From: Bacteroidales bacterium
GTDB taxonomy: Bacteria; Bacteroidota; Bacteroidia; Bacteroidales; PUMT01
Direction: 5' to 3'
Assembly: GCA_007132225.1 (NCBI GenBank)
Contig: SLPB01000091.1
Location: 1 to 43,578 of the forward strand
Length of the DNA: 43,578 bases
The notes under the pieces were generated by a model. The model ran no database searches and was not told where the DNA came from. It saw nothing but the letters and a program-made list of their open reading frames with translations. Every line of letters begins with the position of its first letter. The stretch's first letter is position 1. Both the position numbers and the translations under genes were made by a program. Shown here one piece after another: positions 1-43,578 of the stretch.

Positions 1-1591
1 GAAGTGAAATTTCCTTACTGCCGTCTACAGCTTTTATTGTTCCGTCATCATCAAACCTGATGCGAACAGGTCGATTCCCGAAACGGTCGGTCACATCTAT
101 TTCCAGTATACCGTTATCAGATTGTTTGGGGAAAACAGCAACCTCTATTTCTGCTTTTTCTGTCTCTTCAAATACGCGGATAGCCCTGGCATAATCATAA
201 GGATCCTTATCCTGTAATAGAAGGCTTTTATTTCTGGAAGAGGGAAAGTCAACCACTTCAACAGGAGACCACTTTGGCGCATAAATATTCCAATCGGTAA
301 CCGCTCCCCCTGTCTCCAGGTTATTGAAGTCATCACTAACATTGCCCTGAACACTGTAACAAATTGGAACAGGCACCCTGCTGACCCATATATCTTCCTT
401 GTTCATACTGTAAGTTAGCCACATATAGTCGCCGGGAGGATCTCCGTTTCCTTCGATAATCCCGCGCACATAGTTTGGCCCGAAGTCTTTCCATAAACCC
501 GTAAAACGGCGAGGAGGAACCTCTCCGTTAACAAGTACCATATCATCAAAAATTATTCCATCATCACTTGATATCACAATAAGCGGATAACGATATGTGG
601 TATTATCAATAGGATTATATACAATGGCATAACGGCCGTCTTTGGTTGCCTGACCCCACATTTTTCCTCCCGACATAATAAGTGTAGGTGATTTAACCGG
701 TGTGCTGAAATGAATTCCGTCGTCAGATAACGTGGTAAGCGATCTCTTGAACAATCCAACAATTTTACCATCCTTTCTGCGGTAAAAATTAAATGCCGAG
801 CCTGATTCCGTTGTCGAATAAAACCCATCAAACCCATGGTCTTCATCCCACCATTGCAAAGTTATCAGTTTATCAGCAAGCAATTCATTACAAGCTTCAA
901 TAAATCCCTGATCATCTGATTCGGTGTAAAAGGGATAGCTGGTATTTGTTTCATTCCACTCATTATGGCTGCTGTAACGGATAAAATAAATAGGCCCGTA
1001 TGTCCCGTCTTTATATGCTTCGCGCACAACACGTCCAATCCCCCCGTCAAGCTTACCCACTGTAGCATGTCCATAAAATGCCAAAACAAGGAGCCTTCCG
1101 TCAGGGGCAGTGTAAAATCCCATTCGCTGGTGCATCATATAACCCCTGTAACCTTCAGGAATATTAACTCCTTCAGGCGCTTTATAAGGGGGGAAAACCA
1201 CTTCCGGATCCTCCCATTTGCGTCCGTCCGGGGATGTTGTAATAAGAGTTTGTCCGGGTTCAATATGCTCATCTTTGGGGTTACTAAGATACTGCACATA
1301 GAAATTACCATTCCAGTAAGCAATATTGGGGGCATGATTATATGTCCAATGCTGGCCCTTCCACCTGGGAAAGGCCCGGTTTACCCTCATGGTCTGACGG
1401 CTCTCCGTTCCAATTGCATATCTAAGTCTGCCTTCATGAACGCCAGGATCAATAGTGGTACCTCCTATATAACGGACCGGTTCATTGATACTTCCGGTCT
1501 GTGTAGATCCCTGATAGATAAAAACTGTAAAAGACAACAGCACTTGCAGACAAATAATTCTTATGTTCCTGATTCGGTTATTTGAAGTCAT
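1..1591 (-). CDS. Sialidase-like (BNR/Asp-box) beta-propeller protein, 3' end outside window
   Basis: An open minus-strand frame runs from an ATG at 1591 to the left edge without a stop, giving 530 visible residues. Residues about 11-28 form a hydrophobic signal segment, so the protein is probably exported. Three Asp-box-like motifs are visible: SPDGRKW (about 120-126), SDDGIHF (289-295) and SSDDGIIF (341-348), which is the pattern of sialidase-type six-bladed propellers. From about residue 420 a second, beta-rich segment (DDFNNLETGG onward) looks like a jelly-roll or concanavalin-like domain. The family suggests a secreted glycosidase or glycan-binding protein; the exact substrate cannot be read. 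Several unrelated-looking short frames on both strands here are shadows of this gene. Confidence 0.75.
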   Translation of the reverse strand, partial: MTSNNRIRNIRIICLQVLLSFTVFIYQGSTQTGSINEPVRYIGGTTIDPGVHEGRLRYAIGTESRQTMRVNRAFPRWKGQHWTYNHAPNIAYWNGNFYVQYLSNPKDEHIEPGQTLITTSPDGRKWEDPEVVFPPYKAPEGVNIPEGYRGYMMHQRMGFYTAPDGRLLVLAFYGHATVGKLDGGIGRVVREAYKDGTYGPIYFIRYSSHNEWNETNTSYPFYTESDDQGFIEACNELLADKLITLQWWDEDHGFDGFYSTTESGSAFNFYRRKDGKIVGLFKRSLTTLSDDGIHFSTPVKSPTLIMSGGKMWGQATKDGRYAIVYNPIDNTTYRYPLIVISSDDGIIFDDMVLVNGEVPPRRFTGLWKDFGPNYVRGIIEGNGDPPGDYMWLTYSMNKEDIWVSRVPVPICYSVQGNVSDDFNNLETGGAVTDWNIYAPKWSPVEVVDFPSSRNKSLLLQDKDPYDYARAIRVFEETEKAEIEVAVFPKQSDNGILEIDVTDRFGNRPVRIRFDDDGTIKAVDGSKEISL

Positions 1592-1918
1592 TGTTAAGTT
1601 CTTAATTAATATCATTAGCAATTAATTACTGTCAAAGTAAATAAAAAATTCCACCATAAAGATAGATATTATCTATAAATGTAAATGATTTTAAAAATGC
1701 GAAATCCATCTGATGAAGACAATTCAAACAGGTGCTCCTGGTAATAATTTTTGAGGTTGATTTAACGCTTAATAAATTTCCAGGGCCAGGTATAATTTAT
1801 TATCCAACAATAATCACCGGATCACAATAAAAATATTCTTGCTATTGAACAAATGACCGGGGAATTTGGTTACCCGGGATTGGAGATTTGTTGGAAACCA
1901 TTTAATATTTTAATTATT
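1592..1918. other. AT-rich divergent intergenic region
   Basis: This 327-base gap separates the leftward sialidase-like gene from the rightward ldhA gene, so it should hold promoters for both. No RNA gene or convincing ORF was seen. An in-frame ATG at 1853 would extend ldhA by 22 residues, but the added residues do not match the family. Confidence 0.5.
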
Positions 1919-2947
1919 ATGAGTGCAAAAATTGCCTTCTTTGACAGCAAGCCTTATGACAGGGATATATTCAACGAAGTGAACCAGGATTTTGGGTTTG
2001 AAATTAAGTTTTTCAAATTCAACATTACAGCCGATAACGCTGTCCTGGCCAAAGGCTTCGATGTAATCTGCGTTTTTGTCAATGACATTGTCTCAAAAGA
2101 AATAATTGATAAGCTTCATGAAAACGGAGTAAAGCTTATAGCTCTCAGAAGCGCAGGCTATAACAATGTTGACCTTAAAGCAGCATATGAAAAGATCACT
2201 ATAGCCAGAGTACCTGCCTACTCACCCAATGCTATAGCCGAGCACACCGTTGCCCTTATGCTTTCACTCAACCGAAAAATTCACAGAGCATACTACCGGA
2301 CGAGGGATTCCAATTTTTCGCTGGTTGGACTGATGGGCTTTGATATGTACAAAAAATATTCGGGTGTGATAGGCACCGGCAAAATAGGGAAAGCCCTGGT
2401 AAAAATACTGTCCGGATTTGGCATGAAGGTTCTTGCATATGACCCTTATCCCGATAATGAATTTGCAGCAGAAACAGGATGCAGCTACGTAAGCCTGAAT
2501 GAATTGTTTGCGAAATCGGATGTTATATCCCTTAACTGTCCACTGACCAGGGAAACAGAATATATGATCGATAAACAGAGCATATTAAAAATGAAGGATG
2601 GGGTCATGATAATTAACACCGGCAGGGGAAAGCTGATAAAAACCTCCGACCTGATCGACGGATTGAAAAGCGGGAAGATAGGAAGCGCCGGACTGGATGT
2701 TTATGAGGAGGAGGCCGAATATTTCTTTGAAGATCTTTCCAACCGGGTTCTAACTGATGATATACTGGCAAGACTGCTGACATTTAATAATGTTATAATA
2801 ACCTCCCATCAGGGATTCTTCACAAGGGAAGCGATGCATAATATTGCCGAAACAACAATGAACAATATTAAAAATTTCCTTGATAAGAAGGATAAAAAAG
2901 AATTTAATGAAATATGTTACAAATGTCACCAAAACACGCATTCCTGA
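1919..2947 (+). CDS. ldhA: D-lactate dehydrogenase (D-2-hydroxyacid dehydrogenase family)
   Basis: A 342-residue NAD-dependent enzyme that interconverts pyruvate and D-lactate in the cytoplasm, normally for fermentative NADH reoxidation. The Rossmann motif GTGKIGKA is at 152-159. The catalytic set is visible: Arg236 (NTGRGK), Glu263-265 (VYEEE) and His297 (TSHQGF). The stretch AEHTVALMLSLNRKIHRAYY (108-127) is typical of LdhA rather than of phosphoglycerate dehydrogenases. An upstream ATG at 1853 exists, but the ATG at 1919 gives MSAKIAFFDSKPYD, the usual family N-terminus. It stands alone. A short imperfect direct repeat follows the stop. Confidence 0.9.
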   Translation: MSAKIAFFDSKPYDRDIFNEVNQDFGFEIKFFKFNITADNAVLAKGFDVICVFVNDIVSKEIIDKLHENGVKLIALRSAGYNNVDLKAAYEKITIARVPAYSPNAIAEHTVALMLSLNRKIHRAYYRTRDSNFSLVGLMGFDMYKKYSGVIGTGKIGKALVKILSGFGMKVLAYDPYPDNEFAAETGCSYVSLNELFAKSDVISLNCPLTRETEYMIDKQSILKMKDGVMIINTGRGKLIKTSDLIDGLKSGKIGSAGLDVYEEEAEYFFEDLSNRVLTDDILARLLTFNNVIITSHQGFFTREAMHNIAETTMNNIKNFLDKKDKKEFNEICYKCHQNTHS

Positions 2948-2957
2948 AAACAACAGT

Positions 2958-2993
2958 GCTGAACCTTTCATAAATGCGCTGAACCTCTCATAA
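2958..2993 (+). repeat. 16-bp imperfect direct repeat, two copies
   Basis: gctgaacctttcataa (2958-2973) and gctgaacctctcataa (2978-2993) match at 15 of 16 positions with a 20-base period. They lie just downstream of ldhA and upstream of the ceramidase-like gene. The role is unknown; it may be a small local duplication. Confidence 0.6.
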
Positions 2994-3087
2994 GCATAAC
3001 AGGCACAGCCGGTAAGCCAACATGTTAATATGTTAAAATTTATTAATTAAATGATATTAATATCAAATTTTCCATATCTTTCCCCGG

Positions 3088-4665
3088 ATGTTAAAAACAA
3101 TACAATCAATGATGATCAAAATACTTAAATACACAGGCTTATCAGTTTTGGCAATTACACTGTTATTGCTCTCTTTCTCCTTTTATAACATAAGGGACAG
3201 GCACAGGGGCTATTTAGTAGATATAGAAATTGAAGCTCCATCACCTGCAACAGTTCACGCAGGTTTTGCCGCTTTTAAAATAACACCGGAAGTAATTGAT
3301 ACCTGGACCGATGTAAAGGGCAATTCCAGGTACAGGCCCAGAGAAGGTGATACTTATGAGGATGTTACAGGCAGCGGAAAATTTGATGCCGTATGGATAT
3401 CAGGCTTTCACAACAGAAAACCTGCCCAGGGCGTGTATGATGATCTCTGGGCCAGGGCCATGGTACTTGATGACGGGCAAACCCGAATGGCATGGGTAGC
3501 GCTCGACGCATTAGGAATGTTTGGGTGCGACATAATTGATATCAGGAAAAGCCTTCCTGAAAGCCTGGGAATTGACTATGCAATTATATCCAGCAGCCAT
3601 ACCCACTCCGCTCCGGACCTAATGGGAATGTGGGGGCCCGGGTTTTTAAGGTCAGGCGTGGATCCGGAATACATGGAATACGTCAAGAGACAGTCCGCCG
3701 CTGCCATTGAAGCTGCCGTAGCCGCTCTCCGCCCCGCCAGGTTCAGATTTGCTGTTGACAAAGAAAATGCAGCATCCATGATCAAGGATACCCGCCAGCC
3801 AATAGTTATAAATCCGGAATTAAGAATAATGCAGGCCATTGATAAAGAAACCAATGAAACGCTTGGCACGCTGGTTCAGTGGGATAATCACCCCGAAACC
3901 GTCTGGAGCAGGAACCTGCTGATATCATCCGATTTCCCCCACTATCTCAGGGAAGGTATTGAAAAAGGAGTGTGGCACGGCGATTCACTGGTAACTCCAG
4001 GACTGGGTGGTGTAGCAATGCATGTAACCGGAAACTGCGGTGGATTGATGACTACATACCCTGATGTGGAAATAGACTGTCCCTTTACTGATACTGTTTA
4101 CCTGGAGCCCTCATTTGATAAGGTACGTGCCCAGGGCCTGACCCTTGCTCAACTCACTATTGATGCACTGAATTCCCGGGATGCAGTAGACATGGATCAG
4201 GGAGGTATAGAGCTGAGAGCAAAATCCATTGATCTGCCCCTTAAAAACAGGATATTCAGGCTGGGTGCAGCAATAGGGATTCTTGACCGTGGTCTCACCG
4301 GCTGGATGAAATTCCGGTCAGAAGTAGCTTTCTGGCAAATGGGTCCTGCCAGTTTCCTGCACCATCCAGGCGAATTATATCCTGAGATAGCAGATGGGGG
4401 AATAGAAGCCCCGGAAGGACAGGACTTTAACATCGGGCCCCAGGAGATCCCACCACTCAGACATGTAATGCCGGGTGAGTTCAAATTTATTACCGGTCTT
4501 TCCAATGACATGATAGGCTATATCATTCCCAAAAGCCAGTGGGATGTTAAGGCCCCTCATACATACGGGAGGAATAGCCGGCCCTACGGGGAAATAAACT
4601 CACTTGGCCCTGAAACAGCCCCGCTCCTGCATTCAGCTATGATGGAACTTCTTAAGGTGGAATAA
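3088..4665 (+). CDS. Neutral/alkaline ceramidase-like hydrolase, membrane-anchored
   Basis: 525 residues. A single hydrophobic segment at about 12-34 follows a basic N-terminus and should act as a signal anchor, placing the enzyme in the periplasm. The body matches the N-terminal catalytic domain of neutral ceramidases, Zn-dependent amidases. The signature SSSHTHSAPD lies at 168-177 (His171 and His173), and a GNCGG motif follows further on. The C-terminal Ig-like domain of full-length ceramidases seems absent, so this belongs to the shorter ceramidase-like group common in Bacteroidota and Planctomycetes, whose substrates are mostly untested. It faces the GH109 gene tail to tail. Confidence 0.75.
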   Translation: MLKTIQSMMIKILKYTGLSVLAITLLLLSFSFYNIRDRHRGYLVDIEIEAPSPATVHAGFAAFKITPEVIDTWTDVKGNSRYRPREGDTYEDVTGSGKFDAVWISGFHNRKPAQGVYDDLWARAMVLDDGQTRMAWVALDALGMFGCDIIDIRKSLPESLGIDYAIISSSHTHSAPDLMGMWGPGFLRSGVDPEYMEYVKRQSAAAIEAAVAALRPARFRFAVDKENAASMIKDTRQPIVINPELRIMQAIDKETNETLGTLVQWDNHPETVWSRNLLISSDFPHYLREGIEKGVWHGDSLVTPGLGGVAMHVTGNCGGLMTTYPDVEIDCPFTDTVYLEPSFDKVRAQGLTLAQLTIDALNSRDAVDMDQGGIELRAKSIDLPLKNRIFRLGAAIGILDRGLTGWMKFRSEVAFWQMGPASFLHHPGELYPEIADGGIEAPEGQDFNIGPQEIPPLRHVMPGEFKFITGLSNDMIGYIIPKSQWDVKAPHTYGRNSRPYGEINSLGPETAPLLHSAMMELLKVE

Positions 4666-4708
4666 TATTTTGAAAACTAACCGGCTTAATGCCAAGGCTG
4701 TTTTTTTA

Positions 4709-6118
4709 TCAGATCAGCCTGGTAGTGCCGCCCTTTTCCAGCATAATATCCATTAAGGGCCGGTTAGACTGCCATGATCCGCCTGTAAAATCCGGTATAT
4801 CTACAGACCTTGATCGATTTGCAACTGACCATTCACTTAAAGGGATAACAGAACTCCATGATGCTGCATCATATACATTCATATCAAGGGGCAGCCCGTT
4901 ACGAAGGCAATCTATAATTCGCCAGTCCATCAGCGTATCCATTCCTCCGTGCCCTCCTACCTGCCTTGCCATCTCTCCTATTCGCCTGGTAATTTCAGGT
5001 GTATATCTCTTTTCAATATCTTTAAACTCATCAGAGGAAAGCCAGCCACGATGACTCGTAGCTATCCTTGCAGGTAAGGGGTATTTGCGGGCAATCCCTT
5101 TTGTTCCGCTAATAAGATGTATACGGGAATAAGGCCGGGGTGAACTTACATCATGCTGAACCATTATAGAACGTCCTATGGATGTACGGATAATGGTGGT
5201 GTTCATATTTCCCCTGTAATCACGACCGGCATAAGGTTCCCAGAAATCATCTCCGGCAGCAAGCTCCTCCGCTCTTTTACCCATCATGAAATCTTTACTG
5301 GATAGTGAAACCAGAAAATCCATTTTATCTCCGTAATTAACATCCATCAATTGGCAGATTGGTCCAAGGCCATGCATCGGATAAAGGCTGCCGTTCCTTC
5401 CCGAATTTTCCTCCAGCCTCCACATATCAGAATATGCAGTTTTTGAAAAATTAAGGTCCATCAGGTCATGTATATAGGCTCCCTCGCCATGTATAAGCTC
5501 GCCGAAGAACCCCTGCCGTGCCATATTAAGGGTCACCATTTCAAAAAAATCATAACATACATTTTCAAGCATAATACAATGCTTGCGGGTATCTTCGGAT
5601 GTTTCAACCAGCTGCCAGCATTCTTCAATTGTTTGCGCGGCAGGAATTTCAGTAGCTGCATGTTTGTCATTCACCATTGCATACACTGATTGTGGTGTAT
5701 GCAGATGCCATGGTGTGCAAATGTACACCAGATCAACATCATCTCTTTCACAAAGTTTTTTCCATTCATCCTCACCCCCGGAGTAAACTGCGGGATCGTG
5801 GCCGTAATTCCTGACAAACTCCCTGCCCCTGTTAACCCTTGAGGGATCGAGGTCGGAGAGGGCAGTAATATTCACACCTTCAATCCGCACATGACGTCTG
5901 AGGGCTCCATATCCACGACTGCCAATTCCTATTATTCCTATGCGGACAGTATCAAGCCCTGGAGCAGCATACCCGCTCATGTTAAAGTTCTGTTTGCGGT
6001 ATTGCCTGAAAGGTGCTTTATCCTGCTCGTTCCCGCTGCACCCTGCAAAGCCGGCTGTAGTAATAGCAGCACCGGCAAGACCCGTAATTTTTATAAAATC
6101 CCTGCGATTGGTCTTCAT
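4709..6118 (-). CDS. GH109 family glycosidase (NAD-dependent alpha-N-acetylgalactosaminidase-like)
   Basis: 469 residues. The N-terminus has a Tat-type RRDFIK motif (5-10) followed by a hydrophobic stretch and a possible lipobox ending at Cys27, so it is exported folded. A Gfo/Idh/MocA Rossmann motif GIIGIGSRG is at 61-69. Features separating GH109 from ordinary dehydrogenases are visible: FNMSGYAAP (45-53), Tyr189 in ENVCYDFFE, AYIHDL (His217) and LYPMHGLGP (Tyr246, His249). GH109 enzymes use bound NAD to cleave alpha-GalNAc by an oxidation-elimination route. The gene is 23 bases downstream of the isomerase-like gene, so the two are probably co-transcribed. Exact specificity here is inference. 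Confidence 0.8.
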   Translation of the reverse strand: MKTNRRDFIKITGLAGAAITTAGFAGCSGNEQDKAPFRQYRKQNFNMSGYAAPGLDTVRIGIIGIGSRGYGALRRHVRIEGVNITALSDLDPSRVNRGREFVRNYGHDPAVYSGGEDEWKKLCERDDVDLVYICTPWHLHTPQSVYAMVNDKHAATEIPAAQTIEECWQLVETSEDTRKHCIMLENVCYDFFEMVTLNMARQGFFGELIHGEGAYIHDLMDLNFSKTAYSDMWRLEENSGRNGSLYPMHGLGPICQLMDVNYGDKMDFLVSLSSKDFMMGKRAEELAAGDDFWEPYAGRDYRGNMNTTIIRTSIGRSIMVQHDVSSPRPYSRIHLISGTKGIARKYPLPARIATSHRGWLSSDEFKDIEKRYTPEITRRIGEMARQVGGHGGMDTLMDWRIIDCLRNGLPLDMNVYDAASWSSVIPLSEWSVANRSRSVDIPDFTGGSWQSNRPLMDIMLEKGGTTRLI

Positions 6119-6141
6119 TATTATTCAATTATTTCTGATCA

Positions 6142-7134
6142 CTAGCGATTAAAAGCATCATCAAAACCTATGCCTGAAGGCTTAAAATCCACAGCCTTTA
6201 CAAATTCACATGATTCTTCAGCCCCATGTTCCCTGTCCATGCCGCTGTCTTCCCACTCAACTGAAAGAGGTCCGTTATACCCGATGTCATTAAGGGCCCG
6301 TATAATATTTTCAAAATCTATCCTGCCCCTTCCTATACTGCGGAAATTCCAGAACCTCCGGGGATCCCCGAATTCAGTATGCCCACCGAAAACACCTATA
6401 TCTAAAGGAGAATCGCTCCAGTGAACATCTTTCATGTGAACATGATAAATTCTGTCGGCAAATTCATAAAGAAATTTTACATAATCTACTCCCTGATATC
6501 CAAGATGGCTTGGATCATAATTAAATCCAAAAGCAGGATGATAATCTACAGCCTCAAGGGCTCTTCTGGCTGTTGCAAGGTCAAAGGCAATCTCAGTAGG
6601 ATGAACCTCAAGGCAGAATCTTACACCAAGGTTTTTGTATTCATCAAATACGGGCCCCCATCTTCTTGCAAAATCCTTGTATCCCTCATCTATCATATTT
6701 TTTGGAACAGCCGGGAAAGAATAGAGAAGATGCCATATTGAACTGCCTGTAAACCCGGCAACATTCTCAATTCCAAGCCTGCTGGCTACTTCTCCTGTTT
6801 TGATCATCTCTTTGGCTGCCCTTTGCCTTACACCTTCAGCATCGCCGTCACCCCATATGTAGGCCGGAAGGACCGCCTTATGTCTCTGGTCCGGGTTATC
6901 ACAAACTGCCTGACCGACAAGGTGGCTTGAAATAGTAAATAACTGAAGATCGTACTGTTTTAACAGCTCCTTACGTTCATCACAATATGCCTGATCGGCT
7001 TTGTCAATTTCCATATGATCTCCCCAACAACAGAGTTCGATTCCATCATATCCGAAATCCCTTGATTTTTCACACATTACCTCAACAGGCAGATCGGCCC
7101 ATTGTCCGCTGAATAAAGTTACTGGTCTGGCCAT
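6142..7134 (-). CDS. Sugar phosphate isomerase/epimerase family TIM-barrel protein
   Basis: 330 residues, no signal peptide, so cytoplasmic. It belongs to the xylose isomerase-like/AP endonuclease 2 superfamily. Likely divalent-metal ligands are Glu176 (LEVHPTE), Asp207/His210 ([10 protein letters not shown]), His231/His233 (YHVHMKD) and Glu293 (SVEWED). The family interconverts keto and aldo sugars or epimerises them; the substrate is not evident. It is the first gene of a two-gene leftward operon with the GH109 enzyme. Bacteroidota often pair such isomerase-like proteins with Gfo/Idh/MocA-type enzymes in glycan or cyclitol metabolism. Confidence 0.85.
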
Positions 7135-7488
7135 TGTACTAGTTTTGATTTTTAAATATTAGAATCTTTGGGTTAAGCTCACTAATAATGGATGCATTAT
7201 ACCAAATTTAGTTGATATTATCAATAAACAATAATAGTATATGGAATTTTATTGAAAGTTTTTATCATATAAACTTTCAAGCAGCGGGCAAAATACTTTT
7301 TAATAAAAGATTTTACAAAAAACATTATATAGTCTCTGCCAAATTGCTTATTTTAACTCAATATTTACAGAGATTTAAATGAGTTTACGAAGCTGGGAGG
7401 CCTCCTGTTATGGTTTTATTTTCACATTTTAAGATACTTATAATCTTTATCAATTTTATGCTTTAATAACTAAAAAACTGAGGTTGAA
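7135..7488. other. AT-rich divergent intergenic region
   Basis: 354 bases between the leftward isomerase operon and the rightward CBM9-like gene. It should hold promoters for both. A 17-codon ORF at 7379-7432 is present, but nothing supports it. No RNA gene was recognised. Confidence 0.5.
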
Positions 7489-8154
7489 ATGGAATATGTA
7501 CATAATGTATACAGGCTGGAGAAATCTATTGATATTGATGCCAATTGGGATAAATCACAATGGACAAACACTGAACATGCCCTTATAAACAATTATATGG
7601 GAGAGGTTCCCGGCTTCCGTCCATATACAGAGTTTAAACTGGCATATGACACCGATAACATATATGTAATATTCAGGGTCAAGGACAGGTATGTGTTATG
7701 TGAAAATAAAAATATAAATGATCCGGTATGGAAAGACTCATGTGTTGAGTTCTTTTTTGCACCGGATACAAACAAGCCGGACAGATATTTCAACCTTGAA
7801 ATTAATTGTGCCGGCACCCCATTGATGCATTATAATAGCCTGCCCAGGGAGCAGTTTGTTGAGCTTGACATTGAAGATATAGGTAAAATTAAGATTGCTC
7901 ATTCCATGCCCGGAATAGTTTATCCTGAATTAACCAGCCAGGTGACTTGGACGGTAGAATACAAAATACCTTTTGAAATTCTTGAAAAGTATTCAAAAGT
8001 TGCAAGGCCGGAGAAGGGAGTGATGTGGAGGGCAAATTTTTACAAGATAGCGGTAAACACATCTAATCCCCATTATATAACCTGGGCACCTGTTATGAAT
8101 GATATTCCGGATTTTCACCTGCCTGAGTTTTTTGGCAGGATCAGGTTTAATTAA
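7489..8154 (+). CDS. CBM9-like (carbohydrate-binding family 9) protein
   Basis: 221 residues with no signal peptide. It follows the CBM9-like pattern of Bacteroidota: an initial DANWDKSQW segment (about 18-26), a strand with KLAYDTDNIYVIFRVKD, then DPVWKDSCVEFFF, where the Asp-Ser-Cys-Val-Glu-Phe-Phe stretch is characteristic. CBM9-type beta-sandwiches bind sugar chain ends, but many members of this subgroup are stand-alone and uncharacterised. The missing export signal is odd for a binder of outside glycans. It is flanked by divergent and unrelated genes, so it is probably monocistronic. Confidence 0.75.
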   Translation: MEYVHNVYRLEKSIDIDANWDKSQWTNTEHALINNYMGEVPGFRPYTEFKLAYDTDNIYVIFRVKDRYVLCENKNINDPVWKDSCVEFFFAPDTNKPDRYFNLEINCAGTPLMHYNSLPREQFVELDIEDIGKIKIAHSMPGIVYPELTSQVTWTVEYKIPFEILEKYSKVARPEKGVMWRANFYKIAVNTSNPHYITWAPVMNDIPDFHLPEFFGRIRFN

Positions 8155-8367
8155 CATTCCCTGAGACGTATTTCTGAAGTCCTTAATCACCCTAATTGGT
8201 GTGAGAAGATAAACATTTGATGACAATACTCCCGGCGTTTGAAAATTCAGTATGGATTTTTCCTTATAATTTGTTAAATTTGTTAGAGTGCTCCTGATAC
8301 CCGGAAAAATAATTGCCAGTCCCCGGCAACCATCGAATTATCGAGCTTATTAAAAGAATCTTGTAAT

Positions 8368-9252
8368 ATGACCAGGAAAATAAATACCTCTGTGTATGAT
8401 GATGATGATAATAAAAATAAAATAACGGAAGCAGTTTCATCATTCGCCCTGATTACAGGTGCCAGCAAAGGCCTGGGAAAAGCCTTTGCTATCGAACTGG
8501 CAAAGAAGAAAATTAATTTACTGCTTGTAGCACTTCCTGATGATGGTCTGCCCGGGCTTTGTGAAAATTTAAAAGAGAGCTACAAAATAAAATGTCATTA
8601 TTTTGAAACGGACCTTACCGGGAAAAACAGCATTGAAGAGTTATGTAACTGGGCTACAGGCAATTTTGGAATAAACATCCTTATAAATAATGCAGGTATG
8701 GGTGGTTCGATGGAATTTGAACTTGCTGAAGCAAAATACCTTGATAATATTATATCCCTTAATATAAGGGCATTGACTCTCCTGACCCACCGGCTTCTTC
8801 CTGAACTTAAATCACATAAACAGTCCTACATCCTTAATGTCAGCAGCATGGCATCATTCAGTCCGATGGCATACAAAACCATTTACTCTGCTTCAAAAGT
8901 TTATATACAATATTTTACCAGGGGATTATTCGAGGAACTAAAAGGAACGGGCGTGTTTGTAAGTGTGGTACATCCTGGTCCGATGAAGACAAATATACAC
9001 GTGCGTGAAAGAATCAGTAAACAGGGAATGTTCTGTAAATTTGGACTTCTGACTCCTGAATATGTGGCAGAAAAATCTTTGGAAAAACTTTTCAGGTATA
9101 ATTCATTGATAATTCTGGGCTGGTTTAATCATCTCTGCTGGCTGGCTATGAAGACAGTGCCTTTATGGATAAGCCTCCCTGTTATCACAAAAATATTCAA
9201 AAAAGAGTTAGCCGCAACTGGCACAAGCAAAGATTGCAGGGAGGTTGTTTAA
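8368..9252 (+). CDS. SDR family NAD(P)-dependent oxidoreductase
   Basis: 294 residues, classical short-chain dehydrogenase fold. TGASKGLG (about 30-37) is the cofactor motif, LINNAGMGG the structural NNAG motif, and YSASK the catalytic YxxxK, with the usual Ser upstream (NVSSMA). About 22 extra residues precede the first strand and contain an acidic run. The C-terminal part is unusually hydrophobic (ILGWFNHLCWLAMKTVPLW), suggesting membrane association as in SDRs acting on lipids. It precedes the extended SDR by 48 bases in the same orientation, so they probably form an operon. The substrate is unknown. Confidence 0.85.
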   Translation: MTRKINTSVYDDDDNKNKITEAVSSFALITGASKGLGKAFAIELAKKKINLLLVALPDDGLPGLCENLKESYKIKCHYFETDLTGKNSIEELCNWATGNFGINILINNAGMGGSMEFELAEAKYLDNIISLNIRALTLLTHRLLPELKSHKQSYILNVSSMASFSPMAYKTIYSASKVYIQYFTRGLFEELKGTGVFVSVVHPGPMKTNIHVRERISKQGMFCKFGLLTPEYVAEKSLEKLFRYNSLIILGWFNHLCWLAMKTVPLWISLPVITKIFKKELAATGTSKDCREVV

Positions 9253-9300
9253 CCACTTTTAATATGTCGCTCCTAAACCCTGCATCTAAAAATAAAGGAA

Positions 9301-10290
9301 ATGGAAAAAGTACTGGTAACCGGCGCAAACGGCTTTCTGGCAGGCAACATTATTATGGAACTATTGAGCAGGGGTCTGTTTGTGCGAGGAATGCTGAGGT
9401 CCTCTGCCAGTATGAAAATAAAGCATGCCAACCTGGAATTATTTCATGGTAATATCACCGAAAAAAAAGATGTTTTTAATGCGGTAGAGGGATGTAAGAT
9501 TGTAATTCATTCAGCTGCGGTTACCGATCAGTCATTAAGGGATTATTTTTTTTATAAAGAGGTAAATTCGGGGGGCACAGAAAATATTATTGAAGCAGGT
9601 ATCGGGCATAATATAAAAAAACTTATCTATGTAAGTACAGCCAATGCTTTTGCCTTTGGATCAAAAGAAGAAGCTGGCACCGAAGGTGATTCAATATGTC
9701 CGCCTTTTATACGGTCAGGGTACGCCCGCAGTAAGAATGAAGCCCAGAACAAGGTGCTGGAAAGGTTCAGGGGCCCGGGCAGGCAAACTGTGGTGGTAAA
9801 CCCCACCTTTATGATAGGACCCGATGACAACAAAATTAGTTCTAACCGAATAATTTTAAGGGCATTGAACAAAAGGATTTTATTCATACCCCCGGGTGGC
9901 AAAAACTTTATTCATGTAAAAGATGTTGCAAAAGGGATTTGCAATGCCATTGAACTTGGAGAAAATGGGGAATGTTACATACTGGCAAATGAAAACCTTT
10001 CTTACAGGGAGTTCCACGAAAAAATGGGTGAGGTAACAAACCATAAACCGTTCCTGATTACAATCCCCGGACCCCTGCTTTTGTTAACCGGCCTTGCCGG
10101 AAGTGTAATAAGGTTTGCCGGGATAAACACATCTCTCTCACTTACTAACATGCGAATACTGAGTATTGGAAATTACTATTCTGCCAAAAAGGCTGTAAAA
10201 TATCTTAACCTTCCCCAGACACCGGTAAAAAAAGCCATTGAAGACACTATTTCCTGGTTTAAAAAAGAAAAGATCACCGAAAAAGCCTGA
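9301..10290 (+). CDS. NAD-dependent epimerase/dehydratase family protein (extended SDR)
   Basis: 329 residues. VTGANGFLAG at the N-terminus is the extended-SDR nucleotide motif and YARSK is the catalytic YxxxK. NPTFMIGPDD and FIHVKDVAKG match the family of dihydroflavonol-reductase-like and 3-beta-hydroxysteroid-dehydrogenase-like proteins. A hydrophobic patch (ITIPGPLLLLTGLAGSVIRF) near the C-terminus hints at a lipophilic substrate or membrane contact. It is probably co-transcribed with the SDR 48 bases upstream; together they could carry out successive redox steps on a lipid or isoprenoid. That pathway role is inference. Confidence 0.8.
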   Translation: MEKVLVTGANGFLAGNIIMELLSRGLFVRGMLRSSASMKIKHANLELFHGNITEKKDVFNAVEGCKIVIHSAAVTDQSLRDYFFYKEVNSGGTENIIEAGIGHNIKKLIYVSTANAFAFGSKEEAGTEGDSICPPFIRSGYARSKNEAQNKVLERFRGPGRQTVVVNPTFMIGPDDNKISSNRIILRALNKRILFIPPGGKNFIHVKDVAKGICNAIELGENGECYILANENLSYREFHEKMGEVTNHKPFLITIPGPLLLLTGLAGSVIRFAGINTSLSLTNMRILSIGNYYSAKKAVKYLNLPQTPVKKAIEDTISWFKKEKITEKA

Positions 10291-10429
10291 AGGGTGATGA
10301 CAACATGAAGGAGGTGAGGCAACTTTTTAAGTCGCTCACCAGCATACCGTTTAATATTTTACCTTCTGAAAAAAGAAATTAATCCGCAGCTTAAACCTGT
10401 CCCGGAAAAGCCAGAGCCAACCAGGTTTT

Positions 10430-11539
10430 TTAAGTTGGAGAATTATTATTGTCTGCGTGATTACCCTTTTGGAGCTCCCCGGGTTTATCGGAAAGAATGC
10501 GGATACCTTTTTTTCGTGGTTTGAAGTAGCACTTTTTGCCTTCACACGATTCGTCAGGCGGAATTTTTATTACCACCTCCTCGTTCTCTCCCTTGCCTGT
10601 CACCACATGACAAATCAGTTCGCTGTATTCACCCATAAAACTCCTGTCCACTATATTTCCGCAAATACAGCCATCCTCCTTATTTTTCATCACGAAATTT
10701 TCCGGTCTTATTGAGAGTAATACTTTTTCCCCCTCTCTTCTTTTTTCTCCCTTATAGGGCAATATCCCCAGCCCTGTCTTCAGTCCTTCCCCGGTTATTT
10801 CAGCCCTTATAAGGTTTGTCCTGCCAAAAAATCCTGCCACGTATGCGTTATGCGGAAAGTTGTAAAGCTCATCGGGAGTGCCGGTCTGTATATTTTCACC
10901 TTTTCTCAGCATACATATCCTGTCGGCCATGACCATGGCATCCCTGGTGTCGTGAGTTACAAATACCGCAGTTGCTCCCGATCTTTTCAATATCCCTTTT
11001 ATTTCTTTCCGCATCTGGTTTTTAAGCACGCTGTCTATGCTGCTGAAAGGTTCATCGAAGAGTATCAGGTCGGGTCCAGGTGCAAGTGCCCTGGCAAGAG
11101 CGATCCGTTGTTTTTGTCCACCCGAAAGCTCATGAGGATATCTGCTCCCCAGCGATGAAGTTCCCGTTAGTTCCATCAGCTGCCTGATCCTTTCGCATTT
11201 TGCCCCGGGAGTGAACTTTTTAAGTCCGAATTCCATATTCTCCTTAACCCTGAGATGGGGGAAAAGAGCATAATCCTGGAAGACTATTCCCACCCCTCTT
11301 TTTTCGGGTTCAATAAAAATACCATCACCGCTTACTTTTCTCCCATACAAAATGACCGATCCCGAGGTTGGCTTTTCAAAACCCGCTATCATTCTCAGCA
11401 AGGTTGTCTTGCCGCTCCCGCTTTCTCCCAGCAGGGCCATTATCTCTCCTTTCTCCAGCTCCAGGGATACGCATTTGACAGCATATCCTTGAGATGACCT
11501 GAAGACTTTTGACACCTCATTCAAAAACAATATGCTCAT
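10430..11539 (-). CDS. fbpC: Ferric-iron ABC transporter ATP-binding protein (FbpC-like)
   Basis: 369 residues. Walker A GESGSGKTT (about 37-45), signature LSGGQKQRIALARAL, Walker B LILFDEP and the H-loop VTHD are all intact, so the ATPase should be active. The C-terminal third (SIRPENF onward) is a TOBE-like regulatory domain as in FbpC/PotA-type ATPases. The start lies 3 bases after the permease stop, as the last gene of a three-gene leftward operon. It powers Fe(III) import across the inner membrane. The substrate comes from the partner binding protein; thiamine or other FbpC-like systems remain possible. Confidence 0.88.
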   Translation of the reverse strand: MSILFLNEVSKVFRSSQGYAVKCVSLELEKGEIMALLGESGSGKTTLLRMIAGFEKPTSGSVILYGRKVSGDGIFIEPEKRGVGIVFQDYALFPHLRVKENMEFGLKKFTPGAKCERIRQLMELTGTSSLGSRYPHELSGGQKQRIALARALAPGPDLILFDEPFSSIDSVLKNQMRKEIKGILKRSGATAVFVTHDTRDAMVMADRICMLRKGENIQTGTPDELYNFPHNAYVAGFFGRTNLIRAEITGEGLKTGLGILPYKGEKRREGEKVLLSIRPENFVMKNKEDGCICGNIVDRSFMGEYSELICHVVTGKGENEEVVIKIPPDESCEGKKCYFKPRKKGIRILSDKPGELQKGNHADNNNSPT

Positions 11540-11542
11540 ATT

Positions 11543-13204
11543 TTAAAGGATCTTTTTGGTTAACAATCTGTTCATCAGGAATGCCGGCACCATTCCGGTC
11601 AGTATAACGATAAGGGCGGCAGGAGCCGACTGTGCCACGCGTTCATCGCTGGCATATTCAAAAGCCCTTATTGCCAGAGTATCAAAATTAAAGGGTCTCA
11701 GGATAAGGGTCAGTGGCAGCTCCTTCAGCACATCCACGAAAATAAGGAGTCCCCCTCCAAGAAGTGAAACTTTCAGCAATGGAAGGTGAAGCTCCCGGAA
11801 AGTCCGCCTGTTACTGCTACCCATAGAGGCGGCAGATTCGTCTATGCTCATTGATATCCCTTCATAACCTGCCTCCAGGTTGTTGTAGCCTACCGCCAGA
11901 AAACGAACCAGGTAAGCATAGAGCAGCGCAAATACCGAACTGCTGATCATTATTCTCCCTGTATCCATTGGCAGCCAGCCCAGGATAGGCCGGAGAAGGC
12001 TGTCCGCCATCAGCAGCGGTATAAGTATCCCAATAGCCACCACTGCCCCGGGCAGTGCATATCCCATGGTTGAAAGTTTAGACAGCAGAAACATGAATCT
12101 CGACCTGTTTACCCGCAGCGAGAATAATATAACCACTGCCGCGGCCATGCCGGTAACCGATGCAGAGGCCCCAAGCAGAAAGCTGTTGGCAGTAAGCCGG
12201 ATAAATGATAAGTCCACCACCACGGAAGCCGTTTGCACCGTCCACCATGCCAGCATCAGGAACGGCAGCATAAAACCAAGCAAAAAAGGTATTGAAACAG
12301 CCACCGAGGTTACTACAGCCATTATTCTTTTCTGGCCTCTTCTTCTGAGCGGCCTGAAGCTGCCTCCAAGGGTATCGAAGCGGGCCTTTCCCCTCTGGAC
12401 CTTTTCTGCCAGGATGATCAACAGCACAACTACCAGCAGCCATCCCGCCAACCTGAGGGCAGTCCCCTGATCCCCGAAGGCAAACCACGCCGAAAAAATA
12501 CCCGTCGTAAAGGTTTCCACCCCGAAATACCGTACCAGTCCGTAATCATTAAGCACCTCCATCAGCACCAGAGTTATACCCGCCACTATTGCCGGCCTGG
12601 CCATCGGGAGAGCCACCAGGAAAAATGATTGCAGCGGGGAGCGGCCCATTGAAGCTGCTGTTTCCATCATAACGGCGGACTGGTTCATGAAGAAGGCCCG
12701 GCTCACCAGGTATACATAGGGATAGAGTGAAAGGGAGAATATAACGATAGCCCCTTCCAATGAAAGCAGGTCGATAAACAGGTAAGCCCCGGTATCAAAA
12801 GAAAAACGTTCACGCAGGAAGGTATAAAGCGGTGAGGTATAATCCAGCATCCCTGCCCAGGTATAGCCATTAATATATGCAGGTATCGCAATTGGCATCA
12901 CCAGTGCCCAGGAAAGGAATTTGCGACCGGGAAACTCGTACATGCTTACCATCCATGCCGTGCCGGTCCCCATTATGAAAGTCCCCGCCGCTGCACCGGC
13001 AATCAGCACCAGGCTGTTTTTCAGGTAGCCGGTCAGCAATGATGACACAAAGTGATCCCATACCTCCGTTGCAGGCCTGAAGAATTCAAGTATTATAATG
13101 ATAAGCGGAACAATGATAAAAAGAGCTGCCAGAAGAGAGAAAACAGTCAGTTTGCTTCCCCTGAAACGTGAGCGCAGAAATCCCCGCATTCTTTTTATCT
13201 CCAT
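11543..13204 (-). CDS. fbpB: Ferric-iron ABC transporter permease (FbpB-like, fused dimer)
   Basis: 553 residues with about 12 hydrophobic segments in two homologous halves. Each half has an EAA loop: ETAASMGRSPLQSFFLVALP in the first and ESAASMGSSNRRTFRELHLP in the second. These contact the ATPase. The two-in-one arrangement and length are typical of FbpB/FutB iron permeases. Its first 10 bases overlap the end of the binding-protein gene, indicating translational coupling. Base composition is clearly higher in G+C than the genes on either side of the operon. Confidence 0.9.
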   Translation of the reverse strand: MEIKRMRGFLRSRFRGSKLTVFSLLAALFIIVPLIIIILEFFRPATEVWDHFVSSLLTGYLKNSLVLIAGAAAGTFIMGTGTAWMVSMYEFPGRKFLSWALVMPIAIPAYINGYTWAGMLDYTSPLYTFLRERFSFDTGAYLFIDLLSLEGAIVIFSLSLYPYVYLVSRAFFMNQSAVMMETAASMGRSPLQSFFLVALPMARPAIVAGITLVLMEVLNDYGLVRYFGVETFTTGIFSAWFAFGDQGTALRLAGWLLVVVLLIILAEKVQRGKARFDTLGGSFRPLRRRGQKRIMAVVTSVAVSIPFLLGFMLPFLMLAWWTVQTASVVVDLSFIRLTANSFLLGASASVTGMAAAVVILFSLRVNRSRFMFLLSKLSTMGYALPGAVVAIGILIPLLMADSLLRPILGWLPMDTGRIMISSSVFALLYAYLVRFLAVGYNNLEAGYEGISMSIDESAASMGSSNRRTFRELHLPLLKVSLLGGGLLIFVDVLKELPLTLILRPFNFDTLAIRAFEYASDERVAQSAPAALIVILTGMVPAFLMNRLLTKKIL

Positions 13205-14211
13205 CCCGCGCGGTTAAAAGTCATCATGGCCTGTCCGCTGTATTGACCAAGACTGTCCAGCGACACCGTATCCTCCCGGAATGGCCCCCATTTCATCAGC
13301 ATGTCGGGCAATCCTGCTCCGGGCAGAACCGGGTATTCGAAATTCTCATTCGCAATCTGTTCCTGGGCTTCCATGCTTAGCAAAAATTCAATCAGTCTCT
13401 GGCCGTTTTCCCTGTTTGGGGCATAAGCTGCCAGTCCCGCCCCGCTAATATTTACATGTGCCCCCCTGCCATCCTGGTTGGGAAAAAAGACCTCCATCTG
13501 TCCTGCCACGTTTCTCTCCTCGCTGTTTTGGGAATTATGAAGCAGGCCCATATAATAAGAATTCACGATAGCCACATCACCCAGTCCCGCAGCAATAAAC
13601 TTCACCTGGTCACGGTCATTGCCGGCCGGCTCCCGGGCCATGTTTCTTACAATACCTTCAGCCCACTCAAGCGCACCCTGTTCACCCAGTGCAACTATCA
13701 CCGAGGTTAGAAGGGTTTGGTTATAGTGACTGTTTGATGAACGTACCAGCAATCTGCCGTTCCATTTTTCACTGGTCAGGCTTTCGTAATCAGCCAGGTC
13801 CACAGCATCAACCCTGCCGGGGTGATATACCAGAAACCTCACCCTTTTGGTAAGGCCGGTCCAGTACATATCACTGTCCCTCCATTGCAGCGGGACCACG
13901 GATCCGGCAATATCCGGGTCCATCCTCTGGAGCAGACCCCGTTGCTTTGCAATAACCAGCCTGGTACCGTCGGCCGTGATCAGAACATCGGCAGGCGAGC
14001 GGTCACCTTCGTTTTCCAGCCTGGTAATCAGCTGGTCGCTGTCAGCTTTGACAGTATTCACCCTGATCCCGGTTTTTTCCGAGAATTTATCGAGAAGCCT
14101 GGTATCCACATCATAGTGTCGGGATGAGTATACATTCACCACTTCCTGTTCAGTGCAGGAAGTGAACAGGACCATAAATGCCGTCAAAGTAATAAATAGG
14201 AAAGTTTGCAC
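13195..14211 (-). CDS. fbpA: Fe(III) ABC transporter substrate-binding lipoprotein (FbpA/FutA-like)
   Basis: 338 residues starting at a GTG codon (14209-14211). The only nearby in-frame Met, at residue 13, would destroy the signal peptide. Residues 1-18 are a lipoprotein signal with lipobox LFTSC ending at Cys19. VVNVYSSRHYDVD (about 24-36) and the vicinal tyrosines of VNSYYMGLL match Fe(III)-binding Tyr residues of FbpA/FutA proteins. It captures ferric iron in the periplasm and delivers it to the overlapping permease. First gene of the operon. No clear Fur box was found upstream, although AT-rich sequence with GATAAT-like pieces is present. Confidence 0.87.
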   Translation of the reverse strand: MQTFLFITLTAFMVLFTSCTEQEVVNVYSSRHYDVDTRLLDKFSEKTGIRVNTVKADSDQLITRLENEGDRSPADVLITADGTRLVIAKQRGLLQRMDPDIAGSVVPLQWRDSDMYWTGLTKRVRFLVYHPGRVDAVDLADYESLTSEKWNGRLLVRSSNSHYNQTLLTSVIVALGEQGALEWAEGIVRNMAREPAGNDRDQVKFIAAGLGDVAIVNSYYMGLLHNSQNSEERNVAGQMEVFFPNQDGRGAHVNISGAGLAAYAPNRENGQRLIEFLLSMEAQEQIANENFEYPVLPGAGLPDMLMKWGPFREDTVSLDSLGQYSGQAMMTFNRAGWR

Positions 14212-14562
14212 CTGTATAAACTATATTTATCGGTCTATTTAACTATATGTTACAACTGCTTATTATCAATTTTCAGTCTTTCAATGCCAATGGATTACTC
14301 ATGTTGTTAATATAAATACTATTGTGTTATTAATCAGAATGAGGAATTCATTCTGCAAATTTATTTAATCCAAATATAAATAACAAGTCTGAAAGGGGAA
14401 AAACAAAAAATGGAAACTCAGGATTTGAATTGCCAATTATTTGGCTTATATCCCATAAATTTGAGTTTGTGAATGATCCGGGTTAATAAAATATTACCAT
14501 TCCAACCTTTTCACCGGTTATTTCGTTATATTAAAAAAGAATGTTCTGCTAAAGATTTAATT
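14212..14562. other. Divergent promoter region between iron operon and sigma cassette
   Basis: 351 AT-rich bases. It should carry the promoter of the leftward iron transporter and that of the rightward lipoprotein-sigma cassette, for which a candidate is listed separately. No RNA gene or ORF of note. Confidence 0.5.
14429..14463 (+). promoter_or_regulatory. Candidate Bacteroidota-type promoter of the sigma cassette
   Basis: taaatttg (14456-14463) fits the -7 consensus TAnnTTTG exactly. An attg at 14429-14432 could serve as the -33 element, with 23 bases between them, slightly longer than the usual 19-21. Transcription would begin near 14470, about 90 bases before the ATG at 14563, which also argues against the in-frame start at 14473. 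Confidence 0.4.
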
Positions 14563-15297
14563 ATGTCAAAAAAATCACTGTTTCTTACAATATTTTCCAT
14601 TATGCTGATCCTGCAGGCCTGCGTAAAGGATGAACTAACAATGCCAGCTAAGGTGTTTCTTGATTTTGAGCTAATACCTTACCAGGAAGGAAACAGCCTG
14701 AAAAGCGGTCCTCCTTTCGAAACGCCAGTCGCAGGCATGATTATTGACCAGGGGAATATTACTATTGAATCCATTATCTTTGACGGAAAAAGGGATGAAG
14801 GCAAAGATGTCTATTTTGTATCCAACTTTGCCAGCCCCGTCTTGGTAAATTTAGAAAACGGGCATGTTGATAGTGACCTGAGTTTTGATATACCCCAGGG
14901 AGTTTACAATCGAATTGAACTGAGCCTTACCCTGGGAGGAAACAATGAAATACCCCTTTTACTTAAGGGGAGAATGAAAAAGGGGCCCTTGGATAATAAG
15001 ATGCCTCTGCGTTTTGAATATATCTTTAATGAACAGATTAAGATTGTAGCGGAACCGGCAGGAAAAGCAAATAAAATAGTATTGAGGAGGGATAACCCTG
15101 CCAATGCCAAAATAGTGGTGGATGCCGGAGTGTTATTTCAATTTATTGGTTTTCCCGAGTTGAATGATGTCAATACTTCAGAATTTAATGACGAAGAGAT
15201 GGTGATTATCTCTGCCGAGAGTAATATTGATCTTTTCAGGTCAATGGTGATGCAGAGCCGCGGTCTTGAAAAAGCATTCAGGGTGATTTTTGATTAA
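14563..15297 (+). CDS. Lipoprotein of unknown function (DUF4382-like)
   Basis: 244 residues. A lipoprotein signal with lipobox LILQAC ends at Cys20. The rest is predicted beta-rich, with an Ile/Val-Glu alternating pattern (GNITIESIIFDGKRDEG, YNRIELSLTL). The layout, in particular the phrase on how a value is set (FDIPQGVYNRIELSLTLGG), resembles the DUF4382 lipoprotein encoded three genes downstream. An upstream in-frame ATG at 14473 is rejected because it would bury the signal peptide. It starts the cassette, 27 bases before the sigma factor gene, so it may be a target or a surface sensor component. The function is not known. Confidence 0.7.
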   Translation: MSKKSLFLTIFSIMLILQACVKDELTMPAKVFLDFELIPYQEGNSLKSGPPFETPVAGMIIDQGNITIESIIFDGKRDEGKDVYFVSNFASPVLVNLENGHVDSDLSFDIPQGVYNRIELSLTLGGNNEIPLLLKGRMKKGPLDNKMPLRFEYIFNEQIKIVAEPAGKANKIVLRRDNPANAKIVVDAGVLFQFIGFPELNDVNTSEFNDEEMVIISAESNIDLFRSMVMQSRGLEKAFRVIFD

Positions 15298-15324
15298 TTT
15301 ATACAGCTTAACGGACCATCTTAC

Positions 15325-15870
15325 ATGGCTTTAAAAGATATCGGCGAAGAAAATATGCTTGCCGGATGCAGGAATGATAACAGGCGATCGCAGGAAATCC
15401 TTTACAGGCATTTTGCAAAAAAAATGTATGCAGTTTGCCTTTGCTATGCCGGAGAAAGATCACTTGCCCAGGATATACTGCAGGAATCTTTTATAAAGGT
15501 TTTCAAAAACATCAAACAATATAAAAATGATGGTTCCCTTGAGGGATGGATAAGAAGAATAGTAACCAACACAGCAATTGATCATATCAGGAAAAAAAAG
15601 AAAACAATCGAATACCTGGAAACTGATTCACACGACAGCGTACCCTGCATTCATAATCCTGCATTTGTAATAATGGGGTTTGAAGAACTGATGAAACAGG
15701 TTGAGAGGTTGCCGGACAGTGCAAGGATGATATTCAATCTTCATGTACTTGACGGATATTCACACAAAGAAATTGCAGATCAGCTAAATATTACCGAGGG
15801 CACATCCAAGTCACAGTTCAGCAGGGCAAGAAAAATACTTATGAATCTAATTGGGAACATGAATCTCTAA
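15325..15870 (+). CDS. ECF-type RNA polymerase sigma-70 factor
   Basis: 181 residues, the usual ECF length. Region 2 is visible as AQDILQESFIKVFKNIKQYK followed by GWIRRIVTNTAIDHIRKKKK (-10 recognition and core binding). Region 4 is LPDSARMIFNLHVLDGYSHK, then EIADQLNITEGTSKSQFSRA, with a helix-turn-helix for the -35 element. It is 27 bases after the lipoprotein and 5 bases before the anti-sigma-like/beta-barrel gene, so the three are surely co-transcribed. It likely controls an envelope regulon and, as is common, its own operon. Confidence 0.92.
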   Translation: MALKDIGEENMLAGCRNDNRRSQEILYRHFAKKMYAVCLCYAGERSLAQDILQESFIKVFKNIKQYKNDGSLEGWIRRIVTNTAIDHIRKKKKTIEYLETDSHDSVPCIHNPAFVIMGFEELMKQVERLPDSARMIFNLHVLDGYSHKEIADQLNITEGTSKSQFSRARKILMNLIGNMNL

Positions 15871-15875
15871 TAAAA

Positions 15876-17024
15876 ATGGATTTCCTTAATTGGTATAAAA
15901 ACAAGGTCGAATCTGCCAGGCCCGAACCTCCCGAGGGTGTCTGGGAGGAGATACAGACTCAGCTTGATATTGACAAGGTGTGGACTGGCATTGATAAGGA
16001 GATGCGGGCAGGAAAGAGAAGGAAACTATTCTCCCGTATGTCAGTTGCTGCTTCTCTATTGCTTATCCTGGCTCTCGGGATACTTCTTAATTCAGATGCC
16101 CACCGGCGGAACTCCCTTCAATCAATTACAGATAATATAAAAATACATCCGGTTTCACTGGATGTCCCCCTGAAAAAACAATCTTTGCATACACACCTTG
16201 CCGGTATACAAGATCTCCCTGAAATTAAGGAAAACAAACCGGATGAAAATATAAAATCCTATCCACCAGTAGACAGGACTATACCTGCAGCAGAGAAAAT
16301 CTCACCCCTTGCTTATGCTCACTCCAAAATCAATTTAAAAGAAGCTGTCCTTATTTCATCCCTTTCCCCCTTATCCCTTAACGGGGAAACAAAAGAAAGC
16401 AAAGTGAAGGTTTATCCATCCGGCTATTATATAGGTGCTACCGGGCACCTTGCAAATACATGGCTTATGAATAATAAAACCCTGCAGGGACTCAGAAGCG
16501 AGGAGCTGACAGCATCTCTGCCCTCATTCGGATACAACCTGGGCATTATTGCAGGTAAAAACATCAGTAATAAATTTGACATTCAGGCAGAAGTGTTTTT
16601 TATTTCCCATACCCGTCAAAGTTACAATGAATACATGCACGGGCAATACATAAACAACAATATGCAGCTTAACTATCTTAATCTGAGTGTTTCAGCAAGG
16701 TGGCATTTAACTGAAACGGAAAGATTGGGCATGCACTCCCTGATCCTGGGGGCACACAAGGGATTTCTTAAAAATGCTTTTCAGGATATAAACGGAGAAT
16801 CAGTTTCCCTGAACAATGAGTACAATTCAACAGATTATGGTTTAGTTGCCGGATATGAATATCAACACCCTGTGGGAAACGGCCTTTCAATCGGAACAGG
16901 ATTTCAAACCAGGATCGGCCTCAACAATATTTTTGCAGGAAATGAACTTATTCCCGACTATCTGAACATTACCCGTAATGCTTCATTGAATTTAACACTT
17001 TCCATCCGGTATAACTCAAGATAA
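15876..17024 (+). CDS. Anti-sigma-like cytoplasmic domain fused to an outer-membrane beta-barrel domain
   Basis: 382 residues. Residues 1-50 are soluble and charged with two Trp-containing helices (PPEGVWEEIQTQ, DKVWTGIDKEMRAG), like the cytoplasmic end of Bacteroidota anti-sigma proteins. A single transmembrane segment (about 55-72) follows, then a Pro/Lys-rich linker of about 110 residues. From about 185 to the end the pattern is alternating strands (YYIGATGHLANTWL ... LNLTLSIRYNSR) of a PorT/OmpA-like beta-barrel domain, ending in a hydrophobic strand. The start is 5 bases after the sigma gene. The protein would have to span the periplasm or have its barrel domain folded unusually; it probably restrains or tunes the sigma factor. 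The regulatory role is inference. Confidence 0.75.
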   Translation: MDFLNWYKNKVESARPEPPEGVWEEIQTQLDIDKVWTGIDKEMRAGKRRKLFSRMSVAASLLLILALGILLNSDAHRRNSLQSITDNIKIHPVSLDVPLKKQSLHTHLAGIQDLPEIKENKPDENIKSYPPVDRTIPAAEKISPLAYAHSKINLKEAVLISSLSPLSLNGETKESKVKVYPSGYYIGATGHLANTWLMNNKTLQGLRSEELTASLPSFGYNLGIIAGKNISNKFDIQAEVFFISHTRQSYNEYMHGQYINNNMQLNYLNLSVSARWHLTETERLGMHSLILGAHKGFLKNAFQDINGESVSLNNEYNSTDYGLVAGYEYQHPVGNGLSIGTGFQTRIGLNNIFAGNELIPDYLNITRNASLNLTLSIRYNSR

Positions 17025-17109
17025 TTATACGGGCGTTCCAACCTTTCCTTTTTTTACATCGTCTTAGGGGTAGAAACCATTTTATTAATTTAATTAAAAT
17101 ATTTTAATC

Positions 17110-18000
17110 ATGAAAAGACTACTTTTTATAATTTCAATTGTGGTACTGCCTTTCTTTATCTTCACGGCTTGCGAAAAAGAAAATGGTGAAAAGGGAACGT
17201 TGAATCTTTACATTACCGATGCGCCAATAGATTCGGATGGAATTGACGGGGTATTCATAACCTTTTCGAAGATAGAATATCACACCAGCGAAGATGGCTG
17301 GCAGGCCTTTGATGATTTTGAAGGTCCAAAAACCTTCAACCTGCTCGACCTTCAGAGAGGAGTATCTGATATTCTGGGAAATTTTGAGATCGTATCAGGT
17401 ACATATACACAATTAAGATTTATGCTTGATGCTCCGCTATTTGATAATGGTCCCCAATCCAATCCCGGTTGCTTCCTGGAATTTGAGGACGGGGAAACAA
17501 AGAATCTTTTTGTACCCAGCGGAGCACAAACCGGGTATAAGGCAGTTGGAGCATTCACCGTACCAAGTAATGGTTCCGTGGATGTAACAGCAGACTTTGA
17601 CGTAAGAAAATCAGTTATCAAAGCCGGCGCCTCTGGCAAATACATCCTTAAGCCAACCATACGCCTTATTGTAAACAACCAGGCGGGTCAGATTGCCGGT
17701 GATGTTATAAATACAGCGGATAGAGAGATCGTTATTTATGCATATGAAGAGGGAACATATGATATTTCAGAGGCAGCTGAGCCGAATGAAGAAGAAACCA
17801 GGTTTCCAAATGCAGTGACCAGCGACATGGTAGATGAAAACGGAAATTACTATCTGGCATATCTTGCTCCCGGATCCTATGACCTTGTTGTAGTTGCCAC
17901 AATAGAGGGTCAATTTGATGAAGTATTGGGAATAGTTGAAAACGTAGAGGTGGAAAGCAAGGAAACAACTAACCAGCAAATAAACCTTGAAGAGCTTTAG
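17110..18000 (+). CDS. DUF4382 domain lipoprotein with C-terminal carboxypeptidase-regulatory-like domain
   Basis: 296 residues. The lipobox IFTAC ends at Cys21. GTLNLYITDAPIDSDGIDGV (29-48) and the following FITFSKIEYHTS are the hallmark of DUF4382. From about residue 195 (AGQIAGDVI ... YYLAYLAPGSYDLVVVATIE) the pattern is a carboxypeptidase-regulatory-like beta-sandwich. Such lipoproteins sit on the cell envelope; their function is not established. It lies 85 bases after the beta-barrel fusion and is followed by a hairpin terminator, so it closes the cassette. Confidence 0.85.
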   Translation: MKRLLFIISIVVLPFFIFTACEKENGEKGTLNLYITDAPIDSDGIDGVFITFSKIEYHTSEDGWQAFDDFEGPKTFNLLDLQRGVSDILGNFEIVSGTYTQLRFMLDAPLFDNGPQSNPGCFLEFEDGETKNLFVPSGAQTGYKAVGAFTVPSNGSVDVTADFDVRKSVIKAGASGKYILKPTIRLIVNNQAGQIAGDVINTADREIVIYAYEEGTYDISEAAEPNEEETRFPNAVTSDMVDENGNYYLAYLAPGSYDLVVVATIEGQFDEVLGIVENVEVESKETTNQQINLEEL

Positions 18001-18032
18001 TGGTCTGAAAAACAACTTTTATTACATGTAAC

Positions 18033-18065
18033 ATGAAGGACAGGCTTTTTTAGTCTGTCCTTCAT
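18033..18065 (+). terminator. Hairpin after the DUF4382 lipoprotein gene
   Basis: Arms atgaaggacag (18033-18043) and ctgtccttcat (18055-18065) pair over 11 bp, with an 11-base loop containing a T run. There is no strong T tail after the stem, but the position 32 bases after the stop fits a terminator. Confidence 0.6.
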
Positions 18066-18123
18066 TGCTATAAACGCCCGGTTACAATTCTAAACTAAAG
18101 ACATCAGATAAGATTATAACAGG

Positions 18124-18177
18124 ATTAAACCCTCATCAGCCATCCCAAGACATAATAACATTAAACCCTCATCAGCC
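18124..18177 (+). repeat. 18-bp direct repeat, two copies
   Basis: attaaaccctcatcagcc occurs at 18124-18141 and again, identical, at 18160-18177, a 36-base period. A related inverted piece (catgagggtt, 18205-18214) follows. There are only two units, so this is not a CRISPR array. The role is unknown. Confidence 0.75.
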
Positions 18178-18326
18178 TTCGGCAGACAAATTAGCATGAA
18201 TAAACATGAGGGTTCCATACGAGTATAATACTGAATAAGTTTACATTGCTATAGATAATAAAAATAATAAGTACGATAACCATTATTTATTCTCATAAAA
18301 TTTTACCGGTTTCCATACGTTTTTAT

Positions 18327-18359
18327 ATTGAAAGAACCTGCATAATTAATATAAATTTG
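18327..18359 (+). promoter_or_regulatory. Candidate Bacteroidota-type promoter for DoxX operon
   Basis: attg (18327-18330) and taaatttg (18352-18359) are separated by 21 bases, matching the TTTG-N19-21-TAnnTTTG promoter layout with one mismatch. Transcription should begin near 18366 and read through the tandem repeat into the DoxX gene. Confidence 0.5.
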
Positions 18360-18514
18360 TATTTTAGCCCTTTTAAAAAAAATAAACAAATGCACCCCGT
18401 CATCTTACAAAACTCATAATCATAGTAATACCAAAACAATCCGGACAATAATAGCTTATACTGATGAATCGTTTATTACAAGACTTCCAATATTCTGCCA
18501 AAATAGAATGAATG

Positions 18515-18556
18515 CCACGTCTGAGATGTATTAAACCACGTCTGAGATGTATTAAA
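18515..18556 (+). repeat. Perfect 21-bp tandem duplication
   Basis: The unit beginning ccacgtctgagatgtatt and ending aaa fills 18515-18535 and is repeated directly and identically at 18536-18556. It sits within the presumed leader of the DoxX gene. Tandem copies may arise by slippage and can vary in number between strains. Confidence 0.85.
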
Positions 18557-18651
18557 AAATGATTATGATATTACATATGAGATCGACCGAAGGTCAAAAT
18601 ATTGTATTGGAAGATTCATAAGGCCAATTACTTAAATATAAATATTTTCTT

Positions 18652-19152
18652 ATGAGAGAAACAAGTTTTACAAAAGTTCAGTTAAGTTCATTGCTTCTGC
18701 TGCGGTTTCTGGTAGGCTGGCACATACTATACGAGGGAGCAGCCAAGGTAATAAATCCCCAATGGACATCACTGGATTTTCTGGAGGAATCACAATGGAT
18801 ATTATCTGGCTTCTCCAATTGGATAATATCCAATCCCAACGTGTTATCCGCGGTTGATTTTTTGAATACCTGGGGACTGGTAGCCATAGGTCTTGGAATT
18901 ATCACCGGTCTTTTCTTTAAGGCAGCCGCTCTGGCCGGCGCACTTTTAATTTTCATATATTATTTAAACAGTCCGCCATTAATTGGCATGGAATATGCAT
19001 TACCATCCGACGGGCATAACCTGGTGGTTGACAAAAACCTGATTGAGGTAGCTGCTCTGATTATATTAGCTTTGTTTTCTACAAGTAAAATATTTGGTTT
19101 GGACGCCTTTATTAGTAATTTTAAAAGAAAGGATAAGTTGCTGAATGAGTGA
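18652..19152 (+). CDS. DoxX family integral membrane protein
   Basis: 166 residues with four hydrophobic segments (about 10-28, 65-85, 88-108, 128-147). LLLLRFLVGWHILYEGAAKV near the N-terminus is typical of DoxX proteins, some of which are quinone-linked thiosulfate or thiol oxidoreductase subunits; most are uncharacterised. The stop overlaps the start of the Gfo/Idh/MocA gene by 8 bases (ATGAGTGA at 19145-19152), so the two are translationally coupled. The tight pairing suggests that DoxX passes electrons or serves as a membrane partner for the exported enzyme. That is inference. Confidence 0.85.
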   Translation: MRETSFTKVQLSSLLLLRFLVGWHILYEGAAKVINPQWTSLDFLEESQWILSGFSNWIISNPNVLSAVDFLNTWGLVAIGLGIITGLFFKAAALAGALLIFIYYLNSPPLIGMEYALPSDGHNLVVDKNLIEVAALIILALFSTSKIFGLDAFISNFKRKDKLLNE

Positions 19153-20776
19153 TCTTAATAATGAAAATAAAAACATGCCGGAGAAAAATAACGAAACCGG
19201 CAAGAATCTTTCGGGAGATAGTGACAAAAACAATAAACCCGGGATGTCACGCAGGACAGTTGTAAAAGCATTGGCGGGATTACCTGTTTTAGGCCTTTTT
19301 GGTCACCAATTGCTTAAAAAAAGAAATTATGATCTGGAAAAGAGGGAAGCTATAGTAAAAGAACTTGGACTGGATAAAATTGAGCTCCCGGCTTCAAACT
19401 ATGGTTCAGGCAGTAACCCAGGCGACTTAATACGCGTAGGGATCATAGGCTATGGCTCCAGAGCACATTCACTTGCCAGATCACTTGGTTTTATGCATCC
19501 CGATGAAGTTAAAAGCAGGAATGAACAGGGCACATTGAAAGAGTGGCTTGACCAGGAATATTTGAATGTGGCCCTTACCGGTATCTGTGATGTGTTTGAT
19601 CAGCATACGGAAAACGGATTAGCTGTTGCAGAAAATTATATCCGTCCCGGCGGACAAAATGCCCCCAAACTTCCGGTGAAAAGTTACAGGCATTACCACG
19701 AGATGCTTGACGATAAAGATATTGATGCAGTCATAATAGCCACACCTGATCATCACCATGGCCAAATGACAATCGATGCGGCAAAAGCAGGAAAACATAT
19801 ATACTGTGAAAAAAGTGTGGCTAACACCGAAGATGAAATTAACCAGCTTTATTCCGCTGTTAAGAATAGTGGTGTAGTTTACCAGCTGGGCCACCAGATC
19901 ACACAAAATGTTATTTACCAGCAGGCCAGGGAGCTTATTAAAAGAGATATGCTGGGTAAGGTAACTCTTGTTCAAACCACATCCAACAGGAACACTTCCC
20001 ATGGTGCATGGGTAAGGCACCTGAATAGCCAGGGAAATCCCAAGCCGGGAAATGCGAAATCAATTGACTGGAAACAGTGGCTGGGAAATGCCCCTTACAC
20101 CCCCTTCAGTATTAACAGGTATTACAACTGGACCCTTTATTTTGACTATGCTACAGGCCTGATAGGACAACTCTACACACATGAGTTCGATGCGATGAAC
20201 CAGATTCTGAATCTTGGAATACCAAAGTCAGTTACATCTTCAGGAGGTATTTACTTCTGGAAAGATGGCAGGGATATGGCTGATATGCTACATATAGTTT
20301 CCGAGTACCCGGAACGGGATCTTACACTGCTATATAGTGGCAATCTCTCTTCCAGCCGTGGACGTGGTAGAATAATCATGGGCAATGATGGTTCAATGGA
20401 AATAGGAAACAACATAATGATCAATGCTGACAGAAACTCGTCCCGTTACAGAAAAGGAATAGAATCCGGATTGATAGATCCCGGATCACCGATGATATCC
20501 TATAACCCGGGGGCCGGACAGATAGACGCTGTAACATCCGCCACGGAAAGATACTATGCCTCACGCGGACTCACAACCACAACAATAAACGGCCGCAGGG
20601 TTGATGTTACCCATCTTCACCTTCGTGAATGGATTAACTGCATAAGAGACGGCAGCACCCCCAGTGTAAACATTGATGTAGCATTTGACGAGGGCATGGC
20701 ATGTGTGATGGCCCATCGTGCATATGTTGAAAAACGTGTTGTTCAATGGGATAAGGTGAATAAGAAAATTGTGTAA
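19145..20776 (+). CDS. Tat-exported Gfo/Idh/MocA family oxidoreductase
   Basis: 543 residues. About 34 hydrophilic residues rich in Asn, Lys and Glu precede a Tat motif SRRTVVK (35-41) and a short hydrophobic stretch. The Rossmann motif GIIGYGSRAHS follows. IIATPDHHHGQMTIDAAKAG and HIYCEKSVAN match the substrate-side motif, with Lys in place of the usual EKP-type loop. It is longer than typical 350-450-residue members. Export suggests a tightly bound cofactor and action on a glycan or cyclitol in the periplasm. It overlaps DoxX upstream and ends in a rho-independent terminator. Confidence 0.85.
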   Translation: MSDLNNENKNMPEKNNETGKNLSGDSDKNNKPGMSRRTVVKALAGLPVLGLFGHQLLKKRNYDLEKREAIVKELGLDKIELPASNYGSGSNPGDLIRVGIIGYGSRAHSLARSLGFMHPDEVKSRNEQGTLKEWLDQEYLNVALTGICDVFDQHTENGLAVAENYIRPGGQNAPKLPVKSYRHYHEMLDDKDIDAVIIATPDHHHGQMTIDAAKAGKHIYCEKSVANTEDEINQLYSAVKNSGVVYQLGHQITQNVIYQQARELIKRDMLGKVTLVQTTSNRNTSHGAWVRHLNSQGNPKPGNAKSIDWKQWLGNAPYTPFSINRYYNWTLYFDYATGLIGQLYTHEFDAMNQILNLGIPKSVTSSGGIYFWKDGRDMADMLHIVSEYPERDLTLLYSGNLSSSRGRGRIIMGNDGSMEIGNNIMINADRNSSRYRKGIESGLIDPGSPMISYNPGAGQIDAVTSATERYYASRGLTTTTINGRRVDVTHLHLREWINCIRDGSTPSVNIDVAFDEGMACVMAHRAYVEKRVVQWDKVNKKIV

Positions 20777-20795
20777 TGTTATAAAGCAAACAAGA

Positions 20796-20829
20796 ATGCC
20801 GGTCCCTGCAAAGGCCGGCATCTTTTTTT
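20796..20829 (+). terminator. Rho-independent terminator
   Basis: atgccggtc (20796-20804) pairs with ggccggcat (20813-20821) over 9 bp including one G-U pair, with an 8-base loop. Seven T (20823-20829) follow. It lies 19 bases after the Gfo/Idh/MocA stop. Confidence 0.85.
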
Positions 20830-20881
20830 GATGCTCTCCGGGTTTAGCAAAAGGTTGCAGAGCAAATACAGTATTGTCAGT

Positions 20882-21973
20882 TTATTTGTCAGGTAACATA
20901 AAAGCCGGCATAAGGGTTGGAAAAGACCATGCGAAATGATGGCTGTCATAAATAAGCGGCCGTGCTTCTCTTACATAGTCAAGGTAATCTTGATCATCGT
21001 AAACTACTCCCATAGCCTCAAATAAGACCCCTGGCCAGCCTGATGGGGACCCGGTACGGGGATTGTCATGCCATATCCACTTCTTGGGATGCTGATTATA
21101 ATAAAACAAATAATCCAGAGCTTTTTTTATCGACTTACCATCCTTTTCCAGCAAAAAAATATTCTCGCCTGTCGCCTGATATACAACATAACACGATGCG
21201 GTAATGGGAGCAAGAGAAAAGTAAGTATACCACAATCCGTTGTTCCCGCGCCTGGTTTCCTCAGGCATATGCCCGTTATCTGCGATTTTTTCAAAAAGAT
21301 CGCTTTTTATCAAACGTGAATTTTCGACCATTTCCTCATGATCGTCAAGAAGGTATCCGGAAAGGGCAGATCCAAACCTGCCCCAGTCAGCCCAGTTGTT
21401 TGACCGGGTACGTATTTCATTACAGGCTTCCCGGTAAACATTCCTGACCCATTCGAAAAACACCTGCCGGTCAATCTTTTCCCATCCTGAGAAGTGATAC
21501 AACAACTCCCCTCCCATTATCATTGCCGTTCCGGAATATGCCATAACAAGGGAACCATCATAATCGGAATATTTTTTATTAATTTCAGCCCAGGCCATTA
21601 AAAATTCCAACGCCCGGAAAGCATATTTATCCTCACCCGAGAGTTGCCATGCCAACGCGCAGGCATAGGCGTTGAATGCATCTGATTGCAAATATTTCGA
21701 ATTGCGCCGGTGCCCTTCAGCATCCTGGTAGTAGCCCGGAACATTGAAATCAGCCATTGCATGAATATCATCCCCGAATGAAGCTTCAGCTTTTTCAATT
21801 AGCTGCAGATAGGCATTATAATAAGGCTGTGTCCCGGTTTCGATCATACCTCTCACAAATTCAATCTGAGACTCAGGATGCATACCCCCGGGATGAGGAT
21901 AAACTTTTGCAAACAGGTTAGGTGCAATAACAATTAATGCGAGTATTGCAACAAGTTTTCTTTTTATAATCAT
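20882..21973 (-). CDS. Alginate lyase family protein (secreted polysaccharide lyase-like)
   Basis: 363 residues from the ATG at 21973. An in-frame ATG at 22048 would add 25 hydrophobic residues and is less likely. Residues 1-22 form a signal peptide (KRKLVAILALIVIAPNLFA). The mature part is an alpha/alpha-barrel of the alginate lyase superfamily: QSDAFNAYACALAWQLSG, NNWADWGRFG (192-201), HMPEETRRGNNGLWYTYFSL (235-254). The His, Arg and Tyr residues of that last stretch resemble catalytic residues of PL5/PL38-type lyases. It should cleave a uronic-acid polysaccharide by beta-elimination in the periplasm or outside. Substrate (alginate or glucuronan-like) is uncertain. It is monocistronic. Confidence 0.75.
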   Translation of the reverse strand: MIIKRKLVAILALIVIAPNLFAKVYPHPGGMHPESQIEFVRGMIETGTQPYYNAYLQLIEKAEASFGDDIHAMADFNVPGYYQDAEGHRRNSKYLQSDAFNAYACALAWQLSGEDKYAFRALEFLMAWAEINKKYSDYDGSLVMAYSGTAMIMGGELLYHFSGWEKIDRQVFFEWVRNVYREACNEIRTRSNNWADWGRFGSALSGYLLDDHEEMVENSRLIKSDLFEKIADNGHMPEETRRGNNGLWYTYFSLAPITASCYVVYQATGENIFLLEKDGKSIKKALDYLFYYNQHPKKWIWHDNPRTGSPSGWPGVLFEAMGVVYDDQDYLDYVREARPLIYDSHHFAWSFPTLMPAFMLPDK

Positions 21974-22292
21974 TCTAAAAAATATTAAATTCTGTATTAT
22001 TCCTCCGCAAATAAAAAATAGTGACAGGAAAAATAATGATTTTTTCAATATCTTTCAGTCTGCCTTTTTTAATTATCCCTAAATTTCTTAAATGGCAAAA
22101 CAATGTTTCAGTAAACTACTGTGAAATTATTTCAATATTAACTCTTTAGTTTTATGAATAATTACCTAAATGGTGATGTTAGTGTTACCTGTAAAATGTA
22201 TTTTTGTGAACTGGAAATTATCAGGCGGAACAAGAATAATCCTTTAAATATAAAAAACCTCAGGTTGTAACTTTCTTGTAAAAAAATCATTT

Positions 22293-22823
22293 ATGTACAG
22301 TATCATCGACATTGAAACCACAGGTGGTAGTCCGGTAACTGATAAAATAACAGAAATAGCCATTTTTACCCATGATGGACTAAATATAACAAATGAGTTT
22401 AGCACACTAATTAATCCTGAAAAGAATATCCCCTCATTCATCACTGGGATAACCGGAATAAGCAATGAAATGGTTGCCAGTGCACCCAGGTTTTATGAGA
22501 CAGCCAAAAAACTTGTAGAGCTTACCGAGAACCATATTTTTGTTGCTCATAACTCACGTTTTGATTATGGATTCATTTGTGAAGAATATAGGCAGCTTGG
22601 TTATAACTATAAACGAGATACTCTTTGCACGGTTAAACTAAGCAGAAAGCTTATTCCCGGACTCCGTTCATACAGTCTTGGTAAACTCTGCTCCGAACTT
22701 AATATACCGGTAATTAACCGGCACCGGGCAATGGGAGATGCCAGGGCAACGGTAAAATTATTTGAAATGCTTCTTGCCCTGGATTCAAGGGAACATCCCC
22801 TGCACCTGAATATGATTAAATAA
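22293..22823 (+). CDS. DEDDh 3'-5' exonuclease (DNA polymerase III epsilon-like)
   Basis: 176 residues. The three exonuclease motifs are complete: DIETTG (Asp6, Glu8), HNSRFDYGF (Asp91) and HRAMGDARAT (His144, Asp149). Two Mg2+ ions are bound by these acids in the family. The C-terminus ends soon after motif III, so this is a stand-alone exonuclease domain without the GIY-YIG or polymerase-binding extensions seen in many homologues. Likely role: proofreading or repair trimming. Its stop is only 18 bases from the end of the opposite symporter gene. Confidence 0.9.
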   Translation: MYSIIDIETTGGSPVTDKITEIAIFTHDGLNITNEFSTLINPEKNIPSFITGITGISNEMVASAPRFYETAKKLVELTENHIFVAHNSRFDYGFICEEYRQLGYNYKRDTLCTVKLSRKLIPGLRSYSLGKLCSELNIPVINRHRAMGDARATVKLFEMLLALDSREHPLHLNMIK

Positions 22824-22841
22824 TTAAGATTATCTTTTTGA

Positions 22842-24542
22842 TTAGTAATCGGGGAACTCTTCCTTGAACAGCACCCAGTAATCCTTAATGGTTGACCTTA
22901 CTTCCCTGTGCAGTAAAAGTATTCCGATCAAATTCGGAATAGTCATAAAGGCAATTGTAATATATGACAGTGTCCATACAATAGTGGTATCAGTAAAAGA
23001 GGCCAGGAAAAACAAGATAACATAAGCGATGCGATAAACAGGCACAAAGGCGGATCCCACAAGATAAGTCACTGCTCTGTCGCCATAATAGGACCAGGAA
23101 ATAGCTGTTGAAAATGCAAACAACAATAACCCGATGGAAACAATATATTGTCCAAAATTGCCAAAGTGGCTCCTGGTAAAGGCCTGAGCAGTCAAAGGAG
23201 CACTATGTATCAATGATTGACCGGTGAAGGCAACCACTTCAGGACCGGTCAGTCTGCCATTGCGTATGATCAAAACACCCGTGAAAGGCTGGTCTCCAAC
23301 CATAACCCTGACATTCTCGGCAATAGAACGTGCATGAATTACCGTAATATTTTCCTGCTCAATTCGGCCATCACTGACTTCCATGGTGCCGGAATAAAAC
23401 GGAGGATCAATTTTGCTATCAATATAATAAGACAGCATTTTCTGATCTTCCTCCGTGGTATCAAGATATTCACCTTCCAGGATTACCATATCGGTATACT
23501 GGAATACATTATCAACTTTATCTTGCCATATTCCTGATGAGAGCAGGACCAGTCCGGTAAGCGTACAAATACATATGGTATCAATAAAGGGCTCAAGTAT
23601 GGCCACCATCCCTTCAGACACAGGTTCATGTGCCCGTGCAGCGGCGTGGGCTATAGGAGCCGAACCCTGGCCGGCCTCATTTGAAAAAAGTCCCCGGTTG
23701 ACTCCAAGCTTAAAGGCAAAGATAAAGGACGCCCCAAGAAATCCTCCTGTAGCAGCTGTTCCTGTAAAAACATTAGAAAATATTGAAATAAAAGAAGGTA
23801 TAATGTTATCGTAGTTATATACCAGAACGGCAAGGGCTCCTACAAGGTAAATCAAAGCCATTCCGGGGACAAGCCTGGATGTAACTTGTGCAATACGCTT
23901 AATTCCTCCAAGAATGACAAAAGCAAGCAAAACAGCAAGAATACCACCAGTAATTATATGAGGAACTCCGAAGGTGGCAAACATTGAATGTGATATACTG
24001 TTTATCTGGGGGAGACTTCCAGTGCCAATAGAAGAAAGTATGGTAGCTGCAGCAAAGAATCCACCCAGCCATTTTCCGGTATTGATGACCTTTTTATTTG
24101 GAAGCCTGATATTAAGGCGTTTTTTCATATAATACATAGGGCCGCCCGCGATCATTCCCTTTTCATCCTTTTCCCTGTATTTATGAGATATGGTGACCTC
24201 AACAAATTTGGTGGTCATACCCAAAAGCCCGGTAAGAAGCATCCAGAACAAAGCAGCGGGACCGCCCAGGTGAATGGCAAGTGCTACTCCTGCTATATTC
24301 CCGGTACCCACGGTACCTGAGAGTGCGGTAGTCAGTGCCTGGAAATGGGATGTATCGCCCTCATCTGTTATTTTATCAAATCTTCCGGTAACAACCCTGA
24401 TTGCATGCCTGAAATAACGGAATTGGGGAAATCGGAGATAAACAGTGAAAAACACTCCTGTTCCCAGAAGAAGATATACAAACCAGGGACCACTGCCTAG
24501 ATAGCTGTCAACAACCAAAAGTAGCTCGTTTAGTTTTTGCAT
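22842..24542 (-). CDS. Alanine/sodium:amino acid symporter (AGCS family) with large insertion
   Basis: 566 residues, against about 450-480 for most family members. [20 protein letters not shown] (76-95), [10 protein letters not shown] (132-141) and [20 protein letters not shown] (282-301) are family signatures of the Na+- or H+-coupled alanine/glycine carriers. About 10 membrane segments are visible. Residues about 341-447 form a hydrophilic insert ([15 protein letters not shown] ... [17 protein letters not shown]) between two membrane helices, roughly 105 residues of mixed alpha/beta character on one face of the membrane. The insert accounts for the extra length. Likely imports alanine, glycine or similar amino acids. 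Confidence 0.88.
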
Positions 24543-24922
24543 GGGCTTAAATTATATGTTGCCGCTAAAATAATATTTTTTACTACAAAACAGGAACACC
24601 ATAAAAATAAACCCAAAAAATTGATAGAGTGGAAAAAGCATGCAGGAAGTGTTCATTTTCGTGCACAACTATCCGTTTTCGTATTAATTAACTAATTGTA
24701 TAAAACAGGTGGAGCAACCCCTAACTCTCTGTTTTTATGCATTTTTCAGTGTTTGGCACATTATATGATTAAATCATTGCAAAGAACATCCTTAAAATGT
24801 AACAAAGTAATAATAAGTTCGTCTAATCATTAAAACAGGATTTAAATCAAAGTAACCAAACCGAATTACAAAAAATAACCCTGATGTTTTCAAACAGATA
24901 ATAACAACAAAAAAATAAAACT
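24543..24922. other. Divergent intergenic region, no gene
   Basis: 380 AT-rich bases between the symporter and the 25-residue-repeat protein. Two cgttttcg/ttttcgtg-like pieces occur near 24656-24682. No ORF, RNA gene or clear terminator was found, so it is probably promoter DNA for both genes. Confidence 0.45.
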
Positions 24923-25375
24923 ATGAAAACCTTGATTATTACCTCCACAATTGCTCTTATAGCATTTTGCAGCTTCGCACAGTCTGCACAGGCAAACTTA
25001 TCTGCTAAAAAGGATATTTTCAGCAGAGATGCTTCGCAAACTCATTATCTTTTTCATGAGACATATGAGAAACCCGTTATGGTTGAAGAGTGGATGAAAA
25101 ATATTTCTCATTTTAACTCATACTTCTCAGCCGGCTTTGAAGAACAGGAGATTCATGTGGAAACCTGGATGTACAATCCTGACTATTTTTTATCCCCGCT
25201 TAATTATTCTGAAAATGAAACAATCATCTCTATTGAATCATGGATGACAGATCCCGGATATTTTTATAACAGCATTAATGAAACAAATCGGGAAAAGGCA
25301 ATAATAATTGAAAACTGGATGCTGGATATTAATTATTTTTTATCTGATATGGTAACTCAAGAAAACCGGACCTGA
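24923..25375 (+). CDS. Secreted protein made of four 25-residue repeats
   Basis: 150 residues. Residues 1-20 are a signal peptide (TLIITSTIALIAFCSFAQ), so the protein is exported. The mature part is a strict repeat: Trp-Met at 57-58, 82-83, 107-108 and 132-133, exactly 25 residues apart, with Phe at +7 in each unit (64, 89, 114, 139) and an acidic residue before the Trp. The unit reads roughly I-x-[IV]-E-x-W-M-x-x-x-x-[YH]-F. I do not recognise a named domain; similar short WM-repeat proteins seem to occur in other Bacteroidota. The aromatic periodicity suggests a small stacked or surface-binding fold. Followed by a bidirectional terminator. Confidence 0.7.
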   Translation: MKTLIITSTIALIAFCSFAQSAQANLSAKKDIFSRDASQTHYLFHETYEKPVMVEEWMKNISHFNSYFSAGFEEQEIHVETWMYNPDYFLSPLNYSENETIISIESWMTDPGYFYNSINETNREKAIIIENWMLDINYFLSDMVTQENRT

Positions 25376-25425
25376 AACGAAAAAAGCGGATATCGGCCAG
25401 CTAATAACTTTATGTATTACCATTT

Positions 25426-25460
25426 ATTAAAAAAGCGCCTTTGAGGGGTGCTTTTTTAAT
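25426..25460. terminator. Bidirectional terminator between convergent genes
   Basis: attaaaaaagcgcc (25426-25439) pairs with ggtgcttttttaat (25447-25460) over 14 bp with one G-U pair and a 7-base loop. A and T runs on both sides allow it to work for the repeat-protein gene (+) and the SDR gene (-). Confidence 0.85.
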
Positions 25461-25492
25461 AAATCCCTATCTACCAAAATCTCATAAAATAA

Positions 25493-26281
25493 TCACAATG
25501 GGAACGAGACCATACCACCATCAACAGCAATACTCTGTCCGGTGATATAACCATTTTTTGAGGATAAAAGGAAAGCAGCAAGTGCTGCAAGATGTTCAGG
25601 ATCAGCGAATTTACCGGCAGGAATACTGCTCCTGCGCATAGCTGTTACCTGATCAACGGTTTTGCCGGTACTCCTGGCAACAGACTTGTGCAGATCAGAT
25701 AATCGTTCTGTATCAGTGGATCCGGGAAGAATACTGTTAATAAACACATTACTGCCGGCTACCTCGGCGGACAGGGTTTTAAGATAGCCAACAACTGCCT
25801 GCCGGATTGAATTGCTTAAAACGAGTCCGGCTATTGGTTGCTTAACTCCAATAGATGATACACTTATTATGCGCCCAAATTTTCGTTCCTGCATCGAAGG
25901 CACAAAATTCCTGGTGAGCCGGACAGCTGACATCAGCAGTGAATCAAATGCCTCAATCCATACTTTGTCAGTATGACCAAGGGTCTCACCCATGGGTGGC
26001 CCTCCAGTGTTAATAACCAGTCCGTCAATATACCCGAACCGGCTGGTTACAAAATCTGTGAGTGCGTCTATATCTTCCTTTTTTGAAAGATCAGCAGGGA
26101 AAACATAATAATTACCCCCGAACCTTTCAATATCACCAAGTGCTGAATCGAGATTTTCTTTTGAACGGGAAGCAATAATCAAGCTTGCTCCTTCAGCAGC
26201 AAGCATTTTACTGCAGGCCAGACCAATGCCCCTGCTCCCGCCTGTAACCAGTATTTTCTTCTTGTCAAGTAAAAGATCCAT
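25493..26281 (-). CDS. SDR family protein with degenerate active site (BKR-like)
   Basis: 262 residues, soluble. The cofactor motif TGGSRGIG (14-21) is intact and the C-terminal family motif GYITGQSIAVDGGMV is present. At the catalytic position the usual YxxxK is replaced: in VKQPIAGLVLSNSIRQAVVG the Tyr and Lys align with Ser and Arg. This matches a known SDR subgroup (BKR_like_SDR_like) that lacks the canonical tetrad. Its catalytic activity is therefore doubtful or uses other residues. It is convergent to the WM-repeat gene. Confidence 0.8.
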   Translation of the reverse strand: MDLLLDKKKILVTGGSRGIGLACSKMLAAEGASLIIASRSKENLDSALGDIERFGGNYYVFPADLSKKEDIDALTDFVTSRFGYIDGLVINTGGPPMGETLGHTDKVWIEAFDSLLMSAVRLTRNFVPSMQERKFGRIISVSSIGVKQPIAGLVLSNSIRQAVVGYLKTLSAEVAGSNVFINSILPGSTDTERLSDLHKSVARSTGKTVDQVTAMRRSSIPAGKFADPEHLAALAAFLLSSKNGYITGQSIAVDGGMVSFPL

Positions 26282-26369
26282 GGCTTTTGTTTTGGAAAAT
26301 CAGGATATTAAACCATCCGTAATATATATGTACTGTCAATAAGAAAATCTTCAATATCTTCCGGGAGAA

Positions 26370-26753
26370 TTATTCAATGAGGTCCTCATCTCTTATAACC
26401 ATCAGAATAGCGGAATGAGGGACGATAACATATTTTTCCCTGTTAAATTCAATCAAGGACGAATTCTCCTGAAAAAAAATAGCCAGGTCACCCGTGCGGA
26501 CCTGCAAAGGAAAATAATTCTGTTTTTCATCATTTTCTTTCCATAGCTCCCTGGTTTCAGGGATAGTAGGTATTGGATAACCGGGTCCTGATTTAATGAC
26601 ATATCCGCAACTGATTTTTTGCTTTTCCTCAAAGCCGGGTGGCAGGAATAAACCTGATTTTGTTTTCTGTTGTGGACTTTTGGGCTTCAGCAAAACACGG
26701 TCACCAATGACTATGAACTTGTCAACATCTTGCTTATCGAGAAAAAAAGACAT
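26370..26753 (-). CDS. GroES-like co-chaperone family protein (atypical)
   Basis: 127 residues, longer than the ~95 of GroES. IGDRVLLKPKSP (about 17-28) and YVIVPHSAILMVI near the end match the Cpn10 barrel, whereas the middle carries an insert (PTIPETRELWKENDEKQNYF, about 63-82). The mobile loop (KTKSGLFLPPG) has the GL(F/Y)(L/I)P pattern. This form occurs in Bacteroidota beside genuine groES, and its GroEL partnership is not established. There is no groEL next to it. Its stop is 88 bases upstream of the SDR start, so they might share a transcript. Confidence 0.75.
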   Translation of the reverse strand: MSFFLDKQDVDKFIVIGDRVLLKPKSPQQKTKSGLFLPPGFEEKQKISCGYVIKSGPGYPIPTIPETRELWKENDEKQNYFPLQVRTGDLAIFFQENSSLIEFNREKYVIVPHSAILMVIRDEDLIE

Positions 26754-26888
26754 CTGTTATCAATATATTAATTTAAAGATTTTCTTAACAGCTCAAAGTT
26801 ACTAAAAGTTTTATGCCGGACAATTGATTAATTATTTAAAGGGCATATCATTCTCTGGCCCGGATGGGTATTCCTGCATGCCACAAAC

Positions 26889-26926
26889 AAAGAAGAGGCT
26901 GTCTCAAAAGGACAGCCTCTTCTTTT
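26889..26926. terminator. Long perfect hairpin, terminator of the W-repeat gene
   Basis: aaagaagaggctgtc (26889-26903) and gacagcctcttcttt (26911-26925) pair perfectly over 15 bp with a 7-base loop. It sits about 27 bases past the stop of the leftward W-repeat gene, and T/A flanks allow either direction. Confidence 0.85.
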
Positions 26927-26952
26927 AATCTTTATCCATGAAAATAACCAAT

Positions 26953-27906
26953 TCAGGTTTCGTCTTCTTCCGGCCTTAGATCTGTGTAAAGGAACCTGGT
27001 TTTAATTCTCCACTGATCATCACCAGCATCCCAGTTATATATTGTTTCTTCGGCGATTTCACCGGTTTCTTCATCATAAAGGAACGATATCCTGTTGGTA
27101 TTCAGCCAGCTCCGGGTGTTATAGTTCCATCTTTGTTCAATTTGCTCTGTCTTGTTACTCCTTCTGTAGGAGGCAAGATACCTAAGTCCGCGGATCCATT
27201 CATCATTGCTGGTATTCCATGTGGATCGTATTTCTTCGATAACTTTGCCCCTGTTATTGTAAGCCAGGTTATACTGTCCGAATGTTTTCCAGGACTCTTC
27301 CTGCTTATTCCAGCTTTCAACCAAAACCTGGCGCGGATGCCCGGAATAATTTCGGTCGCTATAAGAGTACCTCAGGTAGTTACTCCAAACTTTATCCATT
27401 CCGGAGAAAGTTCTTATTACGACATCGCTTTTTTCATGATCAATGTTATAGGAGATCATGTAGATAATTGTATTGATCCACTCTCCGGCAGGCCGGCTCC
27501 ATTCCTGATAAAGAACCTCCTGTGCATTACCCCGTCTGTCATAAGTGGTGGTTTTCATTTGAACATTAAGCCAGTCCTTTGCATAAATATCCCACTGCTG
27601 CAACACTGATTGCACCTCCTGTTCCTTTTCATCATAATACTTAAGGGTCTGCTCATGATTCTGCCATTTCTGCTCCTCCCTTTGCCATTTTTGTTCCAGC
27701 ACACTTGTCACAAGCTCCCTGGTTTCATGGAAATGAAGCTGACGGGCATAAATCTCCCATTTTTCATTTTCTTCATTCCATTCATAGGTATAGGTAGTAT
27801 CTGCCGGCACCCCTCTTTGAAACTCATCAGCTCCTGGAATCTCGATCTGTGCGCTCAATATTTGCTGAAAAAACAGCAAGCTCAACACTATTCCGATATT
27901 TTTCAT
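26953..27906 (-). CDS. Secreted repeat protein with nine W-X6-W repeats
   Basis: 317 residues from the ATG at 27906; an ATG at 27924 adds six residues and is less likely. Residues 1-19 are a signal peptide (GIVLSLLFFQQILSAQ). The mature part has nine units, each with two aromatic residues seven apart: Trp43/50, 74/81, 105/112, 136/143, Phe167/Trp174, Trp199/206, 230/237, 260/267 and 292/299. The spacing is 30-32 residues. Units alternate predicted strands with Tyr/Asp turns (YDRRGN, YNNRGK), like YD-type or DUF3836-like repeats. Likely a beta-solenoid or propeller-like exported protein. I do not know a function. Confidence 0.7.
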   Translation of the reverse strand: MKNIGIVLSLLFFQQILSAQIEIPGADEFQRGVPADTTYTYEWNEENEKWEIYARQLHFHETRELVTSVLEQKWQREEQKWQNHEQTLKYYDEKEQEVQSVLQQWDIYAKDWLNVQMKTTTYDRRGNAQEVLYQEWSRPAGEWINTIIYMISYNIDHEKSDVVIRTFSGMDKVWSNYLRYSYSDRNYSGHPRQVLVESWNKQEESWKTFGQYNLAYNNRGKVIEEIRSTWNTSNDEWIRGLRYLASYRRSNKTEQIEQRWNYNTRSWLNTNRISFLYDEETGEIAEETIYNWDAGDDQWRIKTRFLYTDLRPEEDET

Positions 27907-27924
27907 AATTATTTGATTAAACAT

Positions 27925-28243
27925 TTAAATTTCCAACTCTAAGTGATAAACGAACGTTTGGTTCATTTAAGTATTTTTAAAAAAATTCCCAATATGGCTG
28001 CTCATATATAAATCTTCAAATTAGGTGAACATAAACTTTGCCTTTTATATATTAGACAGGGAGACATATTATTTACCCTATAAACTTTTCAGGTTTTTAT
28101 TACAAAAGCCTGACTATTTAACAATCTTTAACTAAATACCTGCCTTTTCAAGAAATTCAGGCCTGATATATAAAAACACATTATAAGAATATGGAGCATA
28201 AAAAATATTTCTATTATATTTGGACTATAAAAGTGTTTTAATC
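27925..28243. other. Divergent intergenic region
   Basis: 319 bases between the W-repeat gene and the GNAT gene. A perfect 5-bp-arm inverted repeat aaacgaacgttt (27948-27959) lies 41 bases upstream of the W-repeat start and could be a small operator. A tatatttg (28215-28222) matches the -7 element for the GNAT gene, which supports its ATG at 28244. No RNA gene seen. Confidence 0.4.
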
Positions 28244-28798
28244 ATGATTGAACTTACTGAAGCAAAGATTGAAGACAGAAAGAAAGCCTATAACTGGCTC
28301 TTTCACTCAGATTTTTCCGAATTCATTATGAACCTTGAGGGATTTACCAAGGATACAATTCCCGCCTACGAAGAATTTTGTAATGAATATTGGGATTTTT
28401 TCTTTGACGGGACACAGCCCGAAAACGGCCGTTGTTATAAAATAAGGACCTCAGATAATAAAGAAGAGCTGGGGTTTATATATTATACAGCGTTCCATGT
28501 AAAAGAAGGCATAGCGGAGCTGGATATCTGGCTCAAATCACTCGACTATGCCGGAAAGGGAACAGGCACTGAAGCTATTAACCTACTTGTAAACAAACTC
28601 AATAAAGAACTGGGCTTTCACACTTTTTTCATGCGTCCCTCCAGGCAAAATACCCGGGCGGTGAATGCCTACACCAGGGCAGGCTTCAAGGAAACCAGGC
28701 TGGTAGCTGAGGACTACTATAAGCCGGAATTTATTGAAGAATACAGAAAAGGTGATTATGGTGAAGGGAAAGATGTGTTCCTGGTGAAGAAGTTGTAA
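28244..28798 (+). CDS. GNAT family N-acetyltransferase
   Basis: 184 residues from the ATG at 28244; the frame also opens at a TTG at 28220, but that falls inside a promoter-like element. The fold pattern is RimJ/RimL-like: IAELDIWLKSLDYAGKGTGTEAINLL holds the acetyl-CoA binding loop (GKGTGTEA, in place of Q/RxxGxG/A), and NTRAVNAYTRAGFKE is the usual N-x-x-A-x-x-x-Y motif with the following Phe. It acetylates an amine of a small molecule or protein; the substrate is not evident. Monocistronic. Confidence 0.85.
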   Translation: MIELTEAKIEDRKKAYNWLFHSDFSEFIMNLEGFTKDTIPAYEEFCNEYWDFFFDGTQPENGRCYKIRTSDNKEELGFIYYTAFHVKEGIAELDIWLKSLDYAGKGTGTEAINLLVNKLNKELGFHTFFMRPSRQNTRAVNAYTRAGFKETRLVAEDYYKPEFIEEYRKGDYGEGKDVFLVKKL

Positions 28799-28909
28799 CA
28801 GCCATAATTGTTTTTTCAAACTCAGTAAGGCACAACGAATAAAAGTGATGCCCTGTGAACTTAATGAAAAATTATTAAAAAATATAAATAAATAAATTCC
28901 TTAACAGCC

Positions 28910-29926
28910 ATGAAATTAAATGATTCCAGGTATGACCGCCACCATCTTATTAAAGAGATGTATGAAGTAGTTGATTATATTAAGAATTTTGAGCCAGTCA
29001 ATGTAAATGATTTCATTGGCTCCGTTCCCGACAATACTCCTTTAATGCTTACAGGAGAAGGAAGTAGCAGAATATTCCCGGCCAAGAATGCCGTCCACCG
29101 CCGTTTACTCTCTGACCGGGGTCCACTTATTTTTACAGAAGGATCAACCGATCTGGATGGAAAAAATCTTGACAACTTTGTGGTCATAGGAGCATCAAAT
29201 TCAGGAAAGACCAAAGAGCTTGTCCACCTTTTCCGGAAATTGCAAAATTCAGGACATAAGCAATTATATGGCTTGACATGTAATTATAATTCAACGCTTG
29301 AAAATTGTTCCAAAAAGACTGTTGTTATTGACGTGGGGCCCGAAAAAGCAGTTGCCGCAACCAAGTCGGTTATTGGCCAGGCTCTTTTTTATGACTCTCT
29401 GATGAGTAAATGGTATGATAATAAGATATTAGATAAAAATCTGCTTGCAGATAATTTCCTGGAAACCCTGAACAGTTCGGTAGACAGCTCTGTAATCGAA
29501 ATGATTTGCAAAGCTGAAACCGTTTATTATACAGGCAATAACAACGGAGCCGCAGAGGAGCTCACCCTGAAAACAAATGAAATAATAAGAAAGAAGTCTT
29601 CATTCCTTCCCGGCACATATTTACTTCACGGTGTTGAAGAAGTTATATCCGGTAATGATATTATAATAATGGTTGATGCATATCCGGATGAATATGAGAA
29701 AATTAAAGAGGTGTATTCAAAAAACATAGGGACACCTGTGATTGCTATCGCCACTGAGCCATCACCCTTTAATTCAATAATAATTCCTTCATTACCTGAT
29801 TTTTACGAGCCCTACATTAAACTTGCGGCTGGCTGGAATCTTCTGGTTGAAACAGGATTAGAACTAGGTATTGACCTTGACAAACCCCAAAGGGCCAGAA
29901 AAATAGGTAATGAAGCAATTAGTTAA
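28910..29926 (+). CDS. SIS domain sugar isomerase/deaminase-like protein
   Basis: 338 residues with two SIS halves as in GlmS-isomerase, AgaS and FrlB. The phosphosugar loops are GEGSSRIFPAKNAV (about 50-63) and ASNSGKTKELVHL (about 94-106). The C-terminal KPQRARKIGNE resembles the KPRNLAK end of GlmS-type enzymes. It acts on a phosphorylated amino sugar or keto-sugar in the cytoplasm, by analogy. The ROK kinase gene on the other strand ends 14 bases away, and a shared amino-sugar route is plausible but not shown. Confidence 0.8.
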   Translation: MKLNDSRYDRHHLIKEMYEVVDYIKNFEPVNVNDFIGSVPDNTPLMLTGEGSSRIFPAKNAVHRRLLSDRGPLIFTEGSTDLDGKNLDNFVVIGASNSGKTKELVHLFRKLQNSGHKQLYGLTCNYNSTLENCSKKTVVIDVGPEKAVAATKSVIGQALFYDSLMSKWYDNKILDKNLLADNFLETLNSSVDSSVIEMICKAETVYYTGNNNGAAEELTLKTNEIIRKKSSFLPGTYLLHGVEEVISGNDIIIMVDAYPDEYEKIKEVYSKNIGTPVIAIATEPSPFNSIIIPSLPDFYEPYIKLAAGWNLLVETGLELGIDLDKPQRARKIGNEAIS

Positions 29927-29940
29927 CTGACAGCCTGTCT

Positions 29941-30810
29941 TCAGACATTTGCATCAAGATAAAGGGCAGCAGCTCCAAGCAAGGCAATTTCCTGGGTTTG
30001 CGTGGTTACTATTTGTAAATTTTCGACTGAGCGGGGATAAGGAAAGTCCCTGATCTCATTCCACATTTCATCACTGTACAGCTCAAAAGATTCGGCAACC
30101 CCGCCTCCCATTATAATGGCCGCAGGATCGACAGCCAGCATTATGGTTTTAATGGCTTTCCCAAGATGATGACCGAATTCATCATATGCTTTTAATGCCC
30201 GCGGATCATTTTCCCTGGCCTTTTTCGCCATTGCCTCCCCGCCTTCATTGTAAACATTTGGGAAAAACTGCCCGCTGCAATAATACTCATATATTTGGTC
30301 CAGATAGGGTATCTCACCAAACTCCCCGGACCCGCAATTCCTGTCAGGCATAAGGTGTCCGTTCTTTATTATCCCTGCACCCAGTCCGGTGCCACATATC
30401 AGCCCCACAAAATCTTCATGTTCCCTGCCTTTACCAAAAAATCGTTCTCCCACGGCAAAGCAGTTGGCATCATTGTTAATATAAACAGGAATGCCAAATT
30501 TATCTTCCAGAATATCCTTTAAAAATACTTCTTCCCACGAGGGTATGTTCTGAACATTGTAGACAATTCCTTTTTCAGAATCGACCAGGCTGGGCACACC
30601 AATTCCGATACCTGCCACCTCTTTATCAATTACATTGGTAATGAGTTTAATTAAAACATCTGTAACTTCATTGGCGTCATCAGTTTTGGGCACAAAATCA
30701 GAAGCTATAGTATCAACAGCATTATTTTTTATCTTGCCGGTCCTGATTTTTGTACCTCCCATATCAACCCCAATGATGGTCTTACCTGTTACTTTCTCAC
30801 TAATTTTCAT
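29941..30810 (-). CDS. ROK family sugar kinase (glucokinase-like), zinc motif absent
   Basis: 289 residues. The phosphate-1 motif GVDMGGTKIRTG (14-25), the catalytic base Asp114 (INNDANCFAVGE) and GTGLGAG (140-146) are intact, so it should phosphorylate a hexose or amino sugar with ATP. In ROK proteins a GHxxV-type His and a CxCGxxGCxE cluster usually bind zinc. Here the segment reads GEFGEIPYLDQIYEYYCSGQ and has neither, so it belongs to the metal-free branch common among glucokinases. It is 103 bases downstream of the pantothenate kinase gene, same strand, perhaps co-transcribed. Confidence 0.85.
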   Translation of the reverse strand: MKISEKVTGKTIIGVDMGGTKIRTGKIKNNAVDTIASDFVPKTDDANEVTDVLIKLITNVIDKEVAGIGIGVPSLVDSEKGIVYNVQNIPSWEEVFLKDILEDKFGIPVYINNDANCFAVGERFFGKGREHEDFVGLICGTGLGAGIIKNGHLMPDRNCGSGEFGEIPYLDQIYEYYCSGQFFPNVYNEGGEAMAKKARENDPRALKAYDEFGHHLGKAIKTIMLAVDPAAIIMGGGVAESFELYSDEMWNEIRDFPYPRSVENLQIVTTQTQEIALLGAAALYLDANV

Positions 30811-30913
30811 ATTATTATTATTTTAAAAAGTTATGAAATATTTAATCTCCTGTTTATAATCAAATTTTATTTTAGCCAGGGTTTTCAACATGAACCTTTA
30901 AACTTCCATCAAC

Positions 30914-31747
30914 TCACAAGCAGGCCCTATCCCCCACGAGCGAAATTGAATATGCAGAGCCAACGGCGGTGCAATATTCAGCATAATCGGGAATTATGAA
31001 CTTTTTTCCGAATACTTTCCCCAACCTGTTGAAAATCTTAACAGCCTGGGGAAGCTTGACAAGTTTGCCGGTCAGAACAATCTCATCTGCCTTTTCTTCC
31101 CTTGATGAGAATACTCCCATCATACCTATGGACTGGCAAACCAGGTTTATAAGTCCGAGTGCCAGATCAGCCTGGCTGGCTTTATCAGAATGTTTCCCAA
31201 AGTTGGATGCAGTTGCAGAAAAAGGGATGTTCCCCATCTCAACCTGAGATATATCCCTTATGTTAAGATCCACATTGCCCAGATTCCCTTTTGCTGCTAA
31301 ATCAACAATATTCTGAAAATCAGTTGAATTCAGAATATACCTGGATAAACCAATAAGCGTACCACCTCCTATCCCGGACCCCCCAAGATGCCTTATTTCA
31401 TTGCCATCTGCAAGAACTATGGCTGTGCCTGTTCCCATACTGATGACCACTGCCTTTTTCAGGCCCGCAAGAAACAGTCCGCCATGCCCAATTGCAGTAA
31501 ACTCAGGAACCCTTCTGACAGGAATACCGAACAGTTCCTTACCTATAGAATCAGCTCCCACGCCAGTTACGGCAATGGTTTCAATATCTCTTAGCTTAAG
31601 GGAGAATTCATCCGTGAATTTTCCCAGTGCACCTGAGGCAGAAGTAACGGGATCATCTGCCTGAACAGAAATAACGCCACAAATCCGGGCCTTTCTAAAA
31701 CCCGCAATTTTAGTTGTGGTTCCGCCAATATCTATCCCAAGCACCAT
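30914..31747 (-). CDS. Type II pantothenate kinase-like (CoaW/fumble family)
   Basis: 277 residues from the ATG at 31747. The longer in-frame start at 31804 lacks homology. MVLGIDIGGTTTKIAGF (1-17) is the ASKHA phosphate motif, GVGADSIGKEL and VISMGTGTA are consistent with type II pantothenate kinases, as is GGSGIGGGTLIGLSRYIL. It phosphorylates pantothenate, the first step of CoA synthesis. Most Bacteroidota rely on type III (CoaX), so a type II-like enzyme is worth noting; whether CoaX also exists cannot be seen here. Confidence 0.78.
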   Translation of the reverse strand: MVLGIDIGGTTTKIAGFRKARICGVISVQADDPVTSASGALGKFTDEFSLKLRDIETIAVTGVGADSIGKELFGIPVRRVPEFTAIGHGGLFLAGLKKAVVISMGTGTAIVLADGNEIRHLGGSGIGGGTLIGLSRYILNSTDFQNIVDLAAKGNLGNVDLNIRDISQVEMGNIPFSATASNFGKHSDKASQADLALGLINLVCQSIGMMGVFSSREEKADEIVLTGKLVKLPQAVKIFNRLGKVFGKKFIIPDYAEYCTAVGSAYSISLVGDRACL

Positions 31748-31876
31748 AATAATGTAATTGTCCGCCAAGATAAAAAAAAAACTTAAGTTTCCTGAAACTT
31801 TCATCCCCGCTTCCCAACTTTATGCCAGGGTTTTTAAACTATTAACCTGAAAAACAAGATGCAGCCCAAAACCAGC

Positions 31877-31911
31877 AACCGGGAATTCATTAAAAAAACA
31901 AATTCCCGGTT
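31877..31911 (-). terminator. Hairpin downstream of the Trx-TrxR fusion gene
   Basis: aaccgggaatt (31877-31887) and aattcccggtt (31901-31911) form an 11-bp stem with a 13-base A-rich loop. The T tail on the minus strand is weak (ggttttgg), so terminator function is likely but not certain. It ends the leftward RiPP-like locus. Confidence 0.55.
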
Positions 31912-32039
31912 CATGAGCCTTTAATATTCAACTTTCTAAAGCATCATGATGATTATGCCCCAGGTTTAACAATAAATAACTATCCCTGAGATCTGACCGG
32001 GGAGAATGGACTTAAAGGGATGTTCATGGTACCTGCCAA

Positions 32040-33308
32040 TCACTCGATCTCTTTTGTTATGGCAATGGCGGCAATTGTTCCGTCGGCGACGGCAGTGGTG
32101 ATCTGACGATACTTTTTGCTGTTTATGTCACCTACAGAATAAACACCCTTTATGCTTGTCTGCATATCTTCATTGACCTTAACATAACCCCACTGGTCCA
32201 GCTCAAGCTCGTCATTAAAAACAGAAAGATTGGCCCTTAACCCTATAAAAACAAATACCCCGTCTGTTACCAGGGTTTTTCTGTTTCCTGTTTTAAGATC
32301 TTCCACCTCAACCTCCATCTTATCACCACGGCTTGAAAAGGACCTTGGTTCATGCTCAAACATGAATGATATCGCGGGATTGGAAAAAGCTTTCTCCTGT
32401 GCCATCTTGTTGGCCTGCAAGGTATCAAACTGATGAACTATGGTGATCCCGGAGGCAAACTTTGAAATAAATGCCGATTCTTCAATTGCCGAGTTGCCTC
32501 CGCCAATAATGACAACCTCTTTGCCTTCGAAATACTTGGCATCACAAGTAGCGCAATAGGAAATGCCCTTACCCATAAATTCCTGTTCACCGGGTATATT
32601 AAGTTTTCGGGGAGTTGTGCCTGTGGCAATAACTATTTTTTTTGCCTTTATAGTTTCATAATCGTCAATGACTATCTCTTTTTTTACCAGATCAACCTTG
32701 GTCACATCTACGGCCACCTTATAAATTGTACCGCATCTTTTTGTCTGTTCAGACATGTTGTGTGAAAGCATAAATCCGGGCTGAGGCTCAATAAATCCCG
32801 GGTAGTTTGATATCATATGTGTTGTCGCCATATAGCCCCCGGGAAGGGCCACATCAATCAGGGTTGTATTAATTTTGGCCTGGCAAAGGTATAAACCTGC
32901 CGTCAACCCTCCGGGCCCTGCACCCAGAATGGCAACATCAGTTTCGGTAAAAACGGGCTCCATGCCGGAAAGCTTTTTTTCCACCTTTACCCTGCCAATA
33001 AGATGGCCTATTTCCCTGATAATATCCGAGCGCTTTATACCACCTGCAATTCTCTGGCAAACCTCCTTGCCGCCTTCATAAAAAAGCAGTGTTGGCGATG
33101 ATTTTACTCCAAGGGCTTCTGACAGGTCCCTGTTGCCCTGACGGAATATTTTAACAAACCTTATATCATCTGAAAAAAGATTCTCCAGGCTCTCCAGCTT
33201 GGGAGCCAATGCTTCGCACGGCGGACATTCTGTTGAATAGAAATCCACCACCACCGGTCCCCCGCTGTTTATAACATCGTTATATTCCTTAGAAGTAATT
33301 TCCTGCAT
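32040..33308 (-). CDS. trxB: Thioredoxin-thioredoxin reductase fusion
   Basis: 422 residues from the ATG at 33308. The N-terminal 105 residues are a thioredoxin fold with the redox motif STECPPC (Cys28 and Cys31). A full NADPH thioredoxin reductase follows: FAD motif GAGPGGLTAG (129-138), active-site CATC (Cys252 and Cys255) and NADPH motif GGGNSA (269-274). GVYSVGDI near the C-terminus is the second FAD signature. The fusion channels electrons from NADPH through the reductase cysteines to the thioredoxin domain. It follows the radical SAM gene by 177 bases, so a common transcript is possible; a reductant would suit the Cys-rich neighbours. Confidence 0.9.
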   Translation of the reverse strand: MQEITSKEYNDVINSGGPVVVDFYSTECPPCEALAPKLESLENLFSDDIRFVKIFRQGNRDLSEALGVKSSPTLLFYEGGKEVCQRIAGGIKRSDIIREIGHLIGRVKVEKKLSGMEPVFTETDVAILGAGPGGLTAGLYLCQAKINTTLIDVALPGGYMATTHMISNYPGFIEPQPGFMLSHNMSEQTKRCGTIYKVAVDVTKVDLVKKEIVIDDYETIKAKKIVIATGTTPRKLNIPGEQEFMGKGISYCATCDAKYFEGKEVVIIGGGNSAIEESAFISKFASGITIVHQFDTLQANKMAQEKAFSNPAISFMFEHEPRSFSSRGDKMEVEVEDLKTGNRKTLVTDGVFVFIGLRANLSVFNDELELDQWGYVKVNEDMQTSIKGVYSVGDINSKKYRQITTAVADGTIAAIAITKEIE

Positions 33309-33485
33309 CGCTTTAATATTTAAGTACAACACTGACTTTATAAGTATATTTTTTTGCCTTTGCAAATGGACCTTATCAGGTATCACCTGGCTTAAAGCCA
33401 AGGCTTTATGGACATTACTATAAAAATATTTTCATTCTATATCGCGGGTATCTTAAAAAAAATATTGTCCGGGACGGCTCATCAG

Positions 33486-34808
33486 TTACTGCTCATTGTC
33501 AATTTCTTCTTGTCTGAAATAGGCAGATATCCCCAGTTCAAGCAACTCCCTGACCGGCCGGCAATCAGGACTATTGTGCATGCCCGTCCGGTTTTTGGCT
33601 ACTGCAGCACAGCCACCTCCGCAGAGCACGCCAAGATTACAATCCCTGCATTCCTTTATAGATAAGATATCCCTTTCAGACCACTGCTCTATTCTTTCAT
33701 CATACATGAACCTTTCGGGGAAAAACTGGCCGAGCTCTTCACCCTTTTTTCCAACTGTAGCGGTACAGGCATATATGTTACCTGTGAAATCAAAAGCCCA
33801 TTCAGTTTTGGTGCCGGGACAGGAATCAAACATTGGCGGCGGTAATTCACCGTGCTCGGACAAGTGCCTGGCAACTGAAAAAGCAGGTTTGTGAAACTCT
33901 CTTATGTGGGGATGCTTTATGATGAGCTGGTATATATCATTGTACATCTCCAGGCGGGAAAAAAGCCTTTCCCTGTTCACCTGGCATTCATGCAACTCGT
34001 AGTTTCTGCCAAGTTGTGTACTCATAAAGGGTGATTTTGTCCAGCCCCGGTCAATGGCAAAACTGGCCAGATCCGGTAACCCCAGTATGTTATCCCGGTC
34101 CACAACAACCCTGAGATTAACAGGGATACAATTATTCAGCAAAAGATCAATCCCCTTAACAATCCTGTCAAAACTGCCCCGTCCGTTTTTAAGGTAACGT
34201 CTATTGTCGTGAACATCTCTGATTCCGTCCAGAGTGACCTGCACCTCTCTTATCCTTGCCTTTTTTAACAGATTAATGTAATCAGCTATATGATAACCGT
34301 TTGTTACCACCGCTATATCAATATCCCGTTCTGCAGCCTTTTCAATAATCCTTTCTACAAGAGACCTGTGCCTCTTACCCGGCATAAGAGGCTCGCCGCC
34401 AAAAAGGGTAATGTATTTGCGACGACCGGCAAAAGCCAGGTCAATATACTGGTAAAATGAATCAATCACCGCTTCGTTCAGACTGCCCCCACTTTCAATA
34501 TATTCAGACTGGTAGCAATAATAACAGCCAAAATTACAGTTATAGCCGGTTACAAAAAACAACTGTATCTCATCACTTTCCCTTTCATCCACAAACCTGA
34601 GGTATGCATTGCGGAATTCAGCTTTTTCATAATCCGGATCAACAATATAACCGCGTGAGATCAATTCTTGTCTTGACAGGTTTCCATTAAGCAGCCCGGT
34701 GTAAGTATCACTTTCAATAATATCAGCAATGCCATACAAGGAATTAATAATAAAATACTTATCAGAGTCTTTTACCCGGGAGAAAATATTGAATCCGGAA
34801 AATTCCAT
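33486..34808 (-). CDS. Radical SAM/SPASM peptide maturase-like protein
   Basis: 440 residues. Residues 1-80 (FIINSLYGIADII ... ISRGYIVDPD) match the N-terminal region of RiPP-maturing radical SAM proteins, which usually contacts the leader. The radical SAM cluster is C91-NFG-C95-YY-C98 with GGEP at 137-140. The SPASM signature is complete: Cys330, G343-x4-Cys348, Cys387-x2-Cys390-x5-Cys396-x3-Cys400, then Cys416. Two auxiliary Fe-S clusters are therefore expected. It should install thioether, C-C or similar crosslinks in a peptide. A 31-residue Cys peptide lies 64 bases upstream. Sulfatase maturation is an alternative but the N-terminal region argues against it. Confidence 0.88.
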   Translation of the reverse strand: MEFSGFNIFSRVKDSDKYFIINSLYGIADIIESDTYTGLLNGNLSRQELISRGYIVDPDYEKAEFRNAYLRFVDERESDEIQLFFVTGYNCNFGCYYCYQSEYIESGGSLNEAVIDSFYQYIDLAFAGRRKYITLFGGEPLMPGKRHRSLVERIIEKAAERDIDIAVVTNGYHIADYINLLKKARIREVQVTLDGIRDVHDNRRYLKNGRGSFDRIVKGIDLLLNNCIPVNLRVVVDRDNILGLPDLASFAIDRGWTKSPFMSTQLGRNYELHECQVNRERLFSRLEMYNDIYQLIIKHPHIREFHKPAFSVARHLSEHGELPPPMFDSCPGTKTEWAFDFTGNIYACTATVGKKGEELGQFFPERFMYDERIEQWSERDILSIKECRDCNLGVLCGGGCAAVAKNRTGMHNSPDCRPVRELLELGISAYFRQEEIDNEQ

Positions 34809-34872
34809 AAACGTTTCCCGTTTAAATGATTATCCATTTATACCTGAAAAATAGAAGCAAAGCTTCATTCTT

Positions 34873-34968
34873 TCAATCATGACATCCGGCGACGAACTTT
34901 GATTTTTTTGCACAACATTGCGCCTGTGTGGTCTTTTTCTCGTTCTTTTTTATGGTAAGGCTCTTCAT
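34873..34968 (-). CDS. Short Cys-containing peptide, probable radical-SAM precursor
   Basis: A 31-residue frame from an ATG at 34966-34968 to TGA. It begins MKSLTIKKNEKK and ends CCAKKSKFVAGCHD, so Cys are at 18, 19 and 29, with 8 Lys. The lysine-rich MK-x-L-x-IKK opening is typical of leaders of Bacteroidota ribosomal peptide natural products, although the GG cleavage motif is absent. The stop lies 64 bases before the radical SAM start. An in-frame ATG at 35004 would add 12 residues but begins almost at the predicted transcription start. No homology search was possible; a chance frame cannot be excluded. Confidence 0.6.
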   Translation of the reverse strand: MKSLTIKKNEKKTTQAQCCAKKSKFVAGCHD

Positions 34969-35017
34969 AATAGATAAATGATATTTGTAAATTATAGGAT
35001 TCATATATACCAATACA

Positions 35018-35025
35018 CAAAATTA
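35018..35025 (-). promoter_or_regulatory. Candidate -7 promoter element of the peptide gene
   Basis: The minus strand reads TAATTTTG here, an exact fit to TAnnTTTG. It lies about 50 bases upstream of the peptide ATG. No good -33 TTTG was found at 19-21 bases upstream, so the promoter is tentative. It separates the peptide gene from the methyltransferase gene. Confidence 0.35.
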
Positions 35026-35123
35026 ATCAAAATAATAAATCTGCCTGGTACAGGGAATCACCACCGGCTGTGCATCTCTGTCCAAACCTTTATAACAATA
35101 TTATAAAAATTATCATCAACAGT

Positions 35124-35747
35124 CTATTTATTGCCTGATAATGTGAAGCTGCAAACCATGATCTTTCCTTTTTCATATGGCCTGCTCTCTTCAATTATTT
35201 TTATCTCTCTGAACCCTGCACCTTCAATTGCGGACAGGTATTCATTCAGGGTAACAGCCCCGGCCCAGCATTCAGAAACAGCGACGGGGTCTGAACTGTA
35301 CTCAGGGGGCACGGGTTCCTGCGAATAGATGTCGCTTACTACAAATCGTCCGCCATATCTGAGGATGCGGTAAATCTCATTCCATACCGCATCCTTGCGG
35401 GATACATGATTAATTACGCAATTTGAAATAACCAAATCAGCCATTTCATCTTTAAGTGGAATATCCTCCAGCTCTGTTAAAATAAACTCTACATTTTCAA
35501 TACCAAGTTTTTTTGCTGCAGAGCGCCCCTTGCTGACCATTGCAGGGGTAGCATCTATTCCATAAACATAGCCTGTCTTTCCAACTGTTTCGGATAGCCT
35601 TAGTACATCCGTTCCACGGCCACTTCCCAGGTCAATACATATTTCTCCACTGCCAGCACCGCTTTTTTCAAACGCCCCCCCACAAGAAAGGCAACAGGAA
35701 TCATCGGCAAGTTTGGAATATCTTTTCCTGATTTCAAATTCCATCAT
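35124..35747 (-). CDS. arsM: ArsM-like SAM-dependent methyltransferase
   Basis: 207 residues from the ATG at 35747; the frame also opens at a TTG at 35777. The SAM motif is DLGSGRGTDV (39-48). Three conserved Cys of arsenite methyltransferases are present: Cys18/19 in DDSCC (with Cys22), Cys110 in ISNCVINH and Cys160 in SECWAGA. The 50-residue spacing from Cys110 to Cys160 is the same as in characterised ArsM (Cys174 and Cys224). ArsM methylates As(III) held by these thiols. It is short compared with ~260-280 in typical ArsM. The gene lies 155 bases upstream of the peptide, in the same orientation; thus a substrate other than arsenic is possible. Confidence 0.7.
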   Translation of the reverse strand: MMEFEIRKRYSKLADDSCCLSCGGAFEKSGAGSGEICIDLGSGRGTDVLRLSETVGKTGYVYGIDATPAMVSKGRSAAKKLGIENVEFILTELEDIPLKDEMADLVISNCVINHVSRKDAVWNEIYRILRYGGRFVVSDIYSQEPVPPEYSSDPVAVSECWAGAVTLNEYLSAIEGAGFREIKIIEESRPYEKGKIMVCSFTLSGNK

Positions 35748-36193
35748 TATTAAATGAAATAAATTTATTCCTTTCAAAGATACATTACAATTTTGAAAAA
35801 ATATAACATAATATAATTATTCCAATATCTGTATATAACCCAACCGGATTTCCCCCGGAAAGGATAATTACACGGTTATTGACATGGCTGGCATGCATAA
35901 AATATCAATGATCAAAAGCCCATCCATTTAGGCTTTACCGTTAATTTAAATTTGGTTGTTTTTTCTAAAATTTATAATTTTCAGATTCTTTAGGATTGTT
36001 TTAAATTAAATATTAATAATATTATTAAATAATTATCCGTCTTTATAACATTAATCCATCTTCATTACGGCAGTTTAAACGGTTTTTTAATTAAGAACAG
36101 TTTCTATTTATAATGCCTGCTGGCCAGGCTCTTATTTTTCTAAAAATGAATTCAAAACTATACAGTCAAGTTTAACTTTTTAAATATGTTACT
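35748..36193. other. Divergent intergenic region
   Basis: 446 AT-rich bases between the ArsM-like gene and a rightward oxidoreductase. It contains a TAnnTTTG-type element taaatttg (35947-35954) for the + strand, but no good -33 partner. An 18-codon minus-strand frame exists at about 35858-35914, without support. No RNA gene seen. Confidence 0.4.
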
Positions 36194-37531
36194 ATGAGTG
36201 AGTCAAGAAGATCTTTTATTAAAAAATCTGCATTTGGAGTTGCGGGAATGACTATTGGAGGAGCCGGCATGAGTGCCAACAGTTATAATAAAATAATCGG
36301 AGCTAACGACAGATTAAATGTTGCTGTTGTTGGGCTCGGAAGGAGACTGGGAGCTTTCCCTGAACCAATAGCCATGAAGGAAAGCAATGTGCGTCTGCTA
36401 TATCTTTGTGATGTAATGAAAAGTCAGCGTGAAAAAGCAGCTGAAAGATTTTCAAAAGTTATTGATTATTCGCCTGCCCTGGAAAATGATGTGCGCAGAA
36501 TTTATGATAATAAACAGGTAGATATTATGATTGATGCCACTCCTGACCACTGGCACGCCCCGGGCACCGTTTATGCTGTTAAGTCAGGCAAGCATGTGTA
36601 TGTTGAAAAACCCTGCAGTCACAATCCCCGCGAGGGAGAGATCCTGGCAGATTTGCAGAAAAAATACAAAAAGGTGATTCAGATGGGTAACCAGCAACGT
36701 TCATCCCTGGAATCAATAGAGATAATCAGGGATATCCACAACGGGGCAATAGGTGTACCATATAAAGCCACTGCATTCTATAGCAATTCAAGAGGCAGGT
36801 CTCCAGTACCAGTATCAGCTCCTGTCCCTGACGGACTGGACTGGGATCTTTGGCAGGGCCCTGCTCCACGCCGGGAATATAAACACAATACCTGGGATTA
36901 CCAGTGGCACTGGTATGGATGGACCTGGGGAACAGCAGAGACCGGTAATAACGCGGTACATGAACTGGATGTTGCACGCTGGGCATTGCAGGTAGATTTC
37001 CCTGAAAGAGTAGATGTTGCATCAGGTAAATTTCATTTCCCTGATGATGGATGGACAATGTACGATACTATGGATGCAACATTCACTTTTCCCGGAAATA
37101 AGATCATTCAGTGGGACGGTAAAAGCAGAAACGGTTACAGGACATATGGTGCCGGAAGGGGAACCATCATATATGGCTCCGAGGGATCTGTATATGTTGA
37201 CAGGAGAGGTTACAAACTATTTGACCGCGATGGTAATCTTATCAGGGAAAGAGAATCAGGGGGGACCGAAGGAGGAGTTGCGCTGGGTGGTGGCGGAAAT
37301 ATGACAACCATGCATGTTTATAATTTCTTCGAAGCCGTAAGAGGCAAGGAAGTTTTAAAGTCACCCATTGACGAAGGTGTTAAAAGTACGCATCTCGGAC
37401 ATCTGGCCAATATTTCTTCACGTATAGGCAAAGGTTTTGATGTCAACCACCTTAACGGACAGGCGCTGGACCGTGACGCCCTGAAGCTTTGGAGCCGGAA
37501 GTACGAGTCCGGATGGGAACCTGAAGTGTAA
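36194..37531 (+). CDS. Tat-exported Gfo/Idh/MocA family oxidoreductase
   Basis: 445 residues. A Tat motif SRRSFIK (4-10) and a Gly/Ala-rich hydrophobic stretch are followed by the Rossmann motif VVGLGRRLG, and DATPDHWHAPGTVYAVKSGK plus VYVEKPCSHNP is the classic motif with the catalytic Lys of EKP. The C-terminal half carries a DUF-type oxidoreductase domain with many Trp (DWDLWQGPAPRREY, WHWYGWTWGTAETG). These exported enzymes appear in glycan-degrading regions and act on sugars, but individual substrates are rarely known. Monocistronic, ending at a terminator. Confidence 0.88.
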   Translation: MSESRRSFIKKSAFGVAGMTIGGAGMSANSYNKIIGANDRLNVAVVGLGRRLGAFPEPIAMKESNVRLLYLCDVMKSQREKAAERFSKVIDYSPALENDVRRIYDNKQVDIMIDATPDHWHAPGTVYAVKSGKHVYVEKPCSHNPREGEILADLQKKYKKVIQMGNQQRSSLESIEIIRDIHNGAIGVPYKATAFYSNSRGRSPVPVSAPVPDGLDWDLWQGPAPRREYKHNTWDYQWHWYGWTWGTAETGNNAVHELDVARWALQVDFPERVDVASGKFHFPDDGWTMYDTMDATFTFPGNKIIQWDGKSRNGYRTYGAGRGTIIYGSEGSVYVDRRGYKLFDRDGNLIRERESGGTEGGVALGGGGNMTTMHVYNFFEAVRGKEVLKSPIDEGVKSTHLGHLANISSRIGKGFDVNHLNGQALDRDALKLWSRKYESGWEPEV

Positions 37532-37568
37532 CCCTTTTTAAGTTTCGGGTTGCAGCCTCGATATTATC

Positions 37569-37608
37569 TGAACCGCAAGTGTTTATTTAAGCTTGCGGTT
37601 CATTTGTT
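37569..37608. terminator. Terminator between convergent genes
   Basis: tgaaccgcaag (37569-37579) and cttgcggttca (37592-37602) form an 11-bp stem with a 12-base loop, followed by tttgtttt. It serves the rightward oxidoreductase gene and probably also the leftward GDPD gene, which stops 10 bases later. Confidence 0.8.
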
Positions 37609-37617
37609 TTCCAGGGC

Positions 37618-38430
37618 TTACTGGTTTTCCAGGAACTCCCTGATTTCTCCAGGTTTATCGGTGGTAATTGACATTGCGCCGTATTCCCTGAACCGGGCAG
37701 CATCTTCAGGTTCATTTACAGTCCAGACATGGTATTCATATCCTGCCTCAATAATCCTGGTAATATAGTTTTGATCAATCCGTCGAAAATTGGATGAAAA
37801 CCCATCAGCTCCAATATATTTAAGCGTTTCAAGAACAGTTTCCACATCCGGGTTAATATTACCTGATTCATCCTCACGGAAACCCGATAACCAAAAGGCC
37901 TTATGCTCCGGCCTGGCTGATTTGAACTCTTTTATGACCTTGGAATTGAAGGATATAATTACTATTTGATGGTCTTCAAGTCCGGATTCATCGATAACTT
38001 CATAAAGGCGGGGCAATATTACAGTGTCGTCTTTTATCTCAACAAATATTTTTTTGTCCCGGGGCACAATCTCAAAAACTTCTGAGAGTGTGGGGATAAC
38101 AGTTCCCTCCCATTCCGGGCCTTTCCATGATCCTACATCAAGCTGCCTGAGCTCCATTAAGGAAGACTCCTTTACAACCAGATCCTTACCGGCAACCCTG
38201 CCTGTAGACCGATCATGTATGCAAACAATTTCACCATCTGCAGTCAGAAAAAAATCACCCTCAATTGCATCAGCATCCTGTTCCCAGGCAAGCATGAAAG
38301 CAGGAATGGTGTTTTCCGGGGCATCCCAGGATGCACCCCTGTGTGCGACAATTTCAGGAATATAAACCTTTTCAGAGCATCCTGCCCCGGCGAATAGTAT
38401 TGCCATGGCGATAAATATAAATTTGTTCAT
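37618..38430 (-). CDS. Glycerophosphodiester phosphodiesterase lipoprotein
   Basis: 270 residues. Lipobox AGAGC ends at Cys18, so it sits on the envelope. The GDPD active site is visible: AHRGASWDAPENT (His30, Arg31, Glu39), IEGDFFLTADG (Glu57, Asp59) and IHD (His72). It cleaves glycerophosphodiesters from lipid head groups to glycerol-3-phosphate and an alcohol using a divalent metal. Its start is 33 bases past the stop of the upstream lipoprotein gene; they are probably one operon. A close-to-typical length for the family. Confidence 0.9.
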   Translation of the reverse strand: MNKFIFIAMAILFAGAGCSEKVYIPEIVAHRGASWDAPENTIPAFMLAWEQDADAIEGDFFLTADGEIVCIHDRSTGRVAGKDLVVKESSLMELRQLDVGSWKGPEWEGTVIPTLSEVFEIVPRDKKIFVEIKDDTVILPRLYEVIDESGLEDHQIVIISFNSKVIKEFKSARPEHKAFWLSGFREDESGNINPDVETVLETLKYIGADGFSSNFRRIDQNYITRIIEAGYEYHVWTVNEPEDAARFREYGAMSITTDKPGEIREFLENQ

Positions 38431-38463
38431 AGTTATAAAAAATTTGTTATAATTATGTGTAAA

Positions 38464-39276
38464 TCAGGGAGCAAATTCAAGCTCCAGCCACAACCTTGTT
38501 GGCCGGGATAATTCTCCCATATTTTCAGATCTTTGTTGCATCATCCCACTATCCGGAAACCTTTGTGGCACCTGGCCGGACATGCGGCCTCCTGGTGTGG
38601 TGCCTCCCCGGGGTCTTCTTCCGTAATCAGGAGCCGCTGACCGGGAAGATGAGGGAAGCTCAAAAAATCCGGTTTCAAGTCCTATATTCATTGAGGTTCT
38701 CCCTGCAAGCGGGTTGAACCCGAACTTCAATAATTCAAAAGGAACAACGGCTTCATAGAATAACATATTTTCAATTCTTTCAGCACTCACCCTGATTTGG
38801 CTGTCCCGCATCCTGAGAGTTCTTGTGGAGCTTCCGTAAATACCAATAAGATCAACTTCATCAGCTCTTTCAAGCAATGCATTTACCGGACCAATTTTGT
38901 AACCCATCATCGAAAGATTGATATCCCTTCCGGAAGGATCACCGGTTATTCTTGCCCCCCGGGGAAACCGAAAACCCTGCTCTTTATTTTTACCTCCAGT
39001 CCTGTCAATCCATACTGTAAATCCAAATTGAGCGATTTTTCTCTGCAAATTCTGATTGAAAGTTGCTAATGTAATATAAAGATTACTGTTATCATACTCA
39101 AACAAATAATAAAACTCGCTCTGTTCATGATAACCCATCTGTTCGGTTAATCCAACCTTTTCTTCGTTGGTCAGCCTATGTTTGCCGGCCTCTTTCTCAG
39201 AGACAACAGCCCTGGGTGTACTACACCCGGCCAATGCCAGCACAACTAATGAAACCATGGAGATAAAAACCCTCAT
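38464..39276 (-). CDS. Lipoprotein of unknown function, DOMON/CBM9-like
   Basis: 270 residues. Lipobox LALAGC ends at Cys18. The middle (YYLFEYDNSNLYITLATFNQ, then FGFTVWIDRTGGKNKEQGFR and FPRGA) is a beta-sandwich pattern seen in CBM9- and DOMON-like proteins. Residues about 210-255 are low complexity, rich in Gly, Arg, Ser and Pro (SSSRSAAPDYGRRPRGGTTP), probably a flexible tail, and a final strand (RLWLELEFAP) follows. Located directly before the GDPD gene. I cannot name a ligand. Confidence 0.6.
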   Translation of the reverse strand: MRVFISMVSLVVLALAGCSTPRAVVSEKEAGKHRLTNEEKVGLTEQMGYHEQSEFYYLFEYDNSNLYITLATFNQNLQRKIAQFGFTVWIDRTGGKNKEQGFRFPRGARITGDPSGRDINLSMMGYKIGPVNALLERADEVDLIGIYGSSTRTLRMRDSQIRVSAERIENMLFYEAVVPFELLKFGFNPLAGRTSMNIGLETGFFELPSSSRSAAPDYGRRPRGGTTPGGRMSGQVPQRFPDSGMMQQRSENMGELSRPTRLWLELEFAP

Positions 39277-39664
39277 ATATTATATTTTAAATTATCCTGG
39301 GTGAAACTTTAATTTGTATTAAATATATTTATCAATTTATTTAATAATATGCTGCATATTCACATAACGGCTAATATGTGCTTCAATCCATGGATACCTC
39401 ATGTAAATACACTGCATTTTGTGAGACAAAGCGACATGAGGTATTAACAAGTAAATATTTAACAAATCCCTGCAAAGTTAGTATATTTATTCTGTAAATA
39501 TTTTTCAAAGATCCCGGCAGGAACCAGGCTGTATTTTATTTATAAATATAAATCGTCATTTAATTATATTTGTTGTTTGCGAGCAAAAAAACTCACTATT
39601 ATTTTTACTGGCTATTTTAATTATCAATCCGGCAATAATACCTGTGAACATTAAATTTTCAATC
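39277..39664. other. Divergent intergenic region
   Basis: 388 bases between the lipoprotein operon and the cupin gene. It contains an inverted repeat (listed separately) and a -7-like tatatttg at 39565-39572, about 90 bases before the cupin ATG. Otherwise AT-rich, no gene. Confidence 0.45.
39394..39444. repeat. 11-bp perfect inverted repeat with 29-base spacer
   Basis: atacctcatgt (39394-39404) and acatgaggtat (39434-39444) are perfect complements. It may be an operator pair or a hairpin in a leader. It is 118-168 bases upstream of the lipoprotein ATG, on the far side from that gene. Confidence 0.55.
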
Positions 39665-40006
39665 ATGTCAACATTACTATTCGACAAAACTCCCTGGGAG
39701 GTTGTAAAAAAAGGCCTTAAGCGAAAAATTATTTATACCGGAAACCTGATGAACGTATTAATAGAATTTAGCGATGGTCCCTGGGACCATCCCGAACCTT
39801 ATCATTCTCATCCTCATGAACAGACCTCATATATCGCTGAGGGTGAAATCCTGTTTTTTTATGACGATGAAAAGGAACAGCATCTCAGGAAAGGAGATAT
39901 GTTTGCAGTGCCTTCAGGTATAAAGCATACCATTCAATTGCTGACCAGAGAGGCAAGGCTGGTGGATAGCTTTACTCCCCTGAGAGAAGAATTTTTAAAA
40001 AAATAA
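39665..40006 (+). CDS. Single-domain cupin protein
   Basis: 113 residues from the ATG at 39665; the frame also opens at a GTG at 39644. HPEPYHSHPHEQTSYIAEGE (cupin motif 1, with metal-type His and Glu) and the shorter motif 2 (MFAVPSGIKHTIQL) are both present, so a metal is likely bound. Such small cupins act as isomerases, dioxygenases or sugar binders; the role here is unknown. It is 85 bases ahead of the sulfatase gene on the same strand, so the two may be co-transcribed and the cupin might process a product of sulfated glycan breakdown. Confidence 0.8.
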   Translation: MSTLLFDKTPWEVVKKGLKRKIIYTGNLMNVLIEFSDGPWDHPEPYHSHPHEQTSYIAEGEILFFYDDEKEQHLRKGDMFAVPSGIKHTIQLLTREARLVDSFTPLREEFLKK

Positions 40007-40091
40007 ATTTTAACCCTATGAGAAAGGTTATGAGCAGGGAAATACCTCTCGATTATGTTTATTACCATTTTCAATAAATTAAGCTCCGGCC

Positions 40092-41750
40092 ATGAGAAAA
40101 GAATTAATTCTGCTTTGCACCACTACAGTTTCCATTGCTATGACCTCCTGCAAAACAACCGGGGAAAAAGTGAATGAAGCTTCAGAGCTTCCTAATATAC
40201 TATGGATCACTTGCGAGGATATGAGTGCGAGATTGGGAAGTTACGGAGATCCTTTGGCCAGGACGCCTCACCTGGATAATCTTGCGAGTGAAGGAATAAG
40301 ATTTACCAACGTCTATTCCGTTAGCGGCGTATGTGCTCCCAGCCGTGCTGCACTTATAACAGGAATGTATCCCACCAGTTTCGGGGCACAGCACATGCGC
40401 ACCCTTCGGCGCACAGCCTCTCTCGATCAAATAACTGACCCTGAACTTCTGGCTATTCCTGTCTACGAAGCTGTTCCGCCTCCTGAAGCCAGAACATATG
40501 CAGAACTTTTCAGACAGGCAGGTTACTATACGACAAACAATGTTAAAACAGATTATCAGTTCCACAACCCCATTACGGCCTGGGATGAGTCCAGCAGCAA
40601 AGCACACTGGCGAAACCGAAAAAATAAAGATCAGCCCTTCTTCTCGGTTTTCAATATAATGGAAACACACGAATCAAGAGTCTGGGGAAATGCATCCAAA
40701 CCCATACTTGTTGATCCTGACAAAATTGAACTTCCCCCCTATTACCCGGACAGCCCTGATATCAGGAAAGATATGGCAATCCATTACAGCAATATTATAC
40801 GAATGGATTCAATTGCCGGCACATTATTGCAACAACTGGAAGAGGACGGTCTGCAGGACAACACTATTATATTTTTTTACAGCGACCATGGAGACGGACT
40901 TCCAAGGATGAAAAGATGGACGTATGATTCGGGCCTCCATGTACCTCTTATTGTAAAATTCCCGGACAAGAGGGGTGCGGGTACAGTAAACAACCAGATG
41001 ATAAGCTTTGTGGATTTGCCTGCAACGGCATTGTCACTTGCCGGAATGGGAATACCCGGATATATGCATGGTCAGCCCTTTTTAGGTAAAAAAAAGGTTG
41101 CTCCCCGGGAATATATATTTGCTTCAAGGGACCGGATGGATCCGGCACTTGATTGTATCAGGACGGTAAGGGACAAGCAGTTTAAATACAACCGTAACTA
41201 TATGCCAGAGAGGCCTTATGTGCAGTTTCTCCCCTACCGTGACCAGATGCCGCTTATGCAAGAACTTTTTCGTTTCAGGGAGGAAAACAAACTGGATTCG
41301 ATTCAGAGACTATGGTTCAGACAAACCAAACCAAAAGAGGAGTTATTTGACTTGGGAGCCGACCCCCATGAAATCAATAACCTGGCAGACAAACCTGAAT
41401 ACCAGGATGTTAAATTGCGTTTAAGCAGGGAACTGGACAAATGGATCGAAAAGACAGATGATCCCCTAACACTGCCGGAGCCGGAACTGGTAAAAAAACT
41501 CTGGCCACCCAATGGTATCCAGCCCGTAACCGAACCGGTATCTTTCACCTCCTCCCCTGTAAATATAGGTCTGGATTCCCAAACCTATGGTGCATCGATT
41601 GCCTACCAGATGAACGAAGCAATAGGAGGAGATCACTGGATGCTATATACCGGGCCCCTACCTGCAGCTGAAGTCGATTCTCTGGCAGCAACAGCAATAA
41701 GGATAGGTTACCGGCAGAGTTCAGTTGATAAGTACTACCACTCCAACTAA
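40092..41750 (+). CDS. Type I sulfatase lipoprotein (Cys-type, formylglycine-dependent)
   Basis: 552 residues. A lipobox (IAMTSC) ends at Cys20. The sulfatase signature CAPSRAALITG is at 81-91, with Cys81 the residue converted to formylglycine. NILWITCEDMSARLG (35-49) holds an early metal acid and FYSDHGDGLPRMKRW holds the later metal Asp/His pair. The C-terminal about 80 residues form an extra beta-rich tail (GLDSQTYGASIAYQM ...). It removes sulfate from a glycan in the periplasm. The gene follows the cupin. A formylglycine-generating enzyme is not in the window; the nearby SPASM protein looks like a peptide maturase instead. Confidence 0.9.
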   Translation: MRKELILLCTTTVSIAMTSCKTTGEKVNEASELPNILWITCEDMSARLGSYGDPLARTPHLDNLASEGIRFTNVYSVSGVCAPSRAALITGMYPTSFGAQHMRTLRRTASLDQITDPELLAIPVYEAVPPPEARTYAELFRQAGYYTTNNVKTDYQFHNPITAWDESSSKAHWRNRKNKDQPFFSVFNIMETHESRVWGNASKPILVDPDKIELPPYYPDSPDIRKDMAIHYSNIIRMDSIAGTLLQQLEEDGLQDNTIIFFYSDHGDGLPRMKRWTYDSGLHVPLIVKFPDKRGAGTVNNQMISFVDLPATALSLAGMGIPGYMHGQPFLGKKKVAPREYIFASRDRMDPALDCIRTVRDKQFKYNRNYMPERPYVQFLPYRDQMPLMQELFRFREENKLDSIQRLWFRQTKPKEELFDLGADPHEINNLADKPEYQDVKLRLSRELDKWIEKTDDPLTLPEPELVKKLWPPNGIQPVTEPVSFTSSPVNIGLDSQTYGASIAYQMNEAIGGDHWMLYTGPLPAAEVDSLAATAIRIGYRQSSVDKYYHSN

Positions 41751-41785
41751 AACTATACTTTGCCAGTCCCCCATGCTTCCTGGTT

Positions 41786-41824
41786 GATCCGGATGAATTA
41801 CCGGTACCGGGGTGATACCGGATC
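41786..41824. repeat. Nested inverted repeats after the sulfatase gene
   Basis: gatccgg (41786-41792) and ccggatc (41818-41824) flank a segment holding the palindrome ccggtaccgg (41801-41810). It lies about 35 bases past the sulfatase stop. It may be a weak terminator or a REP-like remnant; no T tail follows. Confidence 0.4.
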
Positions 41825-42037
41825 TTCCCGGGTCAGATTTAATCATTTTTTTGCATCCCGGTTATTATCAACTCAAATTTGATATTTTTTACTGCTTTTT
41901 CAACTTTCTTTTTATTATCTTGTTATATTAAAAATGCTCCTTTCTCGTTTTAATTTGACGGGACCTACTTTACTATCTTTTGTTTTATTTGTATATGATG
42001 GCAGAATATATAACAAGCTCCTGTAAAGGCCGGAAAA

Positions 42038-42631
42038 ATGAAACCATCATCATTAATAATAGCAGTTTTATTTACAGGTCTGATTGTAAGCGGACAGACT
42101 GCACTGGAATACTATAATATCGGCCTGGTAAAATACAATCTCAAAAATTACCCGGGAGCTATAGCAGATCTTGACAAAGCACTCAAGATCAATTCTGAAT
42201 ATAGCGCAGCATATAATTTAAGAGGCGGGGCCAAATATAAAACCGGTGATTTCGAAGGGGCTATAGCAGATTACACTAAGGCAATAAAGTATGACCCCAA
42301 ATTATCAGTTTCAGCAAAATTTTCAATTTCTGAATCCAGGGGAAATATTACGGGCTTAGAAAAGGTACTTGATATCGATCCGAAATATGCGTATACATAT
42401 TTCAACAGGGGGCTTGCCAGGCAGGCAATAGGCGATTATAATGGAGCCGCAGAAGATTACAGCAAAGCAATAGAAATTGACCCTGGCCTGACAGAGGCTT
42501 ATTATAACAGAGGCTTTTCCAGGTATAAAATGTATGATCTGTACGGAGCCTGTGAGGACTGGATGAAAGCGGTAGATCTTGGACATAGGGGTGCACGGGA
42601 AGCTATTCTTGAATATTGCCGTTACAGTTGA
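42038..42631 (+). CDS. Exported TPR-repeat protein
   Basis: 197 residues. A signal peptide (SLIIAVLFTGLIVSGQ) covers about 1-20. Four to five TPR units follow, e.g. YYNIGLVKYNLKNYPGAIAD, AYNLRGGAKYKTGDFEGAIA and YFNRGLARQAIGDYNGAAED, each with the A-x-x-[LF]-G/A-x-x-[YF]-A pattern. One unit in the middle (about 93-112) is degenerate. The C-terminus (YGACEDWMKAVDLGHRGARE) resembles the Cys/Trp-bearing end common in Bacteroidota TPR proteins. Such proteins scaffold protein complexes in the periplasm. No operon partner. Confidence 0.85.
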   Translation: MKPSSLIIAVLFTGLIVSGQTALEYYNIGLVKYNLKNYPGAIADLDKALKINSEYSAAYNLRGGAKYKTGDFEGAIADYTKAIKYDPKLSVSAKFSISESRGNITGLEKVLDIDPKYAYTYFNRGLARQAIGDYNGAAEDYSKAIEIDPGLTEAYYNRGFSRYKMYDLYGACEDWMKAVDLGHRGAREAILEYCRYS

Positions 42632-42680
42632 ATATATGCCATTCCGAAAATTCCCGAACTATTTTAATAACATTGCCGGT

Positions 42681-43436
42681 TTAATCCAGGTTCCTTACAC
42701 AACGAACAGAATAGCCGTCACCTTTAAAATTGTGACTTCTGTAAACATTGCCGGAATTGGAATGAAGTGAACGGTACCAGGCGTTAGAAGATGAGTAATC
42801 AGTTGAGGTCCACCACCGGCCGGTTTCACCAATATAGTAAAAATACCCCTGGCTTTCACCTCTTGCACCTCCAGGAAGATTAGAAAAACGGACACCGGAT
42901 GGAAAAGCATTAAAACCACTCTCGTTGGTGGCACCGGTATTCATGCCGGACCAGTATTCCGGGCTGTTCCCTTTTAATTTCCCCCCCGCATTGTTAGCTA
43001 AATATTTGTTAACTTTTGTCCATTCGTCATCCTCAGGTACCCGCCAGCCGGCAGGGCAAAGCTTACCGGTATTTACAGCATGCCAGTTATACAAGGCACC
43101 ATAGGTTTTACTGTGAGCAGCTTCATCATTTTTGTACCAGCTATATGCACCCCTGGTATTGTTTTCCCAGGCATTATTATCGGTACCGGGATACTCTATG
43201 GATGCACCATCGTTGTACCGGGTGGTTCTAAGATTAGAGGTCATCCATTCCTGGGTGCCTATTATCACTGTCTGGTAGGAATTACCATCAATATCAGAAA
43301 CTGTGCCGGATCTATGGCTGTGCCTGTCGCCATGATCATCTCTATTGCAACCAACTGAAAAAAACATGAAGACACAGATAATGGCCAATGGATTAACCCT
43401 GGAAAAAACTCTGTTAAATATCATTTTAGCATGCAT
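42681..43436 (-). CDS. FISUMP-domain lipoprotein
   Basis: 251 residues. The lipobox ends at Cys30 (FFSVGC). The rest matches the Fibrobacter succinogenes major paralogous domain: YQTVIIGTQEWMTSNLRTT, YGALYNWHAVNTGKLCPAGW and RWWTSTDYSSSNAWYRSLHS. The two Cys (in LCPAGW and VRCVRN) probably form a disulfide. The domain is seen in Bacteroidota and Fibrobacter envelope proteins with a presumed glycan- or adhesion-related role; the function is not established. An ATG at 43424 is an alternative start that still keeps the signal. Monocistronic at the window edge. Confidence 0.88.
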   Translation of the reverse strand: MHAKMIFNRVFSRVNPLAIICVFMFFSVGCNRDDHGDRHSHRSGTVSDIDGNSYQTVIIGTQEWMTSNLRTTRYNDGASIEYPGTDNNAWENNTRGAYSWYKNDEAAHSKTYGALYNWHAVNTGKLCPAGWRVPEDDEWTKVNKYLANNAGGKLKGNSPEYWSGMNTGATNESGFNAFPSGVRFSNLPGGARGESQGYFYYIGETGRWWTSTDYSSSNAWYRSLHSNSGNVYRSHNFKGDGYSVRCVRNLD

Positions 43437-43578
43437 GATTCAATGAATTTTTCAATTTCAAATATACATGACATTTTTTAATTGACACACAGACGAATAA
43501 AAATCCAGTCCGATGTCTTTAACTTTGCTTAACGTGCTCGAGGCACAATCATTAAAAGCAAGTTATTAACTTAAACTA

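Follow-up and report, generated by a model that had tools for sequence, protein, structure and literature searches.

The window, i.e., the whole stretch of 43,578 nucleotides analysed here, carries on its minus strand a short open reading frame between the genes of an ArsM-like methyltransferase and a radical SAM/SPASM protein. The features of this locus, ordered by their coordinates, are the following:

32040 to 33308, minus strand: thioredoxin-thioredoxin reductase (Trx-TrxR) fusion of 422 aa, downstream and in the same direction
33486 to 34808, minus strand: radical SAM/SPASM maturase of 440 aa, with CxxxCxxC at 91-98 and a seven-cysteine SPASM pattern
34847 to 34866, minus strand: hairpin GAAGC-TTT-GCTTC and then a T-run, immediately past the peptide stop; short, a possible partial terminator
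34873 to 34968, minus strand: 31-aa RiPP precursor-like peptide MKSLTIKKNEKKTTQAQCCAKKSKFVAGCHD, from ATG to TGA, with a leader of approximately residues 1-15 and a near-invariant core of residues 16-31
35018 to 35025, minus strand: TAATTTTG, a match to TAnnTTTG, 57 nt upstream of the peptide ATG (position -57)
35124 to 35744, minus strand: short ArsM-like methyltransferase of 206 aa, with C17, C18, C21, C36, C109 and C159 invariant in 21 aligned homologues

The peptide frame and its conservation

The frame had been proposed as an unannotated gene from a reading of the sequence alone, and on re-reading, its 31 residues, its cysteines (Cys18, Cys19 and Cys29) and the 64 bases (34809-34872) between its stop and the SPASM ATG at 34808 were all found as described. 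With an upstream TTG as start the frame would comprise 46 aa, but it is the ATG that is conserved. The length of the frame alone is unremarkable, with 13 ORFs of at least 20 aa overlapping positions 34700-35200, and because short frames are common by chance, the case for a peptide gene rests on its homologues.

The last 16 codons were compared in a set of 69 sequences, all different at the nucleotide level, which had been chosen by a pattern requiring cysteine and a GC[HN]D end. Ten residues occur without exception in this set, whose conserved positions were partly fixed by the GC[HN]D pattern (A-16, C-14, C-13, A-12, K-11, S-9, G-4, C-3, H-2 and D-1), and each of them uses two to four synonymous codons. 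A pattern-free search of 164 loci with the peptide profile was positive at 120, where the peptides have 44 distinct C-terminal tails with the consensus AQCCAKxSxxxAGCHD. The A, CC, A, K, G, C, H and D are constant in the 44 tails, serine is replaced by threonine once and glutamine by leucine twice, and CC...GCHD is kept at 120 of 120 loci. All cysteine codons in the 69 sequences are TGT or TGC, so the peptide cysteines are not selenocysteines; the accessible part of a selenoproteome review contains ArsM-type selenoproteins and no such peptide (PMC13188914).

Pooled pN/pS was 0.139 for the C-terminal 16-codon block of the 69 sequences, 0.124 in 11 full-length copies resembling those of the window's genus, and 0.440 in the N-terminal versus 0.103 in the C-terminal part of 36 distinct 31-codon genes, all of these ratios being rough because the synonymous sites are saturated. 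The other sense frames are interrupted (+1 in 69 of 69, +2 in 61 of 69), and on the antisense strand 25, 17 and 12 of the 69 sequences are open, depending on the frame. Judged from these comparisons, the frame is not a chance ORF, its translation is under selection, and the purifying selection is concentrated on the cysteine core. The cysteines and the reading frame, whose loss among homologues had been named as an argument against a gene, are thus both preserved.

Most peptides of the family are 30-38 residues long. Among 82 distinct peptides, 61 contain three cysteines, one contains four and 20 contain five, the latter through an added N-terminal pair, and in all 82 the distance from the first core cysteine to the last cysteine is 11 residues. 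The added pair (MKSVVKKSCxCN or SCC) marks one branch comprising L030, L033-L038, L041 and similar loci. The window peptide has no GG, as the sequence-only reading had noted, and only 2 of the 82 homologous peptides contain one. The likeness to Bacteroidota peptide leaders suggested in the same reading was not borne out, as it does not extend beyond the first residues and is accompanied by neither a GG nor a family match. Searches with the window peptide gave no match at E 1 in Pfam and NCBIfam (June 2026) and none at 0.001 in PADLOC and PHROGs; of five homologous peptides compared with NCBIfam none scored above a cut-off, one matching trifolitoxin at E 0.12.

The TAnnTTTG element that had been claimed upstream is present as TAATTTTG at 35025-35018, and we take this motif to be the Bacteroidota -7 promoter element. 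It occurs within 200 nt at 12 of the 69 loci, compared with 7.6 in shuffles, which is no clear overall enrichment; in the window's genus it lies at -41 to -57 in 6 of the 11 loci of the 69-sequence set. The promoter element is weaker evidence than the conservation of the peptide. A hairpin with a T-run follows the peptide stop at 19 of the 69 loci, compared with 1.4 in mononucleotide shuffles, and would fit a peptide level above that of the maturase; the hairpin sequences are not alike from locus to locus. The Spirochaetes members L044, L054, L057 and L058 have an AGGAGG ribosome site before the ATG. An Rfam scan of positions 30000-40000 gave nothing at the gathering threshold.

The maturase, the methyltransferase and their linkage to the peptide

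The SPASM protein belongs to the Pfam family Radical_SAM, and both its CxxxCxxC motif and its SPASM cysteines are invariant in 28 aligned maturases. Among the best 25 of 80 NCBIfam models, none reached its own cut-off with this protein. The best one is TIGR04463, which describes radical SAM/SPASM RiPP maturases and matches over nearly the full length, but with 151.4 bits against a cut-off of 525, a comparison made by the maturase alone. The CefB model gave 146 bits (cut-off 600) and TIGR03974 gave 84 bits (cut-off 425). The AlphaFold model of the maturase has a mean pLDDT of 75, with a poor SPASM region, and its best PDB matches are 5WHY and 5WGG, presumably the thioether maturase CteB, followed by SuiB and sulfatase maturases. 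The modelled N terminus consists of three strands and then helices, a predicted fold that we infer to be compatible with a RiPP recognition element (RRE). The system resembles CteA/CteB and the SCIFF ranthipeptides, which likewise combine a SPASM maturase with a short, cysteine-rich precursor and whose N-terminal leader-binding region has a putative counterpart here. It differs from them in the low TIGR03974 score, in having three core cysteines instead of six, in the near-invariant core and in its ArsM-like partner. A PADLOC viperin match of the SPASM protein was set aside, as it looks superfamily-level, and a plasmid collection contained no match to the protein at E 1e-30.

The methyltransferase shares the fold, the SAM region and three metalloid-binding cysteines with ArsM/AS3MT. 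The 13 best PDB chains for its model (pLDDT 89) are all As(III) methyltransferases, and its C21, C109 and C159 align with C72, C174 and C224 of the algal CmArsM, which we take to be the arsenic-binding cysteines of that enzyme. However, it is short, with 206 aa compared with 321-387 aa in the solved relatives, it has an extra C17-C18 pair that is invariant in 21 homologues, and with 186.2 bits it remains below the cut-off of 263 for the arsenite methyltransferase model NF008823. In addition, bit scores across 295 genomes separate these cognate methyltransferases (at least 256) from other ArsM-like proteins (at most 179), and the cognate form is present solely in genomes that also have the peptide and the SPASM enzyme. 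A separate full-length ArsM-like gene is located elsewhere in the window's genome (G000:C108), so the methyltransferase of the trio is not the only ArsM-like enzyme there. A second short ArsM-like methyltransferase (214-aa frame, 155 bits with the trio methyltransferase profile) was observed away from the peptide at G664:C86:19985-20584. The PADLOC mad2 match of the methyltransferase looks superfamily-level and was rejected.

A search with the SPASM protein returned 67 loci in named records with 50-66% identity, and a GCHD-ending peptide lies upstream of the SPASM gene in 61 of them, so that homologous loci do have a frame at this position. Of the six loci without it, five (L065-L069) begin within the SPASM gene, where the contig is cut, and the sixth, L063, is an incomplete locus close to the end of its contig. 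The record titles include Bacteroidales, Prolixibacteraceae and Paludibacter, as well as Spirochaetes (L044, L054, L057-L059) and one Myxococcota (L062), all 67 titles denoting MAGs, in which the latter two assignments could reflect binning errors. Strong SPASM orthologues were found in 16 of 60 relative genomes, the window's own included, and the peptide profile matched 17 of the 60, namely these 16 and G052.

In 295 genomes of the order, the peptide was found in 34, the SPASM protein in 34, the cognate methyltransferase in 33 and all three in 33 genomes, with thresholds of E < 1e-9 for the peptide profile, E 1e-60 or better for the SPASM protein and at least 256 bits for the methyltransferase. 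Four weak peptide matches (E 0.004-0.007) in this sample were discarded as noise; three of them contain internal stops. The peptide is thus co-inherited with the SPASM gene in 33 of the 34 SPASM genomes; the exception, G665, contributes just a SPASM fragment, cut by the end of a contig, and has no other member of the trio. G052 has the peptide only. Of 395 genomes sampled from the phylum, 6 have the peptide; one is the window's, and in each of the remaining five the gene order is methyltransferase, peptide, SPASM. Based on these order- and phylum-wide counts, the trio is rare, but its members are closely tied to one another. Among 112 peptide loci, many of them repeat fetches of one genome, the methyltransferase is upstream in 93; of the 19 without it, 17 are loci of the window's genus with little upstream DNA, mostly with a TonB gene in between, and 2 belong to G052. 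The distance from the peptide to the start of the SPASM match varies from 1 to 630 nt.

The precursor reading is supported by the near-strict co-occurrence, the adjacency and the selection on the cysteine core, and the peptide is very probably the substrate of the SPASM enzyme. The original suggestion of an unannotated, precursor-like peptide beside a radical SAM gene is therefore strongly supported.

Neighbouring genes and genomic context

The Trx-TrxR fusion has its thioredoxin domain in front of the reductase and shows, by eye, a CPPC thioredoxin active site. From 77 peptide loci, 28 with nearly complete 13-kb flanks were selected, L062 being left out by hand. The Trx-TrxR fusion and the methyltransferase were found at all 28, DUF1847 at 16, a disulfide-oxidoreductase-rhodanese fusion at 12, rhodanese at 10, SQR-like genes at 6 and DUF302 at 2. 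In 18 control windows of 20 kb, taken from one contig of G017 alone, an SQR-like gene was found once and each of the other families not at all; as the families were picked for recurring at peptide loci and their models built from the same loci, these counts describe clustering and are not a blind test. The SQR-like genes, which score below the SQR model cut-off, are only weakly enriched (6/28 versus 1/18).

A Pfam scan covered 103 of 122 selected flanking proteins, with the SPASM, methyltransferase and Trx-TrxR clusters excluded, and gave 58 families, with sulfur and thiol-redox families among the 25 commonest; DUF1847 was counted 20 times, Thioredoxin 18 and Rhodanese 15. These 25 include no family for arsenic transport, reduction or regulation, and no peptidase or exporter, TonB receptors (3 members) being the sole transporter type. 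Beyond the methyltransferase, no further biosynthetic enzyme is conserved in the neighbourhoods listed. Sulfur-handling genes lie near many loci, but not near the window's locus nor beside the peptide in the window's genus. Proteins of the DUF1847 family are repeatedly encoded next to the system, e.g., at L015:3719-4267 and L027:8271-8738. Anywhere in the genome, DUF1847 is present in 1 of 13 genomes of the window's genus, and among the 60 relatives in 5 of 17 with the peptide versus 7 of 43 without it, a weak difference. No paper naming DUF1847 was found in the open-access literature.

G052 represents an orphan case, in which a peptide with an intact core (G052:C3:120298-120393; L109:7296-7394) occurs in a 99% complete genome where neither the SPASM enzyme nor the cognate methyltransferase was found. 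Its contig carries QmoC-like, HdrA-like and DsrE2-like genes, all below NCBIfam cut-offs, together with DUF1847, a DrsE_2 domain above the Pfam cut-off, and TusA-like and SQR-like ORFs read by eye. Either maturation is not required everywhere, or the G052 copy is a relic.

The mercury-methylation protein HgcA scored above its cut-off in 7 of 33 trio genomes versus 10 of 261 others (Fisher p 0.001, lineage effects included; G665, which is HgcA-positive and has the contig-cut SPASM gene, was left out of the count). The positive trio genomes are G053, G497, G573, G574, G600, G604 and G631. A link to mercury methylation was set aside, since most trio genomes are without HgcA and the seven positive ones carry it on a contig other than that of the trio; the excess is more simply explained by a shared habitat.

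Interpretation of the peptide system

We propose that the ORF is the precursor gene of a new RiPP family, with a core modified by the SPASM enzyme and a product that acts as a retained cytoplasmic thiol carrier together with the ArsM-like methyltransferase and Trx-TrxR, a reading to which we assign a probability of about 0.45, i.e., somewhat below even odds. In this mechanism, the 440-aa SPASM enzyme would recognise the short MKSLxxKK leader and modify the core AQCCAKxSxxxAGCHD, most likely at its cysteines. The modified peptide would be neither cut nor exported and would stay in the cytoplasm, where it may serve as a small thiol carrier for thiophilic species such as sulfane sulfur or As(III). 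The short ArsM-like methyltransferase could receive it or methylate it, and the adjacent Trx-TrxR fusion would keep it reduced. Selection on translation, the near-strict three-gene association, the fold classes and the redox neighbourhood can be read from the sequences themselves. The near-constant core, the lack of a common protease or exporter, the thiol reductase, the metalloid-type methyltransferase and the frequent sulfur neighbours point to an intracellular modified thiol peptide. Bacteriocin cores vary, unlike the near-constant core found here, which, together with the ties to the methyltransferase and to thiol redox, suggests a physiological role in sulfur or metalloid handling, not an antimicrobial one.

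No description of a radical SAM peptide with this cysteine core, of an ArsM-SPASM RiPP pairing or of TIGR04463 was found in the open-access literature, nor an on-topic report linking ranthipeptides to arsenic or RiPPs to sulfane sulfur. Large radical SAM atlases may include the maturase as an uncharacterised cluster. The trio is not mentioned in the accessible part of a survey of Bacteroidales RiPPs (PMC10352776). According to the accessible text on DsrC, Cys100 and Cys111 lie near its C terminus and the last cysteine carries sulfur (PMC3397948). The window peptide similarly has two cysteines 11 residues apart near its C terminus (Cys18/Cys29), which is an analogy only, as the peptide is free, has an extra adjacent cysteine and a CHD end, and no homology is shown. 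Bufferins and thiooxazole metallophores are described, in the portions available of the respective papers, as RiPPs for metal handling and not for killing (PMC12452194; PMC12668002), but their makers are MNIO enzymes and not radical SAM enzymes. A bolder proposal, which we regard as doubtful, is that the peptide may act as a thiol coenzyme that is encoded by its own gene and modified by a radical SAM enzyme. Comparable to glutathione or to a free-standing DsrC arm, it would shuttle sulfane sulfur or a soft metalloid from one thiol-redox enzyme to another in anaerobic bacteria, and the ArsM-like enzyme would have been repurposed to the peptide or its cargo.

Because of the methyltransferase, arsenic handling is a serious rival, albeit an unlikely one. 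The three cysteines would coordinate As(III) as a tris-thiolate and deliver it to the ArsM-like enzyme, the peptide taking the place of glutathione as thiol donor, while Trx-TrxR would supply electrons. Ligation of one As(III) or a similar thiophile had already been suggested in the sequence-only reading and is possible in view of the ArsM fold of the neighbour and its arsenic-binding triad, invariant in 21 aligned methyltransferases. Another ArsM-like gene is also commoner in genomes with the trio (18/33 versus 65/262, uncorrected for relatedness). However, arsenic families are missing from the 25 commonest of the flanks, the window's genome already has its separate ArsM-like gene, simple binding would need no radical SAM step, and in G052 the peptide persists, with sulfur genes on its contig, although the cognate methyltransferase is missing.

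The peptide could also be the scaffold for a small cofactor that is excised, as in the PQQ or mycofactocin pathways. The near-invariant core, the SPASM maturase and the occurrence in several phyla, as judged by record titles, are consistent with this, but the 25 commonest flank families contain no peptidase for the excision, and the neighbourhoods listed contain no conserved biosynthetic enzyme apart from the methyltransferase, so we consider it quite improbable. An exported metallophore or signalling RiPP that is taken up by a TonB receptor of the window's genus has, in our view, a slim chance. In 9 of 11 peptide-bearing genomes of the genus, the gene immediately upstream of the peptide encodes a TonB-dependent receptor (L004:3329-5632, L006:3532-5784, L070-L077 and L079; in L004 and L006 between methyltransferase and peptide), which hints at transport and counts against the retained carrier, and 21 of the 82 peptides have extra N-terminal cysteines, a pair in 20. 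Against this, the window's own locus has no such receptor, the receptor models match only the genus member L004 among the 28 well-flanked loci, the peptide has no cleavage motif, and the 25 commonest flank families contain no conserved peptidase or exporter. A regulatory leader peptide or chance ORF is very improbable, since, although cysteine-rich short ORFs can serve as leader peptides and the hairpin is in excess after the stop, such a role would need neither the invariant C-terminal GCHD nor the near-strict coupling to the SPASM and methyltransferase genes, and both the peptide-SPASM gap and the hairpin sequences differ between loci.

Evidence against any single reading, including that of a retained thiol carrier, comes from G052, from the lack of sulfur neighbours in the window's genus and from the weak association with DUF1847. 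The family has been missed by the family libraries searched, with a precursor of only about 31 codons, and its near-constant core spans Bacteroidota and MAGs labelled Spirochaetes and Myxococcota. It represents a small, testable three-gene system from mostly uncultivated bacteria, and if the proposed function is true, RiPPs would gain a new role, that of a cofactor carrying sulfur or metalloids.
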